DNA of 64,000 nt from Variovorax sp. HW608 (GTDB lineage: Bacteria > Pseudomonadota > Gammaproteobacteria > Burkholderiales > Burkholderiaceae_C). Positions 1-64,000 of the stretch are shown one piece after another. A program made the translations under genes and the position numbers. Where the stretch lies: positions 3,348,001 through 3,412,000 of the forward strand of contig NZ_LT607803.1 of NCBI RefSeq assembly GCF_900090195.1, given 5' to 3'. Below the pieces are notes generated by a model that saw only the letters and a program-made list of their open reading frames with translations, did no database searches and was not told the DNA's origin. Within the stretch, counting starts at the first letter, position 1. Each line of letters begins with the position of its first letter.

Positions 1-207
1 GAAACCTACGAGGTGTGCCTGACGAACAAGCTGGCCGGCACCGGGCACGCCGACACGCTTGCGGTCTACCGAAAGCTTCGCACGTCGAACCCGGCGCCGT
101 ACGCCGCGTACCTGAAGACTCCCGAACTGGCCGTTCTCAGCGCGTCGCCCGAACTCTTCCTCGCCGTCACGCCGGACCTTCAGGGTCAGAAAGAAGGCCC
201 GAAATGA
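1..207 (+). pseudogene. Fragment of a chorismate-binding enzyme (PabB/ADC-synthase-like)
   Basis: The frame is open from the window edge to a TGA at 205-207. It reads like the middle of the chorismate-binding domain of aminodeoxychorismate or anthranilate synthases: YEVCLTNKL near the start, then NPAPYAAYL and LSASPELFL. In the intact family roughly 200 more residues with the catalytic Glu and Lys motifs follow SPExFL. Here the similarity stops near position 168 and a short unrelated tail (TPDLQGQKEGPK) runs to the stop. The protein is therefore 3' truncated, and its 5' part lies outside the window. The stop overlaps the ATG of the next gene (ATGA), so the tail may be the end of another upstream gene fused by a deletion. 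Family recognition is good. The exact enzyme is uncertain. Confidence 0.6.
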
Positions 208-291
208 ACCTACAAAATGCGCTGAACGGCGGACTGCTTTGTGCGACCATCATGGCCGTTGCGATGCCGGCTTACGCAGCAAGTGGATTTA

Positions 292-1220
292 GAACTTATC
301 CGTAATTAGGTAAACTGTCGATCCGAGCCGCATTGGGCGCGGCGCTGGATTGAAATCTTGGCGAAACGTGTTGAGTCGTGGGTGGTGACCGATGAGTTCT
401 GGCAGCGGGTGGAGCCGCTGATTCCCGCGCGCTCGGCGGCAGACAAGGTCTACGTGCGCAAGCCAGGGGCCGGTCGACCAGCCAAGCCGGCTCGACTGGT
501 GTTCGAGGCAATCGTCTACGTGCTGCGCACGGGCTGCCAGTGGAAGGCGCTGCCCAAGGAGCGCTTCGGCAGCGCGAGCGCCATCCACAAGCGATTCCTT
601 GAGTGGGAAGCCGCGGGATTCTTCGAAGCTCTGTGGAAGGCGGGCTTGGCCGAGTACGACCAGATGCAGGGCATTGCCTGGCGCTGGCAGAGTGTGGACG
701 GCGCGATGATGAAGGCGCCGCTGGCACAGCAAGCCGTCGGCCGCAACCCGACGGATCGGGGGAAAAAAGGGCAGCAAGCGCCACCTGTTGGTGGACGGCC
801 GTGGCGTCCCGTTGTCGCTCGTCGTGACCGGGGCCAACGTCCATGACTGCAAGCGCCTTGACGATGTGCTCAGCACCATCGTCGTCAAGCGCAAGGATCC
901 GCCACATCGGCGAAACAAGCATCTGTGCGCCGACGCGGGCTACCGCGGAGCCGAGCACCGTCGCACTATCGAGGACCACGGCTACATCCCTCACGTCGTT
1001 GGTCGACGCACCGAAGCCGATATCAAGCATCGCGATCCGAACAAGAAAGCCCGCCGCTGGGTCGTCGAGGTCTGCCATAGCTGGTTCAACCGCTTCCGCA
1101 AGCTTCTCGTGCGCTACGAGAAACTCGAGCGCAGCTTTGTCGCGCTCAACCATCTCGCCGCCGCCATCATCGCCTTCCGCAAAGTGCCTGCCGACGTCAA
1201 CATAATTTACGGATAAGCTC
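292..1220 (+). mobile_element. IS5-family (IS427-group-like) insertion sequence
   Basis: The element is 929 bp. Its terminal inverted repeats read GAACTTATCCGTAA on the left (292-305) and, in reverse complement, GAGCTTATCCGTAA on the right (1207-1220). The flanks carry a 3-bp direct repeat TTA (289-291 and 1221-1223), fitting the TNA target preference I recall for the IS427 group. Removing 292-1223 leaves one TTA and restores the host reading frame across the junction. Both ends and both transposase ORFs are intact, so the copy may still be mobile. Confidence 0.92.
358..1216 (+). CDS. IS5/IS427-type transposase, two ORFs joined by a frameshift
   Basis: This is a DDE transposase expressed from two overlapping frames. 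ORF A (358-846, TTG start) contains the N-terminal domain found in IS427-type transposases (EFWQRVEPLIP, RTGCQWKALP) and the first catalytic region VDGAMMKAP. ORF B (open before its first ATG at 788, ends 1216) carries VVTGANVHD, CADAGYRG (second Asp region) and the C-terminal WVVEVCHSWFNRF. The frames meet at a run of five G, six A and three G (758-771). Reading GKKGSKRH across it needs a +1 (or -2) shift, as is usual for this group. The length of the fused product, about 285 residues, is normal. This could be programmed frameshifting or a simple indel; the slippery run favours the first. Confidence 0.88.
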
Positions 1221-2149
1221 TTAGCTCGGTTCTATGCAAACGTGAGTACACCGAGCCGGAAGCCAATGCAATCGTAAGCGCTGTCTTTGAGGAAAAGTAC
1301 CAGCGGCTGCTTAAGGAAAAGTCCGAGCGCCTGGCGGCCACCGGAGCACTGCCGAAGTCCTTTGTTGAACGAAACGTTGGGCTTAAGTTCGTTGTTTGTG
1401 ACAACCCCGGCACCTTCGATTCCTTGTCCGTCTACGGCACTGGAGTCGTGTTTGGTATTCAAATGATTGGCTTACTGATGGGCCAATCGCGCGCAATTGT
1501 CGCGGGTGCGACCCTCAACCCGAAAGACCAGATGGCCCTACATCGGGGATTGATGCAGCAGTTCATCACTCAGGGTGCCAAGCTCAGCATCAACCCGATC
1601 CAGCAGGTACAAAAAGATGCGCTGGAGAGCGGCGTGGAGGCATCGCGGTACGACGGGCTGCTGGCCGATCCTGACTTCAAGAAGCGTGAACAGAATTTGT
1701 TCCTGGTTGCACTTAATTTTCTTAGCCTCCACGAGCGCTGCCATTTCGGTCTAGACCACGGCTCGAAGATCGATTCGATTCTTAAGCAACCCGTCGCTAG
1801 CCAAGCCATCGCCAGGCACAAGCTTGAGCTCGACGCCGACAAATGCGCCATGGACATCATCAATGCGGACGAGGAGGGATTCGCAGCCTCCCCGATTTCG
1901 TATTTCGGTTTGCTGATGACGGTCACGACCCAGGTGATCGTCTCTTACGCATCGCCCGAGTCTTCATCTCATCCGTCTACCCGCACCCGTTTGGCCGAAG
2001 CACAGACGCGGGTACTCCAATTCGTTTCTGCGAAGCAGGGGCCCGGCACCGAGAAGTACAAGGGCACGATCGAGGGGGTCGGCGCCTACATGGCCGACAT
2101 GATCGACTTCGCCGATGCGAATCGGGCGCCGCGGTCCAAGGAGCGCTGA

Positions 2150-2740
2150 CAGTGCCCAAGACCCGGCCGTCGGCAATCCTTCGACGATCAGGGTGGACAC
2201 GAAGCCGAGGCCGGAGCAGATACCCACGAGAACGAAAGGGCGAGGGACGATGGGCGCGGCGACCCGGAAGCACTGGGCAACGTAGCTGCCCAAGAAGACA
2301 GCGGACCCCGCAGGCGGATAACGACCGGGGGGCGACCTTGCAGACCGTGGGCAAGACGGCGCAGGAGCGGGTGCTGAAACTGGTGCAGCAGAGGTTCCAA
2401 CTGCACAAGGCGGAAGAAGGCGCACTGCACGAACTGATTCTTCTGAAACCTGAGTCGGGGGGCCAACGTGGAGCCGTGGGAGCACGCGGAGGAAACAGCG
2501 CTCGAAGCGGAGTTTCGCCGACTCAAAGGGGACCTGATCGACGACTGGAGGAGCAATCCCGGTTCATTGTGACCTTGGGTGCAGTTGTAAGCCCCGGCGA
2601 TCCCATAGTTGCTCAGATCTTGAGTTCCGTGGAACAAGCGTATCGCCGTCAACTGGCACCAACCAGCCAAAGACTTCTCGCAGTCTCCGGCAGATCATGC
2701 ATGCGCCTGACGAAGTCCTGTCAGACGCCACGCCCAAAAC
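2150..2740. other. About 590 bp without a recognisable gene
   Basis: Open frames run through this stretch on both strands but none has a plausible start, a known motif or consistent coding character. A plus-strand stretch near 2335-2450 (TAQERVLKLVQQRF) and a hydrophobic minus-strand stretch near 2165-2310 could be decayed gene remnants. It lies on the 3' side of the tRNA-Arg gene, where integrated elements commonly leave debris. I assign nothing. Confidence 0.4.
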
Positions 2741-2774
2741 AAAAAATCCGGAAGAGCCAAAACTCTTCCGGATT
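2741..2774 (-). terminator. Rho-independent terminator after tRNA-Arg
   Basis: A perfect 12-bp stem (2745-2756 paired with 2763-2774, core TCCGGAAGAG) with a 6-nt loop is followed on the minus strand by a run of six T (2746-2741). It lies 12 bp beyond the tRNA 3' end and ends that transcript. Confidence 0.85.
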
Positions 2775-2785
2775 CCTTATGTATC

Positions 2786-2860
2786 TGGTCCCGCCGCCAG
2801 GAATCGAACCTGGATCTCAGCCTTCGGAGGGCCGAATTCTATCCGTTGAAATACAGCGAG
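2786..2860 (-). tRNA. tRNA-Arg (anticodon CCG)
   Basis: The 75-nt minus-strand sequence folds as a cloverleaf. The acceptor stem CTCGCTG pairs with CGGCGGG with three G-T wobbles. The D arm contains AACGGATA. The anticodon stem CGGCC/GGCTG closes the loop CTCCGAA with anticodon CCG. The T arm is CCAGG-TTCGATT-CCTGG, and CCA is encoded. CCG reads CGG codons. The 3' end faces the decayed region at 1-2740, the usual orientation for island integration into a tRNA gene, but no integrase or duplicated tRNA 3' end was seen. Confidence 0.9.
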
Positions 2861-2903
2861 GATCTGGGCTCCGACGTGGTCGGAAGACCGACATTATCGC
2901 CTA

Positions 2904-3533
2904 TCAGCCGCAGCTTGGCTCGGGCTTCCCGAAACCCAGCCCCGCGAGGTAGACGCGGAAGGTGCGGCGCCCGGTCTCGACGAGGTCGAAGGCCTCGGGG
3001 TCGAGCAGCCAGTTCTTGATCAGCCCGTCGATCAGCGCGTGCAGGCCGCTGGCCGCGTCGGCGGCCGGGATGGGCAGCTTGATGCGCGAGCGGCGGGCCT
3101 CGGCGACCATGGCTTTCTCGAAGTCGACCACGCATTCGTTGCGCGCGTCCAGGTGGCGGCGGTGCACCGACTGCATGTCGTGCGTGTATTCGACCTTGTG
3201 GGTCGCGACCTCGAACACGCGGCGCATCTGGGGGTCGGTGGTCACGAGCTGGAGGGCCTCGACCATCATGCGTTCGACGCCCTCCATCGAACCATCTTTT
3301 GCAACCTGTTGCACGGCGGCCTCCAACGGCAGCGTGACACGGTCCATCATGGCGTTGAAGAGATCCGCCTTGTCCTTGAAGTGCCAGTAGATGGCGCCGC
3401 GCGTGGCACCGGCCTGCTGGGCGATCTGCTGCAGCGTGGTCTGCGATACGCCCTGCGACTGGAACAGCACCTCGGCCGCGTCGAGCAGGCGCTGGCGGGT
3501 CTCCTGGGCTTCTTCCTTTGTGCGTCTCACCAT
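2904..3533 (-). CDS. acrR: TetR/AcrR-family repressor of the RND efflux operon
   Basis: This 209-residue protein has an N-terminal TetR helix-turn-helix (about residues 15-60, with TLQQIAQQAGATRGAIYWHF) typical of AcrR, TtgR and BpeR, and a larger ligand-binding C-terminal domain. Members of this group bind an operator between their own gene and the divergent efflux operon and are released by hydrophobic drugs. Here it is divergent from the acrA-like gene, and an AcrR-like palindrome lies in the 166-bp gap. Start at 3533 (MVRRTKEEAQ) matches the family N-terminus. The symbol is given by analogy; bpeR or ttgR would be equally fair. Confidence 0.88.
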   Translation of the reverse strand: MVRRTKEEAQETRQRLLDAAEVLFQSQGVSQTTLQQIAQQAGATRGAIYWHFKDKADLFNAMMDRVTLPLEAAVQQVAKDGSMEGVERMMVEALQLVTTDPQMRRVFEVATHKVEYTHDMQSVHRRHLDARNECVVDFEKAMVAEARRSRIKLPIPAADAASGLHALIDGLIKNWLLDPEAFDLVETGRRTFRVYLAGLGFGKPEPSCG

Positions 3534-3581
3534 TTTTGGCTCCCGTTTCTAAAATCGCCCCTCGCGCGTAAAGGCTGTCAC

Positions 3582-3603
3582 TATACATGCACGAATGTAT
3601 GTA
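3582..3603. promoter_or_regulatory. AcrR-type operator
   Basis: Arms TATACAT (3582-3588) and ATGTATGTA (3595-3603) form an imperfect palindrome with a central GCACGA. The right arm is identical to that of the 24-bp E. coli AcrR site as I remember it, and the left arm keeps ATACAT. Its place between the divergent repressor and efflux genes suggests that one dimer pair controls both promoters. Confidence 0.75.
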
Positions 3604-3699
3604 AACTAGCGCCCTTTCCCGGATAGCCAACTTCGCCGTGTTGCTTTAGGCCCGCGCGCGAACCAGCGCTGTCCCCCGTCCTCGATACAAAGGATTCGC

Positions 3700-4971
3700 A
3701 TGCCCAACCTGCATGTTTCGCGCCCCTTTTTGTTTTCGCCGCGCCTGGCGGGCGCTGTCGCCGCCACCGCCGTGCTGCTGACGCTCGCGGCCTGCGGCAA
3801 GGGCGAAGCCCCCGCAGCCGGCGGCCATGGCGGTGCGGCACCGCCGCCGCCTGAAGTGGGCGTGGTGGTCGCGACGCCGACCAGCGTTGGCCTGGTGACC
3901 GAGCTGCCTGGACGGCTGGAGGCCTCGCGCGTCTCGGAGGTGCGCGCCCGTGCGGCCGGCATCATGATGGAGCGGGTCTTCAAGGAAGGCAGCGACGTGA
4001 AGGCCGGCCAGCTGCTGTTCCGCATCGACCCGGCGCCCTATGCCGCCGCCGCGCGCAGCGCCGAAGCCAGCCTCACGCGGGCCGAAGCGAATGCCGTGCA
4101 GGCCAAGGCGCTGGCCGAGCGCTACAAGCCGCTGGTGGCGGCCAATGCGGTCAGCAAGCAGGAATACGACAACGCGGTCGCCGCGCAGAAGACGGCCGAG
4201 GCCGACGTGGGCGTGAGCCGCGCGGCGCTGACGACGGCCAAGATCAACCTGGGCTACGCGCAGGTGACGGCGCCGATTTCGGGCCGCATCGGCCGCGCGT
4301 TGGTCACCGAAGGTGCACTGGTGGGCCAGGGCGAAACGACGCAGCTCGCGGTGATCCAGCAGATCGACCCGATCTACGTGAACTTCACGCAGTCGGCCAC
4401 CGACGTGATGCGCCTGCGCCGCCAGATGGAGGCCGGCCAGTTCAAGCGCGCCGAAGGCCCGAACGCGGCCAGCGTGCGCGTGGTGCTCGAAGACGGCAGC
4501 GAATACCCCCTGCCCGGCCGGCTGCTGTTCTCCGACCTGACGGTGGATTCGACCACCGGCCAGGTCACGCTGCGCGCCGAGGTGCCGAACCCGAACAAGA
4601 ACCTGCTGCCGGGCCTGTACGTGCGGGTGCGCGTGGAGCAGGCGCAGGCCTCCGACGCGATCACGCTGCCGCAGCAGGCGGTGACGCGCACGCAGCAGGG
4701 CGACACGGTCACGGTGGTGGCCGATGACGGCAAGCTCAACAAACGCACCGTCAAGATCAGCGCCGCGCAGGACAACCAGTGGGTGGTGATCGACGGCCTG
4801 AAGGCCGGCGAGAAGGTGATGGTCGACGGCTTCCAGAAGATGCAGATGATGCCGCCCGGCACGCCGGTGAAGGCGGTGCCGTGGAAGCCCGCAGGCGCAG
4901 CGTCGCCGGCTGCCCAGGCGGCCGCGGCAGCCGATCCGGCGCCTGCCGACGACAAGAAGAAGAAAGAGTAA
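3700..4971 (+). CDS. acrA: RND efflux periplasmic adaptor lipoprotein (AcrA/MexA/BpeA type)
   Basis: This 423-residue membrane-fusion protein links the inner-membrane pump to the outer-membrane channel. A signal peptide ends in a lipobox (LTLAAC, Cys at about residue 31), so the mature protein is lipid-anchored. Then come the split biotinyl-lipoyl domain (EVRARAAGIM, GQLLFRIDP), an alpha-helical hairpin (about residues 105-165), the second lipoyl half (APISGRIGRA) and the beta-barrel and membrane-proximal domains (LLPGLYVRVRVE, LPQQAVTR). An A-rich purine stretch (AAAGGA) precedes the ATG. It is the first gene of a three-gene operon; 13 bp separate it from the pump gene. Confidence 0.93.
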   Translation: MPNLHVSRPFLFSPRLAGAVAATAVLLTLAACGKGEAPAAGGHGGAAPPPPEVGVVVATPTSVGLVTELPGRLEASRVSEVRARAAGIMMERVFKEGSDVKAGQLLFRIDPAPYAAAARSAEASLTRAEANAVQAKALAERYKPLVAANAVSKQEYDNAVAAQKTAEADVGVSRAALTTAKINLGYAQVTAPISGRIGRALVTEGALVGQGETTQLAVIQQIDPIYVNFTQSATDVMRLRRQMEAGQFKRAEGPNAASVRVVLEDGSEYPLPGRLLFSDLTVDSTTGQVTLRAEVPNPNKNLLPGLYVRVRVEQAQASDAITLPQQAVTRTQQGDTVTVVADDGKLNKRTVKISAAQDNQWVVIDGLKAGEKVMVDGFQKMQMMPPGTPVKAVPWKPAGAASPAAQAAAAADPAPADDKKKKE

Positions 4972-4984
4972 GGAGCCCGCCCGC

Positions 4985-7900
4985 ATGGCCAAGTTCTTTA
5001 TCGATCGACCGATCTTTGCGTGGGTGATCGCGCTGTTCATCATCGTGATGGGCAGCGTGGCGATCACGCAGCTCCCGATCTCGCAATACCCGCCCGTGGC
5101 GCCGCCCGCGATCGTGGTCACCACCGCCTACCCCGGCGCGTCGGCACAGACGCTGGAAGACAGCGTGCTGTCGGTGATCGAGCGCGAAATGAACGGCTCG
5201 CCCGGCCTCATCTACATGGAGTCGGTCGCGCAGGCGGACGGCACCGGCACGATCACGATCACCTTCGAGACCGGCACCAACCCCGACCTCGCGCAGGTGG
5301 ACGTGCAGAACCGGCTGTCGCGCGCCACGCCGCGCCTGCCCGCGGCGGTGACGCAGCAGGGTGTGCGCGTCGACAAGTCGCGCAACAACTTCCTGTTGTT
5401 CACGATGCTCTCGTCGGACAACCCGGCCTACGACACGATCGCGCTGGGCGACTACGCCTCGCGCAACGTGGTGCCCGAACTGCAGCGCATCTCCGGCGTC
5501 GGCCAGGCGCAGCTGTTCGGCACCGAGCGCTCGATGCGTGTGTGGATCGATCCGGCCAAGCTGCAGGGCTACAACCTGTCGGCGGCCGACGTGAACAACG
5601 CGATCAAGGCGCAGAACGCGCAGGTGTCGTCGGGCGTGATCGGCGACCTGCCGAACGTGCCGGGGCAGGCGATCTCGGCCACGGTGGTGGTCAACGGCCA
5701 GCTCTCGAACGTCGAGCAGTTCCGCAACATCGTGCTGCGCGCGAATACCGACGGCTCGTCGGTGCGGCTGCGCGACGTGGCGCGCATCGAGCTGGGCGGC
5801 CAGGCCTATGCGACGTCGGCGCGCCTCAACGGCCAGTCCGCCGTGGGTATCGGCGTGCAGCTCGCACCGGGCGGCAACGCGCTGGACTCGGCCAAGCTGA
5901 TCCGCGCCAAGATGGACGAGCTCTCCAAGTTCTTCCCGCAGGGCGTGAAGTGGACCATTCCCTACGACAGCTCGCGCTTCGTGAGCATCTCCATCAAGGA
6001 AGTGGTGAAGACGCTGTTCGAGGCGATCGCGCTGGTGTTCCTGGTGATGTTCCTGTTCCTGCAGAACTGGCGCTACACGATCATCCCGACGATCGTGGTG
6101 CCGATCTCGCTGCTGGGCACCTTCGCCATTCTGCTGGCGCTGGGCTTCTCGATCAACGTGCTGACGATGTTCGGCATGGTGCTGGTGATCGGTATCGTGG
6201 TGGACGACGCGATCGTGGTGGTCGAGAACGTCGAGCGGATCATGAGCGAGGAAGGTCTTCCGCCGCTCGAAGCCGCGCGCAAGGCGATGAAGCAGATCTC
6301 GGGCGCGATCATCGGCGTGACGGTGGTGCTGGTGTCGGTGTTCGTGCCGCTGGCCTTCTTCGCGGGCTCGACCGGCAACATCTACCGCCAGTTCTCGGCG
6401 GTGATGGTGGCGTCGATCGGCTTCTCGGCCTTCATGGCGCTGTCGCTCACGCCGGCGCTGTGCGCGACCTTGCTCAAGCCCGTCGAGGCGGGGCATCACC
6501 ACGAGAAGACCGGCTTCTTCGGCTGGTTCAACCGCGGCTTCACGCGCACGGCCAAGGGCTATGAAGGCCTGGTGGCGCGCATCCTCAAGCGCGCGGCGCG
6601 CTATCTGATCATCTACGCGGCGATCATCGGCGCGGTGGCGCTCGTCTACAGCCGCCTGCCCACCTCCTTCCTGCCGCAGGAAGACCAGGGCTACATCATC
6701 GTGAACGTGCAGCTCCCGCCGGGCGCGACCCAGGAGCGCATGCTGTCGGTGATGGGGAGCGTCGAGGACTACGTGCTCAAGCAGCCGGAAGTGGAGAACA
6801 TGGTCGCCGTGCTGGGCTTCAGCTTCTCGGGCCAGGGGCAGAACGCGGGCCTCGCCTTCGTGACGCTCAAGGACTGGGAGCAGCGCAAGGACCCGCAGCA
6901 CTCGGCCGATGCGGTGGCGGGCCGCGCCTTCGGGGCGCTCTCCAGCATCCGCGATGCCTTCATCTACCCGCTCAGCCCGCCGCCGATTCCTGAACTCGGC
7001 AACGCGAGCGGCTTCAGCTTCCGCCTGCAGGACCGCTCGGGCGCGGGGCACGAGGCGCTGATCAACGCGCGCAACCAGATGCTGGGCATGGCGAGCAAGA
7101 GCCCGCTGCTCACGCAGGTGCGGCCGGACGGCCTCGAAGACGCGCCGCAGCTGCAGATCGACATCGACCGCGACAAGGCGAACGCGCTGGGCGTGACCTT
7201 CGATGCGATCAACACGACGCTGTCGACGGCGCTGGGTTCGTCCTACGTCAACGACTTCCCGAATCGGGGCCGCCTGCAGCGCGTGGTGGTGCAGGCCGAT
7301 GCGCCGGCCCGGATGCAGCCGGAAGACCTGCTGCGGCTCAACGCGAGCAACACCAAGGGCGTGCCGGTGCCGCTGTCGGCCTTCGCGAGCACGCGCTGGG
7401 TCACGGGCGCGCAGCAGACGGTGCGCTACAACGGCTATCCGGCGGCGCGCATCTCGGGCTCGGCCGCACCGGGCTACAGCTCGGGCGCCGCGATGGCCGA
7501 GATGGAGAAGATGGCGGCGCAGCTGCCGGCAGGCTTCGGCTTCGAATGGACCGGCCAGTCGCGCGAGGAAAAGCTCGCGGGTTCGCAGGCCATCATCCTG
7601 TACGGCTTCGCGATCCTGGCGGTGTTCCTGTGCCTGGCGGCGCTGTACGAGAGCTGGACGATTCCGCTGTCGGTGATCATGGTGGTGCCGCTGGGCGTGC
7701 TCGGCGTGCTGCTGGCGACGCTGATCCGATCCCTCTCGAACGACGTGTACTTCCAGGTGGGCCTGATCACGATCATCGGCCTGTCGGCGAAGAACGCGAT
7801 TCTGATCATCGAGTTCGCGAAGGACCTGCAGGCGCAGGGCAAGGGCGTGATCGAGTCGGCGCTGGCCGCGGCGCACCTGCGGTTCCGCCCGATCATCATG

Positions 7901-8140
7901 ACCTCGCTGGCCTTCGGCCTCGGCGTGGTGCCGCTGGCGCTGGCCAGCGGAGCGGGCTCGGCGAGCCAGCGCGCGATCGGCACCGGCGTGCTCGGCGGCA
8001 TGCTGACCGGCACGGCGCTGGCCGTGATCTTCGTGCCGGTGTTCTTCGTGGTGGTTCGCACGCTCTTCAAGGGCAGCGAACGCCAGCACCTGGCAGACAA
8101 GCGCCACGCCGAGGCGGCAGGCATCGAGGAAGCAACATGA
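4985..8140 (+). CDS. acrB: RND multidrug efflux pump, HAE1 family (AcrB/MexB/BpeB type)
   Basis: This 1051-residue inner-membrane proton antiporter has the normal length for AcrB. The N-terminus MAKFFIDRPIFAWVIA is diagnostic. TM4 carries the proton-relay pair in GIVVDDAIVVVENVER, and TM10 carries the matching Lys in GLSAKNAILIIEFAKDL. Two large periplasmic porter loops lie between TM1/TM2 and TM7/TM8. A GGAG ribosome site stands upstream. The end overlaps the next gene by ATGA, so the two are translationally coupled. It is expected to export hydrophobic antibiotics, dyes, detergents and solvents; the substrate range cannot be read from sequence. Confidence 0.95.
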   Translation: MAKFFIDRPIFAWVIALFIIVMGSVAITQLPISQYPPVAPPAIVVTTAYPGASAQTLEDSVLSVIEREMNGSPGLIYMESVAQADGTGTITITFETGTNPDLAQVDVQNRLSRATPRLPAAVTQQGVRVDKSRNNFLLFTMLSSDNPAYDTIALGDYASRNVVPELQRISGVGQAQLFGTERSMRVWIDPAKLQGYNLSAADVNNAIKAQNAQVSSGVIGDLPNVPGQAISATVVVNGQLSNVEQFRNIVLRANTDGSSVRLRDVARIELGGQAYATSARLNGQSAVGIGVQLAPGGNALDSAKLIRAKMDELSKFFPQGVKWTIPYDSSRFVSISIKEVVKTLFEAIALVFLVMFLFLQNWRYTIIPTIVVPISLLGTFAILLALGFSINVLTMFGMVLVIGIVVDDAIVVVENVERIMSEEGLPPLEAARKAMKQISGAIIGVTVVLVSVFVPLAFFAGSTGNIYRQFSAVMVASIGFSAFMALSLTPALCATLLKPVEAGHHHEKTGFFGWFNRGFTRTAKGYEGLVARILKRAARYLIIYAAIIGAVALVYSRLPTSFLPQEDQGYIIVNVQLPPGATQERMLSVMGSVEDYVLKQPEVENMVAVLGFSFSGQGQNAGLAFVTLKDWEQRKDPQHSADAVAGRAFGALSSIRDAFIYPLSPPPIPELGNASGFSFRLQDRSGAGHEALINARNQMLGMASKSPLLTQVRPDGLEDAPQLQIDIDRDKANALGVTFDAINTTLSTALGSSYVNDFPNRGRLQRVVVQADAPARMQPEDLLRLNASNTKGVPVPLSAFASTRWVTGAQQTVRYNGYPAARISGSAAPGYSSGAAMAEMEKMAAQLPAGFGFEWTGQSREEKLAGSQAIILYGFAILAVFLCLAALYESWTIPLSVIMVVPLGVLGVLLATLIRSLSNDVYFQVGLITIIGLSAKNAILIIEFAKDLQAQGKGVIESALAAAHLRFRPIIMTSLAFGLGVVPLALASGAGSASQRAIGTGVLGGMLTGTALAVIFVPVFFVVVRTLFKGSERQHLADKRHAEAAGIEEAT

Positions 8141-9549
8141 AGAACACCCCCAGCATCCGCCTCGCCGCCGTCGCGGCGGGCGCGGCCCTGTTCCTGAGCG
8201 CGTGCTCGCTGGCACCCAAGTACCAGCGTCCGGAGCTGCCGGTGCCGCAGGCCTTCCCGAACACGGCCGCGCCGGCGGCGCAGCAGCCGCCGGCAGCGAC
8301 CATCGCCTGGCAGGACTACTTCACCGATCCGCGCCTCGCGAAGCTGATCGAGATCGCGCTGGCCAACAACCGCGACCTGCGCGTCTCGGTGCTCAACATC
8401 GAGAATGCGCGTGCGCAGTTCCAGATCCAGCGCGCGGCGCTGTTCCCGACGCTCAATGCATCGGCGACCCAGACCCGGCAGCGGCCCTCGGTGACAGGTA
8501 TCGGCAATGTGTCGGAGGTCGATACGGTCGGCGTCGGCTTCACCTCGTGGGAGATCGATTTCTTCGGCCGCATCGCGAGCCTGAAGGACGCGGCGCTCGC
8601 GCAATACCTCGCCACCGAGGAATCGCGCAAGGCGGCGCAGATCAGCCTCGTGAGCGCGGTCGCCACCGGATGGCTCACGGTGCTGAGCGACGACGAGTTC
8701 CTCGAGATCACGCGCCAGACGATGGAGACGCGCGACGAGTCGCTCCGCCTCACCAAGCTGCGCTTCGACAACGGCGTGGCCTCGGAGATCGACTATCGCA
8801 ATGCCGAGTCGCAGGCCGAGACCGCGCGCGCTGCCTATGCGGCGCAGCAACGCCTGCGCATGCAGGACGAGAACGCGCTCGCGCTGCTGCTCGGCGCGCC
8901 GGTGCCGCCGGAGGCGTTTGCCGGCAGCGCGGCCGGCCTGCAGGCGCTCACGCCGATCCAGGACCTGCCCGCGGGGCTGCCTTCGGACCTGCTCACCGAG
9001 CGGCCCGATATCCGCGCGGCCGAGCAGCAGCTGATTGCGGCCAATGCCAACATCGGCGCGGCGCGGGCTGCGTTCTTCCCGCGCGTGACGCTGACCTCGT
9101 CGATCGGCACCGCGAGCAACGAGTTCTCGGGGCTCTTCAAGAGCGGCTCCAAGGCCTGGAGCTTCGCGCCGGCGATCACGCTGCCGATCTTCGATGCGGG
9201 CCGCAACCGCGCGGGGCTCGACTCGGCGAACGTCGAGCGCGACATCGCGGTGGCGCAGTACGAGAAGGCGATCCAGACTGCGTTCCGCGAAGTCGCCGAT
9301 GCGCTCGCCGGGCAGGCGACCTACGACGAACAGTTGCGGGCCCTGATCGCGCAGGCCAACGCGGAAGAGATCCGCTTCAAGCTGTCGGACATGCGCTATC
9401 GCAACGGCATCGCGAGCGGGCTCGACCTGCTGGACGCGCAGCGCTCGCTGTACATGGCGCAACTGGCCACCGCGCAGGCGCGCCAGTCGAAACTGCAGAA
9501 CCAGGTCGCCCTGTTCAAGACGCTGGGCGGGGGCTGGGCCACGCGATAG
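8137..9549 (+). CDS. oprM: Outer-membrane efflux channel lipoprotein (OprM/NodT type)
   Basis: This 470-residue TolC-family channel completes the tripartite pump. The start at 8137 overlaps the acrB stop (ATGA) and gives a lipoprotein signal with FLSAC (Cys at about residue 22) followed by LAPKYQRPELPVP, the standard NodT N-terminus. Two outer-membrane-factor repeats follow; TERPDIRAAEQQL and LPIFDAGRNRA are typical of the second. A longer in-frame extension upstream is only the shadow of acrB. No terminator hairpin was seen before the converging porin fragment at 9582. Confidence 0.93.
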   Translation: MKNTPSIRLAAVAAGAALFLSACSLAPKYQRPELPVPQAFPNTAAPAAQQPPAATIAWQDYFTDPRLAKLIEIALANNRDLRVSVLNIENARAQFQIQRAALFPTLNASATQTRQRPSVTGIGNVSEVDTVGVGFTSWEIDFFGRIASLKDAALAQYLATEESRKAAQISLVSAVATGWLTVLSDDEFLEITRQTMETRDESLRLTKLRFDNGVASEIDYRNAESQAETARAAYAAQQRLRMQDENALALLLGAPVPPEAFAGSAAGLQALTPIQDLPAGLPSDLLTERPDIRAAEQQLIAANANIGAARAAFFPRVTLTSSIGTASNEFSGLFKSGSKAWSFAPAITLPIFDAGRNRAGLDSANVERDIAVAQYEKAIQTAFREVADALAGQATYDEQLRALIAQANAEEIRFKLSDMRYRNGIASGLDLLDAQRSLYMAQLATAQARQSKLQNQVALFKTLGGGWATR

Positions 9550-9581
9550 CGCGCGCCGCCCCGCCCTGTGCGCCGCGTCGA

Positions 9582-10401
9582 TCAGAACCGGGTGCGCAGG
9601 CCGACGCCGAACTCCCACTGGCTTCCGAAGCCGTGGGTGTTGGCAACCTTGTAGCCATCCCTCAGCCTGAGGTAGTCGGTGGCGAGGTAGACCTCGGTGA
9701 TGTTGTCGAAGTGGTAGAAGGTCGACCCGTAGACCGTGCCACGGCTGCCGGTCGCCGTCGCCGTCGCCAGGCTGGTGTTCGAGAACGCGTTCAGGACATT
9801 GCCGCCGGCGTTGACGGCCGCGTTGTCGGCCTTCATGTTCTGGTAGCCCAGCTGATAGTCGAACTTGCTGCCCTTGGGCGCGAGCTTGGCCGAGACGGTG
9901 TAGGCATTGTCGGTCCGGCTGCCGAGCAGCCCTTGCTCCGCCGTGTAGTGGTAGTAGCCGGCATTCAGCCTGACAGGGCCGATGGTGTAGTTGCCGCCGA
10001 CGGAGTATGAGCGGTTGGTGCGGCCGTCCACGTTGGCCGATGTGGCGAAGCCGGCCAGGACCAGCTGCTTGAAGTTGTTGTTGTTGGTGTAGCCGCCCTC
10101 TTCGAGGGTCGGCGCAGCCGGGCCGTATGGATCCCCGTAGATGTCCGAAGAGATCGGATCGCGGGCAATGGCGTTCTGGCGACCCAGCGTGAGTTTGCCG
10201 AACGCATCGCTTTGCACGCCGACCCAGGCGTGGCGATTGAAGGTCACGCCCGGCGTGTCGTCGGAGCCGGTCTGGCTCTCGAACTCGCTCTCGAGCTTGA
10301 AGATCGTATCCAGGCCGCTGTCGCCCATGGCGCGCCTGCCGGTCAGGCCCCAGCGGTTGCCGCTGAACCATGCAACGCGCGGAGAAGTCACGCTGTTGCC
10401 G
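9582..10401 (-). pseudogene. Truncated and internally deleted porin copy
   Basis: This is a partial second copy of the porin gene at 11589-12935, about 99 percent identical by eye (only about seven or eight substitutions noticed over 818 bp). It lacks the 5' part, including the signal peptide and the N-terminal coiled coil: similarity stops abruptly at 10401, 33 bp from the Bug gene stop. It also has a precise 174-bp in-frame internal deletion that removes 58 residues between NNNNFKQLV and LAGFATS. The stop is TGA here and TAG in the full copy. Without export signal or first strands it cannot make a working porin. Confidence 0.88.
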
Positions 10402-10434
10402 AAGCGCGACGCCCGCGATCAGATCCCGGCCAGC

Positions 10435-11403
10435 CTACTCCGGCTTGATGCCGGCTGCCTTCACGAGCTTGCTCCACTTGGCGGTTTCGGCAGCCACGTA
10501 GGCTGCGAACTGCTCCGGTGTCCCGCCCATCACCTCGTTGCCCTGGCTGAGCATCTGCTTGCGGATCTCGGGATCCTGAAGCGCCTTGTTCACGACGCCG
10601 TTCAACAGCGTGACGATGGCCTTCGGCGTGCCTGCGGGTGCGATCAGGCCCTGCCAGTTCTCGACTTCGAAGCCCGGCACGCCGGCCTCGATCATCGTCG
10701 GGACCTCCGGGAACAGAGGGGAGCGCTTGGTGCTGGTGATGGCCAGGGCCCGCAGTTTCCCGGCCTGGATGTTCGGCGCTGCGGAATAGAGTTGCTCGAA
10801 CATCATGTCGACCTGTCCGCCCAGCAGGTCGGTCGTCGCGAGCGCCCCGCTTCGATACGGGATGTGGGTCATCGAGATCTTCGCGGTCGACTTGAACAGT
10901 TCACCCGAAAGATGGTGAGATCCGCCCAGGCCCCCCGATGCGAACGACAGTTTGCCGGGATGGGCTTTCGCCGCCTGGATGATGTCCTTCACGCTCTTGA
11001 AGGGCGAGTCGGGACGCACCGTGAGGGCCAGCGGTCCCTTTTCGATCAGGCAGATCGGCACCAGGTCCTTGGCCGGGTTGAAGGGAAGCTTGGGAAACAT
11101 CGCCTCGTTCACCGAGAGCGGGGCGAAATTCCCCATCCCGATGACATAGCCGTCCGGCTTGGCCTTGGCGATGAAGTCGGTGCCGATGTTGCCGCCGGCA
11201 CCCGGCTTGTTCTCGACGATGACCGGAACCCCCAGCTCCGCGGAGATGAAGCGGGCAATCTGCCGTGATCGCTGGTCCGAACCGCCGCCGGCCGCGTAAG
11301 GGCAGACGAAAGTGATTGGCTTGGACGGATATTTTTCCTGCGCCCAGGCGGGCGAGAGGACGGTCATCAGACCGGCGGCTTGAAGGACGGTGCGTCGTTG
11401 CAT
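10435..11403 (-). CDS. Bug/TctC-family periplasmic solute-binding protein
   Basis: This 322-residue exported protein has a signal peptide (residues 1-21, ending SPAWA). The two-lobe Bug fold shows KPITFVCPYAAGGGSD early, VIVENKPGAGGNIGTDF, and the typical late FEVENWQGLIAPAGTP. Bug proteins bind carboxylates or other small organic acids. They serve either the tripartite tricarboxylate transporter or, often as orphans, signalling and scavenging. No tctA or tctB membrane gene is nearby, so this is an orphan. It lies between the two porin copies on the same strand, 185 bp after the full porin, and a TctD/TctE-like system is divergent from that porin. Ligand unknown. Confidence 0.9.
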   Translation of the reverse strand: MQRRTVLQAAGLMTVLSPAWAQEKYPSKPITFVCPYAAGGGSDQRSRQIARFISAELGVPVIVENKPGAGGNIGTDFIAKAKPDGYVIGMGNFAPLSVNEAMFPKLPFNPAKDLVPICLIEKGPLALTVRPDSPFKSVKDIIQAAKAHPGKLSFASGGLGGSHHLSGELFKSTAKISMTHIPYRSGALATTDLLGGQVDMMFEQLYSAAPNIQAGKLRALAITSTKRSPLFPEVPTMIEAGVPGFEVENWQGLIAPAGTPKAIVTLLNGVVNKALQDPEIRKQMLSQGNEVMGGTPEQFAAYVAAETAKWSKLVKAAGIKPE

Positions 11404-11588
11404 TCGATATCTCGGGGTTTTCTGTTTAAGTTTTCGAAGGATTCACGAGGCGTCTGGGATTTCAGGTGACGCCTCCGCGCTCGGCGACCACATCGAGGCT
11501 TGTCGGCCGCGAAGGCGCAAGGCTGGAGCTTTCATTCCTTGATAAGGTGACTTTGAAGCCGGCCGCCGCCCAAGTCCGCGAGTGTCGA

Positions 11589-12935
11589 CTAGAACCGGGT
11601 GCGCAGGCCGACGCCGAACTCCCACTGGCTTCCGAAGCCGTGGGTGTTGGCAACCTTGTAGCCATCCCTCAGCCTGAGGTAGTCGGTGGCGAGGTAGACC
11701 TCCGTGATGTTGTCGAAGTGGTAGAACGTCGACCCGTAGACTGTGCCACGGCTGCCGGTGGCCGTCGCCGTCGCCAGGCTGGTGTTCGAGAACGCGTTCA
11801 GGACATTGCCGCCGGCGTTGACGGCCGCGTTGTCGGCCTTCATGTTCTGGTAGCCCAGCTGATAGTCGAACTTGCTGCCCTTGGGCGCGAGCTTGGCCGA
11901 GACGGTGTAGGCATTGTCGGTCCGGCTGCCGAGCAGCCCTTGCTCCGCCGTGTAGTGGTAGTAGCCGGCATTCAGCCTGACAGGGCCGATGGTGTAGTTG
12001 CCGCCGACGGAGTATGAGCGGTTGGTGCGGCCGTCCACGTTGGCCGATGTGGCGAAGCCGGCCAGGTTGTACGCGCCGCCTGCATAAGCGAGCGTCAGCG
12101 TTTCCGTCGAGCCTTGCGAGAAGCTGCCCGGCACGCCGCCGAACTGATATGCCGCGCCGAGGTACAGGTCGTTGTCGAACTTCTTCTTGTACACGACGCC
12201 GTTGTCCAGTCGCGTGCCCGTGGCGCTGCCCGCGTAGAAGACCAGTTGCTTGAAGTTGTTGTTGTTGGTGTAGCCGCCCTCTTCGAGGGTCGGCGCAGCC
12301 GGGCCGTATGGATCCCCGTAGATGCCCGAAGAGATCGGATCGCGGGCAATGGCGTTCTGGCGACCCAGCGTGAGTTTGCCGAACGCATCGCTTTGCACGC
12401 CGACCCAGGCGTCGCGATTGAAGGTCACGCCCGGCGTGTCGTCGGAGCCGGTCTGGCTCTCGAACTCGCTCTCGAGCTTGAAGATCGTATCCAGGCCGCT
12501 GTCGCCCATGGCGCGCCTGCCGGTCAGGCCCCAGCGGTTGCCGCTGAACCATGCAACGCGCGGAGAAGTCACGCTGTTGCCGTCCTTGTCCGCGTTGTTG
12601 GTGTGAACGTAGGTCACGTCGATCAGGCCATACAGCGAGACGCTGCCCTGCGGCGTGGCGTAGCTCAGGCCTTTGCCGCGCTCGAAGCTCACGCCTTCAG
12701 GCAGGGCACCGGGCGCCGCGACGGGAGCGGCCGAGATCTGCTGCTGTTGCTGTTGCTGCTGCGTCTGCACCGCGTTGAGCTTCTGCTCGAGCGCGTCGAG
12801 CCGCAGCTTCTGGGCCTCTGCGGCCTGCTTCTGAGCCGCGATCTCTGCCTTCAGGTCGGCAACCTGGTCGGCGAAAGCAGGCGCCGATATCGAATAAATA
12901 GCCAGAATGGCGCTGCACAATGCGGTCTTCTTCAC
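11589..12935 (-). CDS. Trimeric outer-membrane porin with N-terminal coiled coil
   Basis: This 448-residue Gram-negative porin belongs to the betaproteobacterial Omp32-like group. A signal peptide (ending SAPAFA) is followed by a predicted coiled coil of Ala, Gln, Lys and Glu (about residues 23-70) that contains a run of eight Gln. The barrel begins at GSVSLYGLIDVTYVHT, with NRWGLTGRRAMGDSGLDTIF as the conserved early strands and WEFGVGLRTRF as the C-terminal strand ending in Phe. The N-terminal coiled coil is unusual for simple porins and may reach into the periplasm. It is divergent from the response regulator gene at 13149. Confidence 0.92.
   Translation of the reverse strand: MKKTALCSAILAIYSISAPAFADQVADLKAEIAAQKQAAEAQKLRLDALEQKLNAVQTQQQQQQQQISAAPVAAPGALPEGVSFERGKGLSYATPQGSVSLYGLIDVTYVHTNNADKDGNSVTSPRVAWFSGNRWGLTGRRAMGDSGLDTIFKLESEFESQTGSDDTPGVTFNRDAWVGVQSDAFGKLTLGRQNAIARDPISSGIYGDPYGPAAPTLEEGGYTNNNNFKQLVFYAGSATGTRLDNGVVYKKKFDNDLYLGAAYQFGGVPGSFSQGSTETLTLAYAGGAYNLAGFATSANVDGRTNRSYSVGGNYTIGPVRLNAGYYHYTAEQGLLGSRTDNAYTVSAKLAPKGSKFDYQLGYQNMKADNAAVNAGGNVLNAFSNTSLATATATGSRGTVYGSTFYHFDNITEVYLATDYLRLRDGYKVANTHGFGSQWEFGVGLRTRF
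11591..12582. repeat. Direct repeat, long copy (partner at 9584-10401)
   Basis: The 992-bp segment matches 9584-10401 except for the 174-bp block present only here (about 12066-12241). The two copies are in the same orientation and flank the Bug gene, so recombination between them could delete or amplify it. Confidence 0.88.
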
Positions 12936-13148
12936 GCGGTCTTCTCCTCGACTCTTTGACGGTACGGGTGGGGGTTGTTGTCAGTGCGCCGCCCTTGGCG
13001 TTGCACGCGGCGGATTCTGTTTTTGCGACCTTTCGCGCCGCTTTACTTTGGTTCGGGTTCGGGAAAACACCGACCATCACCGCCGCTGCGTGCACGCCCA
13101 ATATCGGGTCCCAAATGCGCGCGCCGCGCGATTCAGTGCCCCCACAAA

Positions 13149-13814
13149 ATGCGTTTGCTGCTGGTCGAAGACAGTCTCAAGTTGGCCTCCTGGTTGAGTA
13201 AGGCGTTAGGCCAACGTGGATTCGCCGTCGACGAAGTACACGACGGCGTCCAGGCGGACGCCTTGCTGTGCACGGAAAGCTACGACGCGGTCGTGCTTGA
13301 CCTGTCGCTGCCGGGCATGGGTGGATTGGCCGTGCTTCAGCGTGCCCGCGAACGCCGGAACTCGTCGCCGGTGGTCATCCTGACGGCCCGGGGCGAGTTG
13401 GAAGAGCGCGTCAAGGGCCTGAACCTCGGCGCCGACGACTATCTCGCCAAGCCCTTCGACTTTTCCGAGCTCGAGGCGCGACTGGCTGCGGTCATGCGCA
13501 GGGCGCACGGCGTGAGCACCCCGAAAGTCAAACTCGGCCCCCTGGAGTACGAGACCAGCGGACGACTCTTCACGCTGCACGGCCGCAGGCTCGTGCTGCG
13601 TCCCAAGGAGCACTCCGTGCTGGAAGTGCTGCTGATGCGAATGGGCAAGGCCGTCAGCAAGGCCGCGCTGTACGAACGCGTGTTCTCGCTGGATGCGACG
13701 ACCGGCCAGGACGTGGTCGAGATCTACATCCATCGACTGCGCAAGCAACTCCACGAAACCGGCGTTTCGATCGTCACTCTGCGCGGCCTGGGATATGTTC
13801 TGGAAGCAGGCTGA
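13149..13814 (+). CDS. OmpR-family response regulator (TctD-like)
   Basis: This 221-residue protein has an N-terminal receiver with acidic residues in VEDS, phospho-acceptor Asp51 (VVLDLSLPGMGG) and Lys101 in DDYLAKPFD. A winged-helix C-terminal domain follows, with DVVEIYIHRLRKQL and TLRGLGYVLEAG. It resembles TctD/QseB regulators. The 213-bp gap to the divergent porin gene should hold both promoters and probably its binding sites; no site could be assigned with confidence. The gene ends 20 bp inside the kinase gene, so the pair is coupled. The likely role is control of the porin and Bug genes; this is inferred from position. Confidence 0.9.
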   Translation: MRLLLVEDSLKLASWLSKALGQRGFAVDEVHDGVQADALLCTESYDAVVLDLSLPGMGGLAVLQRARERRNSSPVVILTARGELEERVKGLNLGADDYLAKPFDFSELEARLAAVMRRAHGVSTPKVKLGPLEYETSGRLFTLHGRRLVLRPKEHSVLEVLLMRMGKAVSKAALYERVFSLDATTGQDVVEIYIHRLRKQLHETGVSIVTLRGLGYVLEAG

Positions 13815-15222
13815 CAGCCTGCAATTTCAGCTGCTGCGCTGGCTGCTGATTCCGCTGCTGCTCCTGTTGCTGGTCAATGCATGGTTCAGCAATCGAACCG
13901 CGGTGGCAACGGCCAACCTCGCGTTCGATCGTCTTCTCATGGCGTCGGCGGATGCGATCGCCGAGGGCATCGAGGTCAGGAACGGCGGCATCGCCGTGGA
14001 TCTGCCGTATGCCGCCCTCCAGCTGCTCGAATCGAACATGCAGGAACGCGTCTTCTATCGCGTCGTCGCTCCGGACGGAAAGACGCTGACGGGATACGAC
14101 GACCTGCCGCTGCCCGCAAGCGCGCCCGTGCCGCCGCAAGAGTCTGTCGCCTATTCCGCGCAGTATCGCGGCGAGACCATCCATCTCCTGGCCCTGAACA
14201 AGCAGGTCTACGGCGCCAACCCGACGGCGCCCGTCACGATCGTCGTCGCGGCGACCGGTGGAGCGCGCAATGCACTGTCGCGCGAGATCCTGATCGAAGG
14301 CCTGACGCGACAGGGGCTGTTGATCCTGGCCGCAGGGCTGCTCGTGGCGTTCGGTCTGCTCCGCGGCCTCGAGCCGCTCAGGCGTTTGCACGCCAGCGTG
14401 ACCGAACGCGAGCCGTCGGACCTCAGCCCGATCGATCCGTCGGGCATCCAGAAGGAGGTTCGTCCGCTCATCCAGGCCCTGAATCTGCACATGGGGCGTG
14501 TCGCGAACCTGCTGGCGAGCCGGGAGCGGCTGATCATGGACGCATCGCACCAGATGCGCACGCCGCTGGCCGAGATGCGCATGCAAATCGAATACAGCGT
14601 GCAACAGAATCGACCGGAGTTGTCCCGCGCGACATTGATCGACACGCAAGCGGGCATCGACCGCCTGGCACGCCTGATCTCGCAGATTCTTTTGCAGGCA
14701 CGATTGGATCCGGACGTCCTGCACGACCAGCGCATTGCACCTGTGGACCTGAGCGAACTCGCGCTGGACACTGCGCTGGAGTACGTCGCGAAGGCGAGAA
14801 GAAGATCGATGGACCTGAGCCTGGAAGACGCCCCGCAGCCGGTGGTCGTCATGGGGAATGCACTGCTGCTTCGTGAGCTGATCGCGAACCTGATCGACAA
14901 CGCCATCGCCTATGGTCGCCATGGTGGAAGCGTCGCGATTCGCCTGAATCGCGACGGCGGCGGGCCCGTCCTGGAAATCGAGGACGACGGGCCTGGCATC
15001 CCGCTCGCCGAGCGCGACAAGGTCTTCGAACGGTTCTACCGGGCGCCCGGCTCGGCCGTCGGCGGATCGGGGTTGGGGCTGTCCATCGTGCGCGACATCT
15101 GCATCGCCCATCGATCCCGCATCGAGTTGCGCACGCCCAGCAGCGGCGTGGGCCTGGCGGTGCGCATCCATCTGCAAGAGGCCGGTCCGCAGCCTGCGGA
15201 TTCGACGCCGGACGCTACTTGA
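13795..15222 (+). CDS. TctE-like sensor histidine kinase
   Basis: This 475-residue membrane kinase has TM1 at residues 12-30, then a periplasmic sensor region (about 31-170) with the TctE-like PDGKTLTGYDDLPLP, TM2 at about 172-190 and a HAMP-like linker. The dimerisation box MDASHQMRTPLAEM carries His252. The ATPase domain has LIDNAIAYG (N box), DDGPGIP and GSGLGLSIV. The start at 13795, inside the regulator gene, is chosen because it places TM1 at the N-terminus. The last 8 bp overlap the convergent binding-protein gene. In the related TctDE and BctDE systems the kinase senses carboxylates with help from a binding protein. Confidence 0.9.
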   Translation: MFWKQADSLQFQLLRWLLIPLLLLLLVNAWFSNRTAVATANLAFDRLLMASADAIAEGIEVRNGGIAVDLPYAALQLLESNMQERVFYRVVAPDGKTLTGYDDLPLPASAPVPPQESVAYSAQYRGETIHLLALNKQVYGANPTAPVTIVVAATGGARNALSREILIEGLTRQGLLILAAGLLVAFGLLRGLEPLRRLHASVTEREPSDLSPIDPSGIQKEVRPLIQALNLHMGRVANLLASRERLIMDASHQMRTPLAEMRMQIEYSVQQNRPELSRATLIDTQAGIDRLARLISQILLQARLDPDVLHDQRIAPVDLSELALDTALEYVAKARRRSMDLSLEDAPQPVVVMGNALLLRELIANLIDNAIAYGRHGGSVAIRLNRDGGGPVLEIEDDGPGIPLAERDKVFERFYRAPGSAVGGSGLGLSIVRDICIAHRSRIELRTPSSGVGLAVRIHLQEAGPQPADSTPDAT

Positions 15223-16357
15223 GCTCCGCGCTGGCTCCGGCGTCTTGCCCCCAGCGCCGCATGAACTCGGCTTGCTTGGCATGGTCGAGAAACACGAGCA
15301 GCGACGGCCCGACGCCGATGGCCTTCAGCGAGGTGCCGAGCTCTTGTCGGAGCGTGGCCGCGGTGAATTCACCGGCGACGTCGGTGCGGATGGAGAACAA
15401 CTCCGCTCGGGTGGACAGCACGGTCTGCCCGCGCTTGGACAAGAGGTAGTCGAGCCAGAGCTTGCCGGCGTTGGGATGCCGCGCGGTTTTTGACAGCAGG
15501 GCAATGCGCGACATGACCAGTGTGTAGTCCTTGGGCAGGACGATCCCGATCGAAGGGTCCCGGCGCGCCCGGGTCATCGCGTAGGACCCGATCAGGTTGT
15601 AGCCCAGATAGTATTGCCCCGAGACGATCCGCTGCACCATCACCGAGGTGTTGGATTCGTACTTGACCCCTGCGCCGTGGAGCGCCTTGACCAGGTCCCA
15701 GAAACCCGGCTGAACGCGGCTGTCTTGCGTCGCGAAAAGAAGGCCAACGCCCGAACGTTCCAGATCGTATGTGGCAACGTTGCCGGCGTACTTGTCGTGT
15801 TGCGTGGTGATCAGCCTTGCGAAGTCCGCATGCGTCTGCGGGATATCCGAACCCGTGACGAATCGCTTGTTGTAGACGAACACGACAGGTTCGAACGTGG
15901 TGCCATAGGCTGAATCGCGCCACACGGCCCACTCCGGCAGGTGGTCCGCCTCGGGCGACCGATATCTTTGCGCGTAGTCGTCGTTCGCGAGCTTCATCTG
16001 GAGATCCATCGCCGAACTCCAAAGCACGTCGGCCGATGGCTGGTTCGCCGCGGTCTCGGAAAGGTATCGGTGGTAAAGCTCCGGGCTGTTGATTTTTTCG
16101 TAGTCGACCTTGACGCCGGGATACAAAGTCTCGAAGTCGTGAATAAGCGCCGCCACGGCAGACCGATCGGTCGTCGAGTACACGACGACCTTGCCTTCGT
16201 CGCGGGCGGCCAGAACCACGGCTCCGTAGTTCGAGGGATATTCCTCCGGCAGCGCGGCACGTGCCGGCGCGCAGGCCGGTCCGGCGAGGCATGCAAGCAC
16301 CAACGCCCACGCGCTCCAGGTAGACGCGCGAAACTTCCAATAATGCGCTGAGAACAT
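15215..16357 (-). CDS. Orphan ABC-type (iron/AfuA-like) periplasmic binding protein
   Basis: This 380-residue protein has a signal peptide (start 16357, cleavage near APARA) and the class II binding-protein pattern of ferric or phosphosugar binders: EGKVVVYSTTDRSAV, SADVLWSSAMDLQ, PVVFVYNKRFV and GYNLIGSYAM. No permease or ATPase gene is beside it. It converges on and overlaps the TctE-like kinase gene by 8 bp. Similar proteins include AfuA and PgtC; PgtC acts in signalling for phosphoglycerate uptake, so a sensory partner role for the neighbouring kinase is possible. An upstream in-frame Met at 16471 adds a charged stretch with no export signal and was rejected. Confidence 0.85.
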   Translation of the reverse strand: MFSAHYWKFRASTWSAWALVLACLAGPACAPARAALPEEYPSNYGAVVLAARDEGKVVVYSTTDRSAVAALIHDFETLYPGVKVDYEKINSPELYHRYLSETAANQPSADVLWSSAMDLQMKLANDDYAQRYRSPEADHLPEWAVWRDSAYGTTFEPVVFVYNKRFVTGSDIPQTHADFARLITTQHDKYAGNVATYDLERSGVGLLFATQDSRVQPGFWDLVKALHGAGVKYESNTSVMVQRIVSGQYYLGYNLIGSYAMTRARRDPSIGIVLPKDYTLVMSRIALLSKTARHPNAGKLWLDYLLSKRGQTVLSTRAELFSIRTDVAGEFTAATLRQELGTSLKAIGVGPSLLVFLDHAKQAEFMRRWGQDAGASAELK

Positions 16358-16544
16358 GGGATTGCCTGGGAGATAGGGCGCGCGATGCCGGGACGGTGGC
16401 CGTTGGCAATTGTATTCTTGCCGATTCGTCGGCCCGCACCCGCCCACGCGGGTCGAGCGCGCGGATCGCAAAGCGAGCGCAGTGGGATCCCTATAATCCG
16501 CCGTGATCTAAAAAGCCCCCGACGAGCCCCACACTGAGGACCCA

Positions 16545-17159
16545 ATGAGCGACGAAGTGCACTACCAGGCCACAGAAGAAGCCCACACCGGACCGATCAA
16601 GAATCCCCGGCAACTCCTGATAGCGGTATTTTTCTCATTCCTCGCTCCCATCCTGATCATCGCGGGCTTGGTCTCGTACGTGGTCTCGGGGACCCGCCCC
16701 TCGGGTGAGGCACAGGGCGAGGGCCTGGCGCTCACCGGCGTGTCGAAGGACGTGCGCGACCGCGATGTCGCCGAGCGCCTGAAGAAGGTCGGCTCCATCG
16801 AGATCCGCGACGCCAACCGTGCGCTCGCCACCGGCGAAGCCGTGTTCAAGGCCCAGTGCGTGACCTGCCATGGCTCCCCCGGCATTCCCGGCGCGCCGCA
16901 CTTCAGCGACGCCGCGGCCTGGGGCCCCCGCATCGGCCAGGGCTACGCGACGCTGCTCGACCACGCGCTCAAGGGCAAGAACGCGATGCCTCCGCAAGGC
17001 GGCGGCGATTTCGAGGACGTGGAAATCGGCCGCGCCGTGGTCTACATGGCCAATGCCGGCGGCGCCAACTTCCCGGTGCCGGACAAGGCCGCCGCCGCGC
17101 CGGCCGAGGGCGCCGCGACCGCCGATGCAGCCAAGCCTGCGGAAGGCGCCGCCAAGTAA
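16545..17159 (+). CDS. Membrane-anchored c-type cytochrome (cytochrome c5-like)
   Basis: This 204-residue protein has a short cytoplasmic N-terminus, one membrane anchor (about residues 24-47) and a periplasmic haem domain. The haem site is CVTCH (Cys105, Cys108, His109), and NAMPPQGGG (Met about 153) supplies the probable axial Met. The tail is rich in Ala, Pro and Lys. It is a single-haem electron carrier, probably delivering electrons to a terminal oxidase. It stands alone and is followed 14 bp later by a strong terminator. Confidence 0.9.
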   Translation: MSDEVHYQATEEAHTGPIKNPRQLLIAVFFSFLAPILIIAGLVSYVVSGTRPSGEAQGEGLALTGVSKDVRDRDVAERLKKVGSIEIRDANRALATGEAVFKAQCVTCHGSPGIPGAPHFSDAAAWGPRIGQGYATLLDHALKGKNAMPPQGGGDFEDVEIGRAVVYMANAGGANFPVPDKAAAAPAEGAATADAAKPAEGAAK

Positions 17160-17173
17160 CGGCCCCCCGCGCC

Positions 17174-17209
17174 AAAAAAAAGAGCCCGCAGCAGCGGGCT
17201 CTTTTTTTT
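17174..17209. terminator. Bidirectional terminator after the cytochrome gene
   Basis: The GAGCCCGC/GCGGGCTC stem (17182-17189 and 17194-17201) with an AGCA loop is flanked by eight A on the left and eight T on the right. It can end transcription from both sides: the cytochrome gene on plus and the membrane-protein gene (17279-17794) on minus. Confidence 0.9.
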
Positions 17210-17278
17210 GGTGAGGTTCCATCCACCGGGGCACGGGAGAGTCAGGCCAGGACGGCCGTCGTCGGACCATTACGGTTG

Positions 17279-17794
17279 TTAGGCGGCACCGCGATAACGC
17301 TCCCATGCCCAGCCTACGAGGGTGGCAACTAACAACGGATACGCATTGAAGGGAAATGGCTCTGACAGTGCTGTTAGCGCTTGCCCCATGAGTAGACGTA
17401 TCGCGACCACCAGGAACAACGCGCCGGCAACCACACCAACGATGCGAATCCAGAGCGACGCAACTCTCGGCGCGCTCAGCAAGAACAGCGATGCAGCCCA
17501 AAGGCCAGCTCCTGCCCCGAACACGGGACCACTAGCCGCAAGATCCATTGCAGCGCTGGACAAGACTAGCGTCTGGCCGACCACGTACACCAGAAAGCCG
17601 GCGGCGACTACGTCGTTACCTTTGCGAAAGTGGTGAATCACCAGAAGCGCGGCAGCAACGACTAGCGTGATGCCATCGAGGCCCCAGAGCACCCCGCGAA
17701 CTGGGACAGAGGGCGTGAACGCCCCGGCCATACCCAGAACGGAACCCACGACGAGGCCGCCGGACGCAATAAGTCGCGACGTTCGCTCAGACAT
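17279..17794 (-). CDS. Small multi-pass membrane protein of unknown function
   Basis: This 171-residue protein has about six hydrophobic segments (near residues 10-27, 32-52, 62-82, 88-104, 112-132 and 148-165) and no catalytic motif that I recognise. Its codon use and base composition look less GC-biased than its neighbours, which suggests transfer. A GGAGG-like site (CAAGGAGGTATCA on the minus strand) precedes the ATG at 17794. It lies between a bidirectional terminator and a 180-bp gap in which I see no further gene. Confidence 0.7.
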   Translation of the reverse strand: MSERTSRLIASGGLVVGSVLGMAGAFTPSVPVRGVLWGLDGITLVVAAALLVIHHFRKGNDVVAAGFLVYVVGQTLVLSSAAMDLAASGPVFGAGAGLWAASLFLLSAPRVASLWIRIVGVVAGALFLVVAIRLLMGQALTALSEPFPFNAYPLLVATLVGWAWERYRGAA

Positions 17795-17974
17795 TGATAC
17801 CTCCTTGACCCGAGTTCAGGAGGCTGGATGCTGCCACCGTGGCCGGACCCGTACCACCCCGCAAAACCCGGCGTCTTGTCGCCTTGCCACCACTGCGCGC
17901 GGTCAGTAACCCGTTATCGCCTCCCCGGCAAGATGGGGCCGCGAGACGCTTACTCTTTTTTGGCTGCGCGGCGC

Positions 17975-18496
17975 TCAGCGCGAGGCCGCCGGGCTCGTCA
18001 CGTAGCCGAAGCGGGCCGGCAGATCGGCCGCGCGGACGTCCTCGGGCACCCACCGGCCCTGCTCGACCGCCTCCGACGCCAGGCCGACGTCCAGCGTGTG
18101 CACGAGGCCGAGGCCGATCGACGCGAGGAGGTACAGCTTGCCGTCCTCGTCGAGCAGGCAGGCCGAGGGCTCGACGGGCTCGCCCGCGTGCGAGCGCACC
18201 GACAGGTCCTCGGCGACGCGCCAGATCCACGGCGTCGCTTCGAGCTCGACATAGACGCGCTGCGGCCCGTTCTGGAAGAACCACTGGCCCTGCCCGTCGC
18301 GCTCGTAGTTGCGCTGGATGAATTCGATCAGCTTCTCGTGCCGGACCATCGAGCCCTTCGACGCCGCGAAGGGGCCGGCGGCCTGCGTGGGCGCATCGCG
18401 CAGATACCAGTTGCCGCGCGCATCGAGGCCGAGCCAGCCGTAGCAATGCGGCACGTTCGGCCACTTGGCCAGGGCCTGTCTGACGATGTCGTCCAT
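17975..18496 (-). CDS. Conserved betaproteobacterial protein of unknown function
   Basis: This 173-residue soluble protein starts MDDIVRQALAKWPNVPHCYG. The WPNVP-CYGWLGLDARG opening and the later GQWFFQNGPQRVYVELEATP are patterns I recall from an uncharacterised DUF family that is common in Burkholderiales and usually annotated only as a DUF. Start 18496 is chosen because the family begins here; an in-frame Met at 18547 adds a poor extension. No active-site signature is visible. It may be followed by the downstream yheT-like gene only in orientation: a dispersed GC-rich repeat separates them. Confidence 0.75.
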   Translation of the reverse strand: MDDIVRQALAKWPNVPHCYGWLGLDARGNWYLRDAPTQAAGPFAASKGSMVRHEKLIEFIQRNYERDGQGQWFFQNGPQRVYVELEATPWIWRVAEDLSVRSHAGEPVEPSACLLDEDGKLYLLASIGLGLVHTLDVGLASEAVEQGRWVPEDVRAADLPARFGYVTSPAASR

Positions 18497-18511
18497 GGCG
18501 CGGTATTTTGC

Positions 18512-18612
18512 TCGCCCCCAGGCTTGCTCGCTGCGCGTAGCCGCCAACCCCCGACCGGGGGCAACACCAGCGGCCCGGCGAAGCCGGTTTCGCGGTGTTC
18601 TGCGGTGTTCTG
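18512..18612 (+). repeat. Dispersed GC-rich intergenic repeat, copy 1
   Basis: The core CAGCGGCCCGGCGAAGCCGG (18568-18587) and flanking GGGGGC...CACCAG match, with few differences, the reverse complement of the repeat at 36715-36812. It can fold because CCCCC and GGGGG stretches oppose each other. Such repeats are frequent between genes in Comamonadaceae. It fills the gap between two minus-strand genes and may act as an attenuator or terminator. Confidence 0.7.
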
Positions 18613-18620
18613 CGCTTCTC

Positions 18621-19583
18621 TTACTTATCCGCGAGCCAGGCTATGACTCGTTCGGGCATGCCGCGCACATGGCCGGGCGGAAAGCCGAGCGGAAAGCCGA
18701 CATGGCCGCCGTGGGCCGGCTGCCAGAGCGTGACATGGCGGCCGACCTCGCCCGGCCGCGGCAGGCTGGCGGCGGGCACGAAGGGATCGTTGACCGCATT
18801 CACGACCAGCGCCGGGATCTCGATCCGGTGCAGGTGCGGCTTGGCCGAGCCGCGGCGCCAGTAGTCGTCGGCATCGCGAAAGCCGTGCAGCGGCGCGGTG
18901 AAGACGTCGTCGAAGTCGTGCAGGTCGCGCGCCGCGAGGAGCGCATCGCGGTCGAAGAGGCCCGGGTGCTGCGCCAGCTTGGCGAGCGCCTTGGGCTTCA
19001 TGGTCGAGAGGAACATCGGCGTGTAGACCAGCCGGTTGAAGCCCTGCCCGATCGCGGTGCCACCGGCCGCCAAGTCGAGCGGCGCGCAGATCGAGGCCAC
19101 CGCGCGCACGCGCTTGGAAGCCTCGCTGCCCGACTCTTCCGCCCAGCGCATGAGCGCATTGCCGCCGAGCGAGACGCCCACCGCGCGGATGGCCTCGCGG
19201 CCCTCGTGCAGGCGCGCGAGGATCCAGTCGATCTCCTCGAAATCGCCCGAGTGGTAGGCGCGCGGCGCGAGGTTGATCTCGCCGCTGCAGCCGCGGAAAT
19301 GCGGCACCGCGTAGTCCCAGCCGCGCTCCAGCGCGAAGGCCGCGAAGGCCTCGGCGTAGTGGCTGCGCGACGAGCCTTCGAGCCCATGGAAGAGCACCAG
19401 CAGCGGCCGCGGGCCCGGGCCCTTGGCTTCGAGGAAATCGACGTCGATGAAGTCGCCGTCCGGCGCGGTCCAGCGTTCGCGCCGGTACGGCGGCAGCGGC
19501 GCCATCACGCGCCGGCCGTACAGGGCGGCCCAGATAGTCTGGAGGTTGCCGCCGGGCAACCAGCGCGGTGCGACGTACTGCAT
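18621..19583 (-). CDS. YheT/EMB8-family alpha/beta hydrolase
   Basis: This 320-residue protein begins PRWLPGGNLQTIWAAL, the conserved opening of the YheT (UPF0017) family. It has the oxyanion-loop HGLEGSS, the nucleophile elbow GVSLGGNAL (Ser138), a catalytic Asp in NDPFVP and a His in AHGGHVGFP. The fold and triad are complete. The physiological substrate is unknown; esters or lipids are proposed for homologues. Its ATG shares one base with the TGA of the upstream SnoaL-like gene, indicating coupled translation. Confidence 0.9.
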   Translation of the reverse strand: MQYVAPRWLPGGNLQTIWAALYGRRVMAPLPPYRRERWTAPDGDFIDVDFLEAKGPGPRPLLVLFHGLEGSSRSHYAEAFAAFALERGWDYAVPHFRGCSGEINLAPRAYHSGDFEEIDWILARLHEGREAIRAVGVSLGGNALMRWAEESGSEASKRVRAVASICAPLDLAAGGTAIGQGFNRLVYTPMFLSTMKPKALAKLAQHPGLFDRDALLAARDLHDFDDVFTAPLHGFRDADDYWRRGSAKPHLHRIEIPALVVNAVNDPFVPAASLPRPGEVGRHVTLWQPAHGGHVGFPLGFPPGHVRGMPERVIAWLADK

Positions 19584-20038
19584 CAATGAAGGGTCTGCGG
19601 CGTCTCGGCGACGTCGCCCGGCTCCTGTGCGCTGCCCGGGCTCGCATGGTGCGCGACCATGCGCCATCCCTGGGCGGTCTTGTGATAGACGTTGGTGGCG
19701 AGCACGAAGCCGTGCTTGTGCCCGTCGGGGGTCAGCACCTCGATGCGTTCGAGCACGTTGTGCACGGCGCTCGCGAGCGATTCGACCTTGCGCACGCGCG
19801 CGGGCGTGGCGTGGATCGCGCCGCCGTTGCCGAACATGTGCTCGAAGGCGGCGCGGATCGCGTCGGCGCCCACCAGCCGCGGGCCGCCGGGATGGACGCA
19901 GAAGATCTCGTCCTCGTCGGCCCAGCAATCCATCAGCGCGTCGACGTCGCCGCGTTGCAGAGCCTCGTAGAAAGCCGCCTCGACGTCGTCGGCGGTGCCG
20001 CCGACGGTGGCGGCGCGGAGTCTGGTTTTGGTGGACAT
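19583..20038 (-). CDS. SnoaL/NTF2-like fold protein
   Basis: This 151-residue protein has the alpha+beta cone pattern of the SnoaL-like/DUF4440 group: VEAAFYEALQRGDVDALMDCWADEDEIFCVHPGG, then a return strand FVLATNVYHKTAQGWRMVAHHASP. The product is cytoplasmic. Homologues include small isomerases, lyases and proteins of unknown role, so no reaction is assigned. It overlaps the yheT-like gene by one base. The start at 20038 is followed by the family region within about 20 residues. Confidence 0.85.
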   Translation of the reverse strand: MSTKTRLRAATVGGTADDVEAAFYEALQRGDVDALMDCWADEDEIFCVHPGGPRLVGADAIRAAFEHMFGNGGAIHATPARVRKVESLASAVHNVLERIEVLTPDGHKHGFVLATNVYHKTAQGWRMVAHHASPGSAQEPGDVAETPQTLH

Positions 20039-20093
20039 GGGGTGATCTGCCGGGAGGGATCGATTTTGCCTCGGACGCGTGCCGGCGGGTGCT

Positions 20094-20849
20094 TCAGTGC
20101 GACTCCGCGATCCAGGCTTCGACGGTCTCGCGCACATCGCCCTGGGCCGCGCGCCAGACCGTCTCGGGCGCCATCACGCGCGCGCCGGGGGGCGCCAGGC
20201 GCAGCGCGACGTCGACCAGCTCGGCGACCTTGGAGGCGCGCACCGGCTGCTCGCTCGCCGGCACCATGAAGCGCGCGATCGAGAGCATCCAGTCGGCGAG
20301 CCGCTGGGCCGGGTTCGCCTGCCGCGGCTTGGCCGGCTTCTGCGCCGAGCGCACGAGGATCACGCGCTCGAAGCCCTCGGCCACCACGGCCTGCTCGTCG
20401 AGCGAAGCGAGGCCGCGCTTGAGCGCCTCGGGCAGCCGCCCCTGCGCATGCGGCTGGACGATCGCGAGCGACTCGACGCCGCTTGCGCGCAGCCAGCGGG
20501 CCAGCGCCGGCAACTGCTCGGGCGCGGGCGTCCAGAGGGCGCGTTCGCGGTCGTAGTAGAGGCGCGGCGGCTCGAAGAGGATCAGCGCCGTGTCGGCTTC
20601 CACCAGCGGCCAATCGTCGATCGGCGCGTCAGGCGCGAGCACGGTCTCGACGCCGGCGATCCCTTCGCGGATCGGCTCGCGCACCAGCACGCGCGTGTGG
20701 TCGAAGCGGTGCCGGCCGGCCAGGCGCCGGACCAGCTCCTGGCCCAGCACGCCGGTGGCGCCGGCAATGAGGAGCGTGCCCGTGCCCGCATCCTGCTGCG
20801 CCGGGCCTCGCCGGCCCGCCTGCAGCGCATGGATGGGATCGACCGGCAT
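20094..20849 (-). CDS. NAD(P)-binding Rossmann-fold protein (atypical SDR-like)
   Basis: This 251-residue protein has one Rossmann motif, LLIAGATGVLGQELVRRL (residues about 26-43), typical of NAD(P)H-binding atypical short-chain dehydrogenases and nucleoside-sugar epimerase relatives. The later part (FERVILVRSAQKP, ARFMVPASEQPVRASKVAELV) resembles the bacterial NmrA/YwnB-like group, which often lacks the catalytic Tyr-Lys pair. An enzymatic or redox-sensing role is possible; no substrate is evident. It is divergent from the LemA gene across 42 bp. Confidence 0.8.
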   Translation of the reverse strand: MPVDPIHALQAGRRGPAQQDAGTGTLLIAGATGVLGQELVRRLAGRHRFDHTRVLVREPIREGIAGVETVLAPDAPIDDWPLVEADTALILFEPPRLYYDRERALWTPAPEQLPALARWLRASGVESLAIVQPHAQGRLPEALKRGLASLDEQAVVAEGFERVILVRSAQKPAKPRQANPAQRLADWMLSIARFMVPASEQPVRASKVAELVDVALRLAPPGARVMAPETVWRAAQGDVRETVEAWIAESH

Positions 20850-20891
20850 GGCGCTATGCTACCTTCGCCGAATTCACAACAAGGGACCTCG

Positions 20892-21491
20892 ATGATGATG
20901 AAACGCTGGCTGATGATCATCCTCGCCGCACTCGCCCTCTCGGGCTGCGGCTACAACGACTTCCAGCGACTCGACGAGGCCAGCAAGTCGGCCTGGAGCG
21001 AGGTGCTCAACCAGTACCAGCGCCGCGCCGACCTGGTGCCGAACATCGTGGCCACGGTCAAGGGCGAAGCCAACTTCGAGCAGGAAACGCTGACCCGGGT
21101 GATCGAGGCGCGCGCCAAGGCCACCTCGATCCAGGTGACGCCCGAGACGCTCAACAACCCCGAGGCCTTCAACAAGTTCCAGCAGGCGCAGGGCGAGCTG
21201 TCGAGCGCGCTGTCGCGGCTGATGGCGGTGTCGGAGCAATACCCCAACCTCAAGGCCAACCAGGCCTTCCGCGACCTGCGCGTGACGCTCGAAGGCACCG
21301 AGAACCGCATCACCGTGGCGCGCAACCGCTACATCCAGACGGTCCAGGAATACAACGTGCTCGCGCGCAGCTTCCCGACCAACCTGACGGCGAAGGTCTT
21401 CAACTACGAGCCCAAGCCCAACTTCTCGGTGCAGAACGAGGCCCAGATCTCGACGCCGCCCACGGTCGACTTCAGCGCGCCGAAGAAGTAA
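20892..21491 (+). CDS. lemA: LemA-family lipoprotein
   Basis: This 199-residue protein has a lipoprotein signal (LALSGCGYND, Cys at about 19) and the LemA helical bundle: LDEASKSAWSEVLNQYQRR, LVPNIVATVKGEANFE, LMAVSEQYPNLKAN, NRITVARNRYIQTVQEYN and the terminal NYEPKPNFSV. LemA proteins are exported or membrane-bound with unclear function and commonly pair with TPM-domain proteins, as here. Three in-frame ATGs (20892, 20895, 20898) offer starts; a weak AAGGGA site precedes the first. It forms an operon with the next two genes (19 and 2 bp gaps). Confidence 0.92.
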   Translation: MMMKRWLMIILAALALSGCGYNDFQRLDEASKSAWSEVLNQYQRRADLVPNIVATVKGEANFEQETLTRVIEARAKATSIQVTPETLNNPEAFNKFQQAQGELSSALSRLMAVSEQYPNLKANQAFRDLRVTLEGTENRITVARNRYIQTVQEYNVLARSFPTNLTAKVFNYEPKPNFSVQNEAQISTPPTVDFSAPKK

Positions 21492-21510
21492 GGCGACGCG
21501 GCGACTTGCG

Positions 21511-22467
21511 ATGTCGATGGTCCGCATCCGCTTTGCATTGACCGCACTGCTGCTGTTCGCGGCGGCGCTGCTGAGCGGGCATGCGCTGGCGCAGGGCCTG
21601 CTGCCGGTGCCGAAGCTCGATGCGCGCGTGATCGACCAGACCGGCACGCTCACCCCATCGGAGCGCGCCGCGCTCGAAGCCAAGCTGCAGGCCTTCGAGC
21701 AGCAGAAGGGCTCGCAGATCGTGATGCTGATGGTGCCGACCACCGCGCCCGAGGACATCGCGAGCTACGCCAACCGCGTCGGCAATACCTGGAAGATCGG
21801 GCGGCGCGAGGTCGGCGACGGCATCCTCGTGATCGTCGCCAAGAACGACCGCAAGATGCGCATCGAGGTCGCCAAGACGCTCGAAGGCGCGGTGCCCGAC
21901 CTCGCGGCGGCGCACATCATCGACGAGGCGATGAAGCCGCGCTTCCGCCAGAACGACTTCGCGGGCGGGCTCGATGCGGCGGCGGACCAGCTCATCGCGC
22001 GCGTCAAGGGCGAGGCGCTGCCGGAGGTCGATGCGCGCGGCGGCGACTTCGGCGGCGAGGGCCGCGGCGGCGGCGGCGGCGGCGGGTTCAACTTTCAGGA
22101 CCTCGCCGTGTTCTTCTTCATTGCCGTGATGGTCGGCGGGCCGATCCTGCGCCGCATCTTCGGCAAGATCCCGGGCTCGCTGGCGATGGGCGGGATCACC
22201 GGCTTCGTCGTGATGATGCTGACGTCGAGCATCGTGATCGCGGTGCTGGCGGGGCTGGCCGCGCTGCTGTTCACGCTGCTGTCGATGGCCTTCGGCGCCG
22301 GTCCGATGCGGCGCGGCGGCGGTCTCGGCGGTCTCGGCGGCGGCTGGGGCGCCGGACGTGGCGGTGGCGGCGGCTGGGGCGGCGGTGGTTCGTCCGGCGG
22401 CGGGGGCGGCTTCGGCTCGGGCGGCGGCGGCGACTTCGGCGGCGGCGGCGCCTCGGGGGACTGGTAG
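21511..22467 (+). CDS. Exported TPM-domain membrane protein (YgcG-like)
   Basis: This 318-residue protein has a signal peptide (ending SGHALAQ) and a periplasmic TPM domain (about residues 40-165: VIDQTGTLTPSERAALE, GSQIVMLMVPTT, GDGILVIVAKNDRK). After a Gly-rich linker come two membrane helices (about 197-215 and 230-265), and the C-terminus is extremely rich in Gly, Ser and Trp repeats (about 70 residues). TPM domains have been linked to phosphatase activity and photosystem repair in plants; in bacteria they accompany LemA. The Gly-rich tail is low complexity and its length probably varies between strains. Confidence 0.9.
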   Translation: MSMVRIRFALTALLLFAAALLSGHALAQGLLPVPKLDARVIDQTGTLTPSERAALEAKLQAFEQQKGSQIVMLMVPTTAPEDIASYANRVGNTWKIGRREVGDGILVIVAKNDRKMRIEVAKTLEGAVPDLAAAHIIDEAMKPRFRQNDFAGGLDAAADQLIARVKGEALPEVDARGGDFGGEGRGGGGGGGFNFQDLAVFFFIAVMVGGPILRRIFGKIPGSLAMGGITGFVVMMLTSSIVIAVLAGLAALLFTLLSMAFGAGPMRRGGGLGGLGGGWGAGRGGGGGWGGGGSSGGGGGFGSGGGGDFGGGGASGDW

Positions 22468-22469
22468 GC

Positions 22470-22988
22470 ATGGCAACGCTCACTTCACGCATCGCGCGCA
22501 TCTGGCGCCATCGCTGGGTCGACGAGGCCCATGTGCGGCGCGCGCTGCCGGCCGACGCGCTCAAGCGCCTGACGCAACGCGTCGGCGCGAGCGAGCGGCG
22601 GCACAGCGGCGAGATCCGCATCTGCGTCGAGGCCGGGCTGCCGATGTCCTACCTGTGGCGCGATGCGACGGCACGCGAGCGGGCGATCATGATGTTCAGC
22701 AAGCTGCGCGTCTGGGACACGGCGAACAACAACGGCGTGCTGATCTACCTGCTCCTGGCCGACCATGCGATCGAGATCGTGGCCGATCGCGGCATCGACC
22801 TGCACGTGAACGACGCGGCCTGGGCCGCGACGGCCAGGCGCATGGGCGAGGCGTTCCGCGAAGGGCGCTTCGAGGACGGGCTCACGCAGGCGCTCGAAGA
22901 GGTCTCCGCGCTGCTGATCGAGCACTTTCCGCTCGCCGAGGGCGAGAAGGACAGCAACGAGCTGCCGGATGCGCCGGTGATCCTCTGA
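22470..22988 (+). CDS. Cytoplasmic TPM-domain protein
   Basis: This 172-residue protein has a TPM domain without signal peptide or membrane helix: SERRHSGEIRICVEAGLP, MFSKLRVWDTANNNGVLIYL and HAIEIVADRGIDLHV are the conserved strands. It follows the exported TPM gene by 2 bp and closes the LemA-TPM-TPM operon. The shared domain and close spacing suggest that the two TPM proteins act in one process at the envelope. The reaction is unknown. Confidence 0.88.
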   Translation: MATLTSRIARIWRHRWVDEAHVRRALPADALKRLTQRVGASERRHSGEIRICVEAGLPMSYLWRDATARERAIMMFSKLRVWDTANNNGVLIYLLLADHAIEIVADRGIDLHVNDAAWAATARRMGEAFREGRFEDGLTQALEEVSALLIEHFPLAEGEKDSNELPDAPVIL

Positions 22989-22997
22989 CCCGGGCCC

Positions 22998-24146
22998 TCA
23001 CCATGCGGTCCACTTGGCTTGGCTCTGCGCCGAGGCCACCGTGCGTTCGATGAAGCGCACGCCGCGCGCGCCGTCCTCCACCCGCGGATAGTCGGCCGCG
23101 AGCGGATCGGCGGCGACGCCGGCCAGCTTCGCGCGGATGTCCGCGATCACGCCGCCGTAGAGGTTGGCGAAGGCCTCGATGAAGCCTTCCGGATGCCCGC
23201 TCGGCAGCCGGCTCGCGCGCCGCGCCGATTCACACAGCCAGGGCGTGCCGCGCGTGAAAACGCGCCTGGGCCCGTCGTGCGGCAGATGCGTGAGCTCGCT
23301 CGGCCGCTCCTGCCGCCATTCGAGCGTGCCGAGCGCGCCGGAGACGCGCAGGCGCAGGTCGTTCTCGAGCCCGGCGTTGATCTGCGAAGCGACCAGCACG
23401 CCGCGCGCGCCGCCCTTGAACCGCAGCAACAGGCTGCCGTCGTCATCGAGCGGCCGGCCGGGCACGAAGGAACTCAGGTCGGCGCAGAGGCTTTCGATTT
23501 CCAGGCCGGTCACGGTGGCCACGAGGTTCTCGGCATGCGAGCCGATGTCGCCGATGGCACCGGCCGCGCCGCTTTGCGCCGGATCGCTGCGCCACGCGGC
23601 CTGCTTGTTGCCCGCGCCTTCGAGGCGCGTCGCGAGCCAGCCCTGGTTGTATTCGACGACGATCTTGCGGACTTCGCCGAGCTCGCCCGAGCGCACCATC
23701 TCGCGCGCCTGCCGCACCATCGGATAGCCGGTGTAGTTGTAGGTCACGCAAAAGACAGTGCCCTGGCGCGCGACCGCCTCCACCAGCGCATCGGCCTGTG
23801 CGCGCGTGTGCACCAGCGGCTTGTCGCACACCACGTGAAAGCCCGCGTCCACGAAGGCCTGCGCCACCGGGAAGTGCATGTGGTTGGGCGTGACGATCGA
23901 GACGAAGTCGATGCGCTCGTGCGCCGGCCGCTTCAGCTCGTCGTCGAGCAGGCTGCGCCAGTCGCCGTGGTTGCGGTCCTCGGCCAGGAACAGGTCGCGG
24001 CCCGAAGCCTTCGCCTTCTCCGGGCTCGAGGAAAGCGCCCCGGCCACCAGCTCGGCCTGCCCATCGAGCGCGATCGCCTTGCGGTGCACCGCACCGATGA
24101 AGGCATCGCGCCCGCCACCCACCATGGCGTAACGCAATTTAGTCAT
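22998..24146 (-). CDS. Gfo/Idh/MocA-family NAD(P)-dependent dehydrogenase
   Basis: This 382-residue protein has an N-terminal Rossmann domain ([36 protein letters not shown]) and the family signature CDKPL at about residue 125, whose Lys is catalytic. The C-terminal alpha/beta domain has [13 protein letters not shown]. It is the last gene of a sugar ABC operon (25 bp after the binding-protein gene), so it probably oxidises the imported sugar, sugar acid or polyol. The cofactor and substrate cannot be told from sequence. Confidence 0.9.
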
Positions 24147-24171
24147 TTGGCTCGCCCCCCGGGGTTGGTCA

Positions 24172-25140
24172 TCAGAACGGCGAGTCCGGGTGGTAGAAGT
24201 CCTTGGCGTTTTCCTTGGTGATCAGGACCGAAGGAATGATCGTCGTCGCCGGCAGCTTCTCGCCCTTCAGCCGCGCTTCGGCCGTGAGCTTGATCGCGTC
24301 GTAGATGAACTTCGGCGAATAGCTCACGTCGGCATCGATGCGCTTGTCCTTGCCGTCGATGATGGTCTTGACCATGCCCTTGGCGCCCGCGCCGCCGAAG
24401 ATCACCTTGATGTCGTCGCGCTTGGCCTGCTCGATGGCCTTGAGCACGCCCACCGCCATGTCGTCGTCGGCGGCCCAGATCGCATCGATGTTCTTGAAGC
24501 GCGTCAGGTAGTCCTGCGTGACCTTGAAGGCGTCGTCGCGGTTCCAGTTGGCGTACTTGGCATCGAGCAGCTTGATGTCTGGGTAGTTCTTCATCACGCT
24601 GTTGAAGGCGTCCATGCGCTCGTTGTCGAGCGTGGTCGGGATGCCGCGCAGCGCCACGATGTTGCCCTTGCCGCCGAGCTTCTTCGCGAGGTATTCGGCC
24701 GGGATCTTGCCGAAGGCGGTGTTGTCGCCGGCGACGTAGGCGTCCTGCGCGCTGGTGTCGGTCAGGCCGCGGTCGACCACCGTCACGTAGATGCCCTTGG
24801 CCTTGACCTGCGCCACCGGCTTGGTGAGCGCCGCCGACTCGAACGGGAAGATCACGAGCGCGTTGATCTTGCTCACGGTCGAGAGGTCCTGCAGCTGGTT
24901 CGCCTGCTCGGGCGCATTGGCCGCGGTCTTGATCGTGATCTTCAGGTCCTTGTGCTCTTTCTCGAGGTCCTTCTTCGCCTGGTTGGCCCAGTAGTTGATG
25001 CCGCCCATGAAGCTGTGCGTCGCGGCCGGGATCGACACGCCCAGGTGCACCGGCTCCGCAGCCGCGAGGACGGGAAACGCGGCGAAGCTCGCCGCGGCAA
25101 CCGCACCGAGGACCATGCGACGGGAAATGGAAGTCTTCAT
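24172..25140 (-). CDS. Sugar ABC transporter periplasmic binding protein (RbsB type)
   Basis: This 322-residue protein has a signal peptide ([14 protein letters not shown]..., cleaved near LAAAE) and a class I periplasmic binding fold: [59 protein letters not shown] and [17 protein letters not shown]. Similar proteins bind ribose, xylose, erythritol or inositol. The Arg-Arg near the N-terminus is a loose Tat-like pattern but lacks the full consensus. Its gene lies 56 bp after the permease gene; a longer upstream frame is a shadow of that permease. Confidence 0.92.
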
Positions 25141-25196
25141 GCTGCTTGTCTCCTTGGTTGATGATGAAACGGAACGGACGGGAAAGCGTTGTTGCG

Positions 25197-26216
25197 TCAT
25201 CGGCGGCCCCGCTGGAGGAACGCGACGACGATGATCACGAAGCCCTGCACCGCCGCGTTGAGGTAGACGCTGATGATGCTGGTGAGGTTCAGGATGTTGC
25301 TGATGACCGAGAGCAGGATTGCGCCGATCACCGTGCCGACGACGCTGCCCGATCCACCCTTGAGCGCGGTGCCGCCGACGATCACCGCAGCGATCGCTTC
25401 GAGCTCCCACAACAGGCCGGTGGTCGGCGACGCCGAGCCGAGCCGCGGCACGTAGAGCAGCGTCGCGATGCCGACGCAGACGCCGAGGAACACATAGGTC
25501 AGCACCTTCACGCCATCGACGCCGACCGCCGCGTAGCGCGCGACCTGCTCGTTCGAGCCGATGGCCTGCACGTAGCGCCCATAGGCCGTGCGGTTGAGGA
25601 TCAGCCCGCCGATCACCGCGACGACGAGGAAGACCCAGACCGGGATCGGCACGCCGAGCAGGCTCGCGTAGTAGACCGGCGCGTAGACATCCGACAGCTC
25701 GTTGTCGAGCGTGAGCGCGCCGCCGTTGGCGAAGTAGGTCAGGTAGGCGCGGAAGATGCCCAGCGTGCCGAGCGTGACGATGAAGGGCTCGATCCGTCCC
25801 TTGGTGATGAGCAGGCCGTGCGCGAGGCCGAACACCGCCCCGAGCGCCACGGCGAGCAGCGCGCCCAGCATCACCGCAAGCACCGGCGATCCGAGCAGCG
25901 GCCCGAGCGCGTTGATGAACATGATCACGCAGCCGGCGATCAGCGCCGCCATCGAGCCCACCGACAGGTCGATGCCGCCCGAGATGATCACGAAGCACAT
26001 GCCCACCGCGATGATGCCGATGAAGGCGGTGCGCGTGAGCACGTTCATCGCGTTGTCGAGCGTCGCGAAATCGCTGTTGAGCAGGGTGCCCGCGATGCAC
26101 AGCAGCACGAGGCCGATGACCGGCCCGAAGCCGTGCAGGCGCTCGGTCCAGCGCGGCCTGGCCTCGGCGCGGTGCTGCGCCTGCGCCTCAGTGCGGGGTG
26201 GCGGTTCCGGTGGCAT
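25197..26216 (-). CDS. Sugar ABC transporter permease (RbsC type)
   Basis: This 339-residue inner-membrane protein has about ten hydrophobic segments and the RbsC-family signatures [33 protein letters not shown] and [18 protein letters not shown]. It forms the translocation path with the ATPase encoded upstream, and its start lies 29 bp inside that gene. The N-terminal 30 residues are charged and cytoplasmic. It belongs to the same operon as the binding protein and dehydrogenase. Confidence 0.92.
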
Positions 26217-27798
26217 GAGCGATGAGTTCCTCTTCTGTCAGGTTCTCGGCGTTCAACGTGGTCACGAGATGGCCGGCGCGCATCACCGCGACGCGGTGGC
26301 ACAGGCCGATCAGTTCCATCAGTTCGGACGAGACCACGATCACCGCGAGCCCTTCGCGCGCGAGGCGCTGGATCAGGAAATAGATGTCGCGCTTGGCGCC
26401 GACATCGACGCCGCGCGTGGGTTCGTCGAGCACCACGATCTTCGGCCTGGGCTGCAGCACCTTCGCGAGCGCGAGCTTCTGCTGGTTGCCGCCGGACAGC
26501 GACGAGGCGCGCGCATCGAGGTCGCCGGTGCGGATGCCGTAGTCCTTCACCGCGGCCGCGAGCGCGCTGCGCTCGGCGTCGGGGTGAAGCCATGGCGTGG
26601 CGTAGCGTTCGAGCGCCATCAGGGTGAGGTTCTGGCGCAGGCCGAGGTTGACGTGCAGGCCCTTGCCCTTGCGGTCCTCGCTGAGGTAGGTGAGGCCGTG
26701 CTTCGCGGCCTCGCGCGGATTGCGCAGCTGAACGGCCTTGCCGTGGATCTCGACCTGGCCGCTGGCGGGGCGCAGTCCCAGAAGGCCCTCGAACAGCTCG
26801 GTGCGCCCCGCGCCGACGAGGCCGGCGAAGCCGAGGATCTCGCCCGGTCGCACCTCGAAGCTCGCATCCTCCGCCCAGCCGGGCACGCTGAAGCGGCTCA
26901 CGCGCATCGCGGGTGCGGCGTGCGCCACCACCTTGTCGCGCGGCGGATAGAGGTCGGCCAGCTCGCGGCCGACCATCAGGTTCGCCATCTGGTGCCGCGT
27001 CACATCCGGCGTGAGCGCGCGGGCGACGAAGCGGCCATCGCGCATCACGATCACTTCGTCGGTGACGCGCTCGACTTCGTCGAGCTTGTGCGAGATGTAG
27101 ACCACCGTCACGCCGTCGGCGCGCAACTGGGCGATGAGCCTGAAGAGTCGTTCGGTTTCGCCGGGCGTGAGCGTGGCGGTCGGCTCGTCCATGATCAAGA
27201 GGCGCGCGTGGCGCGAGAGCGCCTTCGCGATCTCCACGAGCTGCTTCTCGGCGACGATCAGGCGGCGCACCTTGGTGGCCGGGTCGATGTGGAGGCCGAC
27301 CTCGGCGAGCGCGGCGGCGGCATCGCGGGCCATCGTCGCATCGTCGAGCAGCCAGCCCTTGGAAGCGCCGGGCCGCCCCAAGCTTCCTTGCTCCCCTCGG
27401 GGGACGGACGTCGCGAAGAGACGGCCAAGGGGCGACATCTTCTTTTCATGGCCGAGGAAGATGTTCTGCGCGATGGTGAGGTGTTCCGCGAGATTGAATT
27501 CCTGGTGGATCAGGACGATGCCCAATGCCTCCGCATCGCGCGAACTCTCGAACTGCTGCGCCTGGCCGTTGACGCGCAGGATGCCGTCCGTGAGCGGCTC
27601 GTAGCCCGCGAGGATCTTCATCAGGGTCGACTTGCCGGCGCCGTTCTCGCCGAGCAGGCCGTACACCCGGCCAGGCGCGAGCGAGAAGCTCACGCCGTGC
27701 AGCACCTGCACCGGGCCGAAGGCTTTCACCACGTGGTCGAACTCGACGGAAACGGCGGCTTTCTGCCGCGGTGTGGCGATCGCGGCGCTGCCCGTCAT
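26188..27798 (-). CDS. Sugar ABC transporter ATPase (RbsA type) with an in-frame repeat insertion
   Basis: This 536-residue protein has two fused ABC domains. The first has Walker [15 protein letters not shown] (about residues 49-62), the relaxed signature [13 protein letters not shown] and Walker [12 protein letters not shown]. The second has the degenerate Walker A region [16 protein letters not shown], signature [15 protein letters not shown] and Walker [16 protein letters not shown]. Between IFLGHEKK and WLLDDATM lies an extra 28-residue stretch (27355-27438) that E. coli RbsA lacks; its DNA resembles an intergenic repeat. The start ATG overlaps the stop of the ROK gene (ATGA). Confidence 0.9.
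27355..27438 (-). repeat. GC-rich dispersed repeat captured inside a coding sequence
   Basis: The 84-bp block (28 codons) has CGCCCC near one end and GGGGCG near the other, with an inner CTCCCCTCGGGGGAC palindrome. This pattern resembles the hairpin repeats that litter Comamonadaceae intergenic regions. It encodes [18 protein letters not shown] and the following Gly/Pro-rich residues, keeps the frame, and falls in a surface loop of the first ATPase domain. Confidence 0.7.
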
Positions 27799-28997
27799 GG
27801 CGCCACCCCCCGCACCTTGAGGGTTTCCTGCATTGCCAGCACGCCGGCGCCGATCAGGCCGGCCTGGCCTTCGAGCGGCGTGTACTGGATCTCCAGATGC
27901 CGCGTCGACAGCGCCAGCGAGCGCTGGTAGACGCTCTGCCGCACCGCCGCGAGAAAGAGCGGGCCGATGCGCGTGATGCCGCCGCCGATGAAGACATGCG
28001 ACGGGTTGAAGAAGTTGACGATGGACGCCAGCATCTGGCCGATCAGGTTGCCGGCGCGCTGCACGATCGCATTCGCCGCCGCATCGCCCGCGCGGCTGGC
28101 CTGCCCGACATCGATGGCCTCGATGCGGCCCTGGGTGCGCAGGCATTCGGCCAGCGCGGCGCTCTCGCCGGCTTCGGCGGCCTGCACCGCCATGCGCGTG
28201 ATGGCCGGTCCGGCCGCCATCGCTTCGACGCAGCCGAGGTTGCCGCAATGGCAGCGCGGGCCTTCCTGGTCGACGCAGATGTGGCCGACGTCGCCGGCCG
28301 AGCCCGCCGCGCCGCGGTACACCTCGCCATGGCAGACGATGCCGCAGCCGATCCCGGTGCCGACCTTGATGACGAGGAAGTTGGAGAGCGAACGCTTGAG
28401 CCGCCACAGCTCGCCGAGCGCCATCAGGTTGACGTCGTTGTCGACGAAGACCGGCGCGGCATAGTCCTCGCGCAGGTAGTCGCGGATCGAGAAGCTGTCC
28501 CAGGCCGGCATCAGCGGCGGATTCACGAGCTGGCCGATCTCGAAGTTGACCGGGCCCGGCACACCGATGCCGATGCCCAGCACCTGCCTCGAAGTGAAGC
28601 CGGCGCGCGCCAGCAATTCCTTGATGAGCCCGCGAACGCGTGCGAGCACCACGCCCGGACCTTCGCGCACGTCGGCCGGCTCCGCGTGATGCGCGAGCAC
28701 GCTCAGATCCGGGGCGAGCACGGCGACATCCAGACTCGTGGCGCCGATATCGACGCCCACCAGCACGCCCAGCCCTGCATGCAGCTGCAGGTTCTCGGCG
28801 CGGCGGCCACCGGTCGAGCGCCGCAGGCCCGCCTCGGTCAGCAGTCCCTGGTCGACGAGGCCGGCGATCAGCGCATTCGCCTTGCTCTTGGAGAAGCCCA
28901 GCTGTTCCGCCATGCCATGGCGCGAACCGCCGGCCGACCAGAACGTGGTCTCCAGCAGTTGCAACTCGTCGGCAGTCAGGCGACTCCAGGGGGTCAC
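27795..28997 (-). CDS. ROK-family transcriptional regulator
   Basis: This 400-residue protein has an N-terminal winged helix-turn-helix (about residues 10-60: GMAEQLGFSKSKANALIAGLVDQGLL) followed by a sugar-kinase-like ROK domain: VGVDIGATSLDVAV (phosphate loop), IGVPGPVNFE, and the zinc-binding CHCGNLGCVEA segment (Cys-x-Cys-x4-Cys). The HTH points to a repressor of the NagC/Mlc/XylR type. It heads the operon and probably senses the imported sugar and represses its own operon; no operator was identified in the 83 bp upstream. Confidence 0.92.
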   Translation of the reverse strand: MTPWSRLTADELQLLETTFWSAGGSRHGMAEQLGFSKSKANALIAGLVDQGLLTEAGLRRSTGGRRAENLQLHAGLGVLVGVDIGATSLDVAVLAPDLSVLAHHAEPADVREGPGVVLARVRGLIKELLARAGFTSRQVLGIGIGVPGPVNFEIGQLVNPPLMPAWDSFSIRDYLREDYAAPVFVDNDVNLMALGELWRLKRSLSNFLVIKVGTGIGCGIVCHGEVYRGAAGSAGDVGHICVDQEGPRCHCGNLGCVEAMAAGPAITRMAVQAAEAGESAALAECLRTQGRIEAIDVGQASRAGDAAANAIVQRAGNLIGQMLASIVNFFNPSHVFIGGGITRIGPLFLAAVRQSVYQRSLALSTRHLEIQYTPLEGQAGLIGAGVLAMQETLKVRGVAP

Positions 28998-29080
28998 GCG
29001 TTGTCTCCGTCGTTTTTCGTGAATCGCCGGTGTCCCGCTGGACCTTGGGCGAACGCGAATACTAGGAGCGCGTCTTCAGC

Positions 29081-29311
29081 CTAACAAGACTTAACTTCGA
29101 CCAAATTTGGATCGAAGCCATCCGAGGCATCGCCGTCACCGGCCGCGTTTGCGCTGCCGAAGTCCATCCAGTCGTCTCCGAACAGCTCAGCGGGGTGCTG
29201 CGTGCGCTCGGAGCCGTTGCCGCACATCATCGAGTCGGACGGGCAGTAGCGGTCACAGCCCCAGCAGACACGCTCGGGGTGCGCGGGCTTGATGGGGAAT
29301 TTCTTGGCCAT
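29081..29311 (-). CDS. DUF3079 small cysteine-rich protein
   Basis: This 76-residue protein has a highly conserved N-terminal block, MAKKFPIKPAHPERVCWGCD. Four Cys (16, 19, 23 and 30) in CWGCDRYCP...MCGNGSERTQHP could bind zinc or an iron-sulfur centre. GNGSERTQHPAELFGDDW is the DUF3079 hallmark. The tail after residue 50 is Asp/Gly-rich and variable. Function unknown. An upstream in-frame Met at 29389 was rejected because the family starts at MAKKFP. It may have been the neighbour of atpC before the intron arrived. Confidence 0.85.
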   Translation of the reverse strand: MAKKFPIKPAHPERVCWGCDRYCPSDSMMCGNGSERTQHPAELFGDDWMDFGSANAAGDGDASDGFDPNLVEVKSC

Positions 29312-29407
29312 GGTGCGGCGGATTGCTGCTGCCATTCTGCGCACATCCCACACGACAGGATTGAGCTCCATCAAGAAGCGGCGATCCACACCGCACCGGA
29401 TCGGGAT

Positions 29408-29476
29408 AGGGGCCGATCATCGCTGATCGGACCCCTCCCACACCACCCGGCATGCGGGTCCGCACCGGGCGGTTCG
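29408..29476 (-). ncRNA. Group II intron domains V and VI
   Basis: Minus strand: domain V (29476-29438) has paired arms CCGCCCGG...CCGGGTGG with the inner GTGCGGACCCGCATGC hairpin. Domain VI (29434-29408) is a long hairpin, GGTCCGATCA with TGATCGGCCC, that presents the branch-point region close to the 3' end. Both follow the maturase stop by a few bases, the normal arrangement. Confidence 0.8.
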
Positions 29477-29487
29477 AGAAGTTGAGG

Positions 29488-30141
29488 TCAGGAGAATTTG
29501 GGGACTCCCAGGCTATCGAAGTAGCGCACGGACAGCACTTTGTTCAGGCCTCTGTGGCTGTTGCGCCACCAACGTCTCGCGTTGCCGGCAATGCGCGCAG
29601 CCACCTCCACGCTCGCGCCCAGCTTGCGCAGCTCGCGGAACATCGTCGTCCCGCGCCGCCATTGCTTGAGCTGAACGCTGCGCAGCCGGTGCCGCAGCCA
29701 TTCGTCGAGTGCACGCATGACCCTGGGCGTCTGCGCGAGGCGGAAGTACGCCTTCCACCCCGGCACGTAGCCTTGGAGGTCCTTCGCGATCTGTTCAAGG
29801 CTGCGCCCCTTAAGGCGTCGCGTCAGTTGCCGGATGCGCTCACACAGCTTGTGCATGGCCTGATCGGCCACCGCCCGTTTTACCTCACCCTTGGACGTGA
29901 CGTACAGGCAGTAGCCCAGGAACTTACGTCCCCAGACCTCGCCCACCGCCGTTTTGGACTCGTTGACCAGCAGCCGCAACTTTGAGTAGCAGCCGCGCAG
30001 TGCTTGCAGCACACGCTCTCCCGCCCGCTGGCTCCTGACGTAGACGTTGCAGTCGTCGGCGTAGCGCACGAACTTGTGTCCGCGCCGCTCCAATTCTCGA
30101 TCCACCTCGTCCAACAGCACGTTGGCCAGCAGCGGGCTCAG
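29488..30141 (-). pseudogene. ltrA: Group II intron reverse transcriptase/maturase, 3' half
   Basis: This piece resumes exactly where the 5' half (35088-35816) stops: LSPLLANVLLDEVDREL, then the catalytic FVRYADDCNVYVRS (YADD), ESKTAVGEVWGRKFLGY and the thumb/maturase (X) domain to KVLSVRYFDSLGVPKFS. The C-terminal WWRNS...YFDSLG pattern is that of class C intron maturases, and there is no HNH endonuclease domain. Joined to the other half, the protein would be about 460 residues. Upstream of 30141 the frame enters the serine-recombinase element. Confidence 0.9.
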
Positions 30142-30694
30142 CACACCACGTACGCAATAGCGAACTTGCTTCCGGACCATCCCCGCGGGGCAAAGGGCCG
30201 CCCGGATTGCGTGGCCCCTCGGGCCCGCCGGACGGCCTGTTCGAGTTCGGGATCGAGTGTCGGATCGTGATGGTGTCGTCGTCAACGACGACCTCCTTGA
30301 CGAGCAGCCTGACGATGCGCTGTCGTTCCAGAACGTCCAGATCCTGCACCTGCATGCGCAGGCGTTCAAGGAACTCGCCCAGTGTGTGAGCGAGGCGCAG
30401 ATAAATTGCTTGATCGGCCAATTGGCTTCGCAACGATTCGATTTCCGCCTTCAACCGTGTCTCGCGCTGGCGCAACTCGGGCATGCGTCGGCGTAGCTCG
30501 TCCAGGCTGAGCAGGTCCTCTTGGTAGGCCGTCAGCAGCCGGTCAACGCGCCGCTGAACCTGCAGCAACTCGCGCGTGATCCTCTCCTGGTTGCGTTGGG
30601 CCGGATGGGATGTGCGCGCCGCCTCCACCCGCCGGGTCAGTTCGGCCTGAATCAGCCCAGGGTCTTCGAGCAATCGAGCAACCTCGGTCCACAC
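30142..30694 (-). pseudogene. Large serine recombinase, C-terminal part
   Basis: This is the part cut off by the IS21 element. It begins WTEVARLLEDPGLIQAEL and continues through a long coiled coil (LLQVQRRVDRLLTAYQ...LRSQLADQ) to LLVKEVVVDDDTITIRHSIP and SSLLRTW, the standard end of this recombinase group. Joining it to 33385-34508 across one CACACCGT duplication gives DTVWTEVARL in frame. The reading frame has no stop inside the element and runs on into intron DNA to 29924, so the element relies on host sequence for its stop codon. Confidence 0.85.
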
Positions 30695-30816
30695 CGTTGT
30701 TGGCGCCGACCGAAAATTGACCCACCTGTGAGGATTGTGCCGACCGAAATTTGACCCGGGTGTTCAACCTACCCTGCTGTTTTTTTGTGCAGCAGGAGAT
30801 GTAAGGAGTGATCACC

Positions 30817-32343
30817 ATGGCCATGATTGGCAAGGTTCGGCGGATGCATTTCCGCGAGAACAAGACGGTGCGCGAGATTGCGCGGGCGACGAGCCTGTCG
30901 CGCAATACGGTGCGCAAATACCTGCGGGTGCGGCAGGTCGATGAACCGCGGTATCGGCGGGCGGCGGCGCCGACCAAGCTGACGCCGTTCCACGAGACGA
31001 TCCTGCAGGCGCTGAAGGCTGACGCGCGGCGGCCCAAGCGCGAGAGGCGCACGGCCCGCGCGCTCCACGAGGAGCTCAAGGCCACTGGCTACGACGGGGG
31101 CTACAGCCGGCTGACCGATTTCATCCGGGAGTGGCGCCAGCGCGAGGGCCTTGATCTGAGCGCCAAGGCGTACGTGCCACTGGCCTTCGAGTTGGGTGAG
31201 GCGTTCCAGTTCGACTGGAGCGATGAAGGACTGGTGATCGCGGGGGTGTACCGGCGCGTGATGCTGGCGCACATGAAGCTGTGCGCGTCCAGGGCCTTCT
31301 GGCTGGTGGCCTACCCGAGCCAGGGCCACGAGATGCTGTTCGACGCGCACACGCGCGGGTTTGCGGCGCTGGGCATCGCGCGTCGCGGCATCTATGACAA
31401 CATGAAGACGGCCGTGGACAAGGTCAAGAAGGGCAAAGGGCGCGTCGTCAACTCACGCTTCGCCGTGATGTGCGCTCACTACCTGTTCGATGCTGACTTC
31501 TGCAACGTCGCTGCGGGCTGGGAGAAGGGCATCGTGGAGAAGAACGTGCAGGACAGCCGGCGGCGCGTGTGGCTGGAGGCGACCAAGCGGCGCTGGGGCA
31601 GCTTCGAGGAGCTCAACGCATGGCTGGCGACACGGTGCCGTCAGTTGTGGCAGGAGGTGCGCCACCCCGAACATGAAGCCTTCAGCATCGCGGAGATGCT
31701 CGAGCACGAGCGGACCCACCTGATGCCGATGACGGTGGCGTTCGACGGCTACGTGGAGAAGGCCGCACGCGTGTCGAGTACCTGCCTGGTGTCGGTGGCG
31801 CGCAACCGCTACTCGGTGCCGTGTGAGCTGGCCGGTCAGATGGTGTCGACAAGGCTGTACCCGAGCCGTGTGAAGGTGGTGGCGGGCGACCAGGTGGTCG
31901 CCGACCACGAGCGCCTCGCTGACGAGAGCAGGACGCAGTACGACTGGCAGCATTACATCCCGCTGCTGCAGCGCAAGCCCGGGGCGCTGCGCAATGGGGC
32001 ACCGTTCGCCGACATGCCTGAGCCGCTGCAACGGCTGCGGCGCGCCTTGTTGCGCGAGGCTGGCGGGGATCGCGTGATGGCGCAGGTGCTGGCCATCGTG
32101 CCCAGCGCCGGGCTCGACGCGGTCCTGGTGGCAGTGGAACTCGCGCTGGAGAGTGCGCCGCCGTCGGGCCGTGTGAGTGTCGAGCATGTACTCAACGTGC
32201 TGGGGCGGATGAACGCAGCGCCCCCGCCGCAGAACGTCAGGACGGCGTTGCAGTTGAGCGTGCCGCCGCTGGCGGACACGGCGCGCTATGACCTGCTGCG
32301 CGCAGGCGCGGCCCTCGCGGCCGAGGAGGTCGGCCATGCGTGA
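30817..32343 (+). CDS. istA: IS21-family transposase IstA
   Basis: This 508-residue DDE transposase has an N-terminal helix-turn-helix ([19 protein letters not shown]) and an rve-type catalytic core with Asp in FQFDWSDEG, Asp in IYDNMKTAV and Glu in [15 protein letters not shown]-terminal IS21 domain follows ([17 protein letters not shown]). The ATG at 30817 is preferred over a GTG at 30808 because AAGGAG lies eight bases before it. The last 8 bp overlap istB. Confidence 0.95.
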
Positions 32344-33133
32344 CCTCATCACGGAGCTCAAGGAGTTGCGTCTGCACGGCATGGCTGGGGCATGGGCCGA
32401 TCTGGTCGACCAAGGCAGCAGTGCGGCGGTGGATTCCTCGCGCTGGCTGATCGAGCACCTGCTGGAGGCGGAGGGCACTGATCGTGCAATGCGCTCGGTG
32501 CGTCACCAGATGACGGCGGCGAAGTTCCCGGTGCATCGCGACCTGGCGGGCTTCGACTTCGGCATCTCGCCGGTGGATCGTAAGCTCGTGATGCAGCTGG
32601 CGGACATGTCGTTCACCGAAAACGCGCACAACGTGGTCCTGGTAGGTGGAACAGGCACGGGCAAGAGTCATCTTGCAACCGCCATCGGCGTGAGCGGCAT
32701 CACGCGACATGGCAAGCGTGTTCGCTTCTACTCGGTGGTGGACTTGGTCAATGCGCTGGAGCAGGAGAAGGCCCAGGGCAAGGCCGGGCGCATCGCGGCA
32801 AGCCTGATGCGCATGGACGCGGTCGTATTGGACGAATTGGGGTATCTCCCCTTCAGTCAAGCCGGCGGGGCGCTGCTGTTCCATCTGCTCAGCCGGCTGT
32901 ACGAGCACACCAGCGTGGTCATTACAACGAACCTCGACTTCGGCGAATGGTCCACGGTGTTCGGCGACGCGAAGATGACCACGGCACTGCTGGACCGGCT
33001 CACGCACCACTGCCACATCCTGGAGACGGGCAACGAGTCGATCCGCTTCACGCGCAGCACGGCCGCGGCCAAGAAGCGCGTCAAGGAGCGTGAAATGAGT
33101 CGCAGGTCTCCTCAGGAGCTGCCGCAGGTGTAG
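32336..33133 (+). CDS. istB: IS21-family helper ATPase IstB
   Basis: This 265-residue DnaA/DnaC-type AAA+ ATPase delivers the IstA complex to target DNA. Walker A is GGTGTGKSH and Walker B is [11 protein letters not shown]; the [10 protein letters not shown] and [12 protein letters not shown] segments are family hallmarks. The start overlaps istA by 8 bp (coupled translation). Confidence 0.95.
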
Positions 33134-33196
33134 GCGCCGCCATAGGCCCGTTCTGCGGCCTTCCTAGGGGGATGAAGCCTCCAGCGAAGGCCGCCG

Positions 33197-33247
33197 CGCG
33201 CGGGGCAAGCTGCTACGGGCTACGCCCTTCGCAGCTTGCCCCGCGCG
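33197..33247. repeat. Perfect 17-bp inverted repeat inside the IS21 right end
   Basis: Arms CGCGCGGGGCAAGCTGC (33197-33213) and GCAGCTTGCCCCGCGCG (33231-33247) enclose a 17-base loop. It lies between istB and the right terminal repeat. There is no T-run, so it is not a classical terminator; it could still block incoming or outgoing transcription. Confidence 0.75.
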
Positions 33248-33384
33248 ACTTCCACCGTCATGGAGAACATCCTTCGTCGGCAAACAACCTACACTTATCC
33301 ACAGTCGGCACGAACGCTGCCGGCTTCCATCCCCGGGTCAGAATTCGATCGGCAGGGTGGGTCACATTTGAATCGGCGCCGACA

Positions 33385-34508
33385 CACACCGTATCCTCCA
33401 GCAGATCGAGCCGGATGGGCCGCGCATTGCACCGCGCCTTCCCTTGGTAGCGCCACGCGTCCGATCCCAGGCATCGGTAGTAGTAGATCTTGCGCGCGCT
33501 GCTGCACGTGGAAGTCCGATACAGCGCATAGCCGCATTCGGCGCAGTGCACCAAGCCCTGCAAAATACTCGGCTCGACCGTACGGCGTGGGGAGAACTTC
33601 TTGTTGTCTTGCAGTCGCTCTTGCGCCAGATCGAATGTCTGCTCATCCACCAGCGCAGGAACGGGGATCTGTATCCACTGATCAGGGGGCGTTTCGTGTT
33701 GGGTTCGAGTACCGCGCCGCGGTGGTCGGCTGCTCATGCGCACGGCACGGCTGCTGCGGCGCTGTCGCGGGGCCTCTTGTGTCTTGCCGAAGCAGGCCAA
33801 GCCTCGATACGCCGGATTGCGCAGCATCGCCCAGATCGTCGAGCGCTCCCAGCAGGACTGCCCCTTCCTCGTGGGCACGGCGACCTCGTTGAGTCGCCGC
33901 GTGATTGCACCGATGCTCAGCGCCTGCGCTGTGTACAGATCGAAGACCTGACGGACCACCTCGGCCTGCTCCTCGATGACCTCGTAGTAGGCCGCTCGTT
34001 CCTCGGTCTTGCGCATGTAGCGATAGCCATACGGGGCGCCACTGAGCACGCTGATCTCGCCCTGTTTGGCGCGGTGGCGCTTGCCGCGGCGCGAGCGCTC
34101 CAGGATCTGGGCGCGTTCGTATTCGGCGATCATGCCCTGGAACTGCAGCAGCAACTGGTCCTCAGGTGTTTGCGACTGCGGCGCTTTGATGAAGATCGTC
34201 TCCACGCCGTGACGCAGCCATTCCTCGGTGAGCAGGACCTGGTAGGCATACTTGCGACTGAGTCGATCCGGCGATAGCACCAGAACGGCCTGAATCTGAC
34301 CTTCAGCGACGAGGTCTCGGACTCGCTCCAGGCCTGGTCGAATCAGTGTGGCTCCGCTAAAGCCCTCGTCCTCGAAGATCCACTCAGCCGGTACGCTGAA
34401 ACCTTGGCTTGAAGCGAACGTCATCAGTGCGGCCGTTTGACTGTTGATCGTCTTGTCCTCCTTCTGCTGGTCGGAGGACACCCGTGCATAGATCGCCGCT
34501 GTCTTCAT
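33385..34508 (-). pseudogene. Large serine recombinase, N-terminal part
   Basis: The catalytic domain begins MKTAAIYARVSSDQQ, with the nucleophile Ser11. It continues with RPGLERVRDLVAEGQIQAVLV, SPDRLSRKYAYQ and the long E helix near QFQGMIAEYERAQILERSRRGK. The recombinase domain (GAPYGYRYM...) and a zinc beta-ribbon with CAECGYAL and later Cys residues follow. IS21 entered after LLEDTV (residue about 373); the frame then runs to a stop at 33258 inside the IS. Intact relatives are about 550 residues and catalyse integration and excision of their element. As split, it is unlikely to be active. Confidence 0.9.
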
Positions 34509-34656
34509 GAGCGTGCCCTCCTATTCGGCCAGCCTCGCCGGTACGGCGGGTTCGATCGGGAACCAGGATGTCATAGACCTGTTCGAGCTTGGCGCTGAAC
34601 AAGCGGTCAAAACAATATTCGAATCGGACCTGGCGACTGTGGCGGCGCTCAGCCAC
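34384..34656 (-). CDS. Small protein of the serine-recombinase element, unknown function
   Basis: This 90-residue frame starts at a GTG that overlaps the stop of the preceding DNA-binding-protein gene (GTGGCTGA) and extends 125 bp into the recombinase gene in another frame. The first part (VRFEYCFDRLFSAKLEQVYD ... ILVPDRTRR) looks protein-like, and I recall a similar short ORF upstream of recombinase genes in related elements. The second part may be only a shadow of the recombinase. It could couple translation of the three genes. Confidence 0.45.
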   Translation of the reverse strand: MAERRHSRQVRFEYCFDRLFSAKLEQVYDILVPDRTRRTGEAGRIGGHAHEDSGDLCTGVLRPAEGGQDDQQSNGRTDDVRFKPRFQRTG

Positions 34657-34978
34657 GCCGACGCTCCCGAGCCACCAAGGCCGAGACGGCACGCGAAACC
34701 ACATCGCCGATCGTCGAACCCGTGGCATGCGCGTGCTCGCGCAGCGTCGTGACGATGTCCCCGGGCACCTTGATGGTGATGGCCACGCTGGGTGCCGAGA
34801 CCGCCACAGGGCGTTTGATCGTCTGGGCTTCCTGCAAATAGCGATAGGCTTGGCGCTGCGACAACCCGAACTGTTCGGTCAGCATCGCCGCAGCCTGCGC
34901 GACAGCATGGCCTTGAGTGAGCAGATCGAATGCAGCGTTCAAGCGTTGGGCCCTTTCGGCGCCGGAGGATCGCGACAT
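34649..34978 (-). CDS. Element-encoded DNA-binding protein (HTH plus ribbon-helix-helix-like)
   Basis: This 109-residue protein has an N-terminal helix-turn-helix-like segment (AAMLTEQFGLSQRQAYRYLQEA, typical of resolvase-like HTH) and a C-terminal part (VAITIKVPGDIVTTLREHAHATG) that resembles a ribbon-helix-helix domain. It is the first gene of the element. Inverted GACGCAA/TTGCGTC sites lie directly before its ATG, so it probably represses itself and may steer the recombinase, as excision factors do. A TTG nine bases upstream could also start it, but that codon overlaps the repeat. Confidence 0.75.
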   Translation of the reverse strand: MSRSSGAERAQRLNAAFDLLTQGHAVAQAAAMLTEQFGLSQRQAYRYLQEAQTIKRPVAVSAPSVAITIKVPGDIVTTLREHAHATGSTIGDVVSRAVSALVARERRRG

Positions 34979-34980
34979 TG

Positions 34981-35076
34981 GACGCAAACATATTACCTCT
35001 TGCGTCTAAAGTCAAGAATCGATCGCGTCCGGCACAACGCAACGCACCGCTCAAACTCGAAGTTGCCTTTTGCGTC
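34981..35076. promoter_or_regulatory. TTGCGTC repeats at the element terminus
   Basis: GACGCAA (34981-34987) and TTGCGTC (35000-35006) form an inverted pair immediately before the DNA-binding-protein gene. A third TTGCGTC stands at 35070-35076 inside the right end, and a one-mismatch copy (TACGCAA, 30151-30157) lies in the left end. They are candidate binding sites for the element-encoded DNA-binding protein or the recombinase. Confidence 0.55.
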
Positions 35077-35087
35077 TATGGCGTGAG

Positions 35088-35816
35088 TGGCCCGCCTTGC
35101 GGCGTGCCCTCAAACCGTTCGCTGTGCACCCCGTGCGCCAGGATGCCCGCTTGCAGGTAACGGCGAATCAGCCGCAGCACCTGCTTGTCCGCTATCCGCT
35201 TTGCCAGGCGGTCCATCAGGATGTCGTGGTTCACGCGGTCGAAGAATTTCTCCAGATCCACGTCTACCACGATCCCGTAGCCCGCCTGCGCGTACTGCTG
35301 CGCCTCCAACACCGCGTCGTGCGCGCTTCGCCCCGGCCGGAAGCCGTGACTGTGCTCGCTGAAGGTCGGATCGATGAGCGGTTGCAGTACTTGCAGCAGC
35401 GCCTGCTGGATCAATCTGTCCACGACGGTCGGTATCCCCAGTTCGCGCATCCCGCCACCCGGTTTGGGAATGCCCACGCGGCGCACCGGCTCGGGCCGGT
35501 AGCTGCCGTCCAACACTCTTCTTCGGATGGCCGGCCACGCTGTCTTGAGATAGTCGCCCGTTTCTTGCACTGTGCGTCCATCGACGCCAGCGCTGCCCTT
35601 GTTGGCCTTCACGCGTTTCCACGCGCGCGCCATGTTCTCTCTGGCCAGCGCCTGCCCCAGCAGGTCAGTGGCCCCACAGTTCGTTTGTTCACGGCGCGCC
35701 AGCGTTGCTTCATCGCTCCCGGCTTCAGACGCGGCTTCACCGCGCCTCACTCCCGTGCGCCCCGGTCCGTCTTGCGACCTCCCGGGCTTCTGATGCAATG
35801 CACCGCCAAGCCTCAT
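35088..35816 (-). pseudogene. ltrA: Group II intron reverse transcriptase/maturase, 5' half
   Basis: This part contains RT blocks 0-4: ARENMARAWKRVKANKGSAG, VGIPKPGGGMRELGIPTVVD, FSEHSHGFRPGRSAHDAV and the catalytic Asp of VVDVDLEKFFDRVNHD. It stops at GTPQGGPL, where the serine-recombinase element enters. The other half (29488-30141) holds YADD and the maturase domain. The start at 35816 is the first Met of the frame, and later starts are possible. Splitting puts the catalytic Asp residues on separate transcripts, so the maturase should be inactive. Confidence 0.9.
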
Positions 35817-36196
35817 GACTCGTCACTGTCCTTCTCGTTCGGTTCTTCGTCGGGTCGCCCCGACTACTACAACCTCTGCTGACTTCTCGCTCCACCTCAT
35901 CGGTGTCGCCCTTTCAGGCACAAGGCGAGATCTCCCCAGGTAAGAACGCCATCCTTCACCGCACAGCCGTCGCATCTACGTCACCTCGCCTTGACCACAA
36001 GGGCTTCGCGATCATTTGCCCGCTCGCCCTGCTCGGCACCGCCTCATATGCGCTTCGTGTTCCTCGACTCGCGGCTTACGCTCCATGCTTCCTTCCCACG
36101 CTCGGTCGCCCTCACGCAGTTGCACTTCACTTCGCTCACTGTGGTCAGCTCGCGGGAGGACTCGCACCTCCAGGATCGCGCCCATGCTGGGCGCAC
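35817..36196 (-). ncRNA. Group II intron 5' RNA region (domain I and following)
   Basis: Between the 5' end at 36196 and the maturase ORF lie about 380 bases with no other gene. The first 20 bases form a GCGCCCAGCATGGGCGC hairpin typical of intron domain I starts, and further paired stretches follow. The longer spurious ORFs here have no protein similarity that I recognise. Exon-binding sites could not be fixed by eye. Confidence 0.65.
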
Positions 36197-36200
36197 AAAT

Positions 36201-36227
36201 AAAAAAGCCGCCCAAAGGCGGCTTTTT
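36201..36227 (-). terminator. Terminator of the ATP synthase operon
   Basis: The stem GCCGCC/GGCGGC (36207-36212 and 36217-36222) with a CAAA loop is flanked by A and T runs. On the minus strand the T-run is followed by ATTT and then the intron 5' end at 36196. It closes the atp operon 23 bp after the atpC stop. Confidence 0.9.
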
Positions 36228-36249
36228 CGGAGAAGTCAGACCGTGCCGG

Positions 36250-36669
36250 TCACTTCTTCTGGCGGTACTTGCGCAGCGCAGCGATCTGCGCGGCCATCAC
36301 GGTGAGTTCGGACTGGGCCAGGGCGATGTCGATGTCGCTCTTGGCGTTCTTCAGAGCCTCTTCGGCGCGCGCCTTGGCGGCGCTGGCCTTCTCGTCGTCC
36401 AGGTCCTTGCCGCGGATCGCGGTGTCGGACAGCACGGTCACCGTGGTCGGCTGCACTTCCAGGATGCCACCGGCCACGAAGACGAATTCCTCGCCGCCGT
36501 CGGCCGTCTCGATGCGCACGGCGCCGGGACGGATGCGCGTGATCAGCGGCGTGTGGCGCGGGTAGATGCCGAGCTCGCCGGCTTCGCCGGGGAGCGCGAC
36601 GAACTTGGCCTCGCCCGAGAAGATGGACTCCTCGGCGCTGACCACGTCCACATGAATAGTGTTAGCCAT
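36250..36669 (-). CDS. atpC: F1Fo ATP synthase epsilon subunit
   Basis: This 139-residue central-stalk subunit has the usual length. The N-terminal beta-sandwich shows [19 protein letters not shown] and [14 protein letters not shown], then RPGAVRIE. The C-terminal helical hairpin ([25 protein letters not shown]) is the part that can inhibit hydrolysis. Last gene of the atp operon. A 148-bp gap holding a dispersed repeat separates it from atpD. Confidence 0.95.
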
Positions 36670-36714
36670 CTGCTAATTCCTTCAGTATTCCACTGACCCG
36701 CGATGCGTGACCTC

Positions 36715-36812
36715 GGCGCAGCCCAACCCAGGGCACCCGCGGAACCGGCTTTGCCGGGCCGCTGGGTGCGCCCCCGGAGAGGGGGAGCGCCGAAGGCGCA
36801 TGGGGGTGAGCG
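36715..36812 (-). repeat. Dispersed GC-rich intergenic repeat, copy 2 (between atpD and atpC)
   Basis: On the minus strand the core CAGCGGCCCGGCAAAGCCGG (36764-36745) matches copy 1 at 18568-18587 with one difference. The CCCCCTCTCCGGGGG palindrome next to it can form a strong hairpin inside the atp transcript. It may tune epsilon-subunit expression relative to beta, but this is inference. Confidence 0.7.
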
Positions 36813-36817
36813 TCATT

Positions 36818-39147
<2,330 letters not shown>

Positions 39148-39168
39148 TGGGGCTCCTTGCTTGGTCGA

Positions 39169-40722
<1,554 letters not shown>

Positions 40723-40758
40723 GACTCTTTCCTTCTTTCGTTAAGGGGGCTGACGGCC

Positions 40759-41289
40759 TCAGGCCACCAGCGCAACTTTCATTTGTTCAAGACGCGCTTT
40801 GACGGAGGTGTCGAGCACTTCGTCGCCGACCACGACGCGGATGCCGCCGATCAACGACGGGTCCTGCTGGACCGTGACCTGCAGCTTGCGGGCGAAGCGC
40901 TTTTCGAGCGTGGCAGCCACGCTGCCGAGCGCAGCCGCATCGATGGGGAAGGCGCTGTACACCACGGCATCGGACAAACCGCTCTGTGCGTTCGCCAGGG
41001 CGTGGAACTGCCTGGCGATTTCCGGCAGCGCATGGAAGCGCCCGTTCTCGAGCAGCGCCGCGAGGAAGTTGTTCGCGGCAGGCGGCAGCGGCGCGCCGAA
41101 CGCGCCGGCGACCACATCGAGCACCTGTTCGTTGGTGGCCTTGGGGTTGTCCGCAAGCTGCTGCAGTTCGTGGTTGGCGCCGATGGCCGCAACCTTTTCG
41201 ACCCAGGCTGCCGCGCCGCTCAGATCCGACGCCGAGGCCTTGAACAGCGCTTCGGCGTAGGGACGTGCAATGGTGGCGAGTTCTGCCAT
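40759..41289 (-). CDS. atpH: F1Fo ATP synthase delta subunit
   Basis: This 176-residue peripheral-stalk protein shows the delta/OSCP pattern: [15 protein letters not shown] at the N-terminus, and [35 protein letters not shown] at the C-terminus, where GG-R-V-G-D is conserved. It joins the b-subunit stalk to the alpha subunit. 7 bp separate it from atpF. Confidence 0.95.
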
Positions 41290-41296
41290 GGCTTGA

Positions 41297-41767
41297 TCAG
41301 AGTTCCGTCTGCAGGCGGGTCAGCAAATCGGCGTGGACGGCCGGATTCACTTCCTTGCGCAGGATCTGCTCGGCGCCCTTGACGGCCAGCACGGCGACCT
41401 GCTCACGCAGGGCTTCGCGCGCCTTCATGGCCTGCTGGTCGGCTTCGACGCGGGCGGCGGCGATGATCTTGTTGCCTTCTTCCGTGGCGCGGGCCTTGGC
41501 CTCTTCAACGATGGCCTGCGCACGACGTTCGGCATCTGCAAGACGCTGGGCGGACTCGTTGCGAGCCTGGCCGAGTTCGGCCTCGACGCGCTTGTTGGCG
41601 GCGCTCAGCTCGGTCTTGGCCTTGTCGGCAGCAGCCAGGCCATCGGCGATCTTCTGGGCACGATCGTCCAGCGCCTTGGCGATAGGCGGCCACACATACT
41701 TCATCGTGAACCCGACCAGGATCAGGAACACGATCATCTGGATGATCAGGGTACCGGTAATGCTCAC
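41297..41767 (-). CDS. atpF: F1Fo ATP synthase b subunit
   Basis: This 156-residue protein has one N-terminal membrane helix (about residues 5-25), then a long hydrophilic helix of Ala, Glu, Lys and Arg that dimerises as the peripheral stalk. The [22 protein letters not shown] start of the stalk is typical of beta- and gammaproteobacteria. Normal length. Confidence 0.95.
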
Positions 41768-41849
41768 TTTTTGTTCCCTCTCTTTGGGAATGAATCCAAG
41801 GTCATTCGGCGAGGAACGACATGGGTTCGACGAGAAAGCCTGGGCCGAT

Positions 41850-43041
<1,192 letters not shown>

Positions 43042-43054
43042 TCGTTACTCGTTC

Positions 43055-43543
43055 TTAAAGTTTGGGGCGCTTGGGAGCCAGCATCACAGCCACCCAGGTC
43101 GCCTTCATTGTCACCACCAGGCCGATCAGCATTGCTGGCCAGCTCAGCGCCACTACCAGCCTCGGCGCGGCGATCAGCATCGCCATCGTCAAGGCCAACT
43201 TGACCATTTCCCACAAGAAGAATCCGAATACCGCAGTACCCGGATTCAACGAAGCAAACCTTCCGGTCAGCCCCCGCGCGAACACCGCCGCGGGCAGAAC
43301 CACCGCGAGCGCGCCGTATCCGGCGGACCATCCCAGATTTTGCCTCCCTGTGAGCCCCCAGGCGGCCAAGGCCACCAGGAGTCCCGCCGCGACCTGAATC
43401 GCGATCACGCGCCATGGCGAGATCAACGGCTTCCTGTCGCGAAGCCGCTGCGCCTCCTCGGCTGTCAGCGGCTTGTAATCTTCTTCCGGGTCAGGGCTGT
43501 CCTCATGGAATCCCTTCGAGGCATCGCGGGCGTTTGTTTTCAT
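43055..43543 (-). CDS. atpI: ATP synthase assembly protein AtpI
   Basis: This 162-residue protein has four membrane helices (about residues 45-64, 72-90, 103-125 and 131-152) after a hydrophilic N-terminus of about 40 residues. AtpI proteins help assemble the c ring and may carry magnesium. The position as first gene of the atp operon supports the assignment more than motifs do. The upstream 176-bp gap to the divergent dat gene should hold the atp promoter; no box was assigned. Confidence 0.88.
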   Translation of the reverse strand: MKTNARDASKGFHEDSPDPEEDYKPLTAEEAQRLRDRKPLISPWRVIAIQVAAGLLVALAAWGLTGRQNLGWSAGYGALAVVLPAAVFARGLTGRFASLNPGTAVFGFFLWEMVKLALTMAMLIAAPRLVVALSWPAMLIGLVVTMKATWVAVMLAPKRPKL

Positions 43544-43719
43544 TTCAAATGAAGCCCGAATGACGACCCAGAATTTCTACAAAGCCATTGATTATAGGTA
43601 GAAAGACACGGGCTTCCGTCAGGTTGACGACACATGCGCGGAAATGGCCTTGACAGCCGGATGCCGAATCGGCATCGGCCGGGTTGGAAAGCCACGATCC
43701 GCCCCCACCATAATTCCCC

Positions 43720-44637
43720 ATGCACCCGATCATCGACGCCCTCCCCGATTCACTCTGCTACCTCGACGGCACCTACACGCCCCTCTGCGACGCGAAGGTG
43801 AGCGTGCTGGACCGGGGCTTCATCTTCGGCGACGGCGTCTACGAGGTCGTGCCGGTCTATGAAGGCCATCTCTTCTGCTTCGACGAGCACATGGCGCGCC
43901 TCGAACGCTCGCTGGCCGAACTGCAGATCGAGAATCCGCTGAGCGCGTCGCAATGGCAGGGCATCGCCGCGCGGCTGATCGAAGCCTCGCCCGCCGCTGC
44001 GCGCGCGGGCACGCAGGGCCTCTACATCCAGGTGACGCGCGGCGTCGCGCCACGCGAACACGCGATGCCGCAAGGGCTCACGCCGACGGTCTTCGTCATG
44101 CTCAATCCGATGAAGCCGGTGCCGGACGCCGTCCGCGCCAAGGGGGTCGCCTGCGTCAGCGCGCACGATTTCCGCTGGCAGAAGGCGCACATCAAGAGCA
44201 CCAGCCTGCTCGGCGCGGTGCTGGCGCGCCAGATCAGCGTCGAAGCCGGCGCGGCGGAAACCATCATGTTCCGCGGCAAATGGCTCAGCGAGGCGTCGTC
44301 GAGCAACGTGTGGATCGTCAAGCAAGGCGCAGTCGTCGGGCCGCCGAAGGACGAACTGGTGCTCGCCGGCATCCGCTACGGCCTGATCGAGCGCCTGTGC
44401 GCCGAAGCCGGCATCCCCTTCACGTTGCGCCGCGTCGCGCGCGAGGAAGTCTTCGACGCCGACGAGTTGCTGCTGTCCTCGGCGAGCAAGGAGATCCTGC
44501 CGGTCGTCACGCTCGATGGCCGGGCGATCGGCAGCGGCCGGCCCGGCCCCGTCTTTCAAACCCTTTTTGCCGGCTACCAGCGAGCCATCGAAGATGCGAA
44601 GGCGAGCAGCACCCAGGACAACGGAGTCACAGCATGA
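43720..44637 (+). CDS. dat: Class IV (D-amino-acid type) aminotransferase
   Basis: This 305-residue PLP enzyme is probably D-alanine transaminase: YLDGTYTPLCDAKVSVLDRG, FIFGDGVYEVVPVYEGHLF, the PLP Lys in HIKSTSLLGAVLARQ and the phosphate-binding SEASSSNVWIV region. Related branched-chain aminotransferases share the fold, but the early YLDG and the KSTSLLG lysine context favour the D-amino-acid group. It overlaps the next gene by ATGA and leads the lipoate block. Confidence 0.88.
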   Translation: MHPIIDALPDSLCYLDGTYTPLCDAKVSVLDRGFIFGDGVYEVVPVYEGHLFCFDEHMARLERSLAELQIENPLSASQWQGIAARLIEASPAAARAGTQGLYIQVTRGVAPREHAMPQGLTPTVFVMLNPMKPVPDAVRAKGVACVSAHDFRWQKAHIKSTSLLGAVLARQISVEAGAAETIMFRGKWLSEASSSNVWIVKQGAVVGPPKDELVLAGIRYGLIERLCAEAGIPFTLRRVAREEVFDADELLLSSASKEILPVVTLDGRAIGSGRPGPVFQTLFAGYQRAIEDAKASSTQDNGVTA

Positions 44638-44951
44638 GCACCCCCAGCACCCCGCCCAGCGGCGCAACGCCCGACACCCCGGTGGATCCGCGCAAGGATT
44701 CGCTGATCGAGTACCCCTCGAAGTTCCCGATCAAGGTCATGGGCGCCAAGGTCGACGGCTTCGTGCATGCGGTCACGCAGGTCGCCGAGCGCTTCGACCC
44801 GGGCTTCGACGCCAGCACCGTGGAACTGCGCCCGAGCAAGGCCGGCAACTACCTCGGCGTGACGATCACCGTCACCGCGACCAGCCGCGAGCAGCTCGAC
44901 GACCTGTACCGCGCGCTCTCCAGCCATCCGATGGTCAAGGTGGTGCTCTGA
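44634..44951 (+). CDS. ybeD: YbeD/DUF493-family protein
   Basis: This 105-residue protein has an ACT-like DUF493 domain: [20 protein letters not shown], then [38 protein letters not shown] to the end. The N-terminal 25 residues are Pro/Thr-rich and disordered. YbeD genes commonly precede lipB, as here, and a role in controlling lipoylation has been proposed for the family. It is translationally coupled to dat. Confidence 0.92.
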
Positions 44952-45006
44952 GCCGCCCGGCCGCTCCGAAGGCGAATCCCGAAGCGCTGCTGCGCGAGGG
45001 CGGTCA

Positions 45007-45684
45007 ATGAGCGCCCTGCAGGTCTCGCTGCTCGGCCGCGTCGACTACGCCGCGACCTACGCGGCAATGCAGAAGGCGACCGAAGAGCGTTCGGCGGATT
45101 CGCCCGACCAGCTCTGGATCTGCGAGCATCCGCCGGTCTACACGCAGGGCTTGGCCGGCAAGGCCGACCATGTGCTGAACCCCGGCGAGATCCCCGTGGT
45201 GCAGACCAATCGCGGCGGCCAGGTGACCTACCACGGCCCCGGCCAGGTGGTGGCCTATCCGCTGATCGACCTGCGGCGCGCCGGCTACTACGTCAAGGAA
45301 TACGTCTATCGCATCGAGGAATCGGTGATCCGCACCCTCGCCCACTTCGGCGTGACCGGCCACCGCGTCGGCGGCGCGCCGGGCATCTACGTGCGGCTCG
45401 ACGACCCGTTCTCGCATGCGGCGCTGACCGGCCCGGCACACCCGGACGACCCGTTCCGCGGCCTCGGCAAGATCGCCGCGCTGGGCATCAAGGTGAGCCG
45501 GCACTGCACATACCACGGTGTCGCCCTCAACGTGGCGATGGACCTCGAACCCTTCACCCGCATCAACCCTTGCGGCTATGCCGGGCTGAAAACCGTCGAC
45601 CTTTTTACAATCGGGGTCCGAACAACCTGGGACGAAGCGGCGCAGGTGCTGGGCAGCAAGCTCAACGTCTACCTCGCACCTTGA
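45007..45684 (+). CDS. lipB: Lipoyl(octanoyl) transferase
   Basis: This 225-residue enzyme moves octanoyl groups from acyl carrier protein to lipoyl domains. Hallmarks are [20 protein letters not shown], the catalytic-Cys region [14 protein letters not shown] and a [18 protein letters not shown] segment containing the active-site Lys. It lies 55 bp after ybeD and 18 bp before lipA. Confidence 0.95.
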
Positions 45685-45702
45685 GCCCGCCAGAGAGAAC
45701 GC

Positions 45703-46695
45703 ATGAGCACCCCGCACGTTGAACCCACCGTGGTCCGAGAGGCCCAAAGCGCCGCCGACTACAACCCCTCGGCCAAGCAGAAGGCCGCCGCCAAGCTGTC
45801 CCGCATCCCCGTCAAGGTGGTCCAGGGCGAGGTGCTCAAGAAGCCCGAGTGGATCCGCGTCAAGGCCGGTTCGCCCACCACCCGCTTCTACGAGATCAAG
45901 CAGATCCTGCGCGAGAGCAACCTGCACACCGTGTGCGAAGAGGCTTCGTGCCCGAACATCGGCGAATGCTTCGGCAACGGCACCGCCACCTTCATGATCA
46001 TGGGCGACAAGTGCACGCGCCGTTGCCCCTTCTGCGACGTCGGCCACGGCCGCCCCGATCCGCTCGACAAGGACGAGCCGCTCAATCTCGCGAAGACCAT
46101 CGCCAAGCTGCGCCTCAAGTACGTGGTGATCACGAGCGTCGACCGCGACGACCTGCGCGACGGCGGCAGCCAGCACTTCGTCGACTGCATTCGCAGCACG
46201 CGCGAGCTGTCGCCCCAGACGCAGATCGAGATCCTCGTGCCCGACTTCCGCGGCCGCGACGACCGCGCGCTGGAGATCCTCAAGGCCGCGCCGCCGGACG
46301 TGATGAACCACAACCTCGAGACCGTGCCGCGCCTCTACAAGGAAGCGCGCCCAGGCAGCGACTACCAGTTCAGCCTCAGCCTGCTGAAGAAGTTCAAGGC
46401 GCTGCACCCCCAGGTGCCGACGAAGAGCGGCATCATGGTCGGCCTCGGCGAGACCGATGAAGAGATCCTGCAGGTCATGCGCGACATGCGCGCGCACGAC
46501 ATCGAGATGCTGACCATCGGCCAGTACCTCGCGCCGAGCAACAGCCATCTGCCGGTGCGCCGCTACGTGCATCCCGACACCTTCAAGATGTTCGAGGAAG
46601 AGGCCTACAAGATGGGCTTCAGCCATGCCGCGGTGGGCGCAATGGTGCGCTCGAGCTACCACGCCGACCAGCAGGCCCACGCGGCCGGCGTCTAG
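45703..46695 (+). CDS. lipA: Lipoyl synthase
   Basis: This 330-residue radical-SAM enzyme inserts two sulfurs into octanoyl-protein. The auxiliary cluster is bound by Cys78, Cys83 and Cys89 ([12 protein letters not shown]), and the radical-SAM cluster by Cys104, Cys108 and Cys111 (CTRRCPFC). The C-terminal RSSYHADQQ provides the conserved Ser ligand. It acts directly after LipB. Confidence 0.97.
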
Positions 46696-46741
46696 CCGCC
46701 CCTCGCCCGGGAGACGGGCGGGCATTCCAGGCAGAAGAACA

Positions 46742-48286
46742 ATGAACGACTTCGAACGAGCCATCGGGCGCGACTTCGGCGTGATCGCCGAACTCGTTCA
46801 TCTCCACGCCGGACAATCGCCGGACCGCCCGGCGCTCGCGGATGCGCAGCGCTCGCTGTCCTACGGCGCGCTCGACGCGCTGATGGATCGCATCGCGGCC
46901 AGCCTCCAGCGCGATAGCCTGCAGGCGGGCGACGCCATCGCCATCTGCGCGGCATCGAGCGTGAACTACGCCGCCATCTTCCTCGGCGCGCTGCGCGCCG
47001 GCATCGCCGTGGCGCCGCTCGCGCCGGGCTCCACGCCGGCAAGCCTCGCGCGCATGATCGAGGACGCGGGCGCTCGCCTCCTCTTCGTCGATGCCGCGGC
47101 CGCCGAAACCATCGGGACCGCGGCGGCGCCTTCGGTCCCGCGCATCGCGATCGATGGCTCCACCGCCGGCGGCGACTTCGAGGCCTGGCTCGCGCCCGCC
47201 GGCAGCGCGCCCGCGCCCGTCCGGCCAGAACCGTCCTGGCCCTTCAACATCATCTATTCCTCCGGCACCACGGGCGAGCCCAAGGGCATCGTGCAGGGCC
47301 ACGGCATGCGCTGGGCGCACGTGCGGCGCGGCGCGAAATACGAGTACGGCCCCGAGACCGTCACGCTGCTGTCGACGCCGCTCTACTCCAACACCACGCT
47401 GGTCGTGTTCTTCCCGACCATCGCCTTCGGCGGCTGCGTGGTGCTTAGCCCCAAATTCGACGCCGCGGGCTACCTGAAGCTCGCCGAGCGCCTGCGCGTC
47501 ACGCACACCATGCTGGTGCCGGTGCAGTACCAGCGGCTGATGGCGCGGCCCGATTTCGACGCCCACGACCTGTCGAGCTTCCGCTTCAAGTTCAGCACCA
47601 GCGCGCCGTTCAACGCCGCGCTCAAGGCCGACGTGCTCGCGCGCTGGCCCGGCGGGCTGATCGAGTTCTACGGCATGACCGAAGGCGGCGGCACCTGCAT
47701 CCTCGAAGCGCATCTGCATCCGGACAAGCTGCACACGGTCGGCCAGCCCGCCGAAGGCAGCGACATCCGCCTCGTCGACGAATCGGGCCGCGAAGTGCCG
47801 GTCGGCGAAGCGGGCGAGGTGGTCGGCCACTCGGCCGGCATGATGGTCGGCTACCACCGCCAGCCGGAGAAGACGCGCGAGGTCGAGTGGTTCGACGCCA
47901 GCGGCAAGCGCTTCATCCGCACCGGCGACGTCGGGCGCTTCGATGCCGACGGCTTCCTCACGCTGTTCGATCGCAAGAAGGACATGATCATCAGCGGCGG
48001 CTTCAACATCTACCCGAGCGATCTCGAAACCGTGCTGCGCGGCCATCCGGCGGTGGCGGACGTGGCCGTGGTCGGCGTGCCCTCCGAGCAATGGGGCGAG
48101 ACGCCGGTGGCCTTCGTGGTGCGCCGCGAAGGCGATGCCACCGATGACAACACCTTGCTGCAATGGACCAACGCGCAGTTGGGCAAGACGCAGCGCCTCG
48201 CGCGGCTGAACTTCGTCGACGAGCTTCCGCGCAGCGCGATCGGCAAGGTGCTCAAGCGCGAGTTGCGTGAACGCGAAGCCCGTTGA
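46742..48286 (+). CDS. Acyl-CoA synthetase / AMP-dependent ligase
   Basis: This 514-residue class I adenylate-forming enzyme has the P-loop-like IIYSSGTTGEPKGIVQGHG, the EFYGMTEGGG adenine-binding motif, the Asp of FIRTGDVGRFDADGFL and the C-terminal catalytic Lys in LPRSAIGKVLKREL. The overall shape resembles long-chain or aryl acyl-CoA ligases; the substrate cannot be fixed. The start at 46742 follows a GAAGAACA stretch 46 bp after lipA. The next gene begins inside its end (20-bp overlap). Confidence 0.9.
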   Translation: MNDFERAIGRDFGVIAELVHLHAGQSPDRPALADAQRSLSYGALDALMDRIAASLQRDSLQAGDAIAICAASSVNYAAIFLGALRAGIAVAPLAPGSTPASLARMIEDAGARLLFVDAAAAETIGTAAAPSVPRIAIDGSTAGGDFEAWLAPAGSAPAPVRPEPSWPFNIIYSSGTTGEPKGIVQGHGMRWAHVRRGAKYEYGPETVTLLSTPLYSNTTLVVFFPTIAFGGCVVLSPKFDAAGYLKLAERLRVTHTMLVPVQYQRLMARPDFDAHDLSSFRFKFSTSAPFNAALKADVLARWPGGLIEFYGMTEGGGTCILEAHLHPDKLHTVGQPAEGSDIRLVDESGREVPVGEAGEVVGHSAGMMVGYHRQPEKTREVEWFDASGKRFIRTGDVGRFDADGFLTLFDRKKDMIISGGFNIYPSDLETVLRGHPAVADVAVVGVPSEQWGETPVAFVVRREGDATDDNTLLQWTNAQLGKTQRLARLNFVDELPRSAIGKVLKRELREREAR

Positions 48287-49379
48287 CGCGCACGAAGGCG
48301 GCGGCAACGGCCTGCTGTGGGTGCTGCTCGCCGCGGCGGCCGTGTTCGCCTTCGTGCGGCCGCGCGCGCCCCTCGAATACGTCCGGCTCGTCGACTGGCA
48401 GACCATCGGCGCGCTCGCCGGCCTGCTCGCGATCACCCAGGGCGTCGAGCGCAGTGGCATGCTGCAGAAGCTCGCGACGCAACTGCTTTCGCGCACCACC
48501 GAGCTGCGCCATCTGGTCTACCTGCTGACCGCGAGCGCGGCGCTGCTCTCGGCGCTGGTCACCAACGATGTCAGCCTGTTCCTGCTGGTGCCGCTCACCC
48601 GCGTGCTCGCCCAGCAGGCGCATCTGCCGCTCGGGCGTCTCGTGGTGCTGCAGGCGCTGGCGGTCAACGCGGGCTCGGCGCTCACGCCGATCGGCAATCC
48701 GCAGAACCTCTTTCTCTGGCACCGCTCGGGCGACAGCTTCGTCGGCTTCATGGCGATGATGGCGCCGACGGTCGCGGTCATGCTGTTCTGGCTCTTCGCC
48801 GCGATCCGCTTCCTGGTGCCGCGCGCGCCGATCCTGCTCAAGCCTTCGGGCGACGAGGTGCCGGTGGAGCCGCGCCTGCTGACGCTCTCGGGCCTGCTGT
48901 TCGTCGCCTTCGTGGTCGCGCTCGACCGGCACCGGATGCTGGCGGGACTCGCACTGGTGTTCGGCGCCTTCCTGCTGCTGCGCCCGCGCGTGCTGCTCGG
49001 CGTGGACTGGACCCTGCTCCTGATCATCGCGCTGATGTTCATCGACCTGCGCCAGCTCGCGGAGCTGCCCGCGGTGAACGCGCTGTTCGCGCAGTTGCCG
49101 ATCCGCGAAGGCTGGCGCCCCTACCTCGCGGCCATCGTCACTTCGCAGGTGATCAGCAACGTCCCGGCCGCCATCCTGCTCGAAGGCTTCGTGCACGACC
49201 TGCCTGCGCTCGCGGCCGGGGTGAGCGTCGGCGGCTTCGGCTGCGTGCTGGGCTCGCTCGCGAACCTGATCGCGCTCAGGCTCGCCAAGCTGCCGAACGG
49301 GCTGCGCGAATTCCATCGCATCAGCATTCCGTTCCTGCTGGTCTGCGGCCTGACCGCGCTGCTGCTGCGGCTCGGGTGA
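48267..49379 (+). CDS. SLC13/ArsB-type anion transporter family protein
   Basis: This 370-residue inner-membrane protein has about ten helices. It fits the ion-transporter superfamily: TNDVSLFLLVPLTRVL and NAGSALTPIGNPQNLFLW in the first half, and VTSQVISNVPAAILLEGF in the second, are the paired NDV/NPQN and SNVPA motifs of ArsB/CitT-like carriers. It is shorter than the usual 420-450 residues. The GTG start at 48267 overlaps the ligase gene. The substrate may be a carboxylate or an oxyanion. Confidence 0.82.
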   Translation: MNAKPVDAHEGGGNGLLWVLLAAAAVFAFVRPRAPLEYVRLVDWQTIGALAGLLAITQGVERSGMLQKLATQLLSRTTELRHLVYLLTASAALLSALVTNDVSLFLLVPLTRVLAQQAHLPLGRLVVLQALAVNAGSALTPIGNPQNLFLWHRSGDSFVGFMAMMAPTVAVMLFWLFAAIRFLVPRAPILLKPSGDEVPVEPRLLTLSGLLFVAFVVALDRHRMLAGLALVFGAFLLLRPRVLLGVDWTLLLIIALMFIDLRQLAELPAVNALFAQLPIREGWRPYLAAIVTSQVISNVPAAILLEGFVHDLPALAAGVSVGGFGCVLGSLANLIALRLAKLPNGLREFHRISIPFLLVCGLTALLLRLG

Positions 49380-49416
49380 CAGGGCCGCGCGCGGCGTGGA
49401 AAATCGACCGTCTCCC

Positions 49417-50121
49417 ATGGGCGCCGCACTTCCTTCTTCTTCGAACGGCCTTTCGCTGCGACGCTACGGCGCATCGCGCGGCAGCCACGCGCACGACCAT
49501 TTCCAGGTGCTGATCGGCCTCGATGGCGTGCTGGACCTCGAGGTCGAAGGCCGCGGCCGCCGCGTCGGCGCCGGCGACGGCTGGGTGGTCCCGCCCGGCG
49601 ACCGGCACGACTTCGAATCGAAGAACGGCAGCCGCTGCCTCGTCCTCGACACCACGCAGGATCTCTGGGCGCAATGCGCAGGGCGCGCGCCGCTCGCGCC
49701 GCAACTGCTGGCGCTGGCACGCTATCTGGCGCTGTGCGTCTCGGAGCCCGGGACCTCGCCCACCGCCCTGCACCAGGCGCCCGCCCTGCTGCTCGAAGCC
49801 TGGGGTCCCGTGGTGCCGAACGGCCGCCGCCGCGCGATCGACTGGCAGGGCCTCTCGGACTGGGCGCGAAGCCGCTGGCATCGCCCGCTCGGCGTCGCCG
49901 ATCTCGCGGCGGTCGCTTGCCTGAGCCCGAGCCAGTTCGCACAGCGCTGCCGCGACGAGCAAGGCATGAGCGCGATGCACTGGCTGCGCGCGCAACGGCT
50001 GCTGCAGGCGCGCCAGTTGCAGGGCCGCGGCATCAGCGTTGCCGAAGCCGCGCGGCGCACCGGCTACCGCTCGCCTTCGGCGCTGACGGCGGCGATGCGG
50101 CGCTCGGGCCACGCCGGCTGA
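49417..50121 (+). CDS. AraC-family transcriptional regulator
   Basis: This 234-residue protein has an N-terminal cupin (SHAHDHFQVLIGLDGVLDLEV, DGWVVPPGDRHDF) and a C-terminal AraC double HTH (GVADLAAVACLSPSQFAQRC, GISVAEAARRTGYRSPSALTAAM). The small cupin type often senses a metabolite and activates an adjacent exporter; a DMT exporter gene follows 74 bp downstream. An earlier in-frame ATG at 49396 is less likely. Confidence 0.88.
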   Translation: MGAALPSSSNGLSLRRYGASRGSHAHDHFQVLIGLDGVLDLEVEGRGRRVGAGDGWVVPPGDRHDFESKNGSRCLVLDTTQDLWAQCAGRAPLAPQLLALARYLALCVSEPGTSPTALHQAPALLLEAWGPVVPNGRRRAIDWQGLSDWARSRWHRPLGVADLAAVACLSPSQFAQRCRDEQGMSAMHWLRAQRLLQARQLQGRGISVAEAARRTGYRSPSALTAAMRRSGHAG

Positions 50122-50195
50122 AGCGCCACCGAATCCTCGGCGCGCGACGACGCATCGTCGTTTCGCGACGATCGCAGCGCTTAAGCTCGGCGGCC

Positions 50196-51035
50196 ATGTC
50201 TTCGACCCTCTATGCCCTCGCCGCCATCGCCCTCTGGGCCACCTTGGCCTCGCTGGGCACTTCGCTCTCGCACCTGCCGCCATTCCTGCTCACCGGCCTC
50301 GCGCTCTTGATCGGCAGCGCGATGAGCTGGCCGCTGGTGCTGCGCAATCCGCGCGCCTGGGCGGTGCCGGGTCGCACGCTGGCGCTGGGCGTCTACGGGC
50401 TGTTCGGCTTCCACTTCCTGCTGTTCATCGCGCTGCGACTGGCGCCACCGGTGGAAGCGAATCTCGTCAACTATCTCTGGCCGCTCTTCATGGTGGTGCT
50501 GGCGCCGGTGCTGCTGCCGCGCATGTCGCTGCGGCCCTTGCATGTGGTGGCCGCCCTGCTCGGCTTCGCGGGCGCGGCGATCGCGATCCTCGGCGCGCGC
50601 GGCGCGGCCTCGGGCGGCGGCAGCTACTGGGGCTTCCTGCCGGCGCTCGGGTCGGCCTTCATCTGGGCGAGCTATTCGCTGTGGACGCAGCGCGTCGCGG
50701 CCTTCCCGACGACCGCGATCGGGTTGTTCGGGCTGGTCTCCGGCGCGCTCTCGCTCGTCTGCCATGCGCTGCTGGAGCCCTCCGTGACGCTCTCTTCGAG
50801 CGACTGGCTGCTGGTCGCGCTCTGCGGGCTCGGCCCGCTCGGCGCCGCGTTCTTCTTCTGGGACATGGCGCTCAAGCGCGGCGATGCGCGGCAGATCGGC
50901 ATCCTGAGCTACATCACGCCGCTGGCTTCCACCGCGCTGCTGCTCGTCGTGACGCAACGGCCGCTGAGCTGGACGATCGCGCTCGCGGCCGCGCTGATCA
51001 TCTCCGCGGCCGTGATGGGCACGCGGGCGCGCTGA
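50196..51035 (+). CDS. EamA/DMT-family exporter (YddG-like)
   Basis: This 279-residue protein has ten helices in two EamA repeats (ALAAIALWATLASLGT start; SAFIWASYSLWTQRVAA in the second repeat). It resembles YddG-type exporters of aromatic amino acids. It probably works with the AraC regulator just upstream. The substrate is inferred only from family. Confidence 0.85.
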   Translation: MSSTLYALAAIALWATLASLGTSLSHLPPFLLTGLALLIGSAMSWPLVLRNPRAWAVPGRTLALGVYGLFGFHFLLFIALRLAPPVEANLVNYLWPLFMVVLAPVLLPRMSLRPLHVVAALLGFAGAAIAILGARGAASGGGSYWGFLPALGSAFIWASYSLWTQRVAAFPTTAIGLFGLVSGALSLVCHALLEPSVTLSSSDWLLVALCGLGPLGAAFFFWDMALKRGDARQIGILSYITPLASTALLLVVTQRPLSWTIALAAALIISAAVMGTRAR

Positions 51036-51038
51036 GCT

Positions 51039-52076
51039 TCAGTCCGCGACCTTCAGGACCAGCTTGCCGAAGTTCTCGCCGGTGAAGAGCTTGGTCAGCG
51101 CCTCGGGGAAAGTTTCGAGCCCTTCGACCACGTCCTCGCGGCTCTTCATGCGGCCGTCCTTCAGGTAGGCCGACATCTCGGCGATCGCGAGGTGGTAGCG
51201 GTCGGCATAGTCGAACACCACCATGCCCTGCATGCGCGCGCGGTTCATCAGGAGGCTCAGGTAGTTCTTCGGGCCCTGGATCGGCGTGGTGTTGTTGTAC
51301 TGGCTGATCGCACCGCAGATGATGATGCGCGCGCCGCGCGTGATCTTCGCCAGCGCCGCATCGAGGATGTCGCCACCGACGTTGTCGAAGTAGATGTCGA
51401 TGCCCTTGGGGCAATGCGCCTTCAGCCCCTCGCGCACCGCCGCCGGACCGGCCTTGTAGTCGATGCAGGCGTCGAAGCCCAGCTCCTTGACCACGAAGTC
51501 GCACTTGGCCTGCCCGCCGGCGATGCCGACCGCGCGGCAGCCCTTGATCTTCGCCAGCTGGCCGACGGTCTGCCCCACCGCGCCGGCCGCGCCGGACACC
51601 ACCACGGTCTCGCCCGGCTTGGGCTCGCCGATGTCCATGAGGCCGAAGTAGCCGGTCATGCCCGGCATGCCGAGCACATTGAGCCACTGCCCGATCGTGC
51701 CGAGCGAGAGGTCGATCTTCGAAAGGCCCGAGCGCTTGATCTCCTCCTCTGGGATGAGCGCGTATTCCTGCACGCCGAGCGAGCCGTAGACGATGTCGCC
51801 CACCGCAAAGGCCGGATTGCGCGACGCGACCACGCGGCCCACGCCGCCGGCGCGCATCACCGCGCCGAGCTCGACCGGCGCGATGTAGCTCTTGCCCTCG
51901 TTCATCCAGCCGCGCATCGCGGGGTCGAGCGAGAGCGACAGCGTCTTGACCAGCACGCCGCCTTCCGCCGGATCGCCGGCCGGCTCGGTGGTGAACTGCC
52001 AGTCGTCGCGGGTGGCCGCGCCTTGCGGGCGCTTGGCGAGACGGATCTGCCGGTTGCTCAGGGTGGTGGTGCTCAT
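51039..52076 (-). CDS. NADP-dependent MDR oxidoreductase (CurA/alkenal reductase-like)
   Basis: This 345-residue zinc-free medium-chain reductase has the N-terminal NRQIRLAKRPQG and LSLDPAMRGWMNEGKSYI, the cofactor loop VVSGAAGAVGQTVGQLAKI, and ISQYNNTTPIQGPKNYL. The GxxGxxG-like AAGAVG motif and the lack of zinc-binding Cys place it with curcumin and 2-alkenal reductases, which reduce conjugated double bonds. It converges on the DMT gene with 3 bp between stops. Confidence 0.9.
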   Translation of the reverse strand: MSTTTLSNRQIRLAKRPQGAATRDDWQFTTEPAGDPAEGGVLVKTLSLSLDPAMRGWMNEGKSYIAPVELGAVMRAGGVGRVVASRNPAFAVGDIVYGSLGVQEYALIPEEEIKRSGLSKIDLSLGTIGQWLNVLGMPGMTGYFGLMDIGEPKPGETVVVSGAAGAVGQTVGQLAKIKGCRAVGIAGGQAKCDFVVKELGFDACIDYKAGPAAVREGLKAHCPKGIDIYFDNVGGDILDAALAKITRGARIIICGAISQYNNTTPIQGPKNYLSLLMNRARMQGMVVFDYADRYHLAIAEMSAYLKDGRMKSREDVVEGLETFPEALTKLFTGENFGKLVLKVAD

Positions 52077-52162
52077 GCGCGTGTCTCCTTCAGGGCTGGG
52101 GCTCTCGCATCGTAGCCCCGACCGGCGCCCCGGCGGGTAGCGAAGGCGACACCCGCGCGGCG

Positions 52163-53614
52163 TCAGAAGGGGTACTGCCGCGGCGTGGTCTGCACCGTGA
52201 TCCAGCGCAGCTCGGTGAAGGCCTCGATGCCGGCCTTGCCGCCGAAGCGGCCATAGCCCGAATGCTTGACGCCGCCGAAAGGCATCTGCGCCTCGTCGTG
52301 CACCGTCGGGCCGTTCACGTGGCAGATGCCGGATTCGATGCGGCGCGCGACGTTGAAGGCGCGTGCGATGTCGCGCCCGAACACCGCGGACGAGAGGCCG
52401 AACTCGTTGTCGTTGGCGGTCGCGACCGCTTCCTCGACGCCGTTCACGCGCACCACCGCCTTCACCGGCCCGAAGGATTCCTCGCGGTAGATCAGCATTT
52501 GCGGCGTGACATGGTCGATGACCGTTGCCGGCATCAAGGTGTTCTCGGCGCGGCCGCCGCAGACCAGCTTGGCGCCCTTGGCGAGCGCATCGTCGATGAG
52601 CGCATTGCAGCGCGCGACCGTGCTCGCATCCACCACCGAGCCGAGCACCACCGGGCCTTCGCGCGGATCGCCGACCGGCAGGCTCTTCGCCTTGGCAGCG
52701 AACCTGGCGACGAATTCATCGGCGATGGCCGCATCGACCACGATGCGTTCGGTCGACATGCAGATCTGGCCCGAATTGGCGAAGGCGCCGAAGGCCGCCG
52801 CGTTCACCGCCACGTCGATGTCGGCATCGTCCAGCACCACGAGCGGCGCCTTGCCGCCGAGTTCGAGCACCGCGGGCTTGAGGTACTTGGCGCAGGTCTG
52901 CGCAATGATGCGGCCCACGCGCGTGGAGCCGGTGAAGTTCACGCGCCGCACCGCCGGATGCGCCACCATCGCCTCGACCACCGCGCCGGCATCGGCCGGC
53001 GCATTGGTGATGAAGTTGACCACGCCCGGCGGCAGGCCGGCTTCGTTCGTCGCATCGACGATCAGCGCGTGCGTCTCGGGGCACAGCTCCGAGCCCTTGA
53101 GCACCACCGTGTTGCCGCAGGCGAGCGGCGTCGCGATCGCGCGCGTGGCGAGGATCACGGGCGCGTTCCACGGCGCGATGCCGAGCACCACGCCGGCCGC
53201 CTGGCGCACACCCATCGCGAGGCTGCCGGGGACGTCTGAAGGGATCAGCTCGCCGCCGATCTGCGTGGTGAGCGCCGCGGCTTCGGTGAGGAGCCCTGCG
53301 GCCAGATGCACATTGAAGCCGGCCCACATCGCCGACGCGCCGGTCTCGCGCGCCATCGCCTTGATGAAATCCACGGTGCGCGCTTCGAGCGCATGCGCCG
53401 CCTTTTGCAGCAGTGCGCGGCGTTCGCCGGGGCCGGTCTGGGACCAGGCCGCGAAAGCGGCCTGCGCGGCCTCGACGGCCGCGATCGCATCGCGCGTCGT
53501 GGCGGCCGGTGCCTCTGTCGCGACGCCGCCGTCGAGCGGATTGCGGCGCTCGAAGGTCGCGCCGCCCTCGGCCTGGCGGCGCTCGCCGTTGATGAGCATG
53601 GAAATGGTGGTCAT
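52163..53614 (-). CDS. Aldehyde dehydrogenase (aromatic-aldehyde type)
   Basis: This 483-residue NAD(P)-dependent enzyme has a complete active site: Asn150 in GIAPWNAPVI, Glu251 in LELGGKAPLVV and the nucleophile Cys285 in SGQICMST. It has HDEAQMPFGGVKHSGYGRFGG near the end, as in vanillin, salicylaldehyde and benzaldehyde dehydrogenases. It is the last gene after an amino-acid-type ABC operon (31 bp after livF), so it probably oxidises an aldehyde derived from the imported compound. Confidence 0.92.
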   Translation of the reverse strand: MTTISMLINGERRQAEGGATFERRNPLDGGVATEAPAATTRDAIAAVEAAQAAFAAWSQTGPGERRALLQKAAHALEARTVDFIKAMARETGASAMWAGFNVHLAAGLLTEAAALTTQIGGELIPSDVPGSLAMGVRQAAGVVLGIAPWNAPVILATRAIATPLACGNTVVLKGSELCPETHALIVDATNEAGLPPGVVNFITNAPADAGAVVEAMVAHPAVRRVNFTGSTRVGRIIAQTCAKYLKPAVLELGGKAPLVVLDDADIDVAVNAAAFGAFANSGQICMSTERIVVDAAIADEFVARFAAKAKSLPVGDPREGPVVLGSVVDASTVARCNALIDDALAKGAKLVCGGRAENTLMPATVIDHVTPQMLIYREESFGPVKAVVRVNGVEEAVATANDNEFGLSSAVFGRDIARAFNVARRIESGICHVNGPTVHDEAQMPFGGVKHSGYGRFGGKAGIEAFTELRWITVQTTPRQYPF

Positions 53615-53645
53615 GCGAAAACTCCTCGAAGCAAAGTGGGTGAGA

Positions 53646-54356
53646 TCAGGCCTTGCCGAGATAGGCGTGGCGAATCACGTCGGAATGAAGCAGCGCCTCT
53701 GCATCCCCGGAAGCCACGACGCGCCCGCGTTCGAGCACATAGCCCCGGTCGGCCGCCTGCAGCGCCTTGCGCACGTTCTGCTCGACCATGAGCACGGTGA
53801 CGCCCTGCGCCGCGATGCGCCGCACGATGGCGAGCAGCTCGTCGACCATGCGCGGCGCGAGCCCGAGCGAAGGCTCGTCGAGCATCAGCAGGCGCGGGCC
53901 GCTCATCATGGCGCGCGCCACCGCGACCATCTGCTGCTCGCCGCCGCTCATGGTGCCGGCCAGTTGCGATGCGCGTTCCTTCAAACGCGGAAAGTCTTCG
54001 AACGCACGGGCGAGCCGCTGTGCGCGCACCTTGGCCGGCACCAGCCAGCCGCCGAGTTCGAGGTTCTCGGTGACGGTCATCTGCGGGAACAGCTGCCGCC
54101 CTTCCGCGACCAGCGCGAGCCCGTGGCGCACGCAGGCAGTTGCGTCCTCCGCCGGCAGCGCGCCATCGTCGAGTTTCACCTCGCCGCGGCGCGGCAGCAG
54201 GCCGGCAAGCGACTTCAGCAAGGTGGTCTTGCCCGCGCCGTTCGGCCCGAGCACCACGGTGATGCCCGGCAGCACATCGATGTCGATGCCCTGCAGCACC
54301 TGGAAGCCGTGGTAGCCCGCCAGCAGGCCGCGCACTGTCATCCGGCTGGCGCTCAT
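53646..54356 (-). CDS. livF: Branched-chain-type ABC transporter ATPase LivF
   Basis: This 236-residue ATPase has Walker A VLGPNGAGKTTLLKSL, signature MSGGEQQMVAVARAMM and Walker B LLMLDEPSLGLAP. The C-terminal VEQNVRKALQAADRGYVLERGR is the LivF pattern. It partners LivG in energising LivHM. 55 bp separate it from livG. Confidence 0.93.
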   Translation of the reverse strand: MSASRMTVRGLLAGYHGFQVLQGIDIDVLPGITVVLGPNGAGKTTLLKSLAGLLPRRGEVKLDDGALPAEDATACVRHGLALVAEGRQLFPQMTVTENLELGGWLVPAKVRAQRLARAFEDFPRLKERASQLAGTMSGGEQQMVAVARAMMSGPRLLMLDEPSLGLAPRMVDELLAIVRRIAAQGVTVLMVEQNVRKALQAADRGYVLERGRVVASGDAEALLHSDVIRHAYLGKA

Positions 54357-54411
54357 TGCACGACCCTCGCGCAGCGGCGCTTCGGGATTCGCCTACGGGC
54401 GGCCGGGCGGC

Positions 54412-55164
54412 TCATGGAGCGACCTCCACCATCTCGTCGCCCAGATAGGCCTCGACCACCTCGGCGTTGCGCACGACTTCTACAGGTGTGCCGTCTGCAA
54501 TCTTGCGGCCCTGGTGCAGCACCAGCACGCGCTCGACGTACCTCAAGAGCGTGGTGACGGCATGCTCGATCCACACCACGGTGAGCCCGTGTTCGTCGCG
54601 CAATTTGCGGATGCGCCGCGCCATCGCATCGACTTCCGCTTCGGTCAGGCCCGCCGCCACTTCGTCGAGCAGCAGCACACGCGGCCGGGTGCCGAGCGCC
54701 ATGCCGATCTCCAGCAGGCGCTGCTGCGACGGCGTCACCTCCGACGCCGGCCGGTCGGCGAGCGATGCGAGTGAGAGCATGTCGAGGATGTCGCGCTCGC
54801 TGCGCAACCCGGCGATGGGTTCGCGATGCCTTCCTGCGAACTCCATGCCGAAGCGCACGTTGTCGGTCAATGTCATGTCGCCCATCACGCGCGGCGTCTG
54901 GAAGGTGCGCGCGATGCCATGCGCCGCATAGCGGTGCGGGCCGCGTCCGGTGAGCTCGACGCCTTCGGCGAAGAGATGGCCGCCGGTCGGTGCGACGACG
55001 CCCGAGACCGCATTGAAGAAGGTGGTCTTGCCCGCGCCGTTCGGCCCGATGATGCCCACCAGCTCGCCCGCGTGCAGCTGCATGCTGACCGCATCGACGG
55101 CGGTGAGGCCGCCGAAGCGCACGGTGACCTCGCGGGCTTCGAGCAGGATCGGTGCCTCAGCCAC
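54412..55164 (-). CDS. livG: Branched-chain-type ABC transporter ATPase LivG
   Basis: This 250-residue ATPase has Walker A IIGPNGAGKTTFFNAV and Walker B VLLLDEVAAGLTEAEVDAM. The usual LSGG-type signature is replaced by TPSQQRLLEIGMAL, with Thr-Pro-Ser where many LivG proteins have LPYGQQRRLEIA. That is a departure, though related variants exist. The late VVWIEHAVTTLLRYVERVLVL is family-typical. It overlaps livM by 8 bp. Confidence 0.92.
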   Translation of the reverse strand: MAEAPILLEAREVTVRFGGLTAVDAVSMQLHAGELVGIIGPNGAGKTTFFNAVSGVVAPTGGHLFAEGVELTGRGPHRYAAHGIARTFQTPRVMGDMTLTDNVRFGMEFAGRHREPIAGLRSERDILDMLSLASLADRPASEVTPSQQRLLEIGMALGTRPRVLLLDEVAAGLTEAEVDAMARRIRKLRDEHGLTVVWIEHAVTTLLRYVERVLVLHQGRKIADGTPVEVVRNAEVVEAYLGDEMVEVAP

Positions 55165-56086
55165 GCCCGTTCCTTCGCACGCCGCTCTGCTGCCACAGCG
55201 AGGCGAGCCCGTTGGGCAGGTACATCACGCTGAGGATCAGCAGCAGCCCCAGCACCATCATGTAGCCGTAGGGCAGCTGCAGCCGCAGCGTTTCCGCCAG
55301 CAGGCTGAAGACGATCGCCGCGACTACCGGTCCGCCGATGCTCGCCGCGCCGCCGATGAGCGCGATCAGTACCGTCTGGAAGCCGATGAACGGGCTGAAC
55401 ACCGCGGGTGGCTCGATGTAGGTCCAGCGCACCGCCATCGCCGCACCGACCGCGCCGGCGAAGGCCGCGGTGAGCGCGAAGCCCGCGATCTTGATGCGCC
55501 GCGTGTCCACGCCGAGCGTCTGCGCGCGCTGCTCGTCGGCGCCGATGCCCGCGAGCGCGAGTCCGAAGCGGCTGCGCTTGACCACGATGGCCGTCGCGAT
55601 CGCGCCGCCCGCGATCGCCAGCACCGTGAGATAGACCGTCTCGTTCGACGGCACCACCGCGAGCACGCGGCCCACGGTGCCGGAGACCTGCTTCTCGACG
55701 AAGGTCACCGCATGGCGGATCAGCTCGGTCATGCCGAAGGTCAGCACCGCGAAGTAGGTGCCGCGCAGATGCAGCACCGCGGAGCCCATCAGCAGCGCGA
55801 CCACGCTCGCCACCAGCGCGCCGCAGAGGATGACGAGCGGCCACGGCAACACCTCGAGCAGCATCGCGCTCGCATAGGCGCCGAGCCCGAAGAAGGCCGA
55901 GGTCGCGAGCGACAGGTAGCGCGTGGCGCCGCAGAACAGCGACCAGCTCGTGGCGAGCGCGATGTACATGAGGCAGGACAGCGCCACCGAGGCCACGAAC
56001 TCCGAGGCCACCCACGGCACGCAGGCCGCGAGCACGATGCCGATGCCCAGCGCGAGCCAGGGCCTGTTGGCGAGCTGCGCCTTCAT
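55157..56086 (-). CDS. livM: Branched-chain-type ABC transporter permease LivM
   Basis: This 309-residue protein has about nine membrane helices and the LivM signatures GTYFAVLTFGMTELIRH and FAGAVGAAMAVRWTYIEP, then IGGAASIGGPVVAAIVF. It overlaps livH by 4 bp (ATGA type) and livG by 8 bp, indicating a tightly coupled operon. Confidence 0.92.
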   Translation of the reverse strand: MKAQLANRPWLALGIGIVLAACVPWVASEFVASVALSCLMYIALATSWSLFCGATRYLSLATSAFFGLGAYASAMLLEVLPWPLVILCGALVASVVALLMGSAVLHLRGTYFAVLTFGMTELIRHAVTFVEKQVSGTVGRVLAVVPSNETVYLTVLAIAGGAIATAIVVKRSRFGLALAGIGADEQRAQTLGVDTRRIKIAGFALTAAFAGAVGAAMAVRWTYIEPPAVFSPFIGFQTVLIALIGGAASIGGPVVAAIVFSLLAETLRLQLPYGYMMVLGLLLILSVMYLPNGLASLWQQSGVRRNGRG

Positions 56087-56958
56087 CGCGAGAACAATCC
56101 GTTGGGCCGCCAGATCAGGACGCCGATGAAGACGGCGTACGACAGCAGCATCTTGAGGGAGGGGCTGGTGAAGTGCATCCCCAGCGCCTCGACCACGCCG
56201 AGCAGCAGGCCGCCGACGAGGCTGCCCGCGATGCTGCCGAAGCCGCCGAGCGTGATCACGATGAGCGCGGTCACGGTGTAGGGCGCACCCATCGAGGGCG
56301 AGATTTCATAGGTCATCGACAGCAGCCCGCCGGCCACGCCCGAGAGCCCGAGGCCGATGCCGAACATCAGCGGATGCAGGCGCCTGGTATTGATGCCCAC
56401 GAGCTGCGCACCCACCGGCGACTGCATGAGCGCGCGCACCGCCTTGCCCAGCAGCGTGAGCTTGAGCAGCGCGATCAGCACCAAGCTCAACGCCAGCGCG
56501 ACACCGAACAGCACCAGCTTGTTCGCAGTGAAGCGCAGGTCGGCGAACTGCACCGGCTCGGCGAGGTAGTCGTAGCCGCGCAGGTCGCCGCCCCAGATCA
56601 GGAGCGCGGCGTTCTGCACGAAGAACATCAGGCCGAAGCCGACCATCAGGCTGCGCGCCTCGAACACCTCCACATTGGGCGCACGCGCCGCGACCTGCCG
56701 GAAGCACAGCCGGTGCACCGCCATGCCGAGCACCATGAGCAGCGCGAAGGCCGCCGGCAGGAAGACCAGCGGCGAGACGCCCCACGCGCTATGCGCCCAC
56801 CAGGTCAGGAAGGCGCCGAGCATCAGGAACTCGCCGTGCGAGATGTTCATGATGCGCATCAGGCCGTACTGCAGGTTGAGCCCGATCGCCACCAGCGCGT
56901 AGATGCCGCCCGTGATCAATCCGCCGGCCAGCAGCTCGGCCCACGCACTCCAGGACAC
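56083..56958 (-). CDS. livH: Branched-chain-type ABC transporter permease LivH
   Basis: This 291-residue permease starts from a GTG at 56958, two bases after the end of the binding-protein gene. An ATG at 56988 would overlap that gene and is less likely. Signatures are GLITGGIYALVAIGLNLQYG, MRIMNISHGEFLMLGAF and LIVITLGGFGSIAGSLVGGLL. It has about eight helices. Confidence 0.9.
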   Translation of the reverse strand: MSWSAWAELLAGGLITGGIYALVAIGLNLQYGLMRIMNISHGEFLMLGAFLTWWAHSAWGVSPLVFLPAAFALLMVLGMAVHRLCFRQVAARAPNVEVFEARSLMVGFGLMFFVQNAALLIWGGDLRGYDYLAEPVQFADLRFTANKLVLFGVALALSLVLIALLKLTLLGKAVRALMQSPVGAQLVGINTRRLHPLMFGIGLGLSGVAGGLLSMTYEISPSMGAPYTVTALIVITLGGFGSIAGSLVGGLLLGVVEALGMHFTSPSLKMLLSYAVFIGVLIWRPNGLFSR

Positions 56959-56959
56959 G

Positions 56960-58156
56960 TTATTTCCAGGCCGGCTTGGGGGTCTCAAGTTTCGCGGTGG
57001 CGCGGTCCTTGGGCCAGACGACTTCGAACTCGCCCTTCTGCCACTGCGCGACGGTGCCGGGGATCGAGGCGTTCTCGCTGCCCTCGAAGCGGATCGGGCC
57101 GACGATGGTCTTGAACTCGTTCTTCGCGATCAGGTCGCGCAGCGCCTTGCGGTCGAGACCGACCTTGCCGACGGCCTGCTCCAGGATCTCCAGCCCGGCC
57201 CAGCAATGGCCGCTGGCCCAGCGGTCGGGTTCCTTGCCGAACTTCTTGGTATGCGCATCGAAGTAGGCCTTGGCCTCGGGGCTGGTCTTGGCGTTCCACG
57301 AGCCCATGCCGATCACGCCTTCGGCGTTCGCCTGCATGACGTTGGTGTAGAGCTGGAAGGCCGTGCCGACCGAGGCGTAGAAGAACTTCGGGTTGAAGCC
57401 GATCTCGCGCGACTGCTTGCTCACGAGCAGGGTGTCCGGCGGATAGGTGATGCCGATGAAGGCGTCGGGGTTCAGGTCCTTGATGGTGCGCAGCACCGGC
57501 GCGAGGTCCGTCACGCCCAGCGGATAGCTCTTGCGTTCGACCACCTGGATGCTGGTCTTCTTGAGCGCGGCATTGAGCGCGGCGAAGTTCTCCAGGCCGA
57601 ACAGGTCGTCCATGTAGACGATCGCGACGGACTTCACGTTGTTGGCCACCAGCATGTCGACCAGCGCGCCCATCATCTTGTCCGGCTGCTGCAGCATCGA
57701 GAAGAAGTACGGCAGGCGCATGTCGATCAGCTTGCGCGACAGCGCGGTGGGCGCAAGCATCGGGTAGCCGAAGCGGTTGGCCAGCGGCGCGACGGCAAAG
57801 TTCGCGCCCGAGCCCCAGGGCGGCAGGATCAGGTCGACCTTGTCGCTGCCCATGAGCTTCTCGAAGGTGCGCACGCAGGTCTCGGTCTCGCTGCGGTCGT
57901 CGTAGCCGATCAGCTCGATGGGCCGCTTCGCGCCCTTCACCGACAGCCCGCCCGCGGCGTTGACCTGCTCGGCCCACAGCAGGTAGTTGGGCTCCTGGCT
58001 GACCTGTGCGCCGGCGGCCCACGGACCCGTTCGGGCGATGGCGTAGCCGACGCGCACCGGCGCCCCCTGCGCGAAGAGCTTCGGCGCGACGGCGGCGGCG
58101 CCGAGCGCGGTGGCGGTTCCCTGGATCCAGCGGCGGCGATTGGCGTTGTGAAGCAT
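56960..58156 (-). CDS. ABC transporter substrate-binding protein (LivK-like)
   Basis: This 398-residue protein has a signal peptide (ending AAAVAPKLFAQ) and the type I Leu/amide-binding fold: VRVGYAIARTGPWAAGAQV, LLWAEQVNAAGGLSVKG, DKVDLILPPWGSGANFAVAP and VAIVYMDDLFGLENF. The ligand may not be an amino acid: this subgroup often carries aromatic acids or amides, and an aldehyde dehydrogenase ends the operon. First gene; divergent from the AraC regulator at 58339. Confidence 0.9.
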   Translation of the reverse strand: MLHNANRRRWIQGTATALGAAAVAPKLFAQGAPVRVGYAIARTGPWAAGAQVSQEPNYLLWAEQVNAAGGLSVKGAKRPIELIGYDDRSETETCVRTFEKLMGSDKVDLILPPWGSGANFAVAPLANRFGYPMLAPTALSRKLIDMRLPYFFSMLQQPDKMMGALVDMLVANNVKSVAIVYMDDLFGLENFAALNAALKKTSIQVVERKSYPLGVTDLAPVLRTIKDLNPDAFIGITYPPDTLLVSKQSREIGFNPKFFYASVGTAFQLYTNVMQANAEGVIGMGSWNAKTSPEAKAYFDAHTKKFGKEPDRWASGHCWAGLEILEQAVGKVGLDRKALRDLIAKNEFKTIVGPIRFEGSENASIPGTVAQWQKGEFEVVWPKDRATAKLETPKPAWK

Positions 58157-58338
58157 GCGGTCTCCTTTTCCGGCGCCCTGATGCGTCCGGTGCCGGCATC
58201 GTAGGAAGGCCGCCGGCCGCGCGCTGTGCCTTCTGCGCACAAAGCGCTTGTCGCAGCGTGCACGCCGCTAGTGGTTAACCCGAAAGCTTGGCAGCGATCC
58301 CCGCGCCGGACAATAGGCGGGCTTTCAAACGCTGACCC

Positions 58339-59298
58339 ATGGCCGCCTCCTCACTCATGTCGACCGACGAAGTGCCCTCGCGCGAACGCGCGCCGGTGTG
58401 GCGCGACTGGGTGTGGCGCCATTTCGGCGGGCTCGAATCCGACCTGTACGGCGACACCGAATTCGAAGGCCATCTCGCCGCCTCGCACGCCGGCGACGTG
58501 ATCCTGACCCGGCTCGAAGCCAACCGCCACCGCGTTCTGCGCACCCGTCAGATGGCGCGCACCAGCGAAGCCCCCTACCTGAAGATCGTCGCGCCGTGGC
58601 AAGGCTCGGCGGAAGTCGTCCAGTGCGGGCGGGCGGCGGCGGTGCGTGCCGGCGGCTGGACGCTCTACGACACCACCACCGACTACACCGTCGCCAATCC
58701 GGAGCGCAGCGACCACCTGATCGTGATGCTGCCCAAGGACCAGATCGCCGCCCCGGGCCTGCCGCTTCGCGACCTCGTGGCGCGGCGCATCGGCGGCGGC
58801 AGCGGCATCTCGCGCGTGGCGCTGGAGACCATGCGCAACACCTACCAGGAGCTGCCGTGCATGAGCGAAGCGGCGGCGCGCGGGGCGGGCGAACTGATCA
58901 TCCAGCTCGTGCGGCTGTCGCTGATGGAGCTGGCCGGGCAGGACACGCCGCGCACCCAGCGCGAGGCCCTGAAGGACCGGATCCGCCGCCATGTGGCGCA
59001 GCATCTGCATGATCCGGCCCTGTCGATCGAAGCGATCGCGCAGGCGCTGCGGTGCAGCAAGCGGCATCTGCACAACGCCTTCGCGGGCGACGACGATACG
59101 CTGACCGGCTACATCCTCCAGCAGCGGCTCGCCGCCTGCATCCGCGACCTGCAGGACCCGGCAAATGCCGCGCGGTCGATCACCGACATCGCACTGGCCT
59201 CCGGCTTTTGCAACCTCTCGCATTTCAGCCGGGTGTTCCGCGAGCACACCGGCGGCAGCCCGAGCGAATTCAGGCAGCAGGCGAGGCGAGGCGCCTGA
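58339..59298 (+). CDS. AraC-family regulator with FeaR-like sensor domain
   Basis: This 319-residue protein has an N-terminal AraC-binding-2-type domain (LESDLYGDTEFEGHLAAS, HRVLRTRQMARTSEAPYLKI, WTLYDTTTDYTV), as in FeaR. The C-terminal double HTH has LSIEAIAQALRCSKRHLHNAF and SITDIALASGFCNLSHFSRVF. FeaR controls aromatic-amine and aldehyde oxidation. Here it is divergent from the ABC operon that ends in an aldehyde dehydrogenase, so it is the probable activator. The 182-bp gap should hold its sites; none could be assigned. Confidence 0.88.
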   Translation: MAASSLMSTDEVPSRERAPVWRDWVWRHFGGLESDLYGDTEFEGHLAASHAGDVILTRLEANRHRVLRTRQMARTSEAPYLKIVAPWQGSAEVVQCGRAAAVRAGGWTLYDTTTDYTVANPERSDHLIVMLPKDQIAAPGLPLRDLVARRIGGGSGISRVALETMRNTYQELPCMSEAAARGAGELIIQLVRLSLMELAGQDTPRTQREALKDRIRRHVAQHLHDPALSIEAIAQALRCSKRHLHNAFAGDDDTLTGYILQQRLAACIRDLQDPANAARSITDIALASGFCNLSHFSRVFREHTGGSPSEFRQQARRGA

Positions 59299-59301
59299 CG
59301 C

Positions 59302-60993
59302 GTGGGCGTGCCGTCGGCGCATCACGCCTCTCGCGCCTTTCGCGCGGCCGATTGGGTGGCCGGCCTGTCGATCGCCGGCCTGCTGCTGCCCGAGGCCGTG
59401 GCCTATTCGGGCATTGCGGGGCTGCCGCCGCAGGCGGGCGTGATCGCGCTACTCGTGGGCCTCGTCATCTACGGCCTGCTCGGCAGCAGCCGCTTTGCGA
59501 TCGTCTCGGCCACCTCTTCGTCCGCCGCCGTGCTGCTGGCGGCCACCACCTCGGCCGCGCAGGGCGATCTCGCGCTGCGGATCGCGCTCGGCACGGGCAT
59601 CGTCGTGCTCGCCGGCGTGTTCTTCCTGATCGCCGCGGCGGCGCGGCTCGGCGCCGTGTCCAACCTGATCGCCAAGCCGGTGCTGCGCGGCTTCGCGCTG
59701 GGCCTGGCGCTGACCATCGTGGTCAAGCAGATGCCGAAGGTGGTCGACGTGCAGCCGGCGCACGGCGATTTCCTGCGCCTCACGTGGGAACTGGCCGCGA
59801 GCATCGGCCGGTGGAACTTCGCGGGCCTCGCGATGGCGGCGACCGGCGTGGCATTGCTGCAGGGCCTGGGCCGTTGGCGAGCGACCCGCGCCGTGCCGGC
59901 GGCGCTGCTGGTGATCGCGGCCGGCATCGCGCTCGACCTGGCCGGCGTGTGCCGGCAATGGGGCATCGACGCGGTGGGCCCTATCGAGATCCGCCTCACG
60001 GCCCCGAGCCTGCCGGAGCTTTCGCGCGAGCTGTGGCTGCGCATGGGCGAACTGGCCTTTGCGATGGCGCTGATCCTCTATGCGGAGTCGTACGGATCGA
60101 TCCGCACTTTCGCTCTGCGGCATGGCGACAGCGTCTCGGCCAACCGCGATCTGATGGCGCTCGGCGCGGCCAATCTCGTCTCGGGCCTGTTCCAGGGCAT
60201 GCCGGTCGGCGCGGGTTTTTCGGCCACCTCGGCCAACGAAGCCGCCGGCGCCCAGACCCGCGCGGCCGGATTGATCGCGGGCGGCGTGGTCCTGCTGGCG
60301 GCGATCGCGCTCTTGCCGTGGATCGCCCACACGCCCGAGCCGCTCTTGGCGGCCATCGTGATCCATGCGGTCGGCCACACGCTCAACCCCGGCAGCCTGC
60401 GACCCTATTTCTCGTGGCGACGCGACCGGCTGATCGCGCTCGTGGCCTTCGTCGCGGTGCTGCTGCTGGGCGTGCTGGACGGCCTTTTGGCCGCCATTGG
60501 CGTCAGCCTGTTGCTTCTGCTGCGGGGCATGTCGGCCGACCGCGTGAGCTGGCTCGGCCGGCTCGGCGACAGCCACGATTTCGTCGACATCGCGCGGCAC
60601 CCCGAAGCGCGGGTGCCGCCCGGCATGCAGATCGCGCGGCCCGAGATGCCGCTCTTCTTCGGCAACGTCGAGCCGGTGTTCGCCAGGATCCAGTCGCAGC
60701 TGGAGCAGGCGCCGGACCTCCATCACGTGGTGCTGAGTCTCGAGGAATCGGCCGACCTCGACGGCACCAGCACCGAAGCGCTGTGCGACTTCGCGGCCCA
60801 TGTCCGCCAGCGCGGCGCACAGCTGATTCTTGCCCGCGTGAAGGACTCGGTGCGCGACCTGCTCGCGAAGGTGCGGTCCGACGATCTGCCGCCCACCGCC
60901 TATGCGGCCTGGAGCGTCGACGACGCCGTGCAGCAGGCCGGCCAGCGCCAGCCCGCTGGGGCGGCAGACACGGTCAGGCCAGCGCGGCCGTGA
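59302..60993 (+). CDS. SulP-family anion transporter with STAS domain
   Basis: This 563-residue protein has about 10-12 helices. DWVAGLSIAGLLLPEAVAYSG is the SulP opening, and SANRDLMALGAANLVSGLFQGMPVG and FSATSANEAAGAQTR are conserved. The C-terminal cytoplasmic STAS domain (about residues 435-545) shows LEESADLDGTSTEALCDF. It carries sulfate, bicarbonate, dicarboxylate or similar anions; specificity is unknown. The GTG start (59302) is three bases after the AraC stop. The end overlaps the convergent kinase gene by 20 bp. Confidence 0.9.
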   Translation: MGVPSAHHASRAFRAADWVAGLSIAGLLLPEAVAYSGIAGLPPQAGVIALLVGLVIYGLLGSSRFAIVSATSSSAAVLLAATTSAAQGDLALRIALGTGIVVLAGVFFLIAAAARLGAVSNLIAKPVLRGFALGLALTIVVKQMPKVVDVQPAHGDFLRLTWELAASIGRWNFAGLAMAATGVALLQGLGRWRATRAVPAALLVIAAGIALDLAGVCRQWGIDAVGPIEIRLTAPSLPELSRELWLRMGELAFAMALILYAESYGSIRTFALRHGDSVSANRDLMALGAANLVSGLFQGMPVGAGFSATSANEAAGAQTRAAGLIAGGVVLLAAIALLPWIAHTPEPLLAAIVIHAVGHTLNPGSLRPYFSWRRDRLIALVAFVAVLLLGVLDGLLAAIGVSLLLLLRGMSADRVSWLGRLGDSHDFVDIARHPEARVPPGMQIARPEMPLFFGNVEPVFARIQSQLEQAPDLHHVVLSLEESADLDGTSTEALCDFAAHVRQRGAQLILARVKDSVRDLLAKVRSDDLPPTAYAAWSVDDAVQQAGQRQPAGAADTVRPARP

Positions 60994-62266
60994 CGGCGAG
61001 CCCCGGCGCGGCGTTGCGCACCGAGAGCCGGCCGCCGTGCGCTTCGGCCACCAGCCGGCACAGGTACATGCCGAGCCCGACGCCGCCGGTCGCGCGCTGG
61101 CGTGCGCTGTCGGTGCGGTAGAAGGGCTCGGTCAGCCGGTCGAGCTGGGCCGCATCGACGCCCGGGCCGAAATCGCGCACCTCCATTTCGATGCCGCCCT
61201 GCCCCGCGCGGCGCAATGCCAGATGCGGCGGCTGCGGGCCTTCGGCGCCGTGGCGCAGGGCGTTGTCCAGCAGGTTGCGCACCAGGAGGCGGATGCGCGC
61301 GCGGTCCAGCGAGAGCGTCGGCAGATCGGTCGGCGCGTCGATGACGACCCGCTCCCCGCCCTCCAGCTCGCCCGCCACTTCGCGCACCAGCGCTGCGAGA
61401 TCGACCGGCTCGCGATGCAGCGCTGCATGTGGACTGGCGAGCCGCTCGCTTTCGAGCAGGTCGCTGATCAGGTCGCGCATCTCCGCCAGATCGCGCAGCA
61501 GCGCGGCGCGCTCGGTCGCGCCTTCGGGCGTCGCCGGCAGCAGCTCGGCGTTGAGCCGCGCACGGGTGAGCGGCGAACGCAGCTCGTGACTGAGCGCCAG
61601 CAGCAAGGCCCGCTTGGCGTCGAGCATGCCCTGGATGTCGCGCGCCATGGTGTTGATGCGCGCCGCGAGATCGCCCAGTTCGTCGCGCCGCCGCAGCGGG
61701 ATCGGCGCATCGAAGGCCCCGCGCCCGAAACGCTCGGCACCGGCGCGGATGTCGTCGAGCGGGCGCAGCAATCGGCGCACATAGGCATAGGCCAGCACGA
61801 TCAAGCCCAGCAGCAGCGCGAGCGTGATCCAGCCGATGCCCTGCGGCTCGCGCTGCCAGGGCAGCGTGCCGAGCCCGAAGGTGACGCGGTGGCCGTCGGC
61901 GGTGGTGCGGCTGAGCCAGTCGCCGCGCGCGCCGTAGCCGTAGCCGTAGCGGCGGCGGTCCGGATGCGAATCCCAGTTCACCGCCGGTCCTTCGATGCGG
62001 ATCGAGATCGGCAGGCGCGCGACCAGCGCCTTCGCGCGCTCGACGTCGGGCGGCGTGCCGAGGTCGGCCACGAGGCGGTCCAGGTAGTCGGTCACGATCG
62101 GCCGCGCGGCATCGCGCCAGCCGCCGGAGAAGGCGCGCTGCATGCCGCCGAGGAACACCGCCGTCATCGCCAGCGCGAGCAGCACGAAAACGGTGATGAG
62201 CCGCACGCGCAGCGAATGGCCCCAGCGATGGCGCCAGTGCGAAGGCCGGCCGTTGCTACGCCTCAT
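60974..62266 (-). CDS. CpxA-like sensor histidine kinase
   Basis: This 430-residue kinase has TM1 at about 20-40, a periplasmic sensor (41-145) and TM2 at about 146-165. A HAMP domain (LRPLDDIRAGAERFGRG) precedes His227 in ALSHELRSPLTRAR. The ATPase has LLDNALRHG (N box), FGPGVD and GVGLGMYLC. The ATG at 62266 overlaps the regulator stop (ATGA). The order CpxP/Spy-like, DUF4260, regulator, kinase and the sensor size suggest envelope-stress sensing. Confidence 0.9.
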   Translation of the reverse strand: MRRSNGRPSHWRHRWGHSLRVRLITVFVLLALAMTAVFLGGMQRAFSGGWRDAARPIVTDYLDRLVADLGTPPDVERAKALVARLPISIRIEGPAVNWDSHPDRRRYGYGYGARGDWLSRTTADGHRVTFGLGTLPWQREPQGIGWITLALLLGLIVLAYAYVRRLLRPLDDIRAGAERFGRGAFDAPIPLRRRDELGDLAARINTMARDIQGMLDAKRALLLALSHELRSPLTRARLNAELLPATPEGATERAALLRDLAEMRDLISDLLESERLASPHAALHREPVDLAALVREVAGELEGGERVVIDAPTDLPTLSLDRARIRLLVRNLLDNALRHGAEGPQPPHLALRRAGQGGIEMEVRDFGPGVDAAQLDRLTEPFYRTDSARQRATGGVGLGMYLCRLVAEAHGGRLSVRNAAPGLAVTAALA

Positions 62267-62949
62267 GGCGCGCTCTTGCCCACGGCGAGCGTGTAGCCCG
62301 CGTTGCGCAGCGTCTTGATGCAGTCCAGCGGTTCGAGCTTCTTGCGCAGCCGGCTGACGACGATGTCGACTGCGCGCGTGTAGAGCTCGGCCTCGTGCCC
62401 GCGCAGGCGGTTGAGGATGTCGTCGCGGCTCCAGACCTTGCCGGGCTGGTCGGCCAGCAGCGCGAGCAGCTCGAACTCGGTGCCGGTCAGCTCGATGCGC
62501 TCGCCGTGGCGCAGGACTTCGCGCTTGTCGAGGTCGATCGAGAGGCCGTCGAAGTCCCGGCGCTGCGCCGGCGGTGCGGCCGGCGTGCTGCGCTGGCGCC
62601 GCAGGATGGTCTGCACCCGCGCCACCAGTTCGCGCGGCTCGAAGGGCTTGGGCAGGTAGTCGTCGGCGCCGAGCTCGAGGCCCACCACGCGGTCCATGAC
62701 CTCGCCGCGTGCGGTCAGCATCACGATCGGGATGTCGCTTTCCTTGCGGATCTCGCGGCACAGCGCGAAGCCGTCCATCTCGGGCAGCATGACGTCGAGG
62801 ATCGCGGCGTCATAGTGGCCGGCGCGCAGCTTCGCCAGGCCGTCGCTGGGGCGCGTGGTGCTCTCCAGCACGTAGTCGAAGCGCGCGAAGTAGCTCGCGA
62901 GCGGTGCGCCCAGGTGCTCGTCGTCGTCGATCAGCAGGATGCGTGGCAT
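62263..62949 (-). CDS. CpxR-like response regulator
   Basis: This 228-residue OmpR-family regulator has receiver residues IDDDE, Asp52 (AAILDVMLPEMDG) and Lys101 (DDYLPKPFE). The winged helix shows LTGTEFELLALLADQPGKVW, then YTRAVDIVVSRLRKKLEPLD. MPRILLIDDD is taken as the start; an ATG 15 bases upstream is possible. It is coupled to the kinase by ATGA. Confidence 0.9.
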   Translation of the reverse strand: MPRILLIDDDEHLGAPLASYFARFDYVLESTTRPSDGLAKLRAGHYDAAILDVMLPEMDGFALCREIRKESDIPIVMLTARGEVMDRVVGLELGADDYLPKPFEPRELVARVQTILRRQRSTPAAPPAQRRDFDGLSIDLDKREVLRHGERIELTGTEFELLALLADQPGKVWSRDDILNRLRGHEAELYTRAVDIVVSRLRKKLEPLDCIKTLRNAGYTLAVGKSAP

Positions 62950-62977
62950 TCGGGCATTGTGCATACGCCGGTCGCGT

Positions 62978-63454
62978 TCACCAGGGATCGGCCGGCCCGA
63001 TGCGCCCGAGGTGCGTGGCCGCGAAGCCCGAGCCGTATTTCAGTCCCAGGCCCAGCATGCGGTCGAAGCCGATGTGCGCGCACCAGATCAGGCCGACCGC
63101 GAGCGCGACCGGCAGACCGGCCACGGCGCCGAGCGCGAGCAGCGCCACCGGCAGGGCGTACGCGTGCGCGAGGTTGTAGATCGCCGCGCCGGTGCGCGGC
63201 CCTGCCAGGTAGCCGAGGACCGAGAGGTCGGGCACGAGGAACAGCGTGGCGAATGCGCCCCAACCTGCACCGAACTGCCCGTAGCCGGCGACCGAGGCGA
63301 GCAGCACGACGAGGCCTTCGAGGCGCAGCACCGTGCGGACGCCGCCGGAGACCGCGCCCTCTGCAGCGGCATCGGCCGCCTGCCGGCGGGTCGTCCACGC
63401 CGCCGGCCAGTTCCCGGCGCGCGGCACGCCCGATGAGTGCGAGACGTAGCTCAT
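62978..63454 (-). CDS. DUF4260-family small membrane protein
   Basis: This 158-residue protein has about four helices. The family pattern is clear: LRLEGLVVLLASVAGYGQFG, FLVPDLSVLGYLAGPRTGA, IYNLAHAYALPVAL and IWCAHIGFDRMLGLGLKYG. Function unknown. The ATG overlaps the stop of the Spy-like gene, and 28 bp separate it from the regulator, so it is a member of the stress operon. Confidence 0.85.
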   Translation of the reverse strand: MSYVSHSSGVPRAGNWPAAWTTRRQAADAAAEGAVSGGVRTVLRLEGLVVLLASVAGYGQFGAGWGAFATLFLVPDLSVLGYLAGPRTGAAIYNLAHAYALPVALLALGAVAGLPVALAVGLIWCAHIGFDRMLGLGLKYGSGFAATHLGRIGPADPW

Positions 63455-63915
63455 CCCCGGCCCCAGCGTCGGGCGCGGTCCATGAAGTCACGGACCTTCT
63501 GCTGCTGCGTCGGATTGAGGCTGTCGAAGAAGTCGGCCGCCGCGGCGATCACCTCGGGGCTGCCGGCCTGGATGGCGGCGGTCTTGTCCTCGACCAGTTT
63601 CTTCGCACGCTCCTGGTCGAGCTTGTCGCCGGCAAACAGGGCACGGAACTCGGCACGCGGATCGCCGCCGCCGCGCAGTGCCGCGCGCTGGGCCTGGATC
63701 TTCTCGCTCAGGGTCACGAGCTTGGCTTTCTGCGCGGCGTCGAGTTCGAGCTTGCTGCTCACGCGCTCGACCATGCGTGCGCGGAATTCGGCGCGGTCCT
63801 GCTCGGAGGCGTTGTGCCAGCCGCCGTGGCGATAGGCACCGCAACCGGTGAGGCTGCCGGCGACCAGCGCCGCACCGGCGAGGCCGAAGAGGGATCGTTT
63901 GAACCAGGGATTCAT
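63451..63915 (-). CDS. CpxP/Spy-like periplasmic protein
   Basis: This 154-residue exported lipoprotein-like helical protein has signal ending AGSLTGCGAY (possible lipobox Cys at about 25) and two LTxxQ-like motifs, LELDAAQKAKL and LNPTQQQKVRDF, the mark of the CpxP/Spy group. These are chaperones or kinase inhibitors in the periplasm. The start at 63915 is favoured over 63921 by AGGAAG spacing. It heads the operon, and the bases to 64000 should hold the promoter. Confidence 0.87.
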   Translation of the reverse strand: MNPWFKRSLFGLAGAALVAGSLTGCGAYRHGGWHNASEQDRAEFRARMVERVSSKLELDAAQKAKLVTLSEKIQAQRAALRGGGDPRAEFRALFAGDKLDQERAKKLVEDKTAAIQAGSPEVIAAAADFFDSLNPTQQQKVRDFMDRARRWGRG

Positions 63916-64000
63916 GAGCATCTTCCTTGCGTTGCGATCGGGGATCGATCGGAAGACTCCATGCTCGCGGCGAGCGGCCGCGAAGTCCTTTCGCGGCGGT

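Follow-up and report, generated by a model that had tools for sequence, protein, structure and literature searches.

The middle layer of a nest of three mobile elements belongs to a clade of large serine recombinase (LSR) elements whose usual site is the reverse transcriptase (RT) gene of group II introns. The nest lies in the window, by which we mean the whole stretch of 64,000 nucleotides that was analysed, and the original prediction had read it as an IS21 element inside a serine recombinase element inside a group II intron; boundaries, protein domains and a second copy of the middle element all agree with this. That reading treated the middle insertion as one more nested element, which is right for the nesting but passes over the site that the clade prefers. 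We consider it very probable that the layers arrived in the order intron, LSR element, IS21, and that the middle layer is a two-gene, 2.25-kb transposon specialised on retroelements, which would move as a circle, use RT codons as its attB and exchange the tail of its recombinase on landing. The nest as first read is correct. Taken alone it is a modest curiosity, and the larger result is a clade of intron RT-targeting recombinases with a displaced tail.

Three nested mobile elements next to atpC

The innermost layer is an IS21-family insertion of 2687 bp (30698–33384, + strand) within the recombinase gene of the LSR element, and its bounds are exactly those first proposed. It is flanked on both sides by the 8-bp target duplication CACACCGT (30690–30697 and 33385–33392) and ends in arms of 29 nt that are 79% complementary (30698–30726 and 33356–33384). 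Its two open reading frames, istA for the transposase (30808–32343, +) and istB for the helper ATPase (32288–33133, +; the longest frame, so that the true start may be more internal), both score above their NCBIfam cut-offs (NF033546, 310 bits versus 160; NF038214, 267 bits versus 200), completing the set of genes, terminal inverted repeats and duplication expected of the family.

The LSR element itself (30142–35085, − strand) measures 4944 bp with the IS21 and 2249 bp without the IS21 and its duplication. Its ends, best placed at 30142 and 35085 from the second copy, the ends of relatives and the reading of the sequence, form an imperfect inverted repeat (18/25; arms 30142–30166, +, and 35061–35085, −), and the dinucleotide AG stands at both edges (30140–30141 and 35086–35087) as the putative 2-bp core. 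The left end was therefore correctly called in the original prediction, and the right end moves from 35087 to 35085, with AG falling outside. The search for a recombinase element free of IS21, which had been suggested as a check, was answered within the host genome (searched as one contig of 7.73 Mb), where a second copy (C1:6329911-6332159) lacks the IS21, contains CACACCGT once and is 100% identical to the window copy over 2249 bp (0 mismatches in pieces of 1701 and 558 bp). This copy lies outside any intron, and the presence of two identical copies in one genome points to recent movement. Because the second copy has the same ends without IS21 and the relatives show a common junction pattern, it is unlikely that the IS21 and the element came into place by rearrangement rather than by insertion.

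The element has two genes. The 5′ part of the recombinase gene (33385–34508, −) encodes a Resolvase domain (residues 4–151), a Recombinase domain (179–302) and a zinc ribbon (315–374), all above the Pfam cut-offs, and the serines S11 and S12 near the N-terminus, where the catalytic serine is expected, are invariant across 22 aligned rows; by its domains the enzyme is classed as a large serine recombinase. The 3′ part (30142–30697, −) remains open through the element end. In IS607 serine transposases the DNA-binding domain precedes the catalytic domain; an assignment to that family was rejected, the catalytic domain here being N-terminal (residues 4–151) and the match reaching 42.4 bits versus a family cut-off of 110. 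The second gene (34649–34978, −) encodes a small HTH-RHH protein of 109 aa, with three helices in its N-terminal part and a ribbon-helix-helix (RHH) at the C-terminus, modelled with five helices at a mean pLDDT of 87.6 and a pTM of 0.56.

The outermost layer is a group II intron (− strand), recognised by Rfam matches to intron RNA domains D1–D4 at 35842–35918 and 35944–36115 (RF02001 and RF01998, together 35842–36115), by a D5–D6 match at 29400–29474 that falls slightly under the gathering score (RF00029; 38.0 bits versus 40, E 7e-5) and by its RT/maturase reading frame. The intron begins with GTGCG at 36196, directly past the atpC terminator, a terminator-like hairpin at 36201–36228 (−). This 5′ end stands as originally given, whereas the 3′ end is more likely to be 29400, where the D5–D6 match ends, than 29406, so that the intron probably spans 29400–36196. 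Translated separately, the N-terminal half of the maturase (35088–35816, −) ends in GTPQGGPL and the C-terminal half (29488–30141, −) begins with (L)SPLLAN, and their matches to the group II RT/maturase model complement each other (2–188 and 184–353 of 353). The sequence PQGGPLSPLLAN is read without interruption in four other introns of the same genome, which are 71% identical over the 3′ part searched and have uninterrupted maturases. No intron was found 3′ of atpC in the nine same-genus loci examined (20 relatives found), and at locus L102 the same-genus match extends up to the junction. This is not a clean empty site, because the DUF3079 gene adjoining the intron is also unmatched in the same-genus loci, L102 included.

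The proposed nesting and duplications are supported, as is the sequence in which the layers arrived. The accompanying claim, that IS21 is likely to be the only autonomous element now, is fair if taken literally, but with an identical, uninterrupted copy of the element and four introns with uninterrupted maturases in the same genome, the inner layers are not necessarily dead; the second copy could provide recombinase in trans to the intact ends of the window copy.

Relatives of the element

A protein search scored at least 8000 relatives of the recombinase, 120 of them among the matches listed. A scan of species genomes gave 205 loci, the best 80 of which were analysed together with 12 plasmid loci (12 records matched, the best place of each being read, 12 of 16 places) and the two own copies, 94 loci in all. 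The hosts belong to many phyla and include plasmids. Several copies occur in some strains, for example Bradyrhizobium erythrophlei GAS478, Nitrococcus mobilis Nb-231 and Chitinophaga sp. CF418. In the host family the recombinase is rare, with a match at E 1e-50 in 1 of 299 genomes, the own one. Elements of the relatives are mostly 2.2–2.3 kb long, with inverted-repeat ends of ~25 bp (by a profile of known ends) and a recombinase start usually 577–583 bp from one end. The small gene lies upstream of the recombinase in 87 of the 93 loci besides the window copy, in some of them as a piece only; at E 0.01, 11 of 28 members match RHH_1 and 9 of 28 match ANTAR. Assignment to a named directionality factor was rejected, the small protein of the window having no Pfam match over cut-off and no NCBIfam match; from its size and place, a regulatory or directionality role is our guess.

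A recombinase frame without a stop inside the element

Not only in the window but in 72 of 82 loci, the recombinase frame could be traced to a conserved end motif of the form ..LLR-x-G/W and runs out of the element without a stop; in the remaining 10 the frame is cut or broken, or the motif was not found. The opposite end of the element encodes a conserved tail of ~30 codons, whose frame continues that of the recombinase only when the two ends are joined (in the window 34993–35085, −, 30 codons and the stop TAA). An open frame at one end and a conserved in-frame tail at the other place the attachment site inside the recombinase gene, and since the tail would join the gene only in a circle, integration would swap the recombinase tail. 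Among the matches listed, 101 relatives carry the motif, and 82 of them continue beyond it with tails of at least 14 residues, all different.

The displaced tail is followed by a stop after 30 codons in 41 of 73 loci (consensus HALNAKGNFEFERVIPLWRSRSVLDLRRKR) and after 31 codons in 12, with other lengths in 20. Its letters might be conserved for another reason, as attachment site, promoter or operator, with the targeting of RT genes being real and the recombinase simply using any host stop. We regard this as improbable, though it is the alternative to be taken most seriously: the first 25 nt of the tail are inverted repeat, its last codons overlap a promoter-like TTGACT-17-TATGTT recognised by its letters (34987–35015, −), and neither a circle nor a tail-bearing recombinase was seen in viral contigs, in the protein search or in 51 genomes or records. 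Joined element ends were absent from the viral contigs, the protein search gave three candidates, none at E 10 or better, and the 51 genomes or records (from a set of 52 covering part of the loci; plasmid record W12 left out) held nothing convincing, the one match, with a mismatch, in one genome bearing no resemblance to the element ends. The codons themselves speak against a non-coding tail. In codons 10–22, which lie between the inverted repeat and the promoter-like overlap, the synonymous share of single-base codon differences is still 0.71 in the recombinase frame; the two alternative forward frames give 0.18 and 0.06, and the reverse frames 0.18, 0.56 and 0.14, so that one reverse frame also scores fairly high. 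The length of 30 or 31 codons is kept in 53 of 73 loci. Third positions are the most variable over nt 27–90 (permutation p ~0.0005), a range that includes the promoter overlap. We thus favour a tail that is translated, from the circle.

Group II intron RT genes as the usual site

RT profiles were grown from one RT of the own genome through the flanks themselves and then run on both flanks of each locus. Of the 93 assessable loci (L082 was not assessable), 79 have RT sequence on one flank or both: 27 have both RT halves in sense and 23 both halves in antisense orientation, five have the N-half on both sides (L030, L032, L038, L044, L121), and 24 have RT on one side only. The preference is not absolute, as the profiles detected no RT in 14 of the 93 loci (L021, L025, L036, L040, L042, L043, L052, L056, L061, L085, L095, L100, L115 and the second own copy); both Methylocystis copies are among these 14. 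Where the two halves are regularly placed (50 loci), the junction falls on the codons for TPQGG-x-(I/L/V)-SPLLAN, in the codon preceding SPLLAN and there at bases one and two, with few exceptions (e.g. L122). At eight of nine annotated plasmid loci an RT or maturase is annotated beside the recombinase, the ninth having a DUF4158 gene; three other stretches are unannotated. A limited control, comprising 26 further loci with PF07508 from the host family, showed neither RT (0) nor small genes (0), in windows that reach 1.5 kb from the domain match and would therefore miss elements with long cargo.

The flanking RTs are nearly all distinct (66 clusters among 67 N flanks and 63 among 65 C flanks at 90% identity). 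Orientation is unclustered on the recombinase tree (40 changes versus a shuffled mean of 38.8), and identical recombinases occur in both orientations within one genome (L033/L034 and L046/L048). Of 13 loci tested for group II RNA domains, 12 have them on both the side and the strand expected, L033 being ambiguous; introns of several RNA families carry the element.

These data bear on two other accounts. According to one, the recombinase element does not favour introns, and the nest arose simply because unrelated elements inserted one into another. The 14 loci outside RT genes, with the second own copy among them, are what it would expect, but insertion of the other 79 into RT genes that are nearly all different, at the same codons and in both orientations, already contradicts it and makes it highly unlikely. 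According to the other, an intron captured the element at some time in the past, and the element has since travelled along with introns without seeking them out. Its nearly constant position in the intron reading frame might be cited for this account; with carrier introns of several RNA families, differing RTs, identical recombinases in both orientations of one genome and an identical copy outside any intron in the genome studied here, we hold this for scarcely credible.

Core dinucleotides and a proposed model of landing

The clade seems to depart from typical LSRs in its cores: in the 75 loci readable on both sides, the two junction dinucleotides are equal in only 36, differ at one base in 30 and differ at both in 9. 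In the second own copy the two sides read CA and CT, the latter being the core of the window copy in the sense of the recombinase; this would fit the arrival, at a CA site, of a circle derived from the window copy.

In the mechanism that we propose for active targeting, the excised circle would carry an attP that is a near-palindrome of the two element ends, and a pseudo-palindrome would serve as attB, namely the stretch of group II intron RT codons surrounding TPQGG-x-(I/L/V)-SPLLAN, in which the 2-bp core would be bases one and two of the I/L/V codon. The near-symmetry of attP would permit insertion either way round, with mismatched cores tolerated. The recombinase gene would cross attP, ending in the circle with the conserved tail of ~30 codons from the other end and running into host letters after insertion, and the enzymes made from circle and integrated copy may differ in activity, which would constitute a landing switch. 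The small protein may regulate or steer recombination. Of all this, the nesting, the target preference, the two orientations, the absence of a stop and the conserved frame of the tail are observed, whereas the circle, the exchange of cores and the functions of tail and small protein are inferred. Insertion would do the host little harm, as the target is a selfish element in its own right; here it also lies behind a terminator.

On balance we lean, with some reserve, towards a still broader reading, in which a clade of DNA transposons that crosses phyla lives on retroelements, with the best-conserved group II RT codons as its landing pad in either orientation. As attP would lie within the recombinase gene, the enzyme would reset itself on landing, such that the tailed form comes from the circle only and the integrated copy has a C-terminus encoded by the host.

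Discussion

TnpX, an LSR-type enzyme, moves the cargo-carrying transposon Tn4451 via a circle; a TnpX fragment matched in our comparison with TnpX/Tn4451-type transposases, but the target of Tn4451 is unlike that of the present clade. Group II twintrons are introns within introns. IStrons are mobile elements fused to group I introns (PMC4227781), and like twintrons they combine a mobile element with a self-splicing intron, whereas neither, as far as the available accounts go, is a DNA transposon aimed at RT genes. Multi-targeting and site-specific LSRs have been described with attachment sites inferred from insertions, some of them multi-copy (PMC10083194); they are alike in enzyme type, and the main text of that study contains neither “Group II” nor “reverse transcriptase”. 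In the open-licence literature, so far as it was accessible, we found no description of LSR elements targeted to group II RT genes.

The integrase of Myxococcus phage Mx8 is a tyrosine integrase. As in the element described here, the attachment site lies within its own gene, whose end is replaced on landing: attP is within the integrase gene, and integration gives a new 3′ end and a changed specificity, with no inactivation (PMC6070905, in the portion available). Mx8 differs in being a phage rather than a transposon and in having attB sites that, as far as described, are not intron RT genes (PMC6070905). The suicidal integrases of archaea, e.g. that of SSV1, likewise have the recombination site within their own gene and are called exclusively archaeal in the available text of PMC8371274; they are tyrosine recombinases of archaea whose gene is cut in two, whereas here a bacterial serine recombinase has its tail only displaced. 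The serine recombinase domains thus set the element apart from the tyrosine recombinases of both the Mx8 and the SSV type. In the integration-dependent immunity of mycobacteriophages, attP lies in a coding sequence and landing alters the C-terminus and hence the activity of the product, but the protein changed is a repressor and not a recombinase (PMC9934374, from the part available). As described there, none of the three systems is a transposon or aimed at intron RT genes.

If our reading is true, the clade would be the serine recombinase transposon counterpart, in bacteria, of the Mx8 and SSV arrangement, and would extend to bacterial serine recombinases what has been termed exclusively archaeal (PMC8371274, as far as its available text goes), phage Mx8 already being a bacterial case. 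Mobile DNA has to avoid killing its host, and the clade's answer appears to be to target the conserved enzyme core of another parasite; landing in a selfish intron would spare the host, would open up sites across widely differing bacteria and may hold group II introns in check. The dozens of independent, readable insertion sites form a natural data set on the evolution of LSR targets and core rules, and a recombinase whose gene spans its attachment site could be tested directly as a landing switch.

Recombination between copies in inverted orientation is also pictured for the archaeal integrases (PMC8371274, in the part available). At L021, a 232-bp inverted repeat (98.7%) surrounds the element; this locus and the five with the N-half on both sides may reflect recombination between copies or assembly joins.

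Insertion sites of relatives of the LSR element

The large serine recombinase (LSR) transposon occupies 30142–35085 of the window, within the maturase/reverse transcriptase (RT) gene of a group II intron. At five of the compared loci with relatives of it (L030, L032, L038, L044 and L121), both flanks of the element correspond to the N-terminal half of the RT in inverted arrangement. In Schlegelella koreensis (L021), copies of a non-RT target form an inverted repeat around the element, with arms of 232 bp that share 98.7% identity. The relative on a Streptomyces plasmid (L115) adjoins a DUF4158 gene, not an intron RT. The second copy in the Variovorax sp. HW608 genome (C1:6329911–6332159, equivalent to L015:7912–10160) is also at a non-RT site, where one of its ends adjoins CTCGCCCCCTTGCGGGG, a sequence similar to the antisense of the PQGG codons that form part of the usual target motif.

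Neighbouring and related features

A DUF3079 gene (29081–29389) is located between the group II intron and the ROK gene; at nine loci from the same genus, atpC is closely followed by the ROK-side sequence, and the DUF3079 part is without a match there. The Variovorax sp. HW608 genome carries a second IS21 relative at C1:352905–355520, with 77% identity to the IS21 of the window (30698–33384). As for RNA features, the minus strand of the window encodes a tRNA at 2789–2860, and a match to the guanidine-II riboswitch was found at L026:727–771, on the same contig as one interrupted intron.
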